Positions 1 to 41,793 of a DNA stretch of 41,793 nt are shown piece by piece. Where the stretch lies: the IMG/VR virus record IMGVR_UViG_3300042483_000260, positions 1 through 41,793 of that record. One strand, given 5' to 3'. This DNA comes from a virus. Each line of letters begins with the position of its first letter. Within the stretch, counting starts at the first letter, position 1. Below the pieces are notes generated by a model. That model was not told the DNA's origin. It worked only from the letters and a program-made list of their open reading frames with translations, and did not search any database. The position numbers and the translations under genes were made by a program.

Positions 1-200
1 CTACCGCAACCTTTAGAACCCCTATACCTGAAGGAGCACAAATTCCTGGAAAACCTTCTAAGGGTCGTAGACTTTACAACAGAAGTCAGGTAGAGTTACT
101 CATCTACTCAGTTCATCATTTTGGTTTGAATAGTTCTCAACCCAAGAATGCAAACTGGATAGGTTTTAAAAAGCACATCAAAGAAAACTGGATTAAGTAA
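1..200 (+). CDS. C-terminal end of an unrecognised protein (5' partial)
   Basis: An open frame runs from the window edge to a TAA at 198-200, with first complete codon at 3. The visible 65 residues are basic, with several Lys/Arg clusters and a Trp-rich end (NWIGFKKHIKENWIK). This would suit a nucleic-acid-binding C-terminus, but no family is recognised. It lies 31 nt upstream of the candidate ssDNA-binding protein, so it probably belongs to the same replication operon. The start and most of the protein lie outside the window. Confidence 0.55.
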   Translation, partial: TATFRTPIPEGAQIPGKPSKGRRLYNRSQVELLIYSVHHFGLNSSQPKNANWIGFKKHIKENWIK

Positions 201-231
201 AAACCCCAAACAGAAAGCAGAGAAAGCACAA

Positions 232-957
232 ATGACAACGAACAGATACGATGACTTTGAAGATGACGAACAGGAGTTTCCAACTCCTGCACCCTCAAAG
301 GGAAAAACTCAAGTAGTGGCAAAGCCAGTAGTTGAATCAGAAGTAGAGCGCACAGAAGTTGCACAAGTTACTCGGACCATTAAACGTGGTTGGGGTGCAG
401 CAGACCGTGTTCAAGAAGCAGCATCACCATACGCACAGCGTTTCAAGGTAACTGAGGACACACAAGTCATCAAGTTCTTGGAAGACGAGCCATACGCTTC
501 GTTCCGCACACACTGGATTGATGGTCGTCAAGGCCAAAAGTCGTTTGTATGTCTGCATGACGATCCAAATGGTTGCCCATTGTGTGACTCAGGTAATCGC
601 CCAAGCACAAAGTTTGCATTTAACATTGCACTCCTTGCTAACGGTGAAGAGCCAGTAGTTAAGTCGTTTGAAGTTGGTGTTCGTTTGATTGACCAACTGA
701 AGAACTTCCATCTTGACCCACGTCAGGGACCACTGTCCAAGAATTACTGGGCAGTTTCTAAGACTGGCAAGGGCGCACAGACACAAACTATCTTGCAGAT
801 GGTGCGTGAACGTGACCTTGAAGAATGGAACTTGTCTGCGTTTACTGAAGACACCATGAAGGTCTTGTTGAACAACGCATACGACCCAAGCATTATTCAA
901 ATTCCAACACGCTCAGAGTTGTTGGAAGTTGCTACCGAATTACTTGACGCTCGGTAG
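232..957 (+). CDS. Putative phage ssDNA-binding protein with a zinc site (gp32-like)
   Basis: 241 residues. The first 45 residues are acidic and Pro/Lys-rich and look disordered; a folded core starts at the RGWGAAD segment (residues 52-58). C107, H109, C115 and C118 form a compact C-x-H-x5-C-x2-C cluster, similar in spacing to the single structural zinc site of T4 gp32-type proteins. The gene is immediately upstream of the DNA polymerase (5-nt gap), the usual place for a replicative ssDNA-binding protein. The core and zinc cluster are seen; the function is inferred from the cluster and context. It could instead be another zinc-containing replication accessory protein. Confidence 0.55.
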   Translation: MTTNRYDDFEDDEQEFPTPAPSKGKTQVVAKPVVESEVERTEVAQVTRTIKRGWGAADRVQEAASPYAQRFKVTEDTQVIKFLEDEPYASFRTHWIDGRQGQKSFVCLHDDPNGCPLCDSGNRPSTKFAFNIALLANGEEPVVKSFEVGVRLIDQLKNFHLDPRQGPLSKNYWAVSKTGKGAQTQTILQMVRERDLEEWNLSAFTEDTMKVLLNNAYDPSIIQIPTRSELLEVATELLDAR

Positions 958-962
958 TTCGC

Positions 963-3014
963 ATGCTCCATACGGTACATACCGTAGAGGAATTGCGAAA
1001 CCTTGTTGAGGTAGTTACAAAAGCAGGAGAGTTTGCTTTTGACGTGGAATCCCGTGGGGTTCTTGAGAGACATGATGATCTTCATAAACTCTTTTTAAAA
1101 GAGTGTAAGGAGCACATTGCAACTCTCAAGAATCCAGGGGAATCCATTGTTGCTAGTTCCACGGAAACAATTCGTTCTAGGTACATGAAACAATTAGCCT
1201 TGGATCCACTTCGTAATGAAGTGTTTTGGATTAGCATTGCCACACTGGGGCACTCTTGGGCTATTCCTATGGGGCACAAACTTGGAGAAGTGATTGTTCC
1301 AGAGGAGCGTGGTGATGGTACAACTATTCCACCACCTGGGTTTCGTAAGTTCTTAGCAAATGGTGGAGAGTCAATGGCTAAGGCTAAGTATGTAATTCCA
1401 GGTGAGTATTCTGCTCCACCTGAGCAACTGTCTCGCTCAGTGGTGTTTGAGGAATTACGCCCCCTATTTTTTAGTGACTTTGTTAAAGTTGGTCACAACG
1501 TAAAGTTTGATGCTCGTTCTATTCAGAAGTACTACGGAGAGTTACCACCAGGTCCGTACATGGATACCATGATCCTTCAGCACTTGGAAGATGAGAACTC
1601 TTTGTCGTTCTCTCTTACTAACTTAGTTGCTCAGAACTTTGGTGGTCATGATGCCTACTCCAAAGAAGGAAAGTTGGGTGCCGTTATTGACACCGTGCCC
1701 TTTAGCACTGCTGCAAGGTATGTACACCTAGATGCTCGCTGGACGTGGTTGTTGTATAGCAAACTTATGGCTAAATTGCGCCTTACAGAATCCCTTGCCC
1801 CTGCTATTAAGCAAGACATGGAAGTGTTACGAGTGATTATGACTATGGAAGATGAGGGCATTACTGTTAAGACCAGTGCTCTTAAGGATTTGCGTAAAGA
1901 ATTAGAGATTAAACAACGTGACTGTCTTCTTGAAATTGTTGATATGTCCTACGCTGGCTTTAACCCTGACTCAAATAAAGATAAACAAAACTACTTGTTT
2001 ACTAAAAAGCGTGAGGGTGGTTTAGGTCTAAAGCCTTATAAAACAACTCCTAAAGGCGCTCCATCTGTAGATATGGAAGCCTTAGAGAAGTTACGAGATG
2101 CTCACCCACTCATTCCACTCTTGATTAGTTATTCTGAATTGCAGAAGTTGAAGTCAACATATGTTGATGGTTTGATTCCCAAGTTGAATAACGGTAAGTT
2201 GCACCCTTCGTATAACTTGCATAGGACTGCAACTGGTCGTCTGTCTTCTAATGACCCTAACTTGCAGAACATTCCACGAGACTCCAGCATTAGGAGTTTG
2301 TTTGTACCTCCTCCTGGGTACACGATGTTGGTGGCTGACTATGATCAGATTGAACTCCGAGTTATGGCTATGTTTAGCCAAGACCCACAACTTCTTCGCA
2401 TCTTTAGAAATAATGAAGACATTCACGCTGCAACAGCAGCAGCAGTGTTTAAGAAAGACTTGTTAGAAGTAACCTCAGAGGAACGGCAGATTGGTAAGGG
2501 AGTGAACTTTCTTACTGCCTATGGTGGTGGTTCTGGAAAACTTGCTAGAACTACTGGTATTGCTGATGAGCATGCTGAGGAGATTCTTAACTCTTACTAT
2601 AAGAGTTTCTCTGGATTGACCAAGTGGAAACAGGTTGCTATTGCTCGTGCTACAAAATCAGGTTATGTATCTACGTTAAGTGGTAGGCGTAGAAGACTTC
2701 CTGGTTTGACACTTAGTAGGCAGTTTGAGGTGTCTCGTGCACAAAGGCAAGCCATCAATGCAATCATTCAGGGAAGTGCCGCTGACATCTGTAAGCAGGC
2801 CATGATTGATGTGGATACTACGTTTAGTGGCACAGACACCAAGATGCTTGTACAGGTACATGACGAACTTATTGTGATTACGCCCAAAGATCAGGAAGAA
2901 GTTGCGATGAATGCCCTTATCACTGCGATGGGGCATGACAGGAGTATTATGGGGGTGACACTAAAAGTGTCTTGCCATGCGGCAACTAGTTGGTCGGAGG
3001 CAAAAGGAAAATGA
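963..3014 (+). CDS. polA: DNA polymerase, family A, with 3'-5' exonuclease domain
   Basis: 683 residues; replicative DNA polymerase of the Pol I type. The N-terminal DnaQ-like proofreading domain shows Exo I as FAFDVES (D27, E29), Exo II as VGHNVKFDARS near residue 180 and Exo III as YVHLDARWTW near 255. The polymerase domain has motif A DYDQIELR starting at D459, motif B from R508 with K512 and Y520, and motif C VHDELI with H633, D634 and E635. There is no N-terminal 5' nuclease domain, as usual in phage enzymes. The exonuclease domain carries an insertion between Exo I and Exo II (roughly residues 35-110), including a charged helix. The gene ends in an ATGA overlap with the next frame, so the two are translationally coupled. 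Confidence 0.95.
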   Translation: MLHTVHTVEELRNLVEVVTKAGEFAFDVESRGVLERHDDLHKLFLKECKEHIATLKNPGESIVASSTETIRSRYMKQLALDPLRNEVFWISIATLGHSWAIPMGHKLGEVIVPEERGDGTTIPPPGFRKFLANGGESMAKAKYVIPGEYSAPPEQLSRSVVFEELRPLFFSDFVKVGHNVKFDARSIQKYYGELPPGPYMDTMILQHLEDENSLSFSLTNLVAQNFGGHDAYSKEGKLGAVIDTVPFSTAARYVHLDARWTWLLYSKLMAKLRLTESLAPAIKQDMEVLRVIMTMEDEGITVKTSALKDLRKELEIKQRDCLLEIVDMSYAGFNPDSNKDKQNYLFTKKREGGLGLKPYKTTPKGAPSVDMEALEKLRDAHPLIPLLISYSELQKLKSTYVDGLIPKLNNGKLHPSYNLHRTATGRLSSNDPNLQNIPRDSSIRSLFVPPPGYTMLVADYDQIELRVMAMFSQDPQLLRIFRNNEDIHAATAAAVFKKDLLEVTSEERQIGKGVNFLTAYGGGSGKLARTTGIADEHAEEILNSYYKSFSGLTKWKQVAIARATKSGYVSTLSGRRRRLPGLTLSRQFEVSRAQRQAINAIIQGSAADICKQAMIDVDTTFSGTDTKMLVQVHDELIVITPKDQEEVAMNALITAMGHDRSIMGVTLKVSCHAATSWSEAKGK

Positions 3015-3373
3015 CTTCAATTGCGGAAAAGCGTAACTTTTGTTTAATGTTGTCTTTACCATCAGGTCAAGAGTTAGCCCAACATATGGGTTTGACACCG
3101 CCATCCAAAGAAGTACAGGAGATGGAGACTGACTTAATTAACTCACAATGGGACATGCTTCATGAGTTTGGTGTGTACGATGAGATAGAAGAAGCAGTAG
3201 ATTGGTTTACAGAAGTATTAGAGATTACGATGGGTGAGGATGAGAAGCCCACATCTAAAATGATTGACGGTTCTAAGACTGTCTTGTTATCATACGGTAT
3301 GGCGTTGGTTCAGAAATTATTAGAAAGTAATACTATTGCTTTAATTGCGGAGGAAGACTTATTTTATGAGTAG
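3011..3373 (+). CDS. Conserved-looking acidic protein of unknown function
   Basis: 120 residues from ATG 3011, which overlaps the polymerase stop as ATGA and has a GGAGG/AAGG ribosome-binding site at 2996-3007. A TTG seven codons upstream is also in frame but lies over the binding site, so ATG is preferred. The protein is acidic and predicted mostly helical. No domain is recognised. Its position between polymerase and recombinase suggests a replication accessory or a small regulator, which is inference from context only. Confidence 0.75.
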   Translation: MTSIAEKRNFCLMLSLPSGQELAQHMGLTPPSKEVQEMETDLINSQWDMLHEFGVYDEIEEAVDWFTEVLEITMGEDEKPTSKMIDGSKTVLLSYGMALVQKLLESNTIALIAEEDLFYE

Positions 3374-3734
3374 TTGGTGGGATAGCAAACTAAACAACAA
3401 GACAACAGAACAGAGACCGTCTGTGCCTCTGTCTACAAATCATATTTTGCCAGCACTACAACAGCAGGCTCGTGCAGTAGTGCAAGCAGCAGAACAAACA
3501 AGACCTATTCCTGATGCTGATGGGAAGGTTGACATGGGTACAGCAATGCGCTCATGGAAAGGTGGAGAAGCACATCGCTTGGATGGTAATTTAACTTGTC
3601 CAAGATGTGGAGGAAAGAACGTATTTAGTCGTGCAAATGCATCAGCAGGTGGTAAAGTACCTGCACCGAGATGTTTTGAATGCGGCTGGAATGGCGTGTA
3701 TGAACAAGCGGATCAGGTATCGTGGACAGTCTAA
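3366..3734 (+). CDS. Small zinc-ribbon protein
   Basis: 122 residues. ATG 3366 is chosen over an upstream in-frame TTG (3345) because GGAGG (3349-3353) precedes it and it overlaps the previous stop by 8 nt. The N-terminal 70 residues are polar and Gln-rich. The C-terminal half holds a four-Cys zinc ribbon: CPRC, then CFEC about 23 residues later, followed by GWNG. Such ribbons occur in primases, helicase loaders and transcription factors, but nothing else here identifies it. It sits directly before the recombinase, within the replication operon. Confidence 0.75.
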   Translation: MSSWWDSKLNNKTTEQRPSVPLSTNHILPALQQQARAVVQAAEQTRPIPDADGKVDMGTAMRSWKGGEAHRLDGNLTCPRCGGKNVFSRANASAGGKVPAPRCFECGWNGVYEQADQVSWTV

Positions 3735-3747
3735 CTAGGAGCATCAC

Positions 3748-4770
3748 ATGGACAAAAATTGGGACAGCCTTTCTTCAATCGTTAACGCTGTAAACAAACA
3801 GCATGGCTTAGGTACAATCGTCAAAGGAAGTGATACCAGAGGCAAACTTGGTCGTATCACTACGGGTGTCTTGTCGTATGACTTGATGTTAGGTGGTGGG
3901 TGGCCTGTAAACCAATGGTCTGAAATCATTGGTGATGAGTCATCAGGAAAGACTGCTCTTGCATTTAAGACCATTGCAGAGAATCAAAAGTTAAATCCTG
4001 ACTTTATTGCTGTGTGGGTTGCTGCTGAGGAGTTTGTTCCTGAGTATGCAGAATCCATTGGTGTTGACTTAGATCGTTTGTATGTTGTTGAAACAAACAT
4101 CATGGAGCATGCTTACAACTTAGTTATTAACTTGATGGCACAGCGAGCAGCAGACATGATTGTTATTGACTCTTTGCCAGCGCTTGTTCCTGGAGATGAA
4201 TCAGAGAAGACGATGGACGAATACACCGTAGGTTTAGGTGCTCGCCTTACATCTAAGTTCTTCCGTAAGTCTTCTGAGGCACAGAAGCGGTCTTTGATTG
4301 AGGATGAACGAACATGTACAGGGTTGATGATTAACCAGTGGAGACAAAAGATTGGCGTGATGTGGGGAGACAATCGCACAACACCAGGTGGTCTAGCCAA
4401 GAACTTTGCATACTTTTGCCGTGTTGAGGTACGCCGAGATGAGTGGCTTAAGGATAAAGATGAAGTGGTTGGGCAAACAATTAAGGCTCGCACACTTAAG
4501 AACAAGACTTACCGTCCAAACCAATCAGCAGTGATTGATTTCTATTTTGCTCAGACACAAGGATTTGACATAGGAGACTTTGATGTACTTAAAGACACGA
4601 TCAATATTGGTATCGCTATTGAGGTTATTACTCGTGCTGGGGCTTACTACTCGTTTGGTGAAGGTCGCTGGCAGGGTAAAGAAAAGATGCTTGAAGCGTT
4701 CCGACAAGATGTGGGAATGAAAGATCAGTTAGTTGCTGCTGTTGAGAAGCATTACGGTGTTGCACGGTGA
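3748..4770 (+). CDS. recA: RecA/UvsX-like recombinase
   Basis: 340 residues. This ATPase forms a filament on ssDNA and drives strand exchange in recombination-dependent replication and repair. The Walker A loop is GDESSGKT (residues 62-69). Walker B is the hydrophobic strand ending in D141 (ADMIVIDSLPAL). A TPGG loop with following Asn-Phe (about residue 215) matches the RecA L2 region. The length is close to bacterial RecA, but the sequence is divergent. ATG 3748 follows an AGGAG 8 nt upstream. It ends in a GTGA overlap with the next gene, a candidate nuclease, supporting a recombination module. Confidence 0.92.
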   Translation: MDKNWDSLSSIVNAVNKQHGLGTIVKGSDTRGKLGRITTGVLSYDLMLGGGWPVNQWSEIIGDESSGKTALAFKTIAENQKLNPDFIAVWVAAEEFVPEYAESIGVDLDRLYVVETNIMEHAYNLVINLMAQRAADMIVIDSLPALVPGDESEKTMDEYTVGLGARLTSKFFRKSSEAQKRSLIEDERTCTGLMINQWRQKIGVMWGDNRTTPGGLAKNFAYFCRVEVRRDEWLKDKDEVVGQTIKARTLKNKTYRPNQSAVIDFYFAQTQGFDIGDFDVLKDTINIGIAIEVITRAGAYYSFGEGRWQGKEKMLEAFRQDVGMKDQLVAAVEKHYGVAR

Positions 4771-5102
4771 CACCAATTGGTCAAGACCCTGATCGCCATA
4801 AAAAGATTCTAAAGAAATCTGTAAGGCAAGAAAAGCGCACAGCAAAAACGTATAACGGTTCTCGTAATGCTCGGTCAGGTGCTGGGTGGCTTAGGAAGAA
4901 TGATGTAAGAAGTCATGACTTTCTTATTGAAAATAAGTTGACAGAGAACATGAAGACGATTACACTCAAGGAAGTGGACTTGCGAGAACTACGGCTAAGG
5001 GCCATTGCTGAAGAAAGAGTTCCAGTGTTGCAGTTTGATCTTGCTGGTAAAAACTATGTAGTGCTTATTGAAGATGACTTTTTGGAGATGATCAATGAAT
5101 AA
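4767..5102 (+). CDS. Putative small PD-(D/E)XK-type endonuclease
   Basis: 111 residues from GTG 4767, overlapping the recombinase stop as GTGA. A basic N-terminus leads to a Gly-rich turn (GSRNARSGAGWLRKNDV) and then an Asp and an E-N-K strand (DFLIENK, about residues 51-57). This order, a conserved Asp followed by a strand ending in E-x-K, is the active-site pattern of PD-(D/E)XK nucleases such as Holliday junction resolvases. The C-terminal half (LKEVDLREL, then FDLAGKNYVVL) completes an alpha/beta fold. Coupling to RecA supports a recombination nuclease. The catalytic assignment is inferred from motif order. Confidence 0.55.
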   Translation: MTPIGQDPDRHKKILKKSVRQEKRTAKTYNGSRNARSGAGWLRKNDVRSHDFLIENKLTENMKTITLKEVDLRELRLRAIAEERVPVLQFDLAGKNYVVLIEDDFLEMINE

Positions 5103-5259
5103 AGCGCAGTTAGCAGAATGCATGCGACTTGCAGAGAACTACCACAAGAATCGTTTAGTAGACGTTCGCCGTGCTTTGTTCTACTACCGAGAGAAAATGG
5201 AACAAAATCTTCAAGTAATTAACATGAAAAAGAATAAAAAGTGGAGCATGCATGAGTGA
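5095..5259 (+). CDS. Small basic protein, unknown function
   Basis: 54 residues, too short for a usual ORF cutoff. ATG 5095 overlaps the previous stop by 8 nt and its TGA (5257-5259) overlaps the next start by 8 nt, so the reading frame fills the gap exactly. The protein is Lys/Arg-rich, with a helix carrying RRALFYYREK and a Lys-rich tail. No family is recognised. The overlaps on both sides are the main support. Confidence 0.6.
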   Translation: MNKAQLAECMRLAENYHKNRLVDVRRALFYYREKMEQNLQVINMKKNKKWSMHE

Positions 5260-6205
5260 GCGCAATGACTATCTAAAGTTGTTGACCATGAATGGTCGTG
5301 TTTTGCCCACAGTTGCTATACAGATTCTTAAAGATAGAGATGCTCGTGAGAGCACTAGAGACACTGCTCATATTCACCCAAGTGATCTAGCCAAGCGTGA
5401 CTGGTGTCCTCGTGCCAACTGGTACACCATTAGAGAACAGCCTAAAGACGCTGAGACTTTCTCATTTCAACGTCTTAATGTGTTTGCTGAAGGTCACTAC
5501 ATTCACGCTAAGTGGCAAGACTGGCTAAACCATGCTGGAGTTCTAGAAGGTTGGTGGCAGTGCGCTAACACGATATGTAACCATAAATGGGAAGCAATTA
5601 GTCCTACATCTTGCCCAAGTTGTGGTATCCCTTATCCGCTATATCGGGAAGTGCCACTAAGCAATGAAGAGCACATGATTCTTGGGCATGCTGATGGCAT
5701 TATCAATGATGCTAATGGTCGTGCGTTGATTGAGATTAAGTCAGTTGGTTTAGGAACAGTTAGGTTTGAAGCACCAGACTTGTTTAACTCATACCAAAAA
5801 GGTGACATCACTTTAGATGGACTGTGGAAGAAGATTCGCCAACCATTTCCTAGCCATATCAAACAAGGTTTGCTATACATGTACTGCACAGGTATTCATG
5901 AGATGGTGTACTTGTACGAATGGAAGCCTACGCAAGAAGTTAAAGAGTTTGTTGTAGGATTTACTCCCGAACTGGTTCAGCCAATGCTTGACAACTGCAA
6001 GCGTTTGATGACAGCATTACAAAAAGATATACCGCCAATGAGACCAATGTGGGCAGAGTCCTCATCCTCAACTGGTTGCAAGTTCTGTTCATACAAAAAG
6101 ACATGTTGGAGGAGTGAAGATGACAATGATGACCCAGACACCAGAGATGGATTTGTTCCTACAAAACTTTCCGTTACCAAAAAAACCAAACGGTCTGTTA
6201 CCTGA
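5252..6205 (+). CDS. Cas4/RecB-like PD-(D/E)XK nuclease with Fe-S-type Cys set
   Basis: 317 residues. The nuclease core has GHADGI with D148 and the catalytic strand E161-I-K163, then HIKQGLLYMY (a QxxxY-like motif), as in RecB/AddB/Cas4 exonucleases. C52 (DWCPRANWY), together with C276, C279 and C285 near the C-terminus, is the one-plus-three Cys arrangement that binds a [4Fe-4S] cluster in Cas4 and AddB. An extra four-Cys ribbon (C104, C109, C121, C124) is inserted before the active site. The expected role is DNA end processing for phage recombination. There is no CRISPR array or other cas gene, so this is not a CRISPR adaptation gene. Confidence 0.82.
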   Translation: MSERNDYLKLLTMNGRVLPTVAIQILKDRDARESTRDTAHIHPSDLAKRDWCPRANWYTIREQPKDAETFSFQRLNVFAEGHYIHAKWQDWLNHAGVLEGWWQCANTICNHKWEAISPTSCPSCGIPYPLYREVPLSNEEHMILGHADGIINDANGRALIEIKSVGLGTVRFEAPDLFNSYQKGDITLDGLWKKIRQPFPSHIKQGLLYMYCTGIHEMVYLYEWKPTQEVKEFVVGFTPELVQPMLDNCKRLMTALQKDIPPMRPMWAESSSSTGCKFCSYKKTCWRSEDDNDDPDTRDGFVPTKLSVTKKTKRSVT

Positions 6206-6605
6206 GTTACCTAGAAACATTGGGGACATTGGTGACTTTGATTTAATGGAGTTGTACACAGACTTCATGGCATGGTTAGTATTCGCCAAAGCACAACTTG
6301 TTCAAGCAGAGATTACCGAAGAGCGTGAGCGTAACATTTTGGAATATCTACAATCCAGCGTATTGATTGAGCAGTGGGGTGACAAAGCCAAAGGTGACTT
6401 GGTGACTGTGGCTAAAGCCAAGCGTGATGTTGACCCAAAGATTGTTGATCAGATTGAGATTCACATGCAGAAACGTGCTTACCGTAAGTTGGTAGACACA
6501 GTGTTTGATCGCTGTGAGCGTGGTGCTCAAGTTGTTTCTCGTGAGTTGTCACGCCGTATTGGGATGTCAGGCAAAGAAGTTCGCCAACATAGGTTTACCC
6601 CGTAA
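6120..6605 (+). CDS. Helical protein of unknown function after the nuclease
   Basis: 161 residues from ATG 6120, with GGAGGAG about 7 nt upstream; an in-frame GTG at 6114 overlaps the binding site and is less likely. It overlaps the nuclease C-terminus by 86 nt, which is unusually long; ATGs at 6126 and 6129 are alternatives. After a Pro-rich start it is predicted all-helical (LMELYTDFMAWLVFAKAQL) and ends in a basic segment. No catalytic motif is visible. Its position beside a RecB-like nuclease suggests a recombination or replication accessory. Confidence 0.7.
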   Translation: MTMMTQTPEMDLFLQNFPLPKKPNGLLPELPRNIGDIGDFDLMELYTDFMAWLVFAKAQLVQAEITEERERNILEYLQSSVLIEQWGDKAKGDLVTVAKAKRDVDPKIVDQIEIHMQKRAYRKLVDTVFDRCERGAQVVSRELSRRIGMSGKEVRQHRFTP

Positions 6606-6769
6606 TGAAAGTTCATTGCAACAAGTGCTCGTACACCGTAGAGCAAGATGACAAGAGGACCGTCGGCTGCCTTTGCGATAGCGATGCCCCCACATGGATC
6701 GGGATTACCCCACAAGGAAGATTACTTTATATGAGTCACGGTAGTTATGAGGTACTTAGTGGGGAATAA
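6605..6769 (+). CDS. 54-residue zinc-binding protein
   Basis: ATG 6605 overlaps the preceding TAA (TAATG). The protein has C5 and C8 (CNKC) and C22 and C24 (CLC), a small zinc-knuckle pattern, and ends at TAA 6767. It overlaps the following nuclease frame by 23 nt if that gene starts at 6747. No family is recognised. The Cys spacing and coupled start are the evidence. Confidence 0.6.
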   Translation: MKVHCNKCSYTVEQDDKRTVGCLCDSDAPTWIGITPQGRLLYMSHGSYEVLSGE

Positions 6770-7124
6770 ACATAAAGCCAAAGGCACTTCCTTTGAGACA
6801 CTCTTAGTCAACTACCTCAAAGAGCAAGGATTCCCCCACGCACGGAGGACTGCCCTTGCTGGGGAAAATGACGCTGGAGATATTCATGGAGTAGTCCAAC
6901 GCATTACTTTGGCAGAAGTTGCTATTCAAGCCAAGAACCAAAAGGCTTTTAAATTGAGTGAATGGCTTAATGACACAGTAAAGCAAGCCAGTAAACTCCA
7001 TATGGGTGTACCCTTGCTTGTTGTAAAGCGCCCAGGCAAAGGAGCAGCAGCCGTTGGTGACTCTTACGCTGTAATGCGTCTAGAAGATATGCTCTTACTG
7101 TTGAAAGAAGCCCATTTCAAGTAG
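6747..7124 (+). CDS. Holliday junction resolvase-like PD-(D/E)XK endonuclease
   Basis: 125 residues. The order KGTSFETLLVNYLKEQGF (E17), RRTALAGENDAGDI (D42, D45), then AIQAKNQ with Q61 and K63 matches the archaeal Hjc/Mrr-type fold: helix Glu, central Asp, then (E/Q)-x-K. Gln in place of the usual Glu in the last motif is known in Mrr-like enzymes. It would cut branched DNA during phage replication and packaging. The start could instead be GTG 6759, which has GAGG at a better distance; ATG 6747 lies inside the previous gene. Confidence 0.72.
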   Translation: MRYLVGNKHKAKGTSFETLLVNYLKEQGFPHARRTALAGENDAGDIHGVVQRITLAEVAIQAKNQKAFKLSEWLNDTVKQASKLHMGVPLLVVKRPGKGAAAVGDSYAVMRLEDMLLLLKEAHFK

Positions 7125-7126
7125 CA

Positions 7127-7135
7127 TGGTATTAT
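7127..7135 (+). promoter_or_regulatory. Extended -10 promoter candidate for the SpoVS-like gene
   Basis: TGG-TATTAT matches an extended -10 (TGn-TANNNT). It is followed by a perfect 8-bp palindrome, GGTATACC, at 7145-7152, placed close to the expected start of transcription, where a repressor could bind. An A/C-rich leader and AAGGAG lead into ATG 7171. No convincing -35 at 17 nt is seen. Confidence 0.45.
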
Positions 7136-7170
7136 AGGGACATAGGTATACCAAACAACAAGGAGTCAAT

Positions 7171-7461
7171 ATGTCCCAGGAACTGAATGCTAAAGTTGAA
7201 GACGTTCTAAAAGTATCAGGATCAAGCAACCCTCAAAGCGTAGGTTCTATCCTCGCTAGGTCGGTAGTTGCAGGTCACTTGCCTAAGATTCGTGCCATCG
7301 GCGCAAGTGCTGTAAACCAAGGCGCTAAAGCATGCGCTATTGCTCGTGGTTTTGTCGCCCCTCGTGGTATAGACCTTTGTTTTATTGTTGGCTTTGATGA
7401 TATTATAGGTGAGAACGGAGAGAGCATTTCCGCTATTTCCTTTAAACCAGTCGTGAGGTAA
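7171..7461 (+). CDS. spoVS: SpoVS-like (Alba-superfamily) protein
   Basis: 96 residues, close to the usual length of stage V sporulation protein S. The match runs end to end: LKVSGSSNPQSVGSILA at the N-terminus, then AIGASAVNQGAKACAIARGF and VAPRGIDL in the middle, the most conserved parts of SpoVS. The family has an Alba-like fold and is thought to bind nucleic acid; in Bacillus it affects sporulation and septation. In a phage it could bind DNA or RNA or interfere with a host regulator. ATG 7171 has AAGGAG 6 nt upstream and its own promoter candidate, so it begins a new transcription unit. Confidence 0.88.
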   Translation: MSQELNAKVEDVLKVSGSSNPQSVGSILARSVVAGHLPKIRAIGASAVNQGAKACAIARGFVAPRGIDLCFIVGFDDIIGENGESISAISFKPVVR

Positions 7462-7464
7462 ACA

Positions 7465-7770
7465 GTGGGACGCATTCGTAAAAACGCAACCATTACAGAT
7501 ATTAACGAGTACGCAGGCCGTAAAGCCTCTGCCCCTCGTGACGCTGCATACAAGGCTCATCCCGCAGGTGGTGCTCATTCGGATCGCCCATTTGATTGGG
7601 AACAAGATGCACCTGAACTTGCCCCAACAGAAGCCGACCCAACACCTCCACATGGCATTATGCGCCCATCTCGCCCTACAGGTAGAGGTAAAATAGTTGT
7701 AAGCATGCAACACAACCTTGGTTCAGACGCTTCGTCAATGATTGAAAATACACTTCGTAACGGAAAGTAA
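7465..7770 (+). CDS. Unknown protein with a PFDW motif
   Basis: 101 residues from GTG 7465, with GAGG just upstream and 3 nt after the SpoVS-like stop, so probably co-transcribed. It is polar and Pro-rich in the middle and predicted largely disordered. Residues around 41-50 read DRPFDWEQDAP, which recurs in the next protein as DKPFDWNSDAQ. No known domain is seen. The shared motif suggests a common partner, for example a virion or host protein. Confidence 0.7.
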   Translation: MGRIRKNATITDINEYAGRKASAPRDAAYKAHPAGGAHSDRPFDWEQDAPELAPTEADPTPPHGIMRPSRPTGRGKIVVSMQHNLGSDASSMIENTLRNGK

Positions 7771-7780
7771 TATTTGAGTT

Positions 7781-8002
7781 ATGCCATTGACTCACCGATT
7801 AGACGATATTGACGGTCCTTACCTCAATACTAAGGAGTGGAAAGACAAGGGCGCTCGCACATCTACAGGTGGTGGTGGGAAACAACCGCCAAAGAAACCA
7901 CCAACCAAAACAGGTGGTCTTCCAGATAAACCATTTGATTGGAATAGTGATGCTCAACCAATAGATCCAATGGATCCAAATAACAAGATGAGGTGGAAGT
8001 AA
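7781..8002 (+). CDS. Small Pro/Gly-rich protein with a PFDW motif
   Basis: 73 residues. A Gly/Lys/Pro-rich centre is followed by DKPFDWNSDAQPIDP, related to the motif in the preceding gene. No Shine-Dalgarno sequence is evident before ATG 7781; TAATAT ends 7 nt upstream and could be a leaderless -10, although it overlaps the end of the previous gene. The stop overlaps the next start as TAATG. Confidence 0.65.
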   Translation: MPLTHRLDDIDGPYLNTKEWKDKGARTSTGGGGKQPPKKPPTKTGGLPDKPFDWNSDAQPIDPMDPNNKMRWK

Positions 8003-8136
8003 TGGTCGTTATAAAGAAGAAAGTAAAGAAAGAAAAAGTTGTTAAGAAGGAAAAGCCACGCCCTATCACCGCAGTGGCTGGTTCTGCTGGTGGGTTTGTT
8101 ACTACTGCTAATCAAGGTATGGCTGGAAACGTCTAA
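8002..8136 (+). CDS. 44-residue Lys-rich protein
   Basis: ATG 8002 is coupled to the preceding stop (TAATG), and its own TAA (8134-8136) is coupled to the next ATG at 8136. The N-terminal half is strongly basic (a run of Lys and Val) and the C-terminal half is Gly/Ala-rich. It is likely a nucleic-acid-associated or virion microprotein, though no family is recognised. The exact fit between two coupled genes is the main evidence. Confidence 0.6.
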   Translation: MVVIKKKVKKEKVVKKEKPRPITAVAGSAGGFVTTANQGMAGNV

Positions 8137-8582
8137 TGGCTGGTGGTGGTAAGAAAAAGAAAGTTAGTTCTTACCTATCCAGATTACCTAATTACGAACG
8201 TACTAACTTTGATAAAAGCCTAGAAACTAATACCCCATATCAAACAAAGATATGGAATCGTGGGGATACTGTAAGTGTTAAAGCAATTGGGCATATAAGT
8301 CCAGAACAGTTTAAACAATCGTACAAACCAAACATATACCATACTGACTGGGACAAGTTGGACTTACACCCAGACTTTCAGACAAGTGTTGATTACCCCA
8401 TAGATGATCTAGTTTCGTCAATGAAAGAACATGGTGTTGTAAAGCCTGTTATTGCTTTTCGCCAAAATGGTATGATTAGTGATGGTCATCACCGAGCATT
8501 TGCAGCAATAAAGGCTGGTGTGGACATTCCAGTTGTGCATTTTACAGAAGATTTCCCTACGATTAAAGGAAAGGATGACTAG
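8136..8582 (+). CDS. ParB/sulfiredoxin-fold protein
   Basis: 148 residues. The first 80 are basic and unassigned. Residues about 88-138 fit the ParB-like fold: IDDLVSSMKEHGVVKPVIAF, then MISDGHHRAFAAIKAGVDIP. The GHHR motif takes the place of the nucleotide-binding/active-site GxxR of ParB, Srx and Noc. There is no HTH, so it is a stand-alone ParB-fold domain, as found in phage nucleases, kinases and decoys of several kinds. A second ParB-fold protein lies at 31207-31635. It is coupled to neighbours by TAATG on the 5' side and TAGTG on the 3' side. Confidence 0.75.
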   Translation: MAGGGKKKKVSSYLSRLPNYERTNFDKSLETNTPYQTKIWNRGDTVSVKAIGHISPEQFKQSYKPNIYHTDWDKLDLHPDFQTSVDYPIDDLVSSMKEHGVVKPVIAFRQNGMISDGHHRAFAAIKAGVDIPVVHFTEDFPTIKGKDD

Positions 8583-9082
8583 TGGCTGGTTCTTCACAAA
8601 CATCCTTTAATAACTGGAGTTCCCCTTCAGAGCCACCTGGCGCTGGATCACAGCCTCAGTTTGGTCCTGCCCCAGTATTCCGTAATAACAAGGATTACCA
8701 ACTGGCTGGCTATCGTTCTATGCCAGACACAACGTATCCAGACGGATACCTTGGAACAATGTCTTCCAACCGTAGACAGGACAAAATTACAGGAACACTG
8801 AGCCGTTTAAATGCCCGTCAGTATTCTCGTGGTGTGCACAAGGGTGAGCGCATTAACGCAGGTGATTACATTTGGCCCGATGAGTTCAACCTTTGGACAG
8901 GCATTGCCTATGAGTCAAGGGGTCAGAAGTTTGCCCCTCCTGGAGCAGCCCCAGTTGTTTTGACTAACGATGGCAAAGTAGGACCTAAAGGTATTCCCCG
9001 TGTAGACGAGCGCCAGAATGCTGAATACATTGACGCTGAACGCCGTGCCAAACTTAGTTCTCTTCGCCCTTCTTGGCGTTGA
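8582..9082 (+). CDS. Unknown protein, possibly virion-associated
   Basis: 166 residues from GTG 8582, which overlaps the preceding TAG (TAGTG). The sequence is polar and rich in Ser, Pro, Gly and Tyr at the N-terminus and more basic at the end. Segments such as GERINAGDYIWPDEFNLW look folded. No family is recognised. A 45-nt gap with TGG-TAAAGT (9087-9095), resembling an extended -10, separates it from the next gene. Confidence 0.65.
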   Translation: MAGSSQTSFNNWSSPSEPPGAGSQPQFGPAPVFRNNKDYQLAGYRSMPDTTYPDGYLGTMSSNRRQDKITGTLSRLNARQYSRGVHKGERINAGDYIWPDEFNLWTGIAYESRGQKFAPPGAAPVVLTNDGKVGPKGIPRVDERQNAEYIDAERRAKLSSLRPSWR

Positions 9083-9127
9083 TTAACTGGTAAAGTATAT
9101 ACATCTCAATCCTTAGAGGAGCATACT

Positions 9128-10723
9128 GTGGCAGCGAAAGATCCAAATGAATTCAAGTGGAAGCCAGAGGCTACGGCTAAAACATATAAAGATGCCAAAA
9201 AAAGGTATTCTGCCAAAATGAACGATAAGGATAGAGCCAAACTAATGACAGATGTAGCGGCTGCTGGCGGTACCTACAAAGAGTTGTCTGATGAAGAAGT
9301 AGCAGCAAAAGAAAGTGATACTAAGCCACCAACCTCCAAGGAACTAGGAACCGTGCTAAAAGAAACTGGTAAGAAGCCTAAAGCAAAAGCAAAGCCTGCT
9401 GAAATGCCTAAAACAGAAATGAAGCCTAAAGCAAAAGGTGGTGCTTCAAAGGCTACGGAAAAACCTACAGAGCATTCAGACCCTATCGCTGCTGCTGCTG
9501 CAAAAGCAAGAACTAAAAAGTTAACTGAGGACCTTAACAAGCCTGAAGTTAGAACACCATTAACCAAGCCTACTGCTGCTCCTGCCACTACACAAGTTCC
9601 CCGTAGTGATAGTTCAGGCAACACTGTTGACTTGGGTAGGTTTAAGGGCACAAAGAAGATGGATGCTATTACTGATGCAGCAGAAAAAGAAAATCAAGAC
9701 TATTTGAATTCTGATGAAGGAAAGCAAGTAGCCAAAGATTCTGCTGAAGCAAGATCATTGATGAAAGAATCTTCTACAGGGTTTACTCCAGGACCAGGTA
9801 TGTCTGAAGCACAGGCTGCCGAAGGAAAGAGTAAAGCCGAAACAGCACCGATTGCCTTAGATGGTGGTGTAAATATTAGTAAAGGTCCAGAAACTGCATC
9901 AGTAGTTGATGACGATGGTGGTATGCCAAAAGGTAAAAAGTCTGGTGGTCCATACGTCTTGAACACAGATAAGACAGGTAAGGGAACACCAGTAACAGGT
10001 ACAAAGAGCCAAGCAAAAGGTACAGCCGCTATGAATCGCATTCGTAGAGACCGTGACAGTGGCTTGCGTGGGTTTGACCCAACTACAGCACCTGAAGGTC
10101 GTGGTACACCTGGACCTGAATTCCGTGATTGGTCGGATGAAGACGCTGGAATCACTAAGTCAAGCCCAACTGCGAGCGCACCTGCTAAAGGTGGAATGGG
10201 TGCTCGCCTTCGTGGTTTCTTTGGTGGACATGATTCGGCTAAAGGATCACCTTTGCCAACTCCTTCAGCAGGACCAACTCCTTCTACACCAACGGCTGGA
10301 CCTACACCTTCCACATCAACATCATCCCCAATGGCACCTAGTTTCTCACGGTCACAACACTTTCAAGGTGGGCATACCGTAAATCAACAAGGTATGGGTG
10401 GACAAAACTTTAATGCATTTAATGACAATGCAGGTGGTGCATCCCCAGCAAGTAGTGGTAGTGGTTCAATCAATAACAACTACGCCACTATCCAAGCAAA
10501 CACTGGTGATGGCAACACTTATGGCAATGTTAAAGGCGCAACCATTAACAGTGGTCCGACAGTAGCCAGTACAGCAGGTAGGGCTACATCTGCAAATAAG
10601 AATGCAAATGTTCTTTCAACAGGTGGCCCAGCAACACAGACAAACCCAAGAGCACAAAATGCTACAGGTTCTGGTCGCCCAACCACATCTAAGAAAAAGA
10701 ATCCACGAACGGAGAAGCCATAA
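9128..10723 (+). CDS. Long low-complexity protein (Lys/Ala- then Pro/Thr-, then Asn/Gly-rich)
   Basis: 531 residues from GTG 9128, with GAGGAG 8 nt upstream. Residues 1-120 are Lys/Ala-rich with repeated KPKAKAKP-like units; 340-395 are Pro/Thr/Ser-rich (TPSAGPTPS repeats); 400-510 are Asn/Gly/Thr-rich and could form beta-solenoid-like or glue-like structure. The motif VNQQGMGGQNFNAF near residue 420 is shared with the protein at 11980-12798, and the underlying DNA is a 38-bp direct repeat. No enzyme motif is seen. A virion-associated or scaffolding-like role is possible but unproven. Confidence 0.75.
   Translation: MAAKDPNEFKWKPEATAKTYKDAKKRYSAKMNDKDRAKLMTDVAAAGGTYKELSDEEVAAKESDTKPPTSKELGTVLKETGKKPKAKAKPAEMPKTEMKPKAKGGASKATEKPTEHSDPIAAAAAKARTKKLTEDLNKPEVRTPLTKPTAAPATTQVPRSDSSGNTVDLGRFKGTKKMDAITDAAEKENQDYLNSDEGKQVAKDSAEARSLMKESSTGFTPGPGMSEAQAAEGKSKAETAPIALDGGVNISKGPETASVVDDDGGMPKGKKSGGPYVLNTDKTGKGTPVTGTKSQAKGTAAMNRIRRDRDSGLRGFDPTTAPEGRGTPGPEFRDWSDEDAGITKSSPTASAPAKGGMGARLRGFFGGHDSAKGSPLPTPSAGPTPSTPTAGPTPSTSTSSPMAPSFSRSQHFQGGHTVNQQGMGGQNFNAFNDNAGGASPASSGSGSINNNYATIQANTGDGNTYGNVKGATINSGPTVASTAGRATSANKNANVLSTGGPATQTNPRAQNATGSGRPTTSKKKNPRTEKP
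10379..10416 (+). repeat. 38-bp direct repeat, copy 1
   Basis: This copy matches 12343-12380 at 37 of 38 positions. It encodes VNQQGMGGQNFNA in the large low-complexity protein; copy 2 encodes the same motif with Leu for Phe. Near identity at DNA level, including third codon positions, points to recent duplication or gene conversion, since flanking sequence is not conserved. Confidence 0.85.
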
Positions 10724-10974
10724 TGCCTAAAGGTGACGATACTCGTAACCATCCAAAGCGTGGAGTAAGTCGTTATGCGCTTGACATTGCAAATATGGCT
10801 GCAATGACTAGCCCTAGTTATGGCAAGGAAGACTATTGCCCACAGTGTGGAGCAAACGAATCACATGACCAGAATCCAGAAGCACCAGAACATTGGGGCA
10901 ATGACAAAACATCCGATGCTGAAGGCGTACAAGGTATGGATTCAGGATTCAGCGAAACAGAAAAGAGTTACTAA
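10723..10974 (+). CDS. Small protein with GDDTR N-terminus and a CxxC
   Basis: 83 residues. ATG 10723 is coupled to the preceding stop (TAATG) and its stop to the next ATG. The N-terminus MPKGDDTRNHPKRGVS closely resembles that of the next protein (MSRGDDTRHHSNRKVT); the remainder differs. One CPQC pair occurs near residue 39. The tail is acidic. Function is unknown; the shared N-terminus suggests a common binding or sorting signal. Confidence 0.7.
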   Translation: MPKGDDTRNHPKRGVSRYALDIANMAAMTSPSYGKEDYCPQCGANESHDQNPEAPEHWGNDKTSDAEGVQGMDSGFSETEKSY

Positions 10975-11237
10975 TGTCTAGAGGTGACGATACCCGACAT
11001 CATTCAAACCGTAAGGTTACTAAAGAAGCACTAGGTAACAGGTACGCTGAAATCGGTGTTGGTTTTGGTGATGACCCTCGTGTTCAGAAAGCCATTGCCG
11101 AACAACAAGCAATGTGGGGTGGTATTGATGCTGCTGGTATTGCTGAAAATTATTCAGAAGCAGATGAGAATATGCATGAGCCAAACGATGATATTGGTTC
11201 GTATGACGGTCAAGACTACGATGATGGGGGTTACTAA
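10974..11237 (+). CDS. Small acidic protein with GDDTR N-terminus
   Basis: 87 residues, coupled on both sides by TAATG overlaps. The N-terminal 16 residues are paralogous to the previous gene, and the C-terminal 30 residues are very acidic with Asp, Gly and Tyr. No known domain is seen. Confidence 0.7.
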   Translation: MSRGDDTRHHSNRKVTKEALGNRYAEIGVGFGDDPRVQKAIAEQQAMWGGIDAAGIAENYSEADENMHEPNDDIGSYDGQDYDDGGY

Positions 11238-11653
11238 TGGCACACGATCATAGAATGAATCCAGTAGGCGAACCCTACCTCAACAAAGTGGCAAAGGTTG
11301 CAAAAGCACCAAAAGACCCAAGTTACACACCTCCAAAAGGTCGTTCTGATCTTCCACGTTTGTCAGGAGTACTTGCAGGGCATCTTAATAATGCCTTAGA
11401 TGAGTACGAAGAGGGTGTACATTACGATGAATACGGAACAACAGAACCTGAGTACCATGCGGAACAAGACTTTCAGGCTAGTTACTCCATTGCATCACCT
11501 TTGCGTCAAAATGGTTTTGATCTTGATCGTGTTTCAGAAGGCGAAGCGCAAGACATGCTTAACCATTACCGCAAACAACGGGATAAAGGACAAGATCAAC
11601 CGTTTTCTCGTGGAGATATTAAAGACGCATACCGTAACCGTTCAGAGTACTAG
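11237..11653 (+). CDS. Unknown acidic protein
   Basis: 138 residues, coupled to its neighbours by TAATG and TAGTG overlaps. A basic, Pro-rich N-terminal third is followed by an acidic Tyr/Glu-rich middle (DEYEEGVHYDEYG) and a polar helical end. No catalytic motif or family is recognised. Confidence 0.7.
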   Translation: MAHDHRMNPVGEPYLNKVAKVAKAPKDPSYTPPKGRSDLPRLSGVLAGHLNNALDEYEEGVHYDEYGTTEPEYHAEQDFQASYSIASPLRQNGFDLDRVSEGEAQDMLNHYRKQRDKGQDQPFSRGDIKDAYRNRSEY

Positions 11654-11973
11654 TGCCTGTAGATAATTTTCGCACTCGTAGACCTTGGCAATCTCGTGAA
11701 GAGATGCTGGTTGACATTGCCTTAGATTCTGCTATTTCCGATCCTGCGACTATTCGTAGTATTCGCCCTACAGTTCCTCAGCAACTGATGCCAGAGCGTA
11801 GAGGATTTACTAAGCAAGAACTTGGTGTAGCAGATGTGCTGTCAATTGACCGTTTTAGCCCTAACTACCGTTCATGGGTATCAGGCGCTCCAGTCATGCT
11901 TCAACGAGCACAAATGACAGATGACAAGTTCAGTGGCTCAGGGCGATATTCCATGCAAAGTCTTTGGGTATAA
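11653..11973 (+). CDS. Unknown protein
   Basis: 106 residues from GTG 11653, overlapping the preceding TAG. It is moderately basic, with no Cys cluster, membrane segment or known motif. It ends just before a leaderless-type promoter for the next gene: the TATAAT at 11969-11974 overlaps its stop codon. Confidence 0.65.
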   Translation: MPVDNFRTRRPWQSREEMLVDIALDSAISDPATIRSIRPTVPQQLMPERRGFTKQELGVADVLSIDRFSPNYRSWVSGAPVMLQRAQMTDDKFSGSGRYSMQSLWV

Positions 11974-11974
11974 T
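11969..11974 (+). promoter_or_regulatory. Leaderless-type -10 (TATAAT)
   Basis: A consensus -10 ends 5 nt before ATG 11980, so transcription would start at or next to the start codon. There is no Shine-Dalgarno sequence. Confidence 0.55.
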
Positions 11975-11979
11975 AGGTT

Positions 11980-12798
11980 ATGCCTGAAAACAGATTTGGT
12001 GGAGTCAGCCAGCAGCCGTTGTATAACGCTACGGGAAGAATTAATCGTGGAGAAGCGCCCCAAGCACCACAATTTCAATCAATGAATGCTGGTGCACAGA
12101 AGAACTTTGGTGCTGGTGATATGCCAAACAACGCCGCAGGTACACAAGGTGGATTTGGCGCAAACTTGATGCAAAGTGCATACTATGGTAGTAGCCCAAT
12201 TAACCTTTATGGAGGCAACCGTGGTGGTGGTGGGCGGCGAGGCAGGCGTGGTTCTGGTGGTGCTGAAAACGATGGTGGAAATATTGATAACAGCATTACT
12301 ATTGGCGATTTTACGGGGTTTGGTGCCAATTCTGGGATGAAAGTAAATCAACAAGGTATGGGTGGACAAAACCTTAATGCTTACAACCCCAACAGTAACG
12401 AACCCGCAACTCAAGGACAATCCGCAACTCAAGGACAACAAAGCACAAAACCTAAAAGGGTAGTTACACCTGAGCAACAAGCGGCTAGAAAAACTAGAGA
12501 CCAGCAAAACAGATCGGGTGCACGAACCCCAGTTGCTCGTGGACCAAGGCAGAAGCCTGCTGTAGCAGGTGCTGCAACTTATAGTGGCAATACTAGCGCC
12601 CCTACCATTCAAGCAAACAATACAGATGCTCGCTCGTCATCACAGACCATTAACGCTGGAGCAAGCACACCTTCAGCAACACAGCAAGGTGCTGGTCCAG
12701 GTCAGCCAGGTGCACCAGCGATTTCATTTGGCTCAGTTACTGGAGCATCTCTTGGCAAGCCTGCTAAGATTGGTCCAACTAAAGTTGGAAAGAAGTAA
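11980..12798 (+). CDS. Gly/Asn/Gln-rich low-complexity protein
   Basis: 272 residues. A Gly/Arg patch (GGNRGGGGRRGRRGSGG, about 80-100) is followed by NQQGMGGQNLNAYN, the motif shared with the 531-residue protein upstream. Gln/Thr and Ala/Pro-rich stretches follow to a basic end. The paired low-complexity architecture of the two proteins suggests related roles, perhaps as disordered virion or condensate-forming proteins; this is speculative. The start is supported by TATAAT 5 nt upstream (leaderless type). Confidence 0.7.
   Translation: MPENRFGGVSQQPLYNATGRINRGEAPQAPQFQSMNAGAQKNFGAGDMPNNAAGTQGGFGANLMQSAYYGSSPINLYGGNRGGGGRRGRRGSGGAENDGGNIDNSITIGDFTGFGANSGMKVNQQGMGGQNLNAYNPNSNEPATQGQSATQGQQSTKPKRVVTPEQQAARKTRDQQNRSGARTPVARGPRQKPAVAGAATYSGNTSAPTIQANNTDARSSSQTINAGASTPSATQQGAGPGQPGAPAISFGSVTGASLGKPAKIGPTKVGKK
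12343..12380 (+). repeat. 38-bp direct repeat, copy 2
   Basis: This copy differs from 10379-10416 by a single T/C change. It lies about 1.96 kb downstream of copy 1, in frame in a different gene, and encodes the same NQQGMGGQN motif. Confidence 0.85.
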
Positions 12799-12801
12799 AT
12801 C

Positions 12802-13095
12802 ATGGAAAATTGGAATCATACATACTTAGGTTTAGGTATTGGTCATGGTCATACTGATGATGGTATGACAGGGGTTGTAACTAAAGAAGGCAAGCATTTC
12901 CATACTTTCCGTGGAGAAACTGCCCATACAGACGCATGGCGTATGGCAAATGATATGCACGGAAAAGCCCGCAGAGCACTTCCAGACAACATGGTTGATT
13001 CTGGTGGTAAGCACATTTATGATGATGTACAACATCAAGGTTCGTGGTATCGCCGACTTACTGGCGATGAAAACTATTCCCATATGGGCGAGTAA
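12802..13095 (+). CDS. Small His-rich protein of unknown function
   Basis: 97 residues, starting 3 nt after the preceding stop. It is rich in His, Gly and Asp (GHGHTDDG near the start; later HFHTFRGETAH), which could bind metal, but spacing matches no family known to me. Co-transcription with the upstream gene is likely. Confidence 0.65.
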   Translation: MENWNHTYLGLGIGHGHTDDGMTGVVTKEGKHFHTFRGETAHTDAWRMANDMHGKARRALPDNMVDSGGKHIYDDVQHQGSWYRRLTGDENYSHMGE

Positions 13096-13100
13096 GGTGG

Positions 13101-13106
13101 TAAACT
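13101..13106 (+). promoter_or_regulatory. Leaderless-type extended -10 (TGG-TAAACT)
   Basis: TAAACT, preceded by TGG, ends 5 nt before ATG 13112. No Shine-Dalgarno sequence is present, so a leaderless transcript is expected. Confidence 0.5.
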
Positions 13107-13111
13107 AGATC

Positions 13112-13315
13112 ATGGCTGTAAACTCATCTCGTTCCCAAAATGATGACCTTCGTCAAGGTATTACTGATGGATCATTTAAGAGTCTTACCCCAAGTCGTGG
13201 TGGTGTGGTGGAGACTGGTCCTTCCATTAAGCGTCAAATGGTGCTTCAATCACAGTATGGCGTTTCCCCAAAAAGCCCTATGGCTGAGGTTTCTGACCCA
13301 ACAATAAGTCTGTAA
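13112..13315 (+). CDS. Small polar protein
   Basis: 67 residues, Ser-rich, with an Arg/Gly turn and no recognised family. Its stop overlaps the next ATG (TAATG). The start is supported by the -10 at 13101-13106. Confidence 0.6.
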   Translation: MAVNSSRSQNDDLRQGITDGSFKSLTPSRGGVVETGPSIKRQMVLQSQYGVSPKSPMAEVSDPTISL

Positions 13316-13506
13316 TGCCTGACGCAAAAATCTATAGTTTTGAGAAGGCTCAAAAGGCAAAGGCTAGGCGTTTGGCAATGCGTGGCGAGCAACAGCAATT
13401 TCACCCTAGTCAAAGTGGTGGTCTATTTCAGTCAGCAAAAGAGTTTTTAGACCAAGAATTGCAAAAAAGGGGTATGACTGGTGGCGAGGACGAAGAAAAC
13501 GAGTAG
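13315..13506 (+). CDS. Small charged protein, unknown
   Basis: 63 residues, coupled to the previous gene by TAATG. The N-terminal half is a basic helix (EKAQKAKARRLAMR); the C-terminal half has Gln/Lys followed by a strongly acidic tail. It could be a nucleic-acid-binding microprotein. A short inverted repeat (ACTACC/GGTAGT, 13507-13520) begins right after its stop and could end transcription weakly, although it has no T-run. Confidence 0.6.
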   Translation: MPDAKIYSFEKAQKAKARRLAMRGEQQQFHPSQSGGLFQSAKEFLDQELQKRGMTGGEDEENE

Positions 13507-13544
13507 ACTACCAAGGTAGTAAGTTCACAAGAAAGTAGTACAAC

Positions 13545-14003
13545 ATGCCAAGACTATTAGTTTGTAATTCATGCGGGACAATGCACAAAATGCGGGACTA
13601 TGACGGTAACGCAGATAACGACATGGAGTTGCAAGAAATTATTAAAATGCATCTTGGTCGTGCCCAAGATCCATCACCTGAATCACACATGTCTCAGATA
13701 TACAGATGCGATCAAGCAACATATGATGCATTAGACGGTGAGACAGGCATCAAAAAAGAATTGATGAAGAATGAGATTGAGGTTCGTGAAGTTCGTGATG
13801 ACCTCAAAGTAGAAGCACTTAAGTGTTTCCAGCGACATGGTGCACCTAAAGGTAGTTGCATTGATTGGGAAGATGAATCTAAAACCATTGGTCGTAAGGT
13901 TGGTGTTCCAAAAGCCAATCGGCAGTACCTTTGTCATTATTGCCCAGTAGGTTCAGGGTATGTTGCTCACAAGGAGCGTACACAGATGGGCATGTACGAC
14001 TAG
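13545..14003 (+). CDS. Cys-rich, probably zinc-binding protein
   Basis: 152 residues. CNSC at residues 7-10, single Cys near 55, 95 and 105, and CHYC near 130 give at least seven Cys, enough for one or two zinc sites. The middle is a charged helix (EIEVREVRDDLKVEAL). The end GYVAHKERTQMGMYD is polar. The family is unknown to me. Its stop overlaps the next start as TAGTG, tying it to the HAD-like and TIM-barrel genes that follow. Confidence 0.7.
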   Translation: MPRLLVCNSCGTMHKMRDYDGNADNDMELQEIIKMHLGRAQDPSPESHMSQIYRCDQATYDALDGETGIKKELMKNEIEVREVRDDLKVEALKCFQRHGAPKGSCIDWEDESKTIGRKVGVPKANRQYLCHYCPVGSGYVAHKERTQMGMYD

Positions 14004-14488
14004 TGCTCGTAGTCACCTTTGACGTTTTAGCCTACGCACCAACTGATAAGGCAATGGTTCCAGGCGCAAGACAACCAATACCTGATGGTCAAAAACTGTA
14101 TGAAGCCTTGTATGCAAGGTATCACGGAAGAATGATTATTCTTGGTGGCAGTGACATTGACCCTGACATGCTAAATGCTTGGGCTAAACGAGAAGGTTAT
14201 AAGTTTGCACTTGCAGACACGATCAAAGGAAAAGGACCAACAGCCTTTCGTGACCGTGTTCGTGACTTAAACGCAGTTTACGGAAAGATTGATTGGTTTG
14301 TAGATACCAATCCTGAAACTGTCACGCTTGTAATGCAAGATGCCGTTCCTAGTATTTTAGTCTGCTTACCTAACTTTGTTCGTCCAGAATGGCGAGATAA
14401 TAAGCCCAAAGAGCGCCAGATATGGAGTGATTTGGCACATGAAATTGATGTACAGTCTCTCTACAAAGATGTAGGAGTTTCTGAATGA
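14003..14488 (+). CDS. HAD-like protein, function uncertain
   Basis: 161 residues. The open frame extends 24 codons upstream, but GTG 14003 overlaps the previous TAG and is preferred. VVTFDVLAYAP at the start, a strand MIILGGSD near residue 50, and DWFVDTNPETVTLVM near 105 follow the strand order of HAD-type hydrolases. The canonical DxD catalytic pair is not complete, so it may be inactive or a different Rossmann-like fold. The end (RPEWR, then IWSDL) looks conserved. ATGA coupling to the next gene suggests they act together. Confidence 0.45.
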   Translation: MLVVTFDVLAYAPTDKAMVPGARQPIPDGQKLYEALYARYHGRMIILGGSDIDPDMLNAWAKREGYKFALADTIKGKGPTAFRDRVRDLNAVYGKIDWFVDTNPETVTLVMQDAVPSILVCLPNFVRPEWRDNKPKERQIWSDLAHEIDVQSLYKDVGVSE

Positions 14489-15921
14489 AAGTCTATTTTG
14501 CCAATGCTGAAAAGGCATCCCACAGGTCATTGCTTCAAGCATCGGGTGTCACGCAGTATGCCGTTAATCTTACCCATTTGCCAATTCCTAAGAAAAAGGA
14601 ACTTGATTTATCTGTAATGTTCCCTGCTGGGGAGATTGTCTTGTACACCTCAGAGACTGATGAGGATGTCAGTCGTTATGACGATTTTGTCAGACAACAC
14701 TATGAAAACATTGCAATGGTCATAGGAAGACCCGATTATGACGGTACTTGGCTAGGTGAGCGCTACATTCCTGTATGGAATGACCCAGACGATATGGAAC
14801 GACTTGCGTGGTTATGCCAGAAAAACGGCAGAGCAGCAATCAGTGATAAAGCAGTCAATGGCAAGACAATATCCCGCATTAGAAACCTAATTCAGAGATG
14901 GGATGCCAAATTGATTGGGTTGTCGTCCAAGCCCGATGTGATTGCTTCACTGCCTTGGGATTCAGTAATCGTGGGTTCTTGGACATCTGCCGTTCGCTAT
15001 GGTGAGACTCAGGTTTGGGATGGGCATGGACTACGCCGATACCCAGCCCAGCAAAAGGATTCTGCCCGAAAGAAGCACCGAAACGACATCATCAAACTAG
15101 GTATTGACTATGATGCCATTGTTCAGGATGATAACTCTGAAGTAGCAAGACTTGCAATCGTGTCTTGGCAGGCGTGGGAAAAGACAACTTTTGGGGTCTA
15201 TGAGCCTCAAGAATTGGATGATGAGCAAGAAATTGGTCTATCAGAAAATGTGCAAGATAGCAACTATCTTGACATTTCACCTTCCGTTCCAAATGTGGCT
15301 CCTAGGGGGTCAAGTATTACTATCCGAGGTGCTGAGATGCGGCACGAGGATGACAAAGTATTACTACCTGTCATTGGTATTGAACAATTCACTCCACAAC
15401 TTGCTCAAACCCTTGCTGGTGATGAAGAATCTGAAGAATTAGGCGTTGAAAAGATACCAGTAATTTCCTATAAAGGCAACCTTTTACGCCAATGCAATAG
15501 TTGCTATCTTAGCGCTCGTTGCCCTGCTTTCCGACAAGATTCTGAGTGTGGCTTTAAGTTACCTGTAGAGATTAAAACTAAGGATCAATTACAAGCCGCA
15601 TTGAGGGCAATGTTGGAGATGCAGGTGAGTCGTGTTTTGTTCGCTCGCTTTGCTGAGGAACTAGAAGGACAAGGTCTTGACCCAGCACTTTCAGGTGAAG
15701 TAGACAGACTCTTTAACCTTGTTGAGAAGTTTAGGAACATAAGTGATACACGGGATATGGTTCGCTTAGAAGTAGAGGCTAGGGGCAGTAGTGGGGTACT
15801 TAGTCGTTTGTTTGGTCAGAGTGCTGGAGATGTCACTAGGCAGTTGTCAAGTGGGGGATTAAACGCCCATCAGACCAATACCATGTACCAAGATGTCCTA
15901 GACCTATCGGACGATGCTTGA
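14485..15921 (+). CDS. Predicted TIM-barrel protein (TGT/DpdA-like?) with C-terminal Cys cluster
   Basis: 478 residues. The N-terminal 220 residues alternate strands and helices: VMFPAGEIVLYTS, then MVIGRPD, KLIGLSSKPDV, and PWDSVIVGSWTSAVRYGETQVWD. This rhythm, with a Ser-Trp motif near residue 170 followed by a Lys/Arg-rich loop (KDSARKKHRND), resembles the TIM barrel of tRNA-guanine transglycosylases and phage DpdA, which insert 7-deazaguanines. The match is weak and no catalytic Asp is firmly placed. After an acidic linker, C337, C340, C346 and C355 (CNSCYLSARC...C) could bind zinc or Fe-S, followed by a helical region. No other 7-deazaguanine gene is visible, so the role remains open. 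Confidence 0.4.
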   Translation: MKVYFANAEKASHRSLLQASGVTQYAVNLTHLPIPKKKELDLSVMFPAGEIVLYTSETDEDVSRYDDFVRQHYENIAMVIGRPDYDGTWLGERYIPVWNDPDDMERLAWLCQKNGRAAISDKAVNGKTISRIRNLIQRWDAKLIGLSSKPDVIASLPWDSVIVGSWTSAVRYGETQVWDGHGLRRYPAQQKDSARKKHRNDIIKLGIDYDAIVQDDNSEVARLAIVSWQAWEKTTFGVYEPQELDDEQEIGLSENVQDSNYLDISPSVPNVAPRGSSITIRGAEMRHEDDKVLLPVIGIEQFTPQLAQTLAGDEESEELGVEKIPVISYKGNLLRQCNSCYLSARCPAFRQDSECGFKLPVEIKTKDQLQAALRAMLEMQVSRVLFARFAEELEGQGLDPALSGEVDRLFNLVEKFRNISDTRDMVRLEVEARGSSGVLSRLFGQSAGDVTRQLSSGGLNAHQTNTMYQDVLDLSDDA

Positions 15922-15946
15922 CAAGACCATTCAAAGGATGTACGCT
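15918..15946 (+). promoter_or_regulatory. Promoter candidate: TTGACA - 17 nt - TACGCT
   Basis: A consensus -35 lies 17 nt from a TANNNT -10. It sits over the stop of the TIM-barrel gene and upstream of ATG 15974. An alternative -10 (TATAAC, 15951-15956) lies just downstream. Confidence 0.5.
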
Positions 15947-15973
15947 GGTATATAACCTATGAAATGAGGTTTT

Positions 15974-16216
15974 ATGGATACATTTGAGTTTGCAGTAATT
16001 CAAGATCTTCAAGTCTCTCTCGCTAGAGCGTATGACGATAAGCAGGCACTCCGTCAATTAGTTGACGCATTTACTACAAAATTGGCTAATGCTGAAAACA
16101 TCATTAAAGCCGCAAATAGTTATTGCCAAGCCTTAGAGAATGAAGACGAGAATCCTGATGACGTTTTAGGTGTCTTGCACCAAGCCGTGTACCACTGGAA
16201 TACCACTACTAAATAG
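15974..16216 (+). CDS. Small helical protein, probable coiled coil
   Basis: 80 residues. Heptad-like hydrophobic spacing runs from about residue 8 to 55 (LQVSLARAYDDKQALRQLVDAF), consistent with a short coiled coil, followed by an acidic stretch. ATG 15974 has GAGG 6-9 nt upstream. The function is not recognised. Confidence 0.65.
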   Translation: MDTFEFAVIQDLQVSLARAYDDKQALRQLVDAFTTKLANAENIIKAANSYCQALENEDENPDDVLGVLHQAVYHWNTTTK

Positions 16217-16226
16217 TTGTAGTAGG

Positions 16227-16246
16227 GTTGGATAAATTAGTCCAAC
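16227..16246. promoter_or_regulatory. Inverted repeat GTTGGA/TCCAAC, candidate operator
   Basis: Six-bp arms separated by 8 nt (TAAATTAG), upstream of the 23-residue hydrophobic peptide gene. TAAATT in the loop could serve as a -10, which would place the repeat over the promoter. Confidence 0.35.
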
Positions 16247-16260
16247 ATCAGGAGTACAAC

Positions 16261-16332
16261 ATGAGATTTATAGTGCTATTTGCCCTTGCTTGCTTTTACT
16301 TCCTTACACGATCTAGTATGAACAGATACTAA
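16261..16332 (+). CDS. 23-residue hydrophobic micropeptide
   Basis: ATG 16261 follows a strong CAGGAG at about 7 nt spacing. The product, MRFIVLFALACFYFLTRSSM plus NRY, is one short membrane segment with a basic/polar C-terminus. It might insert into the host membrane as a regulator of excretion, lysis or superinfection. Size alone makes this uncertain, but the binding site and composition are unlike random sequence. Confidence 0.5.
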   Translation: MRFIVLFALACFYFLTRSSMNRY

Positions 16333-16334
16333 TT

Positions 16335-16766
16335 GTGAAAGGTTTTCATTTGCGTAACTATTCGGAAGACATACTTGTTGAGGGAGCAAATAAGGAGTTC
16401 CTAAGAACTCTTGCTCACCTGGTTTTACCCCATGTGTATATTGCAGGACCATATGTACATGAAGACTTTGAGGAAAACTGTAACGATGCTATAGACATAG
16501 CAGAAGAATTGTACACATCGGGAATCTGCCTTCCAGTTATTCCACTCCTCACTTACAAATGGCATGACCGACATCAACACAGTACAGAGTTTTGGAATGA
16601 ATACTGTTTCCAGATCTTGAAGCGTTGTGACGCTGTTCTGGTGCATGATTCTGAAAGTTCGCTCGGAACTGTTGATGAAGTAACTGAAGCAGAGCGCTTG
16701 GGAATCCCAGTCTTTTATATGCTTGACGATCTTAATGCTTGGGTAGAAACAGGAGATAGTGAATGA
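16335..16766 (+). CDS. Nucleoside 2-deoxyribosyltransferase-like protein
   Basis: 143 residues from GTG 16335, 2 nt after the previous stop. The core VYIAGPYVHEDFEEN (about 34-48), the helix with AIDIAEELYTSG, and CDAVLVHDSESSLGTVDEVTEAERLGIPVFYM fit the nucleoside deoxyribosyltransferase/DUF4406 fold. The AGP strand binds the nucleoside, and the SxGT-x-DE region supplies catalytic Glu. Phages use such enzymes in nucleotide salvage or NAD-related chemistry. ATGA coupling to a DUF1599-like gene supports a nucleotide-metabolism pair. The first 30 residues are not typical of the family, so translation could begin further in. Confidence 0.68.
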   Translation: MKGFHLRNYSEDILVEGANKEFLRTLAHLVLPHVYIAGPYVHEDFEENCNDAIDIAEELYTSGICLPVIPLLTYKWHDRHQHSTEFWNEYCFQILKRCDAVLVHDSESSLGTVDEVTEAERLGIPVFYMLDDLNAWVETGDSE

Positions 16767-17062
16767 CTCAATACGGCAATCCAATGTTCTTTCAGATACT
16801 AGATGAACTACGAGAACTACATAGTAAAAAGGGAAAAGATTATGGCACTGCTGAAGACCCTCTTGCAAATGTTCGTGCATCTGCTGATTGGGGTGTTGCT
16901 AGTTGGATTGGGACTCTCATTAGGGCAAATGATAAAGTAATCCGATTGCAGAGTGCTGCTAAAGGTAGCAAACTAGTAAACGAAGGCATAGAAGATTCCC
17001 TAATAGATCTTGCGTCATACGCAATTATCGCTCTTGCGCTATATCGTGAAACCAATTCATGA
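16763..17062 (+). CDS. DUF1599/MazG-like all-helical protein
   Basis: 99 residues, ATGA-coupled on both sides. KGKDYGTAEDPLANVRASADWG, then LIRANDKVIRL and NEGIEDSLIDLASYAI, match the helical DUF1599-type family related to MazG-like nucleotide pyrophosphohydrolases; E, D and N residues in the second half would bind metal. It probably acts on nucleotides together with the preceding deoxyribosyltransferase-like protein. Family assignment is from pattern memory. Confidence 0.6.
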   Translation: MTQYGNPMFFQILDELRELHSKKGKDYGTAEDPLANVRASADWGVASWIGTLIRANDKVIRLQSAAKGSKLVNEGIEDSLIDLASYAIIALALYRETNS

Positions 17063-17469
17063 AGACCACTCCCGAATGGATGAGCGATTCACTGTGCAAA
17101 AACCTTGCAGGAGATATATGGTTTCCACCTTTTGAGGCTACAAACCCTGAGCAATATTACGCTATTGCTAAAACTATCTGTAATGTCTGCCCAGTTTGGA
17201 AAGAATGTCTAGACATAGGTATTAAAGAAACTTACGGAGTGTGGGGTGGGCTTTCACCACAAGATAGAACTCCACTTCAGAAATCTGCTCGTGTATCTAA
17301 TCTTGCACTGCATGGCACAGTAGTCCGATACCGACAAGGTTGTGGATGCACATTGTGCGAAGATGCTCATGCAAATAGAAATAAATATATAAATATTAAT
17401 GTAATACCCAATAGCAGTAACGATCTTGGCGATCTAAAAATTATGGTTCAGAGGTTGCTAGGGGACTAA
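17059..17469 (+). CDS. whiB: WhiB-family Fe-S regulator with extra C-terminal Cys motif
   Basis: 136 residues. C13, C41, C44 and C50 (one Cys, then CNVC, then Cys) are the four ligands of the [4Fe-4S] cluster of Wbl proteins, and GVWGG at 60-64 is their signature beta-turn. Wbl proteins bind the primary sigma factor and redirect transcription; phage versions such as TM4 WhiB can repress host whiB genes. A second Cys set, HGTVVRYRQGCGCTLC (C95, C97, C100), follows and is not part of a minimal Wbl. ATG 17059 is ATGA-coupled to the DUF1599-like gene. Confidence 0.92.
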   Translation: MKTTPEWMSDSLCKNLAGDIWFPPFEATNPEQYYAIAKTICNVCPVWKECLDIGIKETYGVWGGLSPQDRTPLQKSARVSNLALHGTVVRYRQGCGCTLCEDAHANRNKYININVIPNSSNDLGDLKIMVQRLLGD

Positions 17470-17507
17470 TTTAGGGTAAACTGGAAGTGTTCCCAATAGG
17501 AGCAACC

Positions 17508-17532
17508 GCCCCAGCAATGGGGCTTTTTTATT
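17508..17532 (+). terminator. Rho-independent terminator
   Basis: Stem GCCCC/GGGGC around a 6-nt loop, followed by TTTTTT. It ends the nucleotide-metabolism/WhiB operon. A TAAACT (17477-17482) lies only about 25 nt upstream, so a very short RNA could also be made here. Confidence 0.75.
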
Positions 17533-17552
17533 ACCCGAACAAAGGATGATGA

Positions 17553-18080
17553 ATGATCAAACTTACGGCGATACTTAGTGCCCTACTCGCAAATCTTGGA
17601 ATAGCAACCGTACTATCAGTAGCACCATCAGTTTCCTCAAACGAAAAACCCAAAGTAAAAGTAATTACCCCGATTGTGGATCAAAGAGACACAGTTGCCC
17701 CCATTGCGTTCCGTCATGGGGATATTAGTTGGCTTCCAAAACTGGCTTCCGAAGCAGGATGGCCCCCCCACACATGGAAAAAACTGGGTCAGATTATTCT
17801 CCGAGAATCAGGTGGATGTCCTAACCGAAAAGGTGGAGACATCGTGGATAAACATTGTAATGTCACTGGTGTAGCCGAACGGACACACCGTTCAGATAGT
17901 GGGCTTCTCCAAATTAATGGTGTCCACTGGAAACCCGACCACAAATATTATGCAGGCTTGGTTTGCAAGCAAATGAAGATCTGTAAGCAAAAACCATTGC
18001 TGGACGCAAAGACTAATTTGATTGCTGGCAAATTGTTGTGGGATGTGGCAGGATGGGATCCTTGGACTCCACAAAAGTAA
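17553..18080 (+). CDS. Exported lysozyme/transglycosylase-like endolysin
   Basis: 175 residues. Residues 1-28 form a signal peptide or signal anchor: Lys3, a hydrophobic stretch to about 22, then Ala/Ser-rich residues. The catalytic domain has IILRESGGC with Glu85 as the likely general acid, then HRSDSGLLQINGVHW and NLIAGKLLWDVAGWDPWTP. This order is that of goose-type or SLT lysozyme-like domains. It should cleave the glycan strands of peptidoglycan. No holin was recognised next to it, and the signal suggests export by the host Sec system. ATG 17553 has AAAGGATG upstream; the gene sits just after a terminator. Confidence 0.8.
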   Translation: MIKLTAILSALLANLGIATVLSVAPSVSSNEKPKVKVITPIVDQRDTVAPIAFRHGDISWLPKLASEAGWPPHTWKKLGQIILRESGGCPNRKGGDIVDKHCNVTGVAERTHRSDSGLLQINGVHWKPDHKYYAGLVCKQMKICKQKPLLDAKTNLIAGKLLWDVAGWDPWTPQK

Positions 18081-18090
18081 GGACTAGATA

Positions 18091-18243
18091 ATGTCTTCTA
18101 AAACCGATTACTCCTGCCCACATTGCTCAGAGCAACTAACAGTCTTTCTGAGGCTGTCTGATAGCCCTACGCATCACTGTGCCACAAAGAATAAAACGCT
18201 CCCGTTATACACGCACTCGGAAATAAAGAATCTTCAAGAATAG
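18091..18243 (+). CDS. 50-residue zinc-ribbon-like protein
   Basis: ATG 18091 has AAGGA 7-8 nt upstream and lies 10 nt after the lysozyme stop. CPHC (residues 9-12) and a HHC (28-30) could make one zinc site. No family is recognised. Confidence 0.5.
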   Translation: MSSKTDYSCPHCSEQLTVFLRLSDSPTHHCATKNKTLPLYTHSEIKNLQE

Positions 18244-18245
18244 GG

Positions 18246-18274
18246 TTGTCAAAAGCGTTCTGACCCACTAATGT
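18246..18274 (+). promoter_or_regulatory. Promoter: TTGTCA - 17 nt - TAATGT
   Basis: A good -35 and a TANNNT -10 at ideal spacing. The expected transcript starts near 18281 and runs into AAAGGAG before ATG 18299. It would drive the four-gene operon that ends with the HTH gene at 19690. Confidence 0.65.
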
Positions 18275-18298
18275 GTGCTTCTACCAAAGGAGCAACAT

Positions 18299-18631
18299 AT
18301 GTCGTATGAGAACATCAGACCTCTCGCAGATACTTGGGTAAACCAAGTTGTTAGCGAAGGAACACTCCGTAATGAGGATTTGGCAAAAGCCTTTCTTTCA
18401 GTAATTGGAGAGCATGATCACAAGATTAAAGATGCAATTTTAGAAGAATGGGAAGATGTGTTGTTCAACATCATCAATCCAAAATCGGATCGGGATTACG
18501 AGCAGGAATCATTTCTTCTTGAGCACTTGGTTAATGTGCTTGATGCAATCGCTCCCGAAGGGTGCAGTTTTGGAACATCAGATTCAGATGGAGCGTTATT
18601 CGGATTTTGGCAAGTAGAGGAAGCACAATGA
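18299..18631 (+). CDS. Small acidic protein, unknown
   Basis: 110 residues from ATG 18299, chosen because AAAGGAG (18286-18292) lies 6 nt upstream; the open frame reaches back to 18275. It is acidic and predicted mostly helical. No family is recognised. It is first in an operon that also contains a WhiB and an HTH protein, with ATGA coupling downstream. Confidence 0.7.
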   Translation: MSYENIRPLADTWVNQVVSEGTLRNEDLAKAFLSVIGEHDHKIKDAILEEWEDVLFNIINPKSDRDYEQESFLLEHLVNVLDAIAPEGCSFGTSDSDGALFGFWQVEEAQ

Positions 18632-18966
18632 TTGACTACTACAAAAGTATTCCTAAAGAACACCAAGACTTTGTAGAAGTTCCTGCTGATCAAAGTGCAG
18701 TAGGAAAATACACATTTAGGATTATCTCCGAGATGGAACACAGTCGTGGCGTAAGTTGGGTCGGTAAAATTGCTCAAGCAAAAACAAAAGTAGTCGTTTG
18801 CAAAGTAGAGAACACAGGCACTGGTGGTTGTAACAATTACTCACCAAGTGATGATGCGCTGTACGCCCAATTTGTGAAAGACGCACAAAAGACCTACCCC
18901 GATTCCTTTGAGGCAGAGGACTCTTTTGTCCAGTTACTGGATGTATTGAGTATGGTGACTGCATGA
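18628..18966 (+). CDS. Unknown protein between acidic protein and WhiB
   Basis: 112 residues from ATG 18628, ATGA-coupled to the previous stop and with AGAGGAAG upstream; the longer open frame from 18562 is rejected. It contains two Cys in its middle (VVVCKVENTGTGGC) and an acidic end. ATGA coupling continues into WhiB. Function unknown. Confidence 0.7.
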   Translation: MIDYYKSIPKEHQDFVEVPADQSAVGKYTFRIISEMEHSRGVSWVGKIAQAKTKVVVCKVENTGTGGCNNYSPSDDALYAQFVKDAQKTYPDSFEAEDSFVQLLDVLSMVTA

Positions 18967-19244
18967 GTGAAACTCTCGTAGAAGGTACAAACAATTTCAA
19001 GGAAGTCCTGCGTGAAGATCCCAAATGGATGAAGCGTGGTGCTTGCTACGGAACTAGCGTCAATAACTTTTTTATTGAGCGTGGTGACAGTGGTGAGTAC
19101 CGTGAAGTGATTGCAAACTTCTGTAATGTCTGCGTTGTAAAGACCAGTTGCTTGAATTATGCCATTGACAATTATGTGTCGGGCATTTGGGGTGGCACTA
19201 CAGATCGTGGAAGACAGAAGATTCGGAGAGAACAACGCAAATGA
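18963..19244 (+). CDS. whiB: WhiB-family Fe-S regulator (second copy)
   Basis: 93 residues. C28, C54, C57 and C63 give the Wbl four-Cys cluster and GIWGG (74-78) the turn motif, followed by a basic tail (TDRGRQKIRREQRK) that would contact DNA as in other Wbl proteins. It is shorter than the first WhiB and lacks the extra C-terminal Cys motif. It is ATGA-coupled upstream and downstream, the latter to an HTH protein, so the two regulators are produced together. Confidence 0.92.
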   Translation: MSETLVEGTNNFKEVLREDPKWMKRGACYGTSVNNFFIERGDSGEYREVIANFCNVCVVKTSCLNYAIDNYVSGIWGGTTDRGRQKIRREQRK

Positions 19245-19690
19245 CTATTGTTCACACGATGGGTTGGGAAGACCCAGTAACTAAAAATAAGTACGACATC
19301 ACTATTGGATTAAAGAGAATGGTAGATCATCTTGTATTTAGCACCGTCTTGATTGAGTCATTGGATGGCACACCAATCACTGTGGAAACTTATCGCAGAG
19401 TTCCTATTGTGCAGTTTGTGCAAGTGGCACGAGAACGAGTGCTTACTAAGCCAACACTTACCACTGAGCACTCAGGAGCACATCGTGGTTCTGCACTGTC
19501 AGAAGATGTGTTACGAGAAGTTGCCCGAATCTACAAAGAGTCCTGCAACTACGGAATCCCACCGATACCAAGTATTGCTAAAGCGTTCAACATCTCTAAG
19601 AGCACATCAGCCAAGAGAGTGATGAGTGCAAGAGAGCATGGATTCTTGAATAAAGCCGTTCGTGGTAAGGCTGGCGAGAAATTAAAATAA
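19241..19690 (+). CDS. HTH DNA-binding protein, putative transcription regulator
   Basis: 149 residues from ATG 19241 (ATGA overlap with WhiB; the longer frame from 19187 lies inside WhiB). The N-terminal 70 residues form a small beta-rich domain. Residues about 90-135 contain a helix-turn-helix, IPSIAKAFNISKSTSAKRVMSA, with the Ala and Ile/Ser positions typical of the turn, and end in a basic tail. Pairing with WhiB suggests joint control of host or phage promoters. Confidence 0.7.
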   Translation: MTIVHTMGWEDPVTKNKYDITIGLKRMVDHLVFSTVLIESLDGTPITVETYRRVPIVQFVQVARERVLTKPTLTTEHSGAHRGSALSEDVLREVARIYKESCNYGIPPIPSIAKAFNISKSTSAKRVMSAREHGFLNKAVRGKAGEKLK

Positions 19691-19755
19691 AAAGGTTGTA
19701 ATGGTCATCAGTTGCCAGTACCATTCCAACCACTAACCAAACAAAGGAGCAAGTC

Positions 19756-20217
19756 ATGGGATTAGATCAGTACCTGAGAGCAAAGAAATACACATCGGAA
19801 AGTGGTCTTTACAACACCGAAGAAGAGTTCAGCCAACTTAAAGATGCACTTGGTGATGCTTCCAAGTTTCTTTGGAAGAACCATCCAAGCATTTCAGTTG
19901 AGATGTCAGTTGGGCAATGGCGCAAGTCAAACCACATTCACCAATACTTTGTAGACAACTGTCAGGGTGGCGAAGATGACTGCCGTGAGAGTTTTGTGGA
20001 CAGAGACAAACTTGGAGAACTGCTTTATTTGTGCAAGCAAGTTATTGCTGATCACTCAAAAGCAGATGAGTTGCTTCCCTGCCAAGCAGGTTTCTTCTTT
20101 GGCTCAACAGATTATGACGAGTGGTACTTCCAAGACCTTGCCGACACTGTTGATATTTTGGAGACTTGTCTTGCAATGGAAGATTGCTGGGATTTCTACT
20201 ACCAGTCATCTTGGTAG
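19756..20217 (+). CDS. Conserved phage protein of unknown function
   Basis: 153 residues. MGLDQYLRAKKY at the start, QWRKSNHIHQYFVDNCQGG in the middle, LLPCQAGFFFGSTDYDEWY and the end YYQSSW are segments I recognise from a widespread phage protein family with no assigned function. It is full length, starting at MGLDQY as in relatives. ATG 19756 follows the leader ACCAAACAAAGGAGCAAG. It opens the block of small acidic genes. Confidence 0.78.
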   Translation: MGLDQYLRAKKYTSESGLYNTEEEFSQLKDALGDASKFLWKNHPSISVEMSVGQWRKSNHIHQYFVDNCQGGEDDCRESFVDRDKLGELLYLCKQVIADHSKADELLPCQAGFFFGSTDYDEWYFQDLADTVDILETCLAMEDCWDFYYQSSW

Positions 20218-20226
20218 GAACTAATC

Positions 20227-20388
20227 ATGACCGACAACACAGACTTGAGCCAACGCTCCTACAGTTGGGGCGAAATGGCAGACTTAACACATGAAACACA
20301 AGTAGCAATATTCAACTGGTGTTCATGCGAAGACAATGAAGGTAATGAGAATCCATACTCAGATTGTCCAGTAAAGGAGAAAGCATGA
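20227..20388 (+). CDS. 53-residue acidic protein with three Cys
   Basis: ATG 20227 lies 9 nt after the previous stop, with a weak AGGA upstream; the TGA overlaps the next ATG (ATGA at 20385). It has CSC and a later Cys (DCP) in an acidic, Asn/Glu-rich setting. Unknown function; coupling and codon structure support it. Confidence 0.6.
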   Translation: MTDNTDLSQRSYSWGEMADLTHETQVAIFNWCSCEDNEGNENPYSDCPVKEKA

Positions 20389-20624
20389 AAGTGTCACAAG
20401 CGATTGAAATGTTGCAAACATACAAACCTAACGAAGAGATTTGCATCTCATGGTGGTGCAAAGACTTGTTCACTGATGGTGATGACAATCCAATTTCAGA
20501 TGAAGCATGGGAAAACGCTGTCGGAGAGTTTGACAATGAAGAGGGATACCAACACATCAACAGCAATGTATGGGAATTGCTCCATGATTCCATTCTCGGC
20601 ATTGAGTCAGGAACATCAGCATGA
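20385..20624 (+). CDS. Small acidic protein, unknown
   Basis: 79 residues from ATG 20385, coupled as ATGA and preceded by AAAGGAG; the longer frame from 20364 is rejected. It is very acidic in its second half (FDNEEGYQHINSN). Its stop is ATGA-coupled to the next gene. Confidence 0.7.
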   Translation: MKVSQAIEMLQTYKPNEEICISWWCKDLFTDGDDNPISDEAWENAVGEFDNEEGYQHINSNVWELLHDSILGIESGTSA

Positions 20625-20824
20625 TCACATATTATTGTAATGTCACCGTTCCAGCAACATTCAGAATCCTTATTGAGAGCGTCATTGAACTTAGTGAGGA
20701 CGCAGTAAACCAACTTGCAATGACCGAGTTTGTAGAACGGCAAGGATGGGAAGGAAGTGTTTGGGATTACGATGCTTCTAAGTTGCGCTCAGTGCTCGTG
20801 GATGAATATGAGGTTGCACAATGA
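20621..20824 (+). CDS. Small acidic protein, unknown
   Basis: 67 residues, ATGA-coupled on both sides. It has a short beta-like N-terminus (ITYYCNVTVPATFRI) and an acidic helix. A near copy of the recurrent 10-mer (TGTAATGTCA, 20636-20645) lies 15 nt inside the frame. Confidence 0.65.
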   Translation: MITYYCNVTVPATFRILIESVIELSEDAVNQLAMTEFVERQGWEGSVWDYDASKLRSVLVDEYEVAQ

Positions 20825-21177
20825 TTGATCCAGTTGATGAGTGGTCAGAGAAATACAAGCCAGTAACAAACCACATCACCAAAGATTCAAGTTGGAATGG
20901 AACTCTGTTTGAGACTTATTCTCCCGACATTGATTATGTTGTCGCAGTTGCTAACTCTGATCCAGATAAAGTCTGGACATGGGTAGATGGTGATGATGGA
21001 ACATACATTGTCAATGGATATCAAATGGTAAATCGGATCGGATATTTCATCACAGAGTTGCCATTTGAGAATGACCCTGAGTATGATCCGTTTGTAGAAA
21101 TTGAAGTGGACAAGTACGAAGATTTAACTGACTGGCAAGAAGAAAACTATGTGGACTCGGTTTACCGTTCTATCTAA
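20821..21177 (+). CDS. Strongly acidic protein, possible DNA mimic
   Basis: 118 residues with a high proportion of Asp and Glu spread along the chain (DPDKVWTWVDGDDG, FENDPEYDPFVEIEVDKYED) and few basic residues. Such composition is typical of DNA-mimic anti-restriction or anti-defence proteins (for example Ocr or ArdA), but no specific family match is seen. ATGA-coupled to the previous gene. Confidence 0.7.
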   Translation: MIDPVDEWSEKYKPVTNHITKDSSWNGTLFETYSPDIDYVVAVANSDPDKVWTWVDGDDGTYIVNGYQMVNRIGYFITELPFENDPEYDPFVEIEVDKYEDLTDWQEENYVDSVYRSI

Positions 21178-21190
21178 AGGAGACAGCAAA

Positions 21191-21487
21191 ATGAACAAGA
21201 ATAAACTCAATGAGGCAATCGGGGCAGATATGTCTGCGTTGTGGTTGTTTGCTCAAGGTTACTTAGGGGCATTAACTAATAACAATGAACGCTTTTATTC
21301 GGATCACGATGAGTGGTACTACCCTGACAAAACATTAAAGCGATACGCACTCAACTTCTACATTTATGGCACGAAGCATTTGACTGCCGTTGCCTACCCA
21401 GTTGATCCTGACAACAACGACATTCTCACTGACATGGGATTTGAGTTGGGCAAAGTCAGAGTAAAACTTTACAAGGACGAGGATTAA
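21191..21487 (+). CDS. Small protein, unknown
   Basis: 98 residues from ATG 21191, chosen over 21149 because AAAGGAG (21177-21183) sits 7 nt upstream. Mixed alpha/beta composition, aromatic-rich around residues 30-60. No family is recognised. Confidence 0.68.
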   Translation: MNKNKLNEAIGADMSALWLFAQGYLGALTNNNERFYSDHDEWYYPDKTLKRYALNFYIYGTKHLTAVAYPVDPDNNDILTDMGFELGKVRVKLYKDED

Positions 21488-21493
21488 CCGACG

Positions 21494-21928
21494 ATGAAAT
21501 CAACTGGAGACATTAACTTCACAAATAACTCTGTAATGTCCTTGCCAATGGTCATTTGGAATGTTGCTCCTAACCTTGATCAAACTGGGGCAGAGTGGTA
21601 TGTCGGCTTAGAGAACAAAACTGTTGCATATGCCTACACAATGTTTCATAGTTGTGTAGTCCGAGTGGCAGGAAAACTTAGGATTGAGATTATTGGTAAG
21701 TATCCTGCTCGCAATGAATTGGTTAATGAAACTGAATTGTGGCAGTGGGGTATTACTACTGACGCTCAGTTAGATGAGTTGGTATTAGAAAAGAAGAAGT
21801 TCAAGTATCTTGAAAATCCATTCTTTGAGGTAGTTGATCCAATGAATGAAAACTTTGTAATGGGTGCGTCACATAATATATTTACTGCCGTACAGACTGC
21901 AATCACACTTTTAGGCGAGGCGAGATAA
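21494..21928 (+). CDS. Unknown protein
   Basis: 144 residues from ATG 21494, 6 nt after the previous stop, with ACGAGG upstream at slightly long spacing. An exact copy of TGTAATGTCC (21532-21541) lies near the start; ATG 21536 within it would be an alternative start. It is mixed alpha/beta with no known motif, and coupled to the next gene by TAATG. Confidence 0.65.
   Translation: MKSTGDINFTNNSVMSLPMVIWNVAPNLDQTGAEWYVGLENKTVAYAYTMFHSCVVRVAGKLRIEIIGKYPARNELVNETELWQWGITTDAQLDELVLEKKKFKYLENPFFEVVDPMNENFVMGASHNIFTAVQTAITLLGEAR
21532..21541 (+). repeat. TGTAATGTCC element (in gene)
   Basis: Exact copy 38 nt into the gene at 21494; followed by TTGCCAATGG, similar to the promoter-linked copies. Confidence 0.5.
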
Positions 21929-22146
21929 TGACTACAAATGAAATGACTTACGAAGAGTTTATTGCGAAGGTAGCAAGCAACTATGAGAAGTTGGGGGAAG
22001 AGTGGAGATACGGTCAAACATTCTTCAACACACTTTCTTCTCTCCGACCTGATCTTGCAGAAACTATTCGTGGCTCGTTGCACGATCCGTATCACAAAGA
22101 AATCATCAGTGAAGAAACACATAGATTTTTAAGTGCTCGCTGGTAA
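21928..22146 (+). CDS. Small helical protein, unknown
   Basis: 72 residues, TAATG-coupled to the previous gene. Mostly helical (YEEFIAKVASNYEKLGEEW). It is the last gene before the hairpins and terminator at 22161-22257. Confidence 0.68.
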   Translation: MTTNEMTYEEFIAKVASNYEKLGEEWRYGQTFFNTLSSLRPDLAETIRGSLHDPYHKEIISEETHRFLSARW

Positions 22147-22160
22147 TTCTTAAAGTTTGA

Positions 22161-22183
22161 TCCACATCACTAGATGGTGTGGA
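22161..22183 (+). promoter_or_regulatory. Hairpin upstream of the terminator, possible attenuator
   Basis: TCCACATC (22161-22168) can pair with GGTGTGGA (22176-22183), including one G-T pair. The right arm can pair instead with CCACACC at 22222-22228, which is the left arm of the terminator, so the two structures would exclude each other. Confidence 0.4.
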
Positions 22184-22218
22184 TGCAAAGCACAAACCTA
22201 CTTTGGTTGGTAGGCATA

Positions 22219-22257
22219 GCCCCACACCTATTTATCCTTTCAGGGTGTGGGGCTTTT
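22219..22257 (+). terminator. Strong Rho-independent terminator
   Basis: A 10-bp stem, GCCCCACACC/GGTGTGGGGC, with a 15-nt loop and then TTTT. It ends the small-gene operon that finishes at 22146. Confidence 0.85.
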
Positions 22258-22285
22258 GTGTTCCTAAATAAAGTTTGGAAAAAGG

Positions 22286-22314
22286 TTGCAATGTCCGTTC
22301 CAATGTGATTAACT
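22286..22314 (+). promoter_or_regulatory. Promoter TTGCAA - 17 nt - TTAACT, leaderless type
   Basis: The -35 overlaps a variant of the recurrent 10-mer (TGCAATGTCC, 22287-22296). The -10 ends 6 nt before ATG 22321, and no Shine-Dalgarno sequence is present. Confidence 0.5.
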
Positions 22315-22320
22315 GAGATT

Positions 22321-22437
22321 ATGACAAACAAACCACCACAACAACCTGAAGGACATGAATCAAAATGCCCATGCACTGATTGCAACGCATGGGCTTACGC
22401 ATTACTTGATTGGGAAGAAGCCAATGAAATCTCTTGA
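22321..22437 (+). CDS. 38-residue Cys-rich peptide
   Basis: ATG 22321 is placed 6 nt after a -10, without a ribosome-binding site. The peptide has CPC-x2-C (residues 16-21) in a polar context and an acidic end (DWEEANEIS). It overlaps the next start by 14 nt. It may bind a metal or work as a coupling leader for the next gene. Confidence 0.5.
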   Translation: MTNKPPQQPEGHESKCPCTDCNAWAYALLDWEEANEIS

Positions 22438-22981
22438 GGAAAACTTTCCTAATACTCCATTGATCGCTCTTGTGCAATCAGATAGACATGATCGGTACTT
22501 TGGAGCATTTGCAAATGGTGCTGAGGCACAAGCGTGGTTTGACGAGCAACCAAATAATGTTGCTGTTCAATTCATTCCATTGCGCTCACCACACATTGTT
22601 CGCACATACGATGACTTTTACAATCCTGCAAAGGACTATGATGAAGCAGAGTTCAATCACCAACAACCAACAGCAAAGGAAAAACCTGTAATGTCTGAAC
22701 ACAAAACAGCACTTGGAGCGCACTGCATCATTCAGTGGTACGACTCAGGAATTATGGAAGAGCAATATATTTCATTTGGAGAATACGACTCCGAAATCAG
22801 TGAAGACTTTGATTCACTCGGACAGCGAGATGACAAGATCTTCTTCTACTGCGAAGGTGGCGAAGATCAATTGAAAGGTTTGATGGATCTGTATATGTCC
22901 ACAAGCCATGAAGACTTTGTTGTCAAATCATATGGGTTGGAATACACATATGAAACGATTATCAAATGGGGTACAAAATGA
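22424..22981 (+). CDS. Unknown acidic protein, perhaps two fused modules
   Basis: 185 residues from ATG 22424, preceded by GGGAAGAAG; the longer frame from 22355 lies in the 38-residue gene. The first 85 residues (VQSDRHDRYFGAFANGAEAQAW) look like a small alpha/beta unit. After a Gln/Pro linker comes MSEHKTALGAHCIIQWYDSG, which has its own AAAGGA and ATG (22691), so an internal start may give a shorter second product. Strongly acidic. Function unknown. Confidence 0.6.
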   Translation: MKSLEENFPNTPLIALVQSDRHDRYFGAFANGAEAQAWFDEQPNNVAVQFIPLRSPHIVRTYDDFYNPAKDYDEAEFNHQQPTAKEKPVMSEHKTALGAHCIIQWYDSGIMEEQYISFGEYDSEISEDFDSLGQRDDKIFFYCEGGEDQLKGLMDLYMSTSHEDFVVKSYGLEYTYETIIKWGTK

Positions 22982-23256
22982 TCAATCATCGTGGTGGTAC
23001 TCATCAACTCATTGTTCGGATGTCTTCTGACTGCCAGCCAGCAGATTCACCACACATCAAAGCCTTGATTGGATCACTTGTAGATATTCATACTTACACA
23101 AATGATTTCTATTCATGTTTTGTTGAATCAATTATGCAATCTGATACAGACTCAAATGAAGACCTCATTGTAGTTACCACTGATTACGAGATGGATGAGC
23201 ATCTTGAAGGTGTCACTATTCCATTCAAGAACATTGAACAAATCACTTACCTTTAG
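22978..23256 (+). CDS. Small protein, unknown
   Basis: 92 residues from ATG 22978, ATGA-coupled to the previous gene; an in-frame ATG four codons earlier is less likely. Mixed beta/alpha with an acidic tail. No family is recognised. Confidence 0.65.
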   Translation: MINHRGGTHQLIVRMSSDCQPADSPHIKALIGSLVDIHTYTNDFYSCFVESIMQSDTDSNEDLIVVTTDYEMDEHLEGVTIPFKNIEQITYL

Positions 23257-23264
23257 GAGAACTC

Positions 23265-23444
23265 ATGAAAACATACATTGCTACAGCAACTTGGAAAGTA
23301 AAGCGAGCCAACACTCAAATGTCTCGCCATGTCTTGGTTGAGTCCGAAGATACTGACGGTGCAAAACTGGCTGGGAAATTGGCTCTGTCATCATTCATTT
23401 CACGCAATAAGGCTGTAATGTCCATTGAAGAGGTCGCATCATGA
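23265..23444 (+). CDS. 59-residue protein, unknown
   Basis: ATG 23265 follows AGGAG at 5-6 nt spacing. Sequence begins MKTYIATATWKVKRANTQMS: a beta strand, basic turn, then a helix. The strand-helix plan resembles the next protein (MTYYIVRVSQNIEHSFLVEA), suggesting a small shared fold. TGTAATGTCC lies near its 3' end (23414-23423). Its TGA is coupled to the next ATG. Confidence 0.65.
   Translation: MKTYIATATWKVKRANTQMSRHVLVESEDTDGAKLAGKLALSSFISRNKAVMSIEEVAS
23414..23423 (+). repeat. TGTAATGTCC element (in gene)
   Basis: Exact copy near the end of the 59-residue gene, 18 nt before the next start codon. Confidence 0.5.
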
Positions 23445-23668
23445 CTTACTACATCGTAAGAGTTTCCCAAAATATTGAGCACTCATTCTTGGTTGAAGCA
23501 ACATCCAAAGATGAAGCAATGGATAATTGGGGCAAACGAGGGCAACCAACATTCTGTGATGATGCAGGTTTTGATGTTGCGTGGGATGCAGAAGAAATGT
23601 CTGACAGTGATGCACAAGATTGGATTACAAAATACTTACACGAACTGGAGATTGCAAATGAGAGGTAA
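23441..23668 (+). CDS. 75-residue acidic protein, unknown
   Basis: ATGA-coupled to the previous gene. A beta strand at the start (YYIVRVSQ) is followed by a helix EATSKDEAMDNWGKRG, then an acidic C-terminal half. This strand-helix plan is common in small DUF-type proteins. Overlaps the next gene by 11 nt. Confidence 0.65.
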   Translation: MTYYIVRVSQNIEHSFLVEATSKDEAMDNWGKRGQPTFCDDAGFDVAWDAEEMSDSDAQDWITKYLHELEIANER

Positions 23669-23948
23669 TTACAGATTTCCATTACGGATCATTCCAAAGA
23701 GATTGATTGATTGGTTGATGCAATGTGAAGTGCTTGGTTACTACACCGATGCTGATGCAGGAGCATTGGAAGACAGGTGGGTGTGTAATGATTGCGCTTA
23801 CACACTTGAGTCATTTGACAAAGATTCAACCTTTGAGATGGACACAGATATGTTCCCCGATGGGATTACTTGTGACGAGTGCTTTGATACATACCTGCCA
23901 CGCTTCTACACACTCAAATGTTTGCTCGGACTGGCTGGTGCAGTATGA
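23658..23948 (+). CDS. Zinc-binding protein with two CxxC pairs
   Basis: 96 residues from ATG 23658 with GGAG 8 nt upstream; the longer frame from 23475 lies antiphase to a real gene. A basic N-terminal helix (RFPLRIIPKRLIDWLMQCE) is followed by CNDC and, about 28 residues later, CDEC, a treble-clef or ribbon-like zinc site. Its stop is ATGA-coupled to a hydrophobic micropeptide. Confidence 0.65.
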   Translation: MRGNYRFPLRIIPKRLIDWLMQCEVLGYYTDADAGALEDRWVCNDCAYTLESFDKDSTFEMDTDMFPDGITCDECFDTYLPRFYTLKCLLGLAGAV

Positions 23949-24010
23949 CAACACTGCTAGTTACTTCACTCATTTTAACTATTTTCTTTTTTTGGATTAT
24001 GTGGGAGTAA
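23945..24010 (+). CDS. 21-residue transmembrane micropeptide
   Basis: ATG 23945 is coupled to the previous stop as ATGA. The product is almost wholly hydrophobic (TTLLVTSLILTIFFFWIMW plus a final Glu), one membrane helix with no soluble domain. It has the character of small phage membrane proteins that alter membrane permeability or bind a host transporter. It is short enough that chance cannot be excluded. Confidence 0.45.
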   Translation: MTTLLVTSLILTIFFFWIMWE

Positions 24011-24064
24011 TTGTCCAAATAAGTCTGTAATGTATTTAGTCCAAACCAAACAAAGGAGCAAGTA

Positions 24065-24427
24065 ATGACATCCGAAACCTATTCCGAAAACTACGACAAA
24101 GTGTTCAAGCAGTTTGTGAACGAAGTGCTGGGCAGTCCAAGAACAGATCTTGTTGTGAAATCAGATCCAAGAAATAACGAATTGAAAATCGGCACGATTC
24201 TTCACAACGGCGCAGTAGTGATTGCTTGCACCAAAAAAACAAATCGTGTTGTTGGTGACACACTCGCATCGTGGATTACAATTTGCATGAAAGATGCAAA
24301 TGATCGTGATCCATACGCAGTGTGGGCAGTTGTTGCAGGAGAGAAAGATTTCTCTGCTAGCACTGGCGATTACTCAAACAACATCATTGATGCAGTAGAC
24401 GATTACACACGCAGAGGGGGGAAATAA
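24065..24427 (+). CDS. Unknown protein
   Basis: 120 residues. ATG 24065 follows the leader CCAAACAAAGGAGCAAGTA. It is mixed alpha/beta, with a central strand GTILHNGAVVIACTKKT and SWITICMKD that could be a small beta-barrel. No family is recognised. Coupled to the next gene by TAATG. Confidence 0.68.
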   Translation: MTSETYSENYDKVFKQFVNEVLGSPRTDLVVKSDPRNNELKIGTILHNGAVVIACTKKTNRVVGDTLASWITICMKDANDRDPYAVWAVVAGEKDFSASTGDYSNNIIDAVDDYTRRGGK

Positions 24428-24861
24428 TGAGCACTCAAACAAACAAAGTAGTTGTTGATGTAGACAGTGGAACATTCATTCACATTGAACAACTGGTTCT
24501 TGTTGATCTCAATGAATTGACTGAGGAACAACAACAAGCATTTTATGAAGGTGCTGATTCTGAGATCTCTGAGATTGCTGATGACGAAGGAAAATCTGTA
24601 ATGTCCATTCTCAAAGGATGTGGTTACGGCGATCTGAACTATCTCAACTGCATTGCATTTAGCCCCAACGCAATCAGGGATGAAATCCACTCCAACATTG
24701 AGATGTACGCAGACTCATACGAGACTCAGGAAATCCTGCTCAATCTCAGCACCGAGAAACTCCAGTCATTTGCCGACTCCGTAAACAGCGATTGGATGTG
24801 GGATCGGTTTGTTGATGAAATGAGAGTCAATGTTGCTAGAGTGTTGAATGAAGCAAGTTAG
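24427..24861 (+). CDS. Acidic protein, unknown
   Basis: 144 residues, TAATG-coupled to the previous gene. Rich in Glu/Asp (LNELTEEQQQAFYEGADSEISEIADDEG is one acidic helix region, here broken by Gln). An exact TGTAATGTCC lies in the middle of the gene (24597-24606). No family is recognised. Confidence 0.68.
   Translation: MSTQTNKVVVDVDSGTFIHIEQLVLVDLNELTEEQQQAFYEGADSEISEIADDEGKSVMSILKGCGYGDLNYLNCIAFSPNAIRDEIHSNIEMYADSYETQEILLNLSTEKLQSFADSVNSDWMWDRFVDEMRVNVARVLNEAS
24597..24606 (+). repeat. TGTAATGTCC element (in gene)
   Basis: Exact copy in the middle of the gene at 24427-24861. Confidence 0.5.
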
Positions 24862-24898
24862 TCAGTAACTAAACCAACCAACGAAAGGTAAGAACAGA

Positions 24899-25183
24899 AT
24901 GTTAAAAACAGATGAGCCAAAGTATCCAAACATCAACATTGATTTAGTCGGTGAAGATGGTAATGCGTACTCCATCATTGGAAGATGCACTCTTGCACTT
25001 AGGAGAAACGGACTGAGTGATCAGGTTGCCGCATTTCGTTCCGAAGTAACATCAGGTGATTACAACAATGTTCTCATGACAGTGATGTCATGGTTCTCAG
25101 TTGATACAGATGATGAAGATGACAGCGAAGGTGATTGCTCAATGTGCGAAGAGTCGCTTGAGTATTGTGAGTGTGAAGATTAA
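24899..25183 (+). CDS. Acidic protein with C-terminal Cys cluster
   Basis: 94 residues. ATG 24899 follows the leader ACCAACCAACGAAAGG. The last 25 residues are Asp/Glu/Ser-rich and carry CSMC and CEC, a possible zinc site embedded in acidic sequence. Unknown function. Confidence 0.66.
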   Translation: MLKTDEPKYPNINIDLVGEDGNAYSIIGRCTLALRRNGLSDQVAAFRSEVTSGDYNNVLMTVMSWFSVDTDDEDDSEGDCSMCEESLEYCECED

Positions 25184-25197
25184 AACTCTGTAATGTA

Positions 25198-25223
25198 TTG
25201 TCAAAGCAATTCCAAAGTTAGAT
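25198..25223 (+). promoter_or_regulatory. Promoter candidate TTGTCA - 14 nt - TTAGAT
   Basis: It directly follows a TGTAATGTAT variant of the recurrent 10-mer (25189-25198). Spacing is short. The transcript would start in the AAACCAAACCAAAGGAG leader of ATG 25253. Confidence 0.35.
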
Positions 25224-25252
25224 CCGAAAAAACCAAACCAAAGGAGCAAGTA

Positions 25253-25669
25253 ATGAGCACAGCAATGGAAACTCTGAAATACTTGAACAACTTAAGTATG
25301 TTCGGAAAACAAAAGTTAGAAGACGAGAAATCAATGTTCTACTCAGTCAGTGGAGAATCAACGACACTCATCATGCAACATGGTGACATCTACGAGATGC
25401 TGGAAAATCCAGTTGCATCAGCAATCGCAATCGCATCAGACAGCGTGGTTGTCTCAACTTGTGGTTGGGCTTGTCCAAACAACGCTGGAGAACAAATGAT
25501 TCCACCATCAATGCACCCTGAGCGCAGGAGAGTGTCATTGCTTGTGTGTGCCAATGCAAACGAAACTGCGAGTGTTATTCGCTTCTCTGATGACTGGGAG
25601 AATCCAGTTTATGATGAAGACCAAGCAGTGGGTTCACTTGCAGATGCAGTCAAGATGTTGTTTGCATAA
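25253..25669 (+). CDS. Unknown protein with a possible Cys site
   Basis: 138 residues from ATG 25253 with AAAGGAGCAAG upstream; the frame extending to 25193 is rejected. It is mixed alpha/beta: a regular central strand VVVSTCGWAC, then RRVSLLVCANANETASVIRF. It has no obvious catalytic residues. It is followed by its own terminator. Confidence 0.68.
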   Translation: MSTAMETLKYLNNLSMFGKQKLEDEKSMFYSVSGESTTLIMQHGDIYEMLENPVASAIAIASDSVVVSTCGWACPNNAGEQMIPPSMHPERRRVSLLVCANANETASVIRFSDDWENPVYDEDQAVGSLADAVKMLFA

Positions 25670-25675
25670 AAACTC

Positions 25676-25685
25676 TGTAATGTCC
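25676..25685 (+). repeat. TGTAATGTCC element (intergenic)
   Basis: Exact copy of the recurrent 10-mer, located between a stop codon and a terminator, where it cannot be part of a coding constraint. Confidence 0.6.
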
Positions 25686-25710
25686 TGAGTTCATCAAAAG
25701 ACAAGCATCA

Positions 25711-25742
25711 GATCCCCAGTCCAAGTGGCTGGGGATCTTTTG
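25711..25742 (+). terminator. Rho-independent terminator
   Basis: A perfect 9-bp stem GATCCCCAG/CTGGGGATC with a 9-nt loop, then TTTT. Confidence 0.85.
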
Positions 25743-25750
25743 CTATATGG

Positions 25751-25771
25751 CTCAAATCTTTATTATTTGAG
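25751..25771. promoter_or_regulatory. Inverted repeat CTCAAAT/ATTTGAG, candidate operator
   Basis: Seven-bp arms with a 7-nt spacer lie between the terminator and the DUF932-like gene. Suitable for a dimeric repressor; T-rich flanks make a second role in the preceding terminator possible. Confidence 0.4.
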
Positions 25772-25857
25772 TGAGTTGCGATAACGGGATTGCCATGTAT
25801 ATGATGTTCTTCTACAACCAAAAGACCTACGGGTCGGAAAGAATAAAGGTAACAATC

Positions 25858-26916
25858 ATGAGCGCAGAGACAAGCAAGTGGCTCAACACAATGACCTTGA
25901 TCGGCAATGTGTTGAAGCGTGGCAAGGCATGGCATTGGCGAGCAGAAGATCAGGGCGATGAGCCAAACTCTTACGATGGATTCATTCCAGTGGAAGATGT
26001 TCGGCGCAGACTGTTCAACTTTGAGGCAGTGTCTCGTCCAGTGTTCCAACAGACCGAAGAAGGAACATTCCGTCAGATTGAAAACACACAAGCAATCGTT
26101 CACGGAAAAGATGGCAATGTGTTCGGCGTGGTGTCGGATCGTTATCAGATCCACCAGTACGGCGAAGTGTTGTTGGACAACTTGAATCAAATCATTGACT
26201 CATCAGAACTCGGAATTGACTCAGCAGGACTTCTCACCAAGTCGGCTCGTGGTTGGGTTCAGATCTCAGTTCCTGATTCAGTGACATCATCAGCAGGGTT
26301 TGAGTTTCGCCCAACACTTCTCGCAACAACATCGCATGATGGAAAGAATCAAACCATCATCAAGCGTGTGATGCAGGCAGTGGTTTGCGACAACACACTT
26401 GCAATGGCACTTGGCGAGCAGGGTCAGCAGATCAAGTTCCGTCACAGTGGAAACTCAATGGGCGATCTCACATCGGTTCGCAATGCTTTGGACATCGTGT
26501 TCAAGACATCGGACGATATGTTGCAAGCACTTGAGAAGTTGAGTGCATGGGCAGTCACTGACAACCAGTTCACAAAATTGGTGGAAGATCTCTTCCCAAT
26601 CAACTTGGCAGAAATCATCACGACTGATGAGGCTGGCAAGATGATCACAGTGAAGACATCAACACCTGACACTCGCTCTGCTGGCAAGCAGAATCCGAAG
26701 CGTGATCTGTTGCACAGTCTTTGGGAAAACGATCCGAGAGTAGCACCTTGGCGAAACACTGCGCTCGGAATCGTCCAAGCCACGACCACCTTCCACCAGC
26801 ACTTCAGTGGTGGCGATAAGAATCGCTACAACAGGAACTACTCAAGGCTCTTGAGCAATCAGCAAGCCGACTACGACAAGATGGTGTTGGAAAGGCTCAC
26901 CGAAGTCTGCGCCTGA
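25858..26916 (+). CDS. DUF932/TIGR03299-type phage/plasmid protein
   Basis: 352 residues from ATG 25858, preceded by AAAGGTAA; the open frame extends to 25771 but lacks a binding site there. Segments such as IPVEDVRRRLFNFEAV, VHGKDGNVFGVVSDRYQIHQYGEVL and a central SADGLLTKSARGWVQI-like stretch match the phage/plasmid DUF932 family, whose function is unknown, and the length is typical. It lies between two terminators and so is expressed on its own. The gene and the four that follow look richer in GC than the small genes upstream. Confidence 0.8.
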   Translation: MSAETSKWLNTMTLIGNVLKRGKAWHWRAEDQGDEPNSYDGFIPVEDVRRRLFNFEAVSRPVFQQTEEGTFRQIENTQAIVHGKDGNVFGVVSDRYQIHQYGEVLLDNLNQIIDSSELGIDSAGLLTKSARGWVQISVPDSVTSSAGFEFRPTLLATTSHDGKNQTIIKRVMQAVVCDNTLAMALGEQGQQIKFRHSGNSMGDLTSVRNALDIVFKTSDDMLQALEKLSAWAVTDNQFTKLVEDLFPINLAEIITTDEAGKMITVKTSTPDTRSAGKQNPKRDLLHSLWENDPRVAPWRNTALGIVQATTTFHQHFSGGDKNRYNRNYSRLLSNQQADYDKMVLERLTEVCA

Positions 26917-26938
26917 CCCCCATCAGAGCAAGTAGAAG

Positions 26939-26966
26939 AGCCTCAGCCGAAAGGCTGGGGCTTTTC
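26939..26966 (+). terminator. Rho-independent terminator
   Basis: AGCCTCAGCC/GGCTGGGGCT stem with a GAAA tetraloop (one T-G pair), followed by TTTTC. Confidence 0.85.
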
Positions 26967-26980
26967 TGTATCTAAAAGTA

Positions 26981-26990
26981 TGTAATGTCC
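26981..26990 (+). repeat. TGTAATGTCC element (promoter-linked)
   Basis: Exact copy, directly abutting the TTGCAA -35 of the next promoter. Confidence 0.6.
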
Positions 26991-27018
26991 TTGCAAAGCC
27001 ATTCCGAAGTGATAACTT
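26991..27018 (+). promoter_or_regulatory. Promoter TTGCAA - 16 nt - TAACTT
   Basis: The spacer includes CATTCCGAAGTG, which recurs at other promoters in this block. Transcription would start near 27025 in the CAACCAACCGAAAGG leader. Confidence 0.5.
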
Positions 27019-27048
27019 GAAGTCATCAACCAACCGAAAGGAAATGAA

Positions 27049-27660
27049 ATGAAAATCAAAATGTGTCCTATTTGCTCCGAGCCAATTCCAAATCGGCTTC
27101 ATGCTGGAGAATATTGTGGAGCACTTTCACGCCGAGACAACAAGACTGAGATCTGCTCCGAGTGTGGAGTGATGGAAGCGATTGAAGACTTCAACAGCAG
27201 ATCACCATTTGTTGATGAACTTGTCAAAGGTGTTTTGCTCTCCGAGTTCGCTGGTGAAGGTGGCTGGAAAGATGTCGGCATTGATCTTGGTTACGCAGAG
27301 AACTGGCATCCAATTAGTTTCACAGAATGTTTCATGGAAGTGGAACAGTACGACATGAGTCTTTCAACAGTTGATCGTGTTGCCAAAGATGGAATCTTTA
27401 CACGCTTGTCACGCCGTGACATTGTGAATGGTGTGAAGTGGACAGCGATTGCAGACGGACAAGTTCGCAGAGCATGGCGTGACGGTGTGAAGTATGGTCA
27501 ATATTTCTTCACTGCTGAAATGGGAAGTGCAATCATGGAGATGGCAGTCAAAATGGCAACAGCATCTGATGATGATGGTGACACTCGTGGTGCTGAATTG
27601 AGTGCTCTGCACGAATACGAGGATGAGCGTTTTCACAAGGCAGATTCTGATCACTACTAA
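27049..27660 (+). CDS. Zinc-finger protein, putative regulator
   Basis: 203 residues. CPIC near the start, then CGALSRRDNKTEICSEC, a Cys/Arg/Asp motif (ALSRxDNxTxIC) frequent in short proteins of Actinobacteria and their phages. The remaining 150 residues are acidic and mixed, without known motif. Possibly DNA- or RNA-binding. The start has GAAAGGAAATGAA upstream; strong terminators flank the gene. Confidence 0.7.
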   Translation: MKIKMCPICSEPIPNRLHAGEYCGALSRRDNKTEICSECGVMEAIEDFNSRSPFVDELVKGVLLSEFAGEGGWKDVGIDLGYAENWHPISFTECFMEVEQYDMSLSTVDRVAKDGIFTRLSRRDIVNGVKWTAIADGQVRRAWRDGVKYGQYFFTAEMGSAIMEMAVKMATASDDDGDTRGAELSALHEYEDERFHKADSDHY

Positions 27661-27680
27661 GAAAAGTCTGTAATGTTCTC

Positions 27681-27728
27681 AATGATCCCTCAGCCCCATG
27701 ATCGGGGGTTGGGGGATCATTGTTATTT
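27681..27728 (+). terminator. Long Rho-independent terminator
   Basis: A 17-bp stem from 27681-27697 pairs with the sequence ending at 27721, with two G-T pairs, then TGTTATTT. Strong, possibly bidirectional. TGTAATGTTC, a variant of the 10-mer, lies just before it (27669-27678). Confidence 0.8.
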
Positions 27729-27746
27729 ACGCCCCAAATTGAGTAG

Positions 27747-27776
27747 TTGTAATCCCATTGCCATCGGACATATGCT
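27747..27776 (+). promoter_or_regulatory. Promoter candidate TTGTAA - 18 nt - TATGCT
   Basis: Here the -35 itself resembles the recurrent 10-mer (TTGTAATCCC). The leader AATCAACCAAACCAAAGG follows, then ATG 27810. Confidence 0.4.
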
Positions 27777-27809
27777 GATGTCAATCAACCAAACCAAAGG
27801 ACGGTAGTC

Positions 27810-28652
27810 ATGTCAGAAAATCCAATGTCAGAGAAGCAGTTGAACTTTGCAGTGAATCTTGTAATTGAGCGAGCAGGTTTGTTGGGCATTGATCCAACAC
27901 CGACATCGGCAAGCGAGTTCATCTTTGCGAAGCAAGCCAACTACACATCGGCTGACGCATCACAGTTGATCAATATGCTTCTCGCAGTCAAAGTCACCAA
28001 GCAAGCCGATCCGAAAACTGAATCTGCTCTCAACACTGCTGGCATCGTAAATCCATTGCGAGTAATTCCAAATCGTTTTGCAAAGCCATGTCAAGTTTGT
28101 GGACACGATGTCGCTTCATCAACTGGCTTGGCTTGCCAACTCAGCAACTCAAAGTGGGTCACAATTCATCAAGATGGAATGTGCAGTGATGAAGTCAAAG
28201 ATGGATCACAACTGCACCGACACATGGAAGCGTTCGTGAATGATGCTGTTGCTGAGTGGTCAGTGATTGATGAGAGCAGTGAGTATTACTTCGCACTCAC
28301 ATCGCACACTGGCAACAATGATCTTGACTTCTACGGTCTTGTCAAATCACATCGTAAGAGTGGGGCAGTTTGGGTACTCAAGCGAGTAGTTGGTGGTTCA
28401 TTGAGCGACAGTGACCTCACTGGCAACTCACCTGTCATGTCACTCACTGAAGCCAAGCGTGTGATCACCACTGTGGGCGATTTCAATCACGATGAGTGGA
28501 AGTCTGCACAGATGCTCTTCGCCAGCAATCTTGGCAGGTGCTTCTGCTGTGGCAGGACATTGACCGATGACCACAGCCGTGAGGTGGGCATGGGGAGCGT
28601 CTGCGAAGCCAAATACGGTGGTGGCAGTCAGGATGCACTGGATCTCTTCTAA
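27810..28652 (+). CDS. DUF6011-type zinc protein
   Basis: 280 residues. The C-terminus GRCFCCGRTLTDDHSREVGMGSVC matches the DUF6011 ribbon, seen in phage and actinobacterial proteins next to helicases and primases. A second Cys set, CQVCG (about residues 92-96) with a later Cys, lies in the middle. The N-terminal 60 residues are helical (MSEKQLNFAVNLVIERAG). It precedes an SNF2-like helicase, suggesting a role in DNA metabolism. ATG 27810 has AAAGGA upstream. Confidence 0.7.
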   Translation: MSENPMSEKQLNFAVNLVIERAGLLGIDPTPTSASEFIFAKQANYTSADASQLINMLLAVKVTKQADPKTESALNTAGIVNPLRVIPNRFAKPCQVCGHDVASSTGLACQLSNSKWVTIHQDGMCSDEVKDGSQLHRHMEAFVNDAVAEWSVIDESSEYYFALTSHTGNNDLDFYGLVKSHRKSGAVWVLKRVVGGSLSDSDLTGNSPVMSLTEAKRVITTVGDFNHDEWKSAQMLFASNLGRCFCCGRTLTDDHSREVGMGSVCEAKYGGGSQDALDLF

Positions 28653-28672
28653 GCCCAGCCAGCCCCATCCAC

Positions 28673-28716
28673 GAGCCACTGGTGCATCCCCCCCGATGCG
28701 CTGGTGGCTCTTTTAT
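28673..28716 (+). terminator. Strong Rho-independent terminator
   Basis: A 16-bp stem (GAGCCACT.../...GTGGCTC) with three G-T pairs and a C-rich loop, then TTTTATTTG. Its T-run is the left arm of the next palindrome. Confidence 0.85.
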
Positions 28717-28730
28717 TTGCCCAAATAAAA
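28711..28730. promoter_or_regulatory. 20-bp palindrome TTTTATTTG CC CAAATAAAA
   Basis: Perfect 9-bp arms. It follows the terminator and lies just before the TGTAATGTCC element and promoter of the helicase gene. It could be an operator, or serve the terminator on the other strand. Confidence 0.5.
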
Positions 28731-28733
28731 GTC

Positions 28734-28743
28734 TGTAATGTCC
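28734..28743 (+). repeat. TGTAATGTCC element (promoter-linked)
   Basis: Exact copy, overlapping the -35 region of the helicase promoter. Confidence 0.6.
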
Positions 28744-28771
28744 TGCCAAAGCCATTCCAAATGGATACCAT
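28743..28771 (+). promoter_or_regulatory. Promoter CTGCCA - 17 nt - TACCAT
   Basis: Ideal spacing. Transcription would begin at about 28778, giving a 30-nt leader with CAACCAACCGAAGGG before ATG 28808. Confidence 0.5.
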
Positions 28772-28807
28772 TGACCCATGCAATTCAACCAACCGAAGGG
28801 AACAGAT

Positions 28808-30286
28808 ATGACACAGTCAGCACTCACAAATCTCATTCAGCACATGAACAATGTACCGATTGAAAAAACATCGTTGTCAATGCCACCGATGGCAGAACCA
28901 TTAATGCCCCACCAAATCACTGGAGCAGAGTTCGCATTGAAGGAACGAACAGTGTTGATCGCTGATGAGCAAGGTGTCGGTAAGACAGCCACTGCGATTG
29001 CAATCGCAACAGCATCAGTGATCGCTGGCATGACACCAGTGCTCGTGATCGTGCCAGCCACGACACGATTGAACTGGAAGAGTGAGTTCGCGAAGTTCTC
29101 GCCATCAGTGAGCATCGCAACGATCCTCGGCACGAATCCAACCAAGCACAAGATCACTGCATTGCCTGAAGCAGATGTGTTGATCATTGGCGAAGCATCA
29201 GTGCATGGCTGGAAAGAATTGTTGAAGAACAATATTGCTGGAATCATCATTGATGAATGTCATCACATGAAAGGTGGCAAGCGAGCAAAGCGTTCGCAAG
29301 CCACGATTGAAATCGCACAGACAGTTTCGTCATCAGGTGTGCGTGTTGCCATGAGTGGTACACCGTTGATTGCTCGTCCGATGGAATTATTGCCAGTGAT
29401 CCAAATGCTGGATCGTGGAGCAACATTCACTGGTGGCATCAATGGCTTCATCAATCGTTACGCACCGAAGATTGATCCTTACGGCACTCGTGGTGCATCA
29501 CACTTGAAAGAACTCCACGACCTGCTTGCTGGATCATTCATGATTCGCAGACTTCGTGATGAAGTGCTCACACTTCCGAACGCTGGTCGTACACAAGTTT
29601 TGATCGAGATGGATGCGAAGCGTCAAGCCAACTACATCGCTTGCGAAGACAATCTCATTCAGTGGATTCGCAATACCAAAGGCGAGGCTCGTGCTCAGAA
29701 GGCGATGCTCGCTGAAGCACTCGTGCGTATCAACGAACTTCGCCACATCTGTGCAATGGGATCTGTGAAGGCAGTGATCTCATATGTGCAGGACTTGCTG
29801 GACGATGGCGAGCAGGTGTTCATGAGCACGAATCATCGTGATGAAGCCGATGCTTACTTCAATCACTTCTCTGAGTCTGTTCACACTGTCAAGATCGTTG
29901 GGGGCATGAATGACTCAGCGAAGCAGGCGAGCGTGGATGCGTTTCAGAGTGGTGAGGCACGAGTGTTGATCGGCAATGTTGCCAGTGCAGGTGTCGGCAT
30001 CACACTGCACTCAGCACGACACCATGTCTCGTGTTCGTTGCCTTGGGATTCTGCATCACTGAGGCAGGTGGAAGATCGCATCAATCGTTTCGGTCAGAAG
30101 CGTGAAACGATTTCGCACATCATGATCGCTGGCATTGATGGCATGACCACGATGGACGAGAAGATGCTCGCTCTCATTGAAGCGAAGAACAAAGTCATGC
30201 TCGGCGTATTGGACGGAACTGCTGATGACTTGATCTCCGATGACAACGAGTCAATGGTGAAAGCGATCTTGAACTCGTACAACTAA
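28808..30286 (+). CDS. SNF2-like superfamily 2 helicase/translocase
   Basis: 492 residues from ATG 28808, preceded by GAAGGG; ATG 28778 is also in frame but coincides with the predicted transcript start. Motifs in order: LMPHQITGAEFAL (Q-like), DEQGVGKTATA (motif I), IVPATTRLNW (Ia), IIIDECHHMK (motif II, DECH), AMSGTPL (III), IGNVASAGVGITL (V) and QVEDRINRFGQKR (VI). These are complete, so it should be active. It is a short SNF2/SMARCAL1-type protein that would move along DNA to remodel forks or protein-DNA complexes. It has no nuclease domain. Confidence 0.92.
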   Translation: MTQSALTNLIQHMNNVPIEKTSLSMPPMAEPLMPHQITGAEFALKERTVLIADEQGVGKTATAIAIATASVIAGMTPVLVIVPATTRLNWKSEFAKFSPSVSIATILGTNPTKHKITALPEADVLIIGEASVHGWKELLKNNIAGIIIDECHHMKGGKRAKRSQATIEIAQTVSSSGVRVAMSGTPLIARPMELLPVIQMLDRGATFTGGINGFINRYAPKIDPYGTRGASHLKELHDLLAGSFMIRRLRDEVLTLPNAGRTQVLIEMDAKRQANYIACEDNLIQWIRNTKGEARAQKAMLAEALVRINELRHICAMGSVKAVISYVQDLLDDGEQVFMSTNHRDEADAYFNHFSESVHTVKIVGGMNDSAKQASVDAFQSGEARVLIGNVASAGVGITLHSARHHVSCSLPWDSASLRQVEDRINRFGQKRETISHIMIAGIDGMTTMDEKMLALIEAKNKVMLGVLDGTADDLISDDNESMVKAILNSYN

Positions 30287-30308
30287 ATCATCCAGCACTG
30301 CGAAGCAA

Positions 30309-30347
30309 AGATCCTCACGGCGAGATGTCGTGAGGATCTTTTTTTAT
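30309..30347 (+). terminator. Strong Rho-independent terminator
   Basis: An 11-bp stem AGATCCTCACG/CGTGAGGATCT with a 9-nt loop, then eight T. It ends the helicase transcript. Confidence 0.9.
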
Positions 30348-31190
30348 TCGCCCGATGTCATGTTGCCGCATTTCGTCCGATCATCGTGAATAACGCATCA
30401 CTGGATCATCGGAGAGCGATCAGAACGAATGACTTGGTATGAACATGACCAGTGTTTTACGAATGGACAGGCTCGATCAAAACCATTCCGAAGTGAATGA
30501 GTGAAGCCACTGTTTTACATTTGCACCTGCACTTTTATTTCGCCCAGCGAATCACTTCATCACTGCATCACATAGAGATACATGGAGTGAATGTGATGGG
30601 AGATCGTGGAGTGATGATGAGTGAATGACACCGAGATGTGAACACTCGTGACAACGCTGTACCACTGATGACTCACTGCGAATGATGAGTGAATAGCAAT
30701 GATCGGACAGCCAGTACCAGTGCAAATGCTCCCCCTATCCCCCGATGTCTATTCATGCCATTCCAGTAGACCTATTTGTAGGCTGGCATTGGGTTTGCAG
30801 GGTATGAGTGCTGCATTAGCCCCCACGATGCCCTGATATGCCCTTCTCGTGCGTTCTAAGGTGGGTCTATAGAGGGATCATATGAGAATGGGGTAGAGGC
30901 GATATAGACGCTCCTAGAGGCTTACAATGCGTTGTTGAGGGTTCGCTCCATGCTAGGCAAGGGAATCGCCCAAAGTCTCAACCTATCACGGTATCTATAC
31001 AGTCTACATAGAGAGTAGAGGGTTGTCAGTGGGTGAACTCTACAGTGAGGGTTGAGGGTTGAGGGTAGACCCCCCACCCTTAAGTCTCAAGTGAGGGTTG
31101 AGGGTTTGGGAGGGCCTACAACCCAAGGAATGCAAAATGACCAGATAGACCCATTCCAAAAAATTGCACACACACAAATCCGCCCAAATA
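30348..31190. other. 0.8-kb region without recognisable genes; candidate origin/control region
   Basis: No frame here has a convincing start and length on either strand. The left half contains short direct repeats (ATGATGAGTGAAT at 30614-30626 and 30682-30694; TGTTTTAC at about 30454 and 30511). The right half contains a 7-bp unit TGAGGGT three times in tandem (31046-31066), twice more (31092-31105) and once at 30936. It lies between a terminator and a gene block on both strands, and its repeats resemble origin iterons. Unlike the coding blocks it is packed with GTGA/TGAT and GAGGGT words. Confidence 0.6.
31046..31105. repeat. TGAGGGT iteron cluster
   Basis: TGAGGGT occurs at 31046-31052, 31053-31059, 31060-31066, 31092-31098 and 31099-31105, the first three and last two in direct tandem. 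Possible binding site for an initiator or regulator. Confidence 0.65.
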
Positions 31191-31194
31191 GCCC

Positions 31195-31200
31195 TATACT
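31195..31200 (+). promoter_or_regulatory. Leaderless-type -10 (TATACT)
   Basis: Ends exactly 6 nt before ATG 31207, and no Shine-Dalgarno sequence lies between. Confidence 0.55.
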
Positions 31201-31206
31201 TGGTTT

Positions 31207-31635
31207 ATGTCCTTATCTCCACTTCAATTTGGTGATCTCATGCCTAAACTGGAGAAAAGGCATGGAGAAGACTTCTCTGATGTAGTAAATACCCTTGCTC
31301 ATGGGACACTTGGTGACCCAGATGCTGAATCCATTTGGGATCCTGAAAGTTTGCCACTTAGCCGTGGTCGTGTCTTAGTCAGTGATTTACATGCTCCTGA
31401 ACCTATTCGTTCAACATTTAATGATTACGACACCAGAACAAAATCAGCAGCAAGTGGATACAAGAGTAATCCAGCATCTGTCCCCCCTGTGTTACTTGTT
31501 AAACGAGCAGGTGGGTATGAAATCGCTGATGGTCACCACCGTATCGCAGCCGCTAGGTCAATCGGTAAAAAGAGTTTGCCAGCGTGGGTAGTCCATAGCC
31601 CATTGTCAGAACCTCACCCAGGTTTTGACGACTAA
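31207..31635 (+). CDS. ParB-fold protein with LSPxQF N-terminal tag
   Basis: 142 residues. The N-terminus MSLSPLQFGDLMPKL carries a tag shared with other genes in this block. The C-terminal half has VPPVLLVKRAGGYEIADGHHRIAAARSIGKKSLPAWVV, here cited in parts: EIADGHHRIAAA is the ParB/Srx-type motif, as in the protein at 8136-8582. No HTH is present. A ParB-fold domain alone can act as a nuclease, kinase or nucleotide-binding effector; which applies is unknown. It faces the minus-strand GNAT genes. Confidence 0.72.
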   Translation: MSLSPLQFGDLMPKLEKRHGEDFSDVVNTLAHGTLGDPDAESIWDPESLPLSRGRVLVSDLHAPEPIRSTFNDYDTRTKSAASGYKSNPASVPPVLLVKRAGGYEIADGHHRIAAARSIGKKSLPAWVVHSPLSEPHPGFDD

Positions 31636-31651
31636 CTAGCCCTATATAGGC

Positions 31652-31987
31652 TTATTTTATGAATTCAAAGGGAATGCGGGTAGGTACATGCCCACCCACT
31701 GCTTTTGCCCAAACATCACCCTCAGTAGTGCGGTATGGATTATGCATTGGTGAGGCTACATCATCAAACTGTGTAGAGATATGATGAGCATGCTTCCACA
31801 TTCCCGTTGCAATACCCTGTCTACGCATGTTTGGGTCCACATGTACATCCTGTACATGGTTAAAAGTGTCTTCAGGCTCACCATGCCACTCCAAATGCCC
31901 AACTGTCTCATTCCCTAGTTTTGCATTGATCCTATGGGGTATTCGCCTGTCGCCTGGATCGTACTGATATTCCACTGATTTAGTCAC
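31652..31987 (-). CDS. GNAT acetyltransferase (paralogue 1)
   Basis: 111 residues from GTG 31987, which overlaps the stop of the gene ahead (GTGA); the frame's upstream TTG (31999) is less likely. VQDVHVDPNMRRQGIATGMWKHA holds the acetyl-CoA-binding V-x-P...R-R-x-G-I-A-T motif of GNAT enzymes. After it comes the tail RTTEGDVWAKAVGG shared with the two neighbouring GNATs. The target is unknown; it might modify a small molecule or a host protein. Confidence 0.75.
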   Translation of the reverse strand: MTKSVEYQYDPGDRRIPHRINAKLGNETVGHLEWHGEPEDTFNHVQDVHVDPNMRRQGIATGMWKHAHHISTQFDDVASPMHNPYRTTEGDVWAKAVGGHVPTRIPFEFIK

Positions 31988-32361
31988 TCTTCTTCCCAAC
32001 TATGGGTAGTATCTAGGTGTTTACGCTTAGGTACTCGTTTTCCCGTACTTATTGCCCAAGCCTCACCGTCATTGGTCCTATCTGGGGAATGCTCTGGTGG
32101 TTGCACTCCACGAGTGGTTCTAGCCATCTCATGTGCATACCCCCACATTCCAGTGGCTACGCCCTGCCTCCGATGGTTCGCTTCTACGAATAGGTCTGAT
32201 ATGTGGTTATTACCCTTGGAGTACCATTCCAAGTTACCTACATAGTCACCATCGTCTGTTTCAGCAACGACTGTGTGCCTAGTCTCTTTACCGATGGGTG
32301 ATTTAGGGTTACCCTTTTCAAATCGGAATTGGTAACCACTGAGGCTTTCATGTGCTGGCAC
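31984..32361 (-). CDS. GNAT acetyltransferase (paralogue 2) with HES...QFR tag
   Basis: 125 residues from GTG 32361. The N-terminal MPAHESLSGYQFRFEKGNPK resembles the start of the 57-residue gene at 33707-33880. The core ISDLFVEANHRRQGVATGMWGYA is the GNAT motif A, and RTNDGEAWAISTGKRVP is the C-terminal extension shared with the other two. A TATACT 6 nt upstream of the start makes the transcript leaderless. The gene is divergent from paralogue 3. Confidence 0.78.
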   Translation of the reverse strand: MPAHESLSGYQFRFEKGNPKSPIGKETRHTVVAETDDGDYVGNLEWYSKGNNHISDLFVEANHRRQGVATGMWGYAHEMARTTRGVQPPEHSPDRTNDGEAWAISTGKRVPKRKHLDTTHSWEEE

Positions 32362-32367
32362 TTGTCT

Positions 32368-32373
32368 AGTATA
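32368..32373 (-). promoter_or_regulatory. Leaderless-type -10 (TATACT), minus strand
   Basis: Ends 6 nt before GTG 32361, back to back with the TATACT serving 32423. The surrounding sequence resembles 33881-33934. Confidence 0.55.
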
Positions 32374-32410
32374 AACGAAAAATTTGCCGTTGAAGGGGGC
32401 GAAATGCGCC

Positions 32411-32416
32411 TATACT
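32411..32416 (+). promoter_or_regulatory. Leaderless-type -10 (TATACT)
   Basis: Ends 6 nt before ATG 32423. It is divergent with the promoter at 32368-32373, with the two -10 elements 37 nt apart. Confidence 0.55.
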
Positions 32417-32422
32417 TAGTAA

Positions 32423-32791
32423 ATGCTTAACCCCAACCAATTTAAGTTCTTATACCAGCAACACGAAGACACTCATGACCTCAATGTGCTTGGAGAAAAT
32501 GGTTATAGCAGGGGTTGGATGCAGTGGTCAGACAATACAGGGGAACTGCAACACATTATGGTAAACCATGATGCTCGTAGACAAGGTATTGCTACTGCTC
32601 TGTGGAATCGTGCTCAACAACTTTCTGGTGAACGTGGGATTACAGCACCTACACACTCATCAAAGCGTACCAAAGAAGGCGATGCTTGGGCTAAATCAGT
32701 GGGTGGAGAACTTCCTAAGCGTAAGCCTTCCCATTATGATCGTGGTCGCATGGGTGTTGATACTCCCTTTGAGAATTACGAAACCCTCTAG
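32423..32791 (+). CDS. GNAT acetyltransferase (paralogue 3) with LNPxQF tag
   Basis: 122 residues. It starts MLNPNQFKFLYQQ, the tag seen in several proteins of this block. The core LQHIMVNHDARRQGIATALWNRAQ is GNAT motif A, and the tail RTKEGDAWAKSVGGELPKRK is shared with paralogues 1 and 2. It lacks N-terminal strands of large GNATs, so it is a minimal version. It converges on the minus-strand gene ending at 32788, with 4 nt overlap. Confidence 0.78.
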   Translation: MLNPNQFKFLYQQHEDTHDLNVLGENGYSRGWMQWSDNTGELQHIMVNHDARRQGIATALWNRAQQLSGERGITAPTHSSKRTKEGDAWAKSVGGELPKRKPSHYDRGRMGVDTPFENYETL

Positions 32792-33222
32792 GCTCTACCC
32801 CGTATGCGTGGGGTGAATTCACGATCACTGTCATTATTTGAATCCAAATTGAAATCGGTTGCCCCAATGATGTGAACTGGTGTTCCAAGGCGTAGGGGTG
32901 TCTCATGCTCAGACTCAACAGCCCCTTCTCCATAATTAGCCCACTCTTCATGTTCTGCTGAATTTCGGTCCATAATATGTCGTTTATGCACTAATCCAGT
33001 AAGGACAGTACCCTTAATATTTTCTGAATAAACTTCTTCGCCCCATCCCTGTCCAATCTGGTTTGTTGCAAACCTATCTGCTTGCCCTGCATGACTATCA
33101 GCAACCCAATGCACACCCAAGTTACTAGTGTCTATTTCATCATGGTGCACTCCCGCAAAGCCACGATGTAGGCGCACATACTTACCTGATTGGTCTTTAT
33201 TAATATGTTCGTGTGCAGCCAT
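32788..33222 (-). CDS. Unknown protein, possibly ADP-ribosyltransferase-like
   Basis: 144 residues from ATG 33222, TAATG-coupled to the gene ahead; the TTG at 33237 is not needed. YVRLHRGFAGVHHDEIDTSNLGVHWVADSHAGQADRFA resembles the first strands of ART-type folds (H/Y-R-G, then a turn with hydrophobic H-W, and an A-x-x-F-A helix). A catalytic Glu cannot be assigned. I treat it as a candidate only. Confidence 0.4.
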   Translation of the reverse strand: MAAHEHINKDQSGKYVRLHRGFAGVHHDEIDTSNLGVHWVADSHAGQADRFATNQIGQGWGEEVYSENIKGTVLTGLVHKRHIMDRNSAEHEEWANYGEGAVESEHETPLRLGTPVHIIGATDFNLDSNNDSDREFTPRIRGRA

Positions 33223-33707
33223 TACTTGTACTCCCAATAATCAGAATCACCTTCAACAAGTTGTACGTCTGAGTTAGGGTCTTTAGTGTCTGGATTGTGC
33301 CCTAAAAACTGTACCCCTAAATGCTTTACCATTCCTGTTTTTACAAGGTCAGAAGGTATTTGATAAGAAGTGCTTCCTTTATCTTCAATGAGGTTTGTGT
33401 ACTTTTTAGCCCTAGTTCCGACACTTCCAGCGTTCACACGTAATGCACTACTACTGGCTCTAACAGAATTTGATGCAGTAGAAGAAACCCAAGATGGGTC
33501 AAATTGAGGGTCTGTGTAATTCACCATACTTACAACACTTGGGTCTATTTCATATTTATGTATTTCTGCTTGTTTGTTGTTTCGTGGGGACGAAATGTCT
33601 CGTATGCGTTGAGTTGCTGATTTTCTTGTACCAGCATGAAATACACCCTTAGACACTTGGTGTGGCTTTTCTCCAGCCCACGTACCATGATAAACAATTT
33701 CGCCCAC
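33222..33707 (-). CDS. Unknown protein with YHGT start, possibly ART-like
   Basis: 161 residues from GTG 33707, coupled to the preceding gene (TAGTG). It starts EIVYHGTWAGEKPHQVSKGVFHAGTRKSATQRI, a pattern seen in ART/PARP-like folds (YHGT, then FHAGT and a following A-x-x-R helix), and continues with IHKYEIDPSVVSMV. The remainder is Ser-rich and basic. No catalytic Glu is firmly placed. It is coupled to another ART-like candidate on the same strand. Confidence 0.45.
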   Translation of the reverse strand: MGEIVYHGTWAGEKPHQVSKGVFHAGTRKSATQRIRDISSPRNNKQAEIHKYEIDPSVVSMVNYTDPQFDPSWVSSTASNSVRASSSALRVNAGSVGTRAKKYTNLIEDKGSTSYQIPSDLVKTGMVKHLGVQFLGHNPDTKDPNSDVQLVEGDSDYWEYK

Positions 33708-33880
33708 TACTTCTTCCTTGCTTTACGCTTCTCTAGAAGGTATTGTGGGTCACGCCTAGTAAAGCCTGCACTTTGATGTAGGTCGTCTATGTTGACAGCC
33801 TCGCCATCTACATAGGTATGCCCTTTAGGGTTGGTATTAGATTTCCAACGGAATTGGGGGCTTTCATGTCTAGGGTCCAC
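33707..33880 (-). CDS. 57-residue basic protein with HES..QFR tag
   Basis: GTG 33880, preceded at 6 nt by TATACT, encodes MDPRHESPQFRWKSNTNPKG, whose HES...QFR(W/F) and NPK resemble the start of paralogue 2. The rest is basic and ends in a Lys/Arg tail. Its TAG overlaps the next start (33707). It is the first gene of a three-gene minus-strand operon. Confidence 0.6.
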   Translation of the reverse strand: MDPRHESPQFRWKSNTNPKGHTYVDGEAVNIDDLHQSAGFTRRDPQYLLEKRKARKK

Positions 33881-33886
33881 TTGTTA

Positions 33887-33892
33887 AGTATA
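33887..33892 (-). promoter_or_regulatory. Leaderless-type -10 (TATACT), minus strand
   Basis: Ends 6 nt before GTG 33880. The adjoining TTGT-AGTATAAA-GAAAAATT pattern is shared with the divergent promoter at 32362-32400. Confidence 0.55.
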
Positions 33893-33922
33893 AATGAAAA
33901 ATTCATGGTGTGAAGGACAATG

Positions 33923-33928
33923 TATAAT
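33923..33928 (+). promoter_or_regulatory. Leaderless-type -10 (TATAAT)
   Basis: Ends 6 nt before ATG 33935. Divergent from the promoter at 33887-33892. Confidence 0.6.
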
Positions 33929-33934
33929 TAACCA

Positions 33935-34354
33935 ATGAAAGCACTTAACCAGTATCAATTCAATGAGTGGCGACCACACATCTATGAAGAGACTGCGACA
34001 TATGGTGCTCCTGGTATGTCTGAAAACACAATGGTAGAGATGTACAAGCGTGGAGAAGGTGACCGTGTGCACGATTCTCTAACAACAGAGAAAACTGGTA
34101 AGTATACTTTTGAATGGCATAACCCTGCTAGGAAAGAAGTTATTGATAGTAGGAATATGTTTCCCCGAACTAACAATTCAGGATTCTCTTCACACAGAGA
34201 AGCACACAATGCCGCTATGGACTTTATGCTAGATAGGGCTGGTACTCCTGATGACCTCAGTACAACAGATGGTTCCGTAATGTATGAAGGTATGTCTTCT
34301 CGTTGGGAAAATTTCCACAGAAACCAAGGTCATACTATTAGATATGAGGATTAA
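33935..34354 (+). CDS. Unknown protein with LNQxQF-type N-terminus
   Basis: 139 residues. It starts MKALNQYQFNEWRP, close to the L-N-P-x-Q-F tag of neighbours. The rest is polar: YTFEWHNPARKEVIDS and a helical AHNAAMDFMLDRAG. No family is recognised. Coupled by TAATG to the next tagged gene. Confidence 0.7.
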   Translation: MKALNQYQFNEWRPHIYEETATYGAPGMSENTMVEMYKRGEGDRVHDSLTTEKTGKYTFEWHNPARKEVIDSRNMFPRTNNSGFSSHREAHNAAMDFMLDRAGTPDDLSTTDGSVMYEGMSSRWENFHRNQGHTIRYED

Positions 34355-34869
34355 TGGCTCTTAACCCTGAACAATTCTACATTGAGCATGAAGAGCATTC
34401 TCCGTTGGAAAATACTTACCCTGGCAGGTCACAAATCAGAAGGCTTGTAGTTCGCCACCCCGATGTAACCCCAACGGAATACCCATTAGCAGAAACTACC
34501 AATACCGTAATGGGTGGTAGGGGAAGTAAAGGAAAAACAAGAAAAGTAAAGACCCCAGGTGCTGGTCCTAATGCTGCTGGAATGGTGGACTATGAGACAA
34601 GTGGTGGCGGAGATGGCGTTTACATCCGCTACATAAAATCTGGTGTGCCTAACGAAGGAATACCTAGACGAGCCGTAGATGCCATAGTTGAGAAGCATAA
34701 CCCTACTGGTATCAACTTTGGCAAAATCATAACCCCAAAAGTGGTGGATGTTATGCGTAGTGCCTCACAACGACACCCAAACATTAGTGTCTATGGTCAT
34801 CGTGACTTTGGTCGTGACAACGGTGGTTTTGGACCAATTAGGTTCAGTGGTGGCAAAGAAGTAGAATAG
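34354..34869 (+). CDS. Unknown protein with LNPxQF tag
   Basis: 171 residues, TAATG-coupled upstream. It starts MALNPEQFYIEHEEHSP; the middle is a Gly/Lys-rich basic loop (GGRGSKGKTRKVKTPGAG), and the end has VDVMRSASQRHPNISVYGHRDFGR, which could be a small alpha/beta domain. No enzyme motif is clear. Confidence 0.7.
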   Translation: MALNPEQFYIEHEEHSPLENTYPGRSQIRRLVVRHPDVTPTEYPLAETTNTVMGGRGSKGKTRKVKTPGAGPNAAGMVDYETSGGGDGVYIRYIKSGVPNEGIPRRAVDAIVEKHNPTGINFGKIITPKVVDVMRSASQRHPNISVYGHRDFGRDNGGFGPIRFSGGKEVE

Positions 34870-35480
34870 TGGCTAAGCACGTTACAGATATTCCTAAACC
34901 ATTTTATTGCTATGTACAGAATGAGTTTTTGTATAATTTTGAGAAAGGGTTTGGGGAATATACAGCCTGCTTAGTTTATGGGCTTTCTGCAATACCTAAC
35001 AGGGCATGGGGTGTATCCCTGCTTCTAGAGAATGGTGCTTTAGTACAACATGTGCCCCTCCATGCTCTAACTTTCCATACTTCTGCCGTACATCAACACC
35101 CTCTAGACCACCTACAGGTATGGAGTTGTTACGGGCAAGATTTCACTACTCATGAATACAGTGCTTTGTCTGAACTAGCCGTGAAGGTATACATGAAAGA
35201 AGGAGTATGGGAAACGGGCAGATATATGTTTACTGCCGCCCCTTACGGGGATATGTACTCATCAACCCCTGATCAGCACAAACACTTTAACTTCGTGCGT
35301 TTAGACTGTGGTCGTGTGGGTGCATGGCCTGGTAACCGCATGCTTGTGTTTGATGAGTCTTTTGTCAAATTGTCAGAAGAGCGCCCAAAATACATTACAA
35401 ACACTAAAATCTGGTATCCAGAAGGATTAGATGTATCTGACCCCTTTGACACAGTTATCTCTTCAGATACTTCCTTGTAA
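34869..35480 (+). CDS. Unknown protein
   Basis: 203 residues from GTG 34869, overlapping the preceding TAG (TAGTG). It is aromatic-rich and probably beta-rich: ACLVYGLSAIPNRAWGVSLLLENG in its first third, then YMFTAAPYGDMYSS and NKFNFVRLDCGRVGAWPGN-like segments. No tag is present. No family is recognised, although the even composition suggests a folded protein. Confidence 0.68.
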   Translation: MAKHVTDIPKPFYCYVQNEFLYNFEKGFGEYTACLVYGLSAIPNRAWGVSLLLENGALVQHVPLHALTFHTSAVHQHPLDHLQVWSCYGQDFTTHEYSALSELAVKVYMKEGVWETGRYMFTAAPYGDMYSSTPDQHKHFNFVRLDCGRVGAWPGNRMLVFDESFVKLSEERPKYITNTKIWYPEGLDVSDPFDTVISSDTSL

Positions 35481-35502
35481 TTCCACCTGGGGAATATTAA
35501 AG

Positions 35503-35508
35503 TAAGAT
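35503..35508 (+). promoter_or_regulatory. Leaderless-type -10 (TAAGAT)
   Basis: Ends 7 nt before ATG 35516, with no Shine-Dalgarno sequence. Confidence 0.45.
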
Positions 35509-35515
35509 ATTAATT

Positions 35516-35689
35516 ATGCCTACATACGCCTACAAGTGTTCAAACGACCACCGCCACGAAGAGTTCCGAAGTATCTACGAAGATGCAAGCAATTTGTCAT
35601 GCCCAGACTGCGGTGAAGATTTGCGCCCAGTTTACTTCTCACCTGCTGTCAATCTTGTAGGTAGAGGCTTTTATTCCAATGGTGGATAA
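35516..35689 (+). CDS. fmdB: FmdB-family zinc ribbon protein
   Basis: 57 residues. MPTYAYKCSNDH at the start, CPDCGEDLRPV in the middle and GRGFYSNGG at the end match the FmdB-type putative regulatory zinc ribbon, full length for that family. One CxxC is complete (CPDC) and the first site has only C8 plus His residues, so metal binding may use His. Such proteins are common in Actinobacteria and phages; their role is not established. Confidence 0.8.
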   Translation: MPTYAYKCSNDHRHEEFRSIYEDASNLSCPDCGEDLRPVYFSPAVNLVGRGFYSNGG

Positions 35690-35694
35690 TAGTT

Positions 35695-35700
35695 TATAAT
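35695..35700 (+). promoter_or_regulatory. Leaderless-type -10 (TATAAT)
   Basis: Ends 6 nt before ATG 35707. Confidence 0.6.
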
Positions 35701-35706
35701 TAGACC

Positions 35707-36993
35707 ATGCCTAACCTTGGAGAACAGTTTAACAACACCTACTTTGCAGGTGATGACAATACAACCCCATATGAAGATGACCACCAATATGGACAAGTTT
35801 CACGAAACACCCGCTCGGAACACCCACAAGGTTTACTCTTTCACCCAGACACTGCAACACAATCTCGTGATGACCCAATGTACTCAATGGATCAACGAGT
35901 AAGAGATATAGGGGAAGTGACAGATGATGTCTCCTCCAATCCCAACAAAATTGCGAATTGGGGCAACACAGTTTTAGCAAATGCAGTAGCGTCTACCAAT
36001 CTTTCAACACCTATGCTAAAAAATAAACCAATAAAAATTGAAGGAATGCGTAGCACTGTTAAGGCTGGTTATTTTTCTCCTGGGGAACAAAAACTGGTGA
36101 TAAATAGACAGGACCAGTATGGGAATAATGTTTCTGCCCACGATATAGCATCTACGTTTACACATGAATGGGGGCACAAAGAAGATCAAGACAACTTAAC
36201 TGCTCAAGGTGCTAGAACACAAATGTATAAAGGTAAGTTATTGGGGTACCGAGAAATAGAAAATGCTAGGTCAAGCACTAAGGGTGCAACTGTTACTTCT
36301 CCTGTAATGGAGGGTGTTGCAGATGGGTACAAAGATAGATTTGGAACAATAAAGGAATATAATAGCGGTGACGAAGTAACCGAAAGATATTTGAACCCTG
36401 TTGAAAATGCTGACCGACATCTTGATTTTACAGAACAAGGTAGCACTGCTCAAGGGTACGGTATAAATTTTAAAGGATGGCGAGATAAACACGAACAAGC
36501 GCTATACGCAGCAACTAGGTTACATGTTTCTATGCATGGCAGGGCTGGTATTGAGTCCCTTCCAGATATGGATGCTCTTGCAGACAAGCACCTGACAGCA
36601 TTAAAGCAAGAACATCTTGCTAAGAAAACTGGTAAACCAGCAGCATCAAACGCAAAATATGCAAATACTGCCAGACACCTTTATTTGGGTCAAATGATGG
36701 AAGACCATCCGCATGTACGTGAAGGTTTAAAACAACTGGGTCTTGGTGATGTTGGTGAATACTCTCGGGCTGTCCACGCACACTACACCGCACCTTTGCC
36801 ACCAAAAGAACAAAGTACCCTTCCTGGTTTTGAGAAACTTGCCCCAACTGCACCACCATTGCCTAAGAGTGCAAAGTTTACCCGTACCGATCCTGTTGCA
36901 GTAAGACAACAGGAAAGAAAAGAACAAGCAAAGAACAGTAAGCCAGGAATTGTAAGAGGAAAAGATGGAAGCCTCTCAATTAGGTTGTTCTAA
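35707..36993 (+). CDS. Gluzincin-like zinc metallopeptidase
   Basis: 428 residues. The N-terminus MPNLGEQFNNTYF loosely resembles the L-x-x-x-Q-F tag of this block. H153-E-W-G-H157 is the HExxH zinc motif, in STFTHEWGHKED. E202-G-V-A-D206 is an ExxxD motif 45 residues on, as in gluzincins, where the Glu is the third zinc ligand. The C-terminal third is Pro/Lys-rich (LPPKEQSTLPGFEK, then basic) and probably disordered. It could cut phage or host proteins; no signal peptide is seen, so it would act in the cytoplasm or, if packaged, be injected. Confidence 0.7.
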   Translation: MPNLGEQFNNTYFAGDDNTTPYEDDHQYGQVSRNTRSEHPQGLLFHPDTATQSRDDPMYSMDQRVRDIGEVTDDVSSNPNKIANWGNTVLANAVASTNLSTPMLKNKPIKIEGMRSTVKAGYFSPGEQKLVINRQDQYGNNVSAHDIASTFTHEWGHKEDQDNLTAQGARTQMYKGKLLGYREIENARSSTKGATVTSPVMEGVADGYKDRFGTIKEYNSGDEVTERYLNPVENADRHLDFTEQGSTAQGYGINFKGWRDKHEQALYAATRLHVSMHGRAGIESLPDMDALADKHLTALKQEHLAKKTGKPAASNAKYANTARHLYLGQMMEDHPHVREGLKQLGLGDVGEYSRAVHAHYTAPLPPKEQSTLPGFEKLAPTAPPLPKSAKFTRTDPVAVRQQERKEQAKNSKPGIVRGKDGSLSIRLF

Positions 36994-37000
36994 CTTGTAC

Positions 37001-37006
37001 TATGCT
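37001..37006 (+). promoter_or_regulatory. Leaderless-type -10 (TATGCT)
   Basis: Ends 7 nt before ATG 37014; the sequence between, TAAGGTT, has little Shine-Dalgarno character. Confidence 0.4.
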
Positions 37007-37013
37007 TAAGGTT

Positions 37014-37142
37014 ATGAAAAAACAATACGGATTAGGCCAGTACGGTAAGGATCGCTTTCGGCAGATCCTTGTGCAAAAAGACGAAAGACTAGAACAAAGG
37101 TTGTCAGTCTTGCTTCTAAACAAAAATGAACCAAAACAATAA
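37014..37142 (+). CDS. 42-residue basic protein
   Basis: ATG 37014. Gln/Lys/Arg-rich, predicted one helix (DRFRQILVQKDERLEQRLSVLLL) with an amphipathic pattern. Overlaps the next frame by 17 nt. No family is recognised. Confidence 0.5.
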   Translation: MKKQYGLGQYGKDRFRQILVQKDERLEQRLSVLLLNKNEPKQ

Positions 37143-37284
37143 TCTAAGTAATCAATTTCCTCAAGAGGACGATGATCCAGAGGGACATTACAAAGATTTC
37201 CATGTTCGTAAGGGCAATCGTAAATCCTCCCATGATCGGCAGGAAAAGAAGCAATTACGGAAGTTCTCAAAATATGACAACTGA
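37126..37284 (+). CDS. 52-residue charged protein
   Basis: ATG 37126 inside the previous gene's end, no clear binding site. An Asn-rich, acidic N-terminus is followed by a basic C-terminus (HVRKGNRKSSHDRQEKKQLRKF), which looks nucleic-acid-binding. Supported by its place in an otherwise empty gap. Confidence 0.45.
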   Translation: MNQNNNLSNQFPQEDDDPEGHYKDFHVRKGNRKSSHDRQEKKQLRKFSKYDN

Positions 37285-37287
37285 TGT

Positions 37288-37293
37288 TAAGAT
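37288..37293 (+). promoter_or_regulatory. Leaderless-type -10 (TAAGAT)
   Basis: Ends 6 nt before ATG 37300, preceded by TGT as an extended -10. Confidence 0.5.
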
Positions 37294-37299
37294 GTACCT

Positions 37300-37458
37300 A
37301 TGAATATCACCTATTTGATGCACACTCCTAACATGCTTGACGCAAAAGAACAGGCTGTTATACTTGCCCACAGTCAAGGGTTTAAAACTGCAATGGTTAC
37401 AGCCATTGACCAACCTGAGTATGGGGAATATCAAGTAACACTAGTCGTCAACAAATAG
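37300..37458 (+). CDS. 52-residue protein, unknown
   Basis: ATG 37300. It has a helix-strand composition (LDAKEQAVILAHSQG, then EYQVTLVVNK), suggesting a small alpha/beta fold. It is followed 8 nt later by a gene with its own AGGAG. Confidence 0.55.
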   Translation: MNITYLMHTPNMLDAKEQAVILAHSQGFKTAMVTAIDQPEYGEYQVTLVVNK

Positions 37459-37466
37459 GAGAAAAT

Positions 37467-37730
37467 ATGTCAGAGGTAGAACAAAAAGAACCAATGGACT
37501 TTGATGATTGGTTGCAAATTGGTCTTGACAGCAAATGGTGTCTGTACCCAACTTGCTACATGCACGATGGCATTCCTACTTCCGATGCGGAAGAACAAGC
37601 GATGGAAGAGGGCCATGACCCTTGCATGCATGTAATTCGCTTGTTTGCCACTGAAGAGCGTGAAGAGTACGATCAGGCATACGCACGGATGCACGATACC
37701 CTTCGCCATCGCATGCCATACACTTCGTAG
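37467..37730 (+). CDS. Acidic protein with three Cys
   Basis: 87 residues. ATG 37467 has AGGAG 6 nt upstream. It has C25, C30 and a CMH segment (HDPCMHVIRLF), which could bind one metal. Acidic overall. No family is recognised. Confidence 0.68.
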   Translation: MSEVEQKEPMDFDDWLQIGLDSKWCLYPTCYMHDGIPTSDAEEQAMEEGHDPCMHVIRLFATEEREEYDQAYARMHDTLRHRMPYTS

Positions 37731-37736
37731 TATCAT
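37731..37736 (+). promoter_or_regulatory. Leaderless-type -10 (TATCAT)
   Basis: Ends 6 nt before GTG 37743. Confidence 0.45.
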
Positions 37737-37742
37737 AGGTGA

Positions 37743-38042
37743 GTGAGCACCGAAGATAACTTAAACTGGGAGCAACATTCCCTTACTGAAGACCATGTTA
37801 GGTCGCTGACTACTGATAAGCCTTTTCGTGAAATGCTCTCTAGGGTCAGTCAAGGCAGCACTCCTGTAATGGGGCATAGAACTGGCAGTGGACATATTCA
37901 GTTGCGTATCAAAGGTGACGGAGTTGTTCATATGGCTAGTACGCCCTCAGACCACCGTGCGGTTAAAAACATGGAAAGTCTGGTTCGTAGGAAGATGGTT
38001 GAAATCGGTCATGATTTTCCAAGAAGGAAAAAAGGTCAGTAG
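37743..38042 (+). CDS. Small basic protein, possibly dsRBD/HicA-like fold
   Basis: 99 residues from GTG 37743. GSGHIQLRIKGDGVVHMASTPSDHRAVKNMESLVRRKM, in part, has the order of short HicA-like or dsRBD-like folds: a strand with a His, a turn, then a helix with SDxRAxxN and a basic end. The PSDHRA motif is one I associate with small actinobacterial and phage proteins. No toxin partner is visible. Weak assignment. Confidence 0.5.
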   Translation: MSTEDNLNWEQHSLTEDHVRSLTTDKPFREMLSRVSQGSTPVMGHRTGSGHIQLRIKGDGVVHMASTPSDHRAVKNMESLVRRKMVEIGHDFPRRKKGQ

Positions 38043-38049
38043 CCTGTAG

Positions 38050-38055
38050 TAAACT
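38050..38055 (+). promoter_or_regulatory. Leaderless-type -10 (TAAACT)
   Basis: Ends 6 nt before ATG 38062, preceded by TAG. It would start transcription of the tail-fibre operon. Confidence 0.5.
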
Positions 38056-38061
38056 GTTGCA

Positions 38062-38772
38062 ATGGCTCGCACCGTAAACTACACAGCCTCTCGTGGCTTA
38101 CCCTGGGAAAGAATTATTCGGGTTAAAAGTAAATCTAGACACCGACTAATGGTACCCACTGCTGTAAAGGCGCAGATCCAAACATCTGTAGATTCTAAAA
38201 AGAACATTACTGCATCAGTGACAGGTGCTGGAGAAGTGCTTCTTTGCCTGACAGCAGCAGAGACACTTGAATTGCCTGTTGGTGACTTAGAGTATGATGT
38301 TTTGGCAGTATACGACAGTGTCTACTACCAAGTTTCTAAAGGTAAAATCACTGTCACTGCATTAGACAATGTAACCGATAGAGATGAGGCTCAATCAATG
38401 GAACTCCGAATGAAGCAATACGAGGATTTCCGTAAGACCTTTACGTGGAAGGATAGTACTGGGACATTGCAAGCAGTTACTAACGCCTATCTCCAAGCAA
38501 AGAATACTGCTGGCACTACAGTATTAGATTTGCGCTGGTACTCAGCCATTCCAGCAGAAAACACAATTGTTGCTCTTGCAGCAGATCGCAGAGGGTATTT
38601 GGCTCCAAAGTCAGGAGTGACCCTTGAAATGCACATTTCAGACAAAAACAGTATTCCAGCAGGTGTTCACACCTTTGATTTATTTGTCCAAGATTCAGCA
38701 GGGGATTGGGAGCGACTAGCCGCAGGCACTATCTCAGTAGATGCTTCAGTCTCTACAAACCCTTATGGCTGA
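38062..38772 (+). CDS. Baseplate/tail-fibre-associated protein (BppU-like)
   Basis: 236 residues. After a basic beta strand (IIRVKSKSRHRLMVPTAV), two Ig-like beta domains follow, with a central helix EAQSMELRMKQYEDF. The second domain, VTLEMHISDKNSIPAGVHTFDLFVQDSAGDW, resembles upper baseplate/neck proteins (BppU_N type). It heads a run of tail-fibre genes, so it likely attaches a fibre to the baseplate. Overlaps the next gene by 8 nt. Confidence 0.6.
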   Translation: MARTVNYTASRGLPWERIIRVKSKSRHRLMVPTAVKAQIQTSVDSKKNITASVTGAGEVLLCLTAAETLELPVGDLEYDVLAVYDSVYYQVSKGKITVTALDNVTDRDEAQSMELRMKQYEDFRKTFTWKDSTGTLQAVTNAYLQAKNTAGTTVLDLRWYSAIPAENTIVALAADRRGYLAPKSGVTLEMHISDKNSIPAGVHTFDLFVQDSAGDWERLAAGTISVDASVSTNPYG

Positions 38773-39220
38773 TTATGTCCTGACTCTAGATGATGATACA
38801 AGTGTCATTGTCACTTCGGCAAAAAGCACGGTAACTTTACAAGATTCTACTCTTGAAGAATCGTTGGTTACTGGTGAAATTTCTACCGTAGATTTGCTTA
38901 TTAGTGACCCAGGTGTTGCTGGTCCTCCTAATACCCTCAGTATCGGCACAGTCACTACAGGTACGACAAGCGCTAGCATCACAGGTACTGCTCCAAACCA
39001 AGTCCTTAATCTTGTATTCCCTACAGCAACCCGACACGTACACACCCAAGGTACTGCTAGCACAACTTGGACAATTAATCATGCCTTGGGTGGTTATCCA
39101 TCAGTTTCAGTTGTAGATAGCGCTAATACTGTAGTGTTTGGGGAAGTAAACTATGTTTCTACCTCCCAAGTTGTAGTAAACTTTACATCAGCGTTCTCTG
39201 GTTTCGCATACCTCACGTAA
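38765..39220 (+). CDS. Tail fibre protein
   Basis: 151 residues from ATG 38765, inside the previous gene's end; the longer frame from 38741 is rejected. GVAGPPNTLSIGTVTTGTTSASITG is a fibre-type Gly/Thr-rich strand, and WTINHALGGYPSVSVVDSA with FSGFAYL is a domain frequent at the ends of phage fibres, here a probable host-binding or trimer-tip domain. The protein is all beta. Confidence 0.72.
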   Translation: MADYVLTLDDDTSVIVTSAKSTVTLQDSTLEESLVTGEISTVDLLISDPGVAGPPNTLSIGTVTTGTTSASITGTAPNQVLNLVFPTATRHVHTQGTASTTWTINHALGGYPSVSVVDSANTVVFGEVNYVSTSQVVVNFTSAFSGFAYLT

Positions 39221-39229
39221 GGAAGTTCA

Positions 39230-40534
39230 ATGGCTCAAAAGTTTCTAACTAATATTGACCTCAACCAGAATCAACTGATTAACGCTACGTTTGAAAAGTT
39301 AGGCACAGACCCATCTTCGGGCAACTTTGAAGGTCGCCTAATTTACAACACTGCAACCGACACTATCAAGGTGTACACGGGTTCGGCATGGAAGTCCCTG
39401 CCACATACTATCGTTTCTGGTGGTGGTGCTGGTATTGCTGAAGCACTCACAGTTTCTGAGTCAAACGGAACAATTACTCTTACACTTGCTGTTGCTGATA
39501 CCGACAGTGCTGGTCTATTGCCAGCCGCTATGTGGCAAATGCTCACAGATGCAACTTCTGATGCAACCAACAGCAAACTCGTAAAGCGTGACTCAAGCGG
39601 TAACGCTAAAGTCGCTACCCCAACAGATTCAGCACATATTGCCACCAAGGGTTATGTTGACTCAGCACGACAAGGGCTTGATGTTAAAGCATCCGTAAGA
39701 GTTGCAACTACCGCCGCAATTAACCTTTCAACAGACCTTGAGGCTGGCGATGTAATTGATGGTGTAACACTTGTTGCAGGTGACCGTGTTCTTGTTAAGA
39801 ACCAAGGAACCGCTTCTGAAAACGGTATTTATGTTGCTGTTGCTTCTGGTGCTGCCTCCCGTTCGTCGGACGCAAACGGAACAGCCGATACAGGTGAACT
39901 AACGAGTGGAACATTTACATTCGTTGAAGCAGGAACTGTCAACTTTGATTCTGGTTTCGTTGTTTCTACAGATGGAGCAATCACTGTTGGTTCAACAAAC
40001 ATCACTTGGACACAGTTTTCTGGTGCTGGCTCGTTTGAAGCAGGCGATGGACTCTCAAAGAGTGGCACACAAGTTAATGTTAATGTCACATCAAACCGCA
40101 CGGCAATTACGTCTGATGCTATTGACATCTCAGCCAACTATGTTGGTCAGTCCTCAATTACAACTCTCGGCACAATCACCACAGGTGTTTGGAACGGTAC
40201 AGACGTTGCTGTTGCAGACGGTGGTACTGGTGCGTCAGATGCAGCAAGTGCTCGTACAAACCTTGGTATCAAGACGACTGCTGGTGCAGTTACAACAAGC
40301 ACTTCAACACTTGCCCGTGTTGCCAAACAGGGATGTGCTGCAAGCATTACAGGAGTTTCAACTACCACTGTTACCCACAACTTTGGTACAACTGATGTAA
40401 ACGTACAGATTTACGAAGTATCAAGTGGTGCAACGGTAATTGGAGATGTGACTCGTTCTAACGCAGACACCCTCTCAATTGTTTTGTATGGCACTATTTC
40501 GGCTAACGATTACACCATCGTTGTAGTAGGTTAA
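39230..40534 (+). CDS. Tail fibre protein, large
   Basis: 434 residues from ATG 39230 with AAGGAAG upstream. The N-terminus FLTNIDLNQNQLINATFE is a typical fibre start; segments such as GRLIYNTATDTIKVYTGSAWKSL, HIATKGYVDSARQGLDVKASVR, and TGVWNGTDVAVADGGTGASDA are standard phage fibre motifs. It ends in a small beta domain (ASITGVSTTTVTHNFGT). It lies after the 151-residue fibre and before a longer one, so the virion probably bears a multi-protein fibre. Confidence 0.88.
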   Translation: MAQKFLTNIDLNQNQLINATFEKLGTDPSSGNFEGRLIYNTATDTIKVYTGSAWKSLPHTIVSGGGAGIAEALTVSESNGTITLTLAVADTDSAGLLPAAMWQMLTDATSDATNSKLVKRDSSGNAKVATPTDSAHIATKGYVDSARQGLDVKASVRVATTAAINLSTDLEAGDVIDGVTLVAGDRVLVKNQGTASENGIYVAVASGAASRSSDANGTADTGELTSGTFTFVEAGTVNFDSGFVVSTDGAITVGSTNITWTQFSGAGSFEAGDGLSKSGTQVNVNVTSNRTAITSDAIDISANYVGQSSITTLGTITTGVWNGTDVAVADGGTGASDAASARTNLGIKTTAGAVTTSTSTLARVAKQGCAASITGVSTTTVTHNFGTTDVNVQIYEVSSGATVIGDVTRSNADTLSIVLYGTISANDYTIVVVG

Positions 40535-40581
40535 TAGCAAATAGACCTTGCGGGGTCACAATATAGAAAGCGATTGAGGTC

Positions 40582-41793
40582 GTGGCACAGAAATTTACAG
40601 TACCTATTACTGTCAAGCAACTTGTTTCTGCTGGTTCTGATGCCGTAACCGTCTATGTAGATGCCGATACATACGCTCGCTTAAAAATTGAAGCAGGTGG
40701 TCGTCTTACTTGGGGTTCAGGTTCAGTAACAGGTGATACAAACCTTTATCGTGACTCTGCCGATGTCTTAAAGACAGATGACACTTTTAAAGCGCCAATC
40801 CTCTACGTAGACAACATTGAAATTGACCCAACTGGTGCTACAACCAACCAAGTTCTTAAATTTGATGGAACTAAATTTGCCCCAGGAACAGCCAGCACTG
40901 TTGGATCTATTGATGACCTTTCCGACGTAACTATCACATCGCCAACAAACGGACAAATTCTTAAATGGAATGGCACGGCATGGGTAAATGACACCGACGC
41001 TGCTGGTTCGTCAGTCAACGCACTTGATGATGTTGCAGACGTAACAATTACAACTGCTACCAGCGGTCAGTTCCTCAAATGGAACGGTACAGCATGGGTT
41101 AACGACGCTATTGATTTGGGCACAGACACCACAGGAAACTATGTTTCGGGTGTTTCATCTGGTACAGGTATCTCTGTTAGTCATACGCCTTCAGAGGGTT
41201 CAACGGCGACTGTTTCCCTTGATGCAACTTTAGACAATCTCTCTAATGTCACTGTCCCTTCTCCTACCACGAATGATGTGCTTCAATGGAATGGAACGGC
41301 ATGGGTAAATGTTGCCGCCTCCACAGTAGGTGCCACCAACCTTGATGGTCTAAGCGATGTCGTTGTTACATCTCCACTTCAATTCCAAGGATTGATGTAT
41401 GACGGAACCAACTGGGTAAACAGCAACATCCCAAATGTATACCTTGTCAGGAATAATACTGGCTCAACCATACTCAAAGGAACCTTAGTTGGTGCTGTTG
41501 GCGCAGAACCTAGCGGAAGAATAGATGTTGCACCATTTGAAGTAACAGGAACAGAAAACTCAGAACTTCGTGCGATGGGTATTGCTGTAAGCAATATCTC
41601 TAGCGGCGTTAACGGCGAAGTGATGAGTTTTGGAACTCTAACTGGTCTTGACACAAGAGGAAGCACCGCCAGTGCACTTGCGGTTGGTGACGAGACTTGG
41701 GCTGCTGGTGACATCCTTTTTGCCCACCCAACCGTTAATGGAAAACTCACAAATGTAAGACCACAACATGACCTTGCTGTTGCATTCATTACC
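40582..41793 (+). CDS. Tail fibre protein with tandem repeats (3' partial)
   Basis: GTG 40582 with GAGG 7 nt upstream; open to the window edge, 404 codons visible. The start AQKFTVPITVKQL leads to a domain with the DNIEIDPTGATTNQVLKFDG motif. Four repeats of about 27 residues follow (near 40909, 41023, 41218 and 41341), each with LxDVxVTSPTxGQxLKWNGTAWVN or a variant, separated by other beta segments. The repeats are known from trimeric phage fibres. The rest of the gene lies beyond the window. Confidence 0.85.
   Translation, partial: MAQKFTVPITVKQLVSAGSDAVTVYVDADTYARLKIEAGGRLTWGSGSVTGDTNLYRDSADVLKTDDTFKAPILYVDNIEIDPTGATTNQVLKFDGTKFAPGTASTVGSIDDLSDVTITSPTNGQILKWNGTAWVNDTDAAGSSVNALDDVADVTITTATSGQFLKWNGTAWVNDAIDLGTDTTGNYVSGVSSGTGISVSHTPSEGSTATVSLDATLDNLSNVTVPSPTTNDVLQWNGTAWVNVAASTVGATNLDGLSDVVVTSPLQFQGLMYDGTNWVNSNIPNVYLVRNNTGSTILKGTLVGAVGAEPSGRIDVAPFEVTGTENSELRAMGIAVSNISSGVNGEVMSFGTLTGLDTRGSTASALAVGDETWAAGDILFAHPTVNGKLTNVRPQHDLAVAFIT

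Follow-up and report, generated by a model that had tools for sequence, protein, structure and literature searches.

A cluster of genes lies between positions 31,207 and 37,284 of the window, which is the whole stretch of 41,793 nucleotides that was analysed, and at least eight of them start with the same core motif, hydrophobic-[NSG]-x(0-2)-Q-F (Table 1). The motif belongs to a tag of about 7 to 12 N-terminal residues that ends in Gln-Phe. The preliminary description had read a shared start on the proteins at 31207, 32423, 33935, 34354 and 35707; all five are true ORF starts with the sequences listed in Table 1, and the observation extends to a gene that had been missed, at 37126. The minus-strand starts at 32361 (VPAHESLSGYQFRF) and 33880 (VDPRHESPQFRW), both GTG, were also found to be real. 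They had been described as a separate second start (HESLSGYQF and HESPQF), which turned out to be a variant of the one motif, as relatives show forms between both starts: MAAHENLSNLQF, MAAHESLSGKQF, MSAHESLSHQF and MAASDNLSPKQF. The core motif falls within residues 2-22 in seven of the 76 window genes, where shuffling predicts 0.28 (0 of 2000 shuffles); for the strict form L[NS]PxQF the count is three, against 0.003 expected.

Table 1. Genes and promoter-like boxes of the tagged cluster, and one related gene outside it
Feature	Position	Strand	Basis
Tagged ParB-like protein, MSLSPLQF	31207..31635	+	ORF; PHROG ParB-like 3.8e-5 (weak)
GNAT paralogue, degenerate start VTKSVEYQYDP	31652..31999	-	Pfam Acetyltransf_1 4.3e-6; paralogue of 32423
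Tagged GNAT, VPAHESLSGYQF, GTG start	31984..32361	-	Pfam Acetyltransf_10 1.3e-6; tag
Tagged GNAT, MLNPNQF	32423..32791	+	Pfam Acetyltransf_1 1.4e-6
ART-like protein, degenerate tag MAAHEHINKDQ	32788..33222	-	9-member family
ART-like protein (VYHGTW), untagged	33222..33707	-	10-member family
Small basic tagged protein, VDPRHESPQF	33707..33880	-	Coupled to untagged ART-like gene
Tagged protein of unknown fold, MKALNQYQF	33935..34354	+	ORF
Tagged protein, MALNPEQF, fold GNAT-like	34354..34869	+	Homologue L001:8222 starts MPLNPDQF
Tagged HExxH metallopeptidase-like protein, MPNLGEQF	35707..36993	+	ORF; HExxH motif; family
52-aa tagged protein, Lys-rich C-terminus, MNQNNNLSNQF	37126..37284	+	G003/G004 homologues (MNQKNNNLSSQF)
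Distant ParB-like family member, internal HISPEQF, outside cluster	8136..8582	+	
TATACT -10-like box, 6-nt spacer to ATG of 31207	31195..31200	+	Sequence
TATACT -10-like box, 6-nt spacer to GTG of 32361	32368..32373	-	Sequence
TATACT -10-like box, 6-nt spacer to ATG of 32423	32411..32416	+	Sequence
TATACT -10-like box, ahead of GTG of 33880	33887..33892	-	Sequence
TATAAT -10-like box, ahead of ATG of 33935	33923..33928	+	Sequence
TATAAT -10-like box, ahead of ATG of 35707	35695..35700	+	Sequence

We analyzed the bodies that follow the tag. They had been described as unrelated to one another; the GNATs were identified by Pfam and the HExxH protein by motif, 33935 and 34354 gave no family match above cut-off, and the ParB-like match of 31207 is weak (PHROG, 3.8e-5). 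The three window GNATs are paralogous to one another and passed the Pfam cut-offs (29 and 27.4 bits against 20.7 for Acetyltransf_1, 28.8 against 23.6 for Acetyltransf_10); the gene at 31652..31999 may start at GTG 31987 or at TTG 31999. The ParB-like family of 31207 has 35 members across the tag-bearing contigs. Homologues of the ART-like protein 32788 in other phages start with MALNPDQF, MSNLSSTQF and MVNEHLVGQQF. An alignment of eight sequences of the ART-like family showed that R-G, H-W and E-x-E are conserved, and residues 1-10 of 32788 are disordered in its AlphaFold model (pLDDT <50). ARTs top the Foldseek list of 32788, weakly (E >1), one Pfam ART-PolyVal match (5.5e-4) fell under the cut-off, and a PDB sequence search with 32788 and 33222 returned no match.

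The tagged 57-aa gene and the untagged ART-like gene at 33222..33707 overlap, stop to start, and the same gene order was found in G003 and G005, where the tagged protein starts MPAQNNLGGQF. Members of the 33222 family that are themselves tagged were found at L074:8716, L202:10686, L208:256 and L213:12477. Protein 33935 had no homologue among the contigs compared, and the best Foldseek matches of 34354 were mostly GNATs, which did not reach significance (probability at most 0.93, E about 0.03-0.1). Protein 35707 contains THEWGH and a second motif, PQGLLF, at residue 40, and its family includes members starting MPLGPQF and MPTLGSQF; two HExxH families have a common motif order, with a weak hhalign result (prob 17). 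Most tagged proteins are small, with a median of 121 aa, and single-domain where any domain was found.

At the DNA level, synonymous variation in the tag codons is free (third-position identity 0.43), and therefore it is the protein sequence that is conserved, not the DNA; the same variation rules out a DNA-level repeat or a translation signal. A TATA[AC]T box lies just upstream of 18 of the 43 tagged genes in the low-GC group, against 25 of 647 other genes, so that individual promoters probably drive many of the tagged genes. In the window, divergent cassette pairs were seen, and many cassettes have the box at a fixed 6-nt spacing; the box at 31195..31200 is probably a leaderless promoter of 31207. 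GC-rich members keep the tag without the promoter box.

The tag is real and widespread. Its carriers among the relatives are uncultured actinomyophages of 41-66% GC; portal and terminase are present in the tag-bearing phage, and family members possess a tail sheath. We counted 99 candidate tags on 56 non-homologous body clusters, mainly GNAT, ParB-like, ART-like and HExxH. Core motifs starting at residues 2-16 numbered 62, or 36.5 per 10,000 start positions, compared with 0-4.5 in later bins, and 61 proteins carried the motif N-terminally against 3.2 expected from shuffling. Some contigs in the analysis were chosen by the tag itself. A tag-blind sample of seven long contigs, picked via the gene for the TerL-portal linker (a family matched by at least 559 stretches of viral contigs), gave 30 tagged N-termini against 3.8 expected (maximum 11 across 1000 shuffles), 24 of them in G016, G019 and G020; about half of the sampled long contigs possess the tag system. 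The motif is thus commoner at the N-termini of these phages than chance predicts, and across the phage family there is strong support for the earlier proposal that accessory proteins of unrelated function share one tag. Tags on different bodies are more alike inside one phage (0.289) than between phages (0.013; 0 of 500 permutations). A broad first search pattern (ATGGCNYTNAAYCC...) was discarded because YTN matches Phe too, and it returned mostly MAFNPxQFKQKKKR, a repeated small-protein family of other phages. Matches to the GC-rich pattern were mostly internal or spurious, the clearly real ones being in L122, L168, L172 and L074.

The ParB-like, GNAT and ART-like families are confined to the tag-bearing large contigs, and none was found in G015, G017, G018 or Streptomyces phage Alone3. 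The closest cultured relatives are the Streptomyces phages BRock, Alone3 and LuckySocke, with a portal 60-61% identical and a similar head gene order; unlike the tag-bearing phages, they have no tagged proteins in the genome parts examined. The absence of tagged proteins from those parts of BRock and Alone3 suggests that the tag is dispensable for particle assembly. A tblastn search of cultured phages with the GNAT, ParB, ART and HExxH bodies returned nothing, and prophage relatives in Nonomuraea and Actinomadura have the head genes with no clear tag nearby.

In some members the tagged genes lie inside structural operons. The head operon of L074 reads TerL, three tagged genes, linker, portal, and that of L338 reads TerL, three genes with DYQF or GGPQF starts, linker. 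Between portal and scaffold, G014 encodes an HExxH protein that has a tagged homologue and whose gene overlaps the end of the portal gene by 4 nt; two tagged genes lie amid its tail genes. The body of the tagged protein L074:7796 gave matches in Mycobacterium phage Tierra, to its MuF-type capsid maturation protease/ART (7e-8), and in SP-15, to gp271 (1e-9), whose annotation notes a similarity to TP901-1 ORF33.

The tag could not be linked to any core structural protein, partner or protease. No MuF domain (PF04233) was found in the tag-bearing contigs, with 0 of 12 records matching, while the control was detected in 4 genomes; the S78 protease gave no match with a working control, and the S77 search, which had no positive control, was empty. 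The sequence [LI]xE is depleted after the tag (10 of 84, 0.12, against 406 of 1816 others, 0.22). The tag is absent from the conserved scaffold, portal and capsid sequences, which therefore indicate no partner. Mimicry of the scaffold was rejected: the L245 and L267 scaffolds have QF near the N-terminus, but across the family QF is conserved in none of scaffold, portal and capsid. The linker protein (APxPQFPE), considered as a tag carrier, conserves the F but not the Q and was left uncounted. Phyletic profiling gave no clear partner gene: apart from the cargo families, the genes that differed were few and included a proteasome-like one. PADLOC gave no match.

From head-operon position, effector repertoire, the one MuF body fusion and phage-specific tag flavours, we infer that the tag is a virion-targeting signal that would collect effectors for delivery with the DNA, a reading to which we assign a probability of roughly 0.6. 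An unstructured N-terminal stretch would act as a modular sorting signal on otherwise unrelated small effectors, namely GNAT acetyltransferases, ART-like and ParB-like proteins, HExxH peptidases and small basic proteins. Their destination would be the assembling virion of contractile-tailed actinobacterial phages, most likely the head. The tag may bind a phage-encoded assembly partner whose specificity would drift between phages, and an effector that lacks the tag may be carried by a small tagged protein whose gene lies immediately upstream. A wider version of this scheme is possible, though we are doubtful of it: an uncleaved, family-wide packaging code in which the QF tag would replace the MuF or polyvalent fusion, each virion would hold a swappable multi-effector payload, small tagged adaptors would bring untagged proteins along in trans, and Q[GL]x[LM]F, as a second motif, would sort the cargo further after entry.

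T4 and P1 are described as packaging proteins via N-terminal tags (PMC9026906, PMC9024508). The capsid-targeting sequence of the T4 internal proteins IPI-III spans about 10 N-terminal residues on otherwise unrelated head-packaged proteins, anti-restriction proteins included, and the T4 effector kit differs between relatives (PMC9026906, PMC3012670); here, too, a short conserved N-terminus occurs, as 99 candidate tags on 56 body clusters. The likeness is one of design, with no sequence homology claimed, and on our side packaging is predicted from genome context. The T4 tag is cut off by the prohead protease gp21, whereas here no protease was detected and [LI]xE is depleted. The N-terminal 30 residues of P1 DarB, an injected defence protein, are enough to send a reporter to the capsid (PMC9024508); the signal is described there for DarB, while here tens of small proteins share a short motif. 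For ARTs and solo GNATs encoded close to late genes, packaging in the virion is predicted, especially in myoviruses (PMC9503650, PMC5512222), and the polyvalent proteins of Iyer et al. 2017, predicted to be injected with DNA, have a similar repertoire of ART, GNAT, ParB-like and metallopeptidase domains (PMC5512222). In our portal-terminase phage the GNATs of this repertoire are clear, the ParB-like match is weak but family-wide, HExxH is assigned by motif and ART-PolyVal lies below cut-off. Polyvalent proteins join 2-15 effector domains in one polypeptide, in contrast to the separate small tagged proteins found here. MuF polymorphic toxins and MuF-ART fusions likewise place effector domains on a head protein, and one tagged body occurs in the phage Tierra protein; no MuF domain was detected in the tag-bearing contigs, and attachment would be by tag, not fusion.

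The main rival to virion targeting gives the tag no role in the virion: it would anchor enzymes made early, for host takeover or anti-defence, to one shared partner in the infected cell, such as the replisome, RNA polymerase or a phage compartment. Many tagged genes of the window and other low-GC members have their own leaderless-type promoters on both strands and do not lie in a late operon, which fits the early expression that docking supposes, and the density of Q[GL]x[LM]F is raised about 11-fold near tag clusters. That motif resembles the bacterial clamp-binding motif QLxLF. However, the L-F part of the clamp motif is missing from most tags, and clamp binding was rejected as a general function, its fit being limited to the QLxLF/QGxLF variants. 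With tagged genes inside the head or tail operons of L074, L338 and G014, and one body known as a MuF-type fusion, we regard docking in the cell as unlikely. It is still less probable that the destination of the tagged effectors is the tube or baseplate of the contractile tail and not the head, as in PVC, an extracellular contractile injection system whose effectors are described as having N-terminal signal peptides (PMC11495950). The tail sheath of family members and the two G014 genes amid tail genes agree with such loading, but the tagged genes of L074 and L338 lie between terminase and linker or portal, and the DNA must pass through the phage tail too.

The shared N-terminus could also be a by-product of cassette shuffling, in which one promoter-plus-start segment was duplicated and genes were placed behind it, without any function being selected. 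The fixed 6-nt box spacing before many window cassettes and the divergent cassette pairs would be expected from this, but the tag varies freely in its codons and occurs without the promoter in GC-rich members, so that protein-level conservation largely contradicts an explanation that we hold to be very improbable. Chance likeness has next to no weight: short motifs are easily spotted by eye and some contigs were tag-selected, but the counts in the window (7 against 0.28) and in the tag-blind sample (30 against 3.8) already refute it.

If the tag does target the virion, a short sequence read from the genome would pick injected effectors among a phage's unknown small genes, giving a direct candidate list of host-takeover and counter-defence enzymes in freshwater and soil actinobacterial phages. 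It would also extend the capsid-targeting principle of T4 and P1 to actinobacterial myophages and would offer a route to load proteins into such phage particles.

The window is an IMG/VR viral contig of 41.8 kb. All seven proteins that the preliminary description had listed as tagged are present in it and begin where it placed them, and an eighth, which it had overlooked, starts at 37126 (MNQNNNLSNQF). The core of the tag, [LIV][NSG]x(0-2)QF within residues 2-22, was found in 7 of the 76 window genes against 0.28 expected after shuffling of residues 2-22, and L[NS]PxQF in 3 genes against 0.003 expected by the same-residue shuffling; gene starts came from a simple in-house caller, and the counts move slightly with the caller. 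Two separate starts had been distinguished, but these are forms of a single motif, with bridging tags in relatives (MAAHENLSNLQF, MAAHESLSGKQF, MSAHESLSHQF, MAASDNLSPKQF, MSQRALNPDQF and MTSPENIGQQF). When 85 tags were aligned on Q, position -4 was mostly Leu, -3 was Asn or Ser (Leu with a shorter spacer), -2 was Pro, Gly or Ser, and -1 was a mostly polar mix. In a minor form, chiefly in ParB-like members, QL.[LM]F replaces QF. An unrelated small-protein family, MAFNPxQFKQKKKRAVDPNAPPRPN, occurs across many other phage contigs (most of L006-L099), and its MAFNPxQFKQKKKR start often lies exactly 10 codons downstream of an in-frame stop.

The 25 strict tags use five Leu, four Pro, both Gln and both Phe codons, and their third-position agreement is 0.43. 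This free codon use shows that the protein, not the DNA, is conserved, and it excludes the copying of a DNA element as a full account of the tag. Across all contigs, 99 tag candidates fell into 56 clusters of bodies, the parts behind the tag, some of these being chance matches and singletons. Tagged genes were consecutive in related contigs G013 (seven) and G012 (four, with others nearby); G003 has about nine in 9 kb, and in G016 ParB-like, GNAT and two ADP-ribosyltransferase (ART)-like genes form a run with four matching tags. Tags on different bodies were more alike within one contig (0.289) than between contigs (0.013; 0/500 permutations), a pattern to be expected were the tags of each phage to follow a single partner. 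The main body families, ParB-like (31 members), GNAT (21) and ART-like (9), were confined to tag-bearing contigs.

Loci discussed in the text and their content
Locus	Coordinates	Strand	Content
Window	32788-33222	-	gene with degenerate tag form
Window	33222-33880	-	two-gene unit: tagged gene for a small basic protein, its stop overlapping the start of an ART-like gene without tag
Window	34869-35480		within accessory cluster; PHROG 3704, annotated ferredoxin (8e-36)
G011	81960-82574		protein similar to window 34869-35480, equivalent setting
Window	35707-36993		Q[GL]x[LM]F carrier
L179, L189, L208, L213, L338			tagged clusters carrying Q[GL]x[LM]F
Window	38062-41793		repeats resembling tail fibre or head decoration, immediately behind tag cluster (PHROG 2647 head decoration, 4.6e-36)
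L074			terminase, three tagged genes (overlapping or adjacent), linker, small gene, portal
L074	10204-10602		linker (A1), highly conserved small protein RGPLRFEEGVATDTDVP between terminase and portal, as are its homologues
L338			terminase, two GDYQF-start genes with GNAT-like motif, HExxH gene with GGPQF, linker
L188 (= G004 39015-39647)	3015-3647	-	proteasome-like (Ntn-hydrolase-looking) gene near portal

In the model of the 32788 protein the body was folded and the tag disordered (pLDDT <50, residues 1-10). Foldseek ranked ART structures top without significance, so the ART label is provisional, resting on conserved R, H and E-x-E, HGT/HGS-type motifs and one Pfam match below cut-off. The structure search with 34354 gave a GNAT-like match list (prob up to 0.93, E 0.03-0.1). 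The gene order of the two-gene unit is kept in G003/G005, and its small tagged protein may provide the tag in trans for the untagged ART-like partner.

A second motif, Q[GL]x[LM]F (QGLLF, QGKLF, QLKLF), which resembles a clamp-binding motif, was about 11-fold denser close to tag clusters (20 occurrences in 70,048 aa, compared with 8 in 322,395), in some cases at the extreme C-terminus (QGKLF, QKETLF, QLSLF).

That the tag directs proteins into the virion is argued for by the gene order in L074, L338 and G014 and by the body of the tagged protein L074:7796. G014 has an HExxH gene whose G013 homologue is tagged; it lies upstream of scaffold and has a 4-nt overlap with the portal stop. Two tagged genes of G014 lie among tail genes. 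The L074:7796 body, a DUF3626 region (Pfam 2.7e-7), recurs in other phages: Mycobacterium phage Tierra has it in its capsid maturation protease/ART protein, and Bacillus phage SP-15 in a minor-head-like protein. Against this reading, or neutral to it, none of the family's core structural proteins carries the tag. The same applies to expression: in the low-GC group, TATA[AC]T lay just upstream of 18/43 tagged genes vs 25/647 others, and a Shine-Dalgarno-like sequence was rarer before tagged genes. Six window tagged genes, including two divergent pairs with ~55-60 bp between members, have TATA[AC]T exactly 6 nt ahead of the start (ATG/GTG; range 31195-35700), and this constant spacing recurs before accessory genes in other low-GC contigs. 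Such genes are probably leaderless, individually expressed cassettes, which lends no support to late timing. In 12 records, S78 and MuF profiles gave no match, nor did S77 in a weak search without positive control. The proteasome-like gene was present in 5/9 tag-bearing vs 0/4 tag-free large genomes, and its product could be a candidate head protease.

In T4, the first 10 residues of internal proteins suffice for head entry and are cleaved afterwards (PMC9026906); T-even internal proteins are a varied anti-restriction set with the tag alone in common (PMC3012670). In P1, mCherry is directed to capsids by the first 30 residues of DarB (PMC9024508). Polyvalent proteins join domains of these kinds in a single chain (PMC5512222), and ARTs are predicted to be virion-packaged most often in myoviruses (PMC9503650). 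We liken the present system to a capsid targeting sequence on a disassembled polyvalent payload. It is not classed as a capsid targeting sequence of the T4 kind, because the cleavage feature was looked for in the tagged proteins and not found, and packaging is a prediction. No published description of this tag turned up in searches of an open-access library, which is not proof of absence.

The first sample comprised 14 incomplete contigs, obtained through tag DNA patterns in viral contigs and, for two loci, through window proteins. Gene clustering showed that they have in common terminase, linker, portal, scaffold and capsid, and tail sheath where the contig is long enough; GC content of tag-bearing contigs was 41 to 66%. 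The nearest cultured relatives are the Streptomyces myophages BRock, Alone3, LuckySocke, pSt2308 and GiJojo (portal 60-61% identical); together with actinobacterial prophages and WhiB genes, they point to actinobacterial hosts. The tag was not seen in the examined sequence portions of BRock, Alone3 and prophage relatives. Because most of the first contigs had been picked up through the tag itself, a second sample was drawn through the linker, which matches at least 559 stretches in viral contigs. In seven long contigs so chosen, 30 N-termini were tagged, where 3.8 were expected and none of 1000 shuffles gave more than 11, upholding the proposed sharing of a tag above chance here as in the window. 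G016 had 8 tags, G019 9, G020 7 and G021 at least 2; the remaining contigs had no tag that looks real. Therefore, roughly half of this phage family, of which the linker is a good marker, has the tag system.

Follow-up and report, generated by a model that had tools for sequence, protein, structure and literature searches.

Introduction

The nearest described precedents for the phage locus reported here are the targeting sequences of the T4 internal proteins, the mobile promoter cassettes of T4 and the polyvalent proteins. T4 Alt is an injected ADP-ribosyltransferase. In T4-like phages, a short N-terminal sequence is found on unrelated, fast-changing bodies and has been reviewed as a means of loading varied proteins (PMC9026906); the internal proteins of T4 counter host defences (PMC9391042). 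As described in PMC4503421, the promoter early stem-loops (PeSLs) of T4-type phages are short, repeated intergenic promoter elements associated with the shuffling of small genes. The polyvalent proteins of phages and conjugative elements carry ART, GNAT, ParB-like and zincin domains and are thought to be injected early (PMC5512222). Leaderless genes, whose TA-like −10 signal lies some 12 bp ahead of the start codon, are common in Actinobacteria (PMC3160421).

The locus analysed here resembles each of these in part. As with the capsid targeting sequence of T4 IPI–III and Alt, a short N-terminal sequence, or tag, is common to otherwise unrelated proteins (about 30 body clusters); the likeness is, however, one of design, the phage family is a different one, there are many more bodies per genome, and packaging is here a prediction. 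As with the PeSLs, a short promoter element recurs before different genes (modules A and B below) and genes are exchanged at it, several of the seven gene gains, losses or replacements that we describe having joints in a module or a tag. Set against the PeSLs as so described, the spacers studied here differ in having neither stem-loop nor terminator, and the promoter differs in being leaderless, as predicted, and fused to the start codon, with exchange homology that runs on into the coding tag. The domain repertoire of the polyvalent proteins (ART, GNAT, ParB-like, zincin) is also that of the tagged locus, but each domain is here a separate small tagged protein rather than part of one multidomain polypeptide. 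The position of the −10 hexamer, about 12 nt from the start, recalls the leaderless genes of Actinobacteria, with the difference that such starts are here concentrated in one phage locus instead of being genome-wide. We consider it probable that this is a modular effector locus in which interchangeable tagged enzyme cassettes are reshuffled by way of promoter modules, the tag being tentatively read as a virion address.

Results and Discussion

Genomic setting

The window, that is, the whole stretch of DNA analysed, is the 41,793-nt (41.8-kb) IMG/VR virus record IMGVR_UViG_3300042483_000260, positions 1–41,793. The gene calls and the regular expression for the tag were home-made. The small-gene block holding the two spacers of interest is flanked by a helicase gene (28778–30286) and by tail-fibre-like genes (from about 38 kb). 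With the ferredoxin-like gene at 34869 as the query, 36 loci were retrieved from IMG/VR. Relatives from this database have the same locus between helicase and tail-fibre genes, and several contigs differ in its content. One 97-kb relative, G004, was read over its full length. Profiles identified its MCP, portal and terminase together with an HslV-like protein, and one gene was judged by eye to be tail-sheath-like. Among cultured phages, G004 comes closest to BRock and LuckySocke (about 60% in the MCP and about 47% in the terminase), two Streptomyces phages that have contractile-tail genes. We regard the tagged phages as a myophage family distantly related to BRock; an actinobacterial host would be consistent with the kinship to BRock and LuckySocke and with the leaderless signal. 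At the DNA level, the first 25 kb of the window gave no match to cultured phages, and a search for bacterial genomes carrying the helicase, as a clue to the host, found none. Positions 14485–15921 of the window hold a queuine tRNA-ribosyltransferase-like gene (phrog_887, 7e-37), a homologue of BRock gp36.

The two spacers

Spacer 1 (32362–32422, 61 nt) and spacer 2 (33881–33934, 54 nt) each carry back-to-back −10 boxes, exactly where an earlier note on this DNA had placed them. All four start codons lie exactly 6 nt past a TATAmT −10 box: the plus starts read TATACT-N6-ATG in copy 1 and TATAAT-N6-ATG in copy 2, and the minus starts read TATACT-N6-GTG in both. Two more window genes, at 31207 and 35707, also start 6 nt past TATAmT. 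The claim that the spacers share sequence proved correct. The 23-mer TTGTNNAGTATAAANGAAAAATT is common to both and occurs in the window in these two copies, to which a tolerance of up to three mismatches adds none (shuffled sequences are expected to give none), and the local alignment of one spacer with the other scores 18 against a mean of 7.3 (s.d. 1.3) for shuffles, of which 0 of 2000 scored as high.

The aligned block of 36 columns (36 nt) runs from a CCTTCA box, which precedes the minus −10 box by 17/18 nt, as far as the GTG at which the minus gene starts; it is therefore the minus-strand promoter. The TGAAGG that had been noticed earlier is indeed present in each spacer, but it is this same box read on the plus strand and belongs to the minus promoter, not to the plus arm. 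The mobile minus promoter, termed module A, spans 32362–32396 on the minus strand in copy 1 (CCTTCA at 32391–32396, TATACT at 32368–32373 and 6 nt to the GTG at 32361) and 33881–33916 on the same strand in copy 2 (CCTTCA at 33911–33916, TATACT at 33887–33892 and 6 nt to the GTG at 33880). The plus arms, with predicted leaderless promoters at 32411–32422 and 33923–33934 (both plus strand), have only the −10 hexamer in common and align best when out of register.

Genes of the locus

On the minus side of spacer 1 lies the gene of a tagged GNAT (VPAHESLSGYQF; 31984–32361, minus strand; Pfam PF13673, 1.3e-6), which has an orthologue in an operon of L039 and is followed downstream by an untagged GNAT acetyltransferase gene (31652–31999, minus strand; PF00583, 4.3e-6). 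The plus-side gene encodes a second tagged GNAT, beginning MLNPNQF (32423–32791, plus strand; PF00583, 1.4e-6). A relative of the window GNAT sits within a 751-aa protein of Mycobacterium phage Tonenili. The AlphaFold model of the tagged GNAT is weak, with low confidence at residues 1–5, and in it the QF of the tag runs into the first strand. Between the spacers, 32788–33222 (minus strand) encodes a tagged protein, MAAHEHINKDQ, which is possibly ADP-ribosyltransferase-like from a sequence pattern recognised by eye; the longer reading frame, 32788–33237, gave zero Pfam matches. The untagged gene at 33222–33707 (minus strand) is predicted to encode an ART/RES-fold enzyme. A sequence search of the PDB with this ART returned nothing, but the fold search with its AlphaFold model (pLDDT 71) gave MbcT (6fkg) and ParT (6d0h) as the best PDB folds, with probabilities of 1.00 and 0.96 and an E value of 2.4e-3 at best. 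Directly upstream of the ART gene, and adjoining spacer 2, is the gene of a 57-aa tagged protein, VDPRHESPQF (33707–33880, minus strand); the two may constitute a toxin-like enzyme with its partner. In L008, an orphan 14-aa tag reading frame (MAAHEYINPDQQTR and a stop; 4094–4160, minus strand) stands directly before an untagged ART gene. Untagged genes thus occur within the locus, examples being those at 31652 and 33222.

Beyond spacer 2 on the plus strand are two tagged genes with no body assignment, MKALNQYQF (33935–34354), which has a homologue at L009:10630–11040, and MALNPEQF (34354–34869), present, among the loci read, in the window only. They are followed by the ferredoxin-like gene (34869–35480, 203 aa, phrog_3704), which is named ferredoxin or PurM in other phages and is strongly conserved beside the cargo in near relatives. 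A tagged zincin-like gene, MPNLGEQF, with the motif HEWGH (35707–36993, plus strand), has its own predicted leaderless promoter and 68% identical relatives, and a conserved small protein (37743–38042, plus strand) shows in its sequence a tag-like start, EDNLNWEQH. On the other side of spacer 1, 31207–31635 (plus strand) encodes a tagged protein beginning MSLSPLQF, the body of which has ParB-like matches in PHROGs.

Promoter modules before differing genes

Across IMG/VR, the exact 23-mer TTGTNNAGTATAAANGAAAAATT gave 0 matches, but degenerate modules did match. Module A reads GCCCTTTCAACGGCAAATTTTT followed by TATAmT-N6-start and module B reads CAAATAGCCCTATACT-N6-start; each stands before various genes. 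In the window, module B is the predicted leaderless promoter at 31185–31206 (plus strand), preceding the ATG at 31207, and it is also found before many gene starts in IMG/VR. When all IMG/VR contigs were scanned by promoter sequence alone, mostly tagged genes with many differing bodies were recovered, so that further copies with other gene bodies, the check that had been proposed, are indeed present in relatives. In these scans, module B precedes MQDKVSIDQF, MPEYTFQYG, MPARNNLNNYQF, MPAQEHLSGQL, MASSEHLSQQF, MSLSNHQF and others, and module A precedes VDPRHES, MAAHENISEYQF, MPAHENLGDQF, MAAKDSLHPQQF and others. Among the loci read, module B is found at 13 different gene starts, which represent about 11 bodies, and module A at nine, nearly all of them tagged. 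The window copy-2 gene, VDPRHES, lies behind a textbook module A in L102, which links spacer copy 2 to the same module. The copy-1 promoter together with the first three or so codons of the window GNAT is 95% identical over 43 nt to a stretch of L009 upstream of an unrelated gene, VPAREYVNKGQF, and the tag DNA of the window copy-1 gene matches another L009 gene, 0.8 kb away.

Some 45 promoters have the form TATAmT-N6-start, which places the −10 hexamer some 12 nt ahead of the start. Such starts make up 6/17 in the cargo region of the window against 0/60 elsewhere (p = 5e-5) and 5/19 against 1/134 in G004, as called by a program that favours TATA-led starts with a bonus applied equally across the genome. 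The idea that CCTTCA is a fixed −35 box was rejected as a general rule because in relatives the distance of the upstream element is not constant. The AACGGCAAATTTTT element was likewise rejected as a stem-loop or terminator: the upstream element folds weakly in the reading direction of the module (−0.1 to −5.6 kcal/mol), it drew no terminator call, and no terminator-like site was found in either spacer.

How did the two spacers come to be alike? The earlier note had proposed the duplication of an entire divergent cassette (tag, back-to-back promoters, tag) and the replacement of both bodies, a reading that the same layout and common block of two divergent spacers 1.5 kb apart would suggest. 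The similarity is limited to the minus promoter and the plus arms are out of register, so that no such duplicated cassette is to be recognised. Moreover, the plus gene opposite the same minus module in L008 and L009 is yet another, unrelated one, the ferredoxin-like gene, and a homologue of the copy-2 plus gene stands alone in L009 behind the ferredoxin-like gene; together, these indicate that the arms moved separately. Duplication of the whole cassette is largely refuted, and we regard it as highly improbable. The block could instead be the promoter consensus of the phage, kept alike by selection or by a phage-specific regulator with no duplication at all. TATAmT and the 6-nt spacing are common to all of these promoters, and host RNA polymerase would impose both, but most cargo promoters of the same phage are dissimilar beyond the −10 box, whereas the similarity within modules A and B reaches 20–45 nt, in module A at a varying distance from the start (38–51 nt), and copies of module B that precede different genes remain near-identical a long way upstream (ATCCGACCGACCACCC...). 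A mere consensus accordingly seems improbable, and the origin that we favour is the movement of promoter modules.

A common tag on unrelated bodies

The HES tags on the minus arms and the L-N tags on the plus arms, as reported earlier, are present, but they are not two kinds, since relatives carry the fused form (MAAHEHLNPEQ, MAAHESLSGYQF, MPAHENLGDQF and MAAKDHLNWDQH). The tag is approximately M-[AP]-A-H-E-x-[LIV]-N-x-x-Q-F, of which HES and LNxxQF are the two halves; the majority consensus over 45 representative cargo proteins is MxAxxxLNxxQF. The 129 tagged proteins fall into 42 body clusters, or about 30 families without small or near-identical leftovers. Their bodies are mutually unrelated (GNAT, ADP-ribosyltransferase-like, ParB-like, methyltransferase, zincin), the Pfam matches among them being GNAT, ParB_N, PARP, Arr-ms, methyltransferase and YunG-like. 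They range from about 50 to 260 aa, with zincins of up to 545 aa, and none has several disparate domain hits. Tags are carried by 7/17 genes in the cargo region of the window against 2/60 elsewhere, and by 9/19 against 2/134 in G004.

The dialect of the tag tracks the genome and not the body. HE is present in 29 of about 60 tags of one genome set and in 0/23 in G006–G008, an absence that extends to body families common to both sets; this fits either a lineage-specific receptor or homogenisation by recombination. The tag is absent from the cultured relatives BRock and LuckySocke. A look-alike start in BRock gp37 was rejected as a tag, the protein having no similarity to tagged proteins.

Gene exchange between close genomes

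Two near-identical genome pairs differ by seven whole-gene gains, losses or replacements, four between L008 and L009 (about 98% identical around the locus) and three between L036 and L057 (one involving two genes); gain and loss are interchangeable in this account, as neither genome of a pair is taken to be ancestral. Read base by base, the breakpoints fall at the −10 box, the start codon or the tag. Between L008 and L009, MAKEHMQ is lost, with two promoters joined at a common CTATACTTGA; the insertion of MKPLNEYQF falls at the promoter/start codon; a GNAT takes the place of an ART, with the joint at (TA)ATG; and one ART is gained. Between L036 and L057, the loss of a GNAT passes through TAATGGCAGCACATGA, 16 nt of identical tag DNA, and leaves an ART with the chimeric tag MAAHESLSG/TQF; behind one module A, two genes have been exchanged; and MPAHEYVNKGQF is lost at ATGCCAGC. 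Clear homology is present at only some of the joints, namely those at module A, the −10 box and the 16-nt tag stretch. Exchange across comparably short homology, 2–10 bp, is described in T4 (PMC9391042). Selection for intact genes also predicts joints at start codons, so the weight rests on those inside modules and tags.

The repeated modules, the common tag on unrelated bodies and the swaps with joints at the −10 box, start codon or tag are features of the DNA itself, and a modular locus with mobile, predicted leaderless promoters, in which tag and promoter DNA provide the exchange homology, is well supported. The swapping of cargo suggested by the earlier note is borne out: promoter modules stand before differing bodies, and close genome pairs exchange genes at them.

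Proposed mechanism and role of the tag

In the mechanism that we propose, small single-domain enzymes would serve as interchangeable cassettes, each with the same N-terminal tag. Some would owe their expression to a short leaderless promoter module joined directly to the start codon, others to translation coupled with that of the preceding gene. The tag DNA and the few recurring modules would place short homology ahead of every gene, and recombination there would remove, insert or re-pair bodies with expression and tag preserved. The two spacers hold two copies of module A before two different tagged minus-strand genes. The tag would load the proteins into the virion, leading to their injection as early anti-defence or host-modifying enzymes in the manner of the T4 internal proteins and Alt. 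The predicted elements of this scheme are the start of transcripts without a leader, the route of recombination, the packaging of the proteins into the virion, their injection and the targets of the enzymes. Weighing against it are the untagged genes within the locus, the tagless nearest cultured relatives, BRock and LuckySocke, and the failure to find a T4-type prohead protease among the structural proteins of G004 that were scanned.

That the tag sends proteins into the virion for injection is the leading, if tentative, reading of its role. It leads because the body types and the proximity of tail genes match proposed injected proteins and because the design of the tag is like that of the T4 capsid targeting sequence. 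Were the tag instead a cytoplasmic address, binding a phage or host partner such as a degradation, membrane or replication-site factor, the enzymes would be made de novo early; the predicted leaderless −10 promoters resemble those of the host sigma type and could fire at once, and a genome-bound tag dialect suits any trans-acting partner. Against this stand the adjoining tail-fibre genes and tagged zincin and a domain set matching that of proteins argued to be packaged (PMC5512222), although neither point is decisive, and we consider a cytoplasmic address less probable. It is scarcely credible that leaderless translation gives rise to the tag incidentally, its first codons being constrained for initiation efficiency. 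Many tagged genes do have predicted leaderless promoters, but many others are promoterless and start at TA/ATG overlaps within operons, and the tag residues are conserved although their codons vary.

Returning to packaging, we think it possible that the tag is a new virion-loading signal by which about ten injected enzymes would be packaged, in a changing set, and that the DNA of the address doubles as the recombination handle for reshuffling. If the tag is a packaging signal, it would be a second protein-loading tag besides that of T4, and the injected proteins of a set of uncultured phages could be recognised from their sequences alone. Even without packaging, the tag marks about 30 small phage protein families, many of which lack an assigned function, as one functional class that is likely host-directed. 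The locus offers a testable picture of how fast-changing effectors may be kept, with a fixed address and fixed promoter modules and the bodies exchanged between them.

Among ten structural-region proteins of G004 that were scanned, no T4-type prohead protease was found; an MCP, a portal, TerL and an HslV-like protein were seen. The last of these, an HslV/proteasome-like Ntn hydrolase (L042:5609–6244, minus strand; PF00227, 3.5e-8; phrog_1040), is encoded next to the portal, and none is annotated in BRock. It could be a substitute for the prohead protease.

A second N-terminal motif, approximately M[PS][KRG]G[KED]DTRHHxNR, occurs at 10723–11237 of the window and at 60939–61847 of G004 (L045), on two to four consecutive small genes whose bodies differ. 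In an unrelated phage, L003, GNAT and HAD-like genes (919–1858 and 7854–8327) carry another common tag, M[GS]RNNxDF, placing the same body type under a different address.
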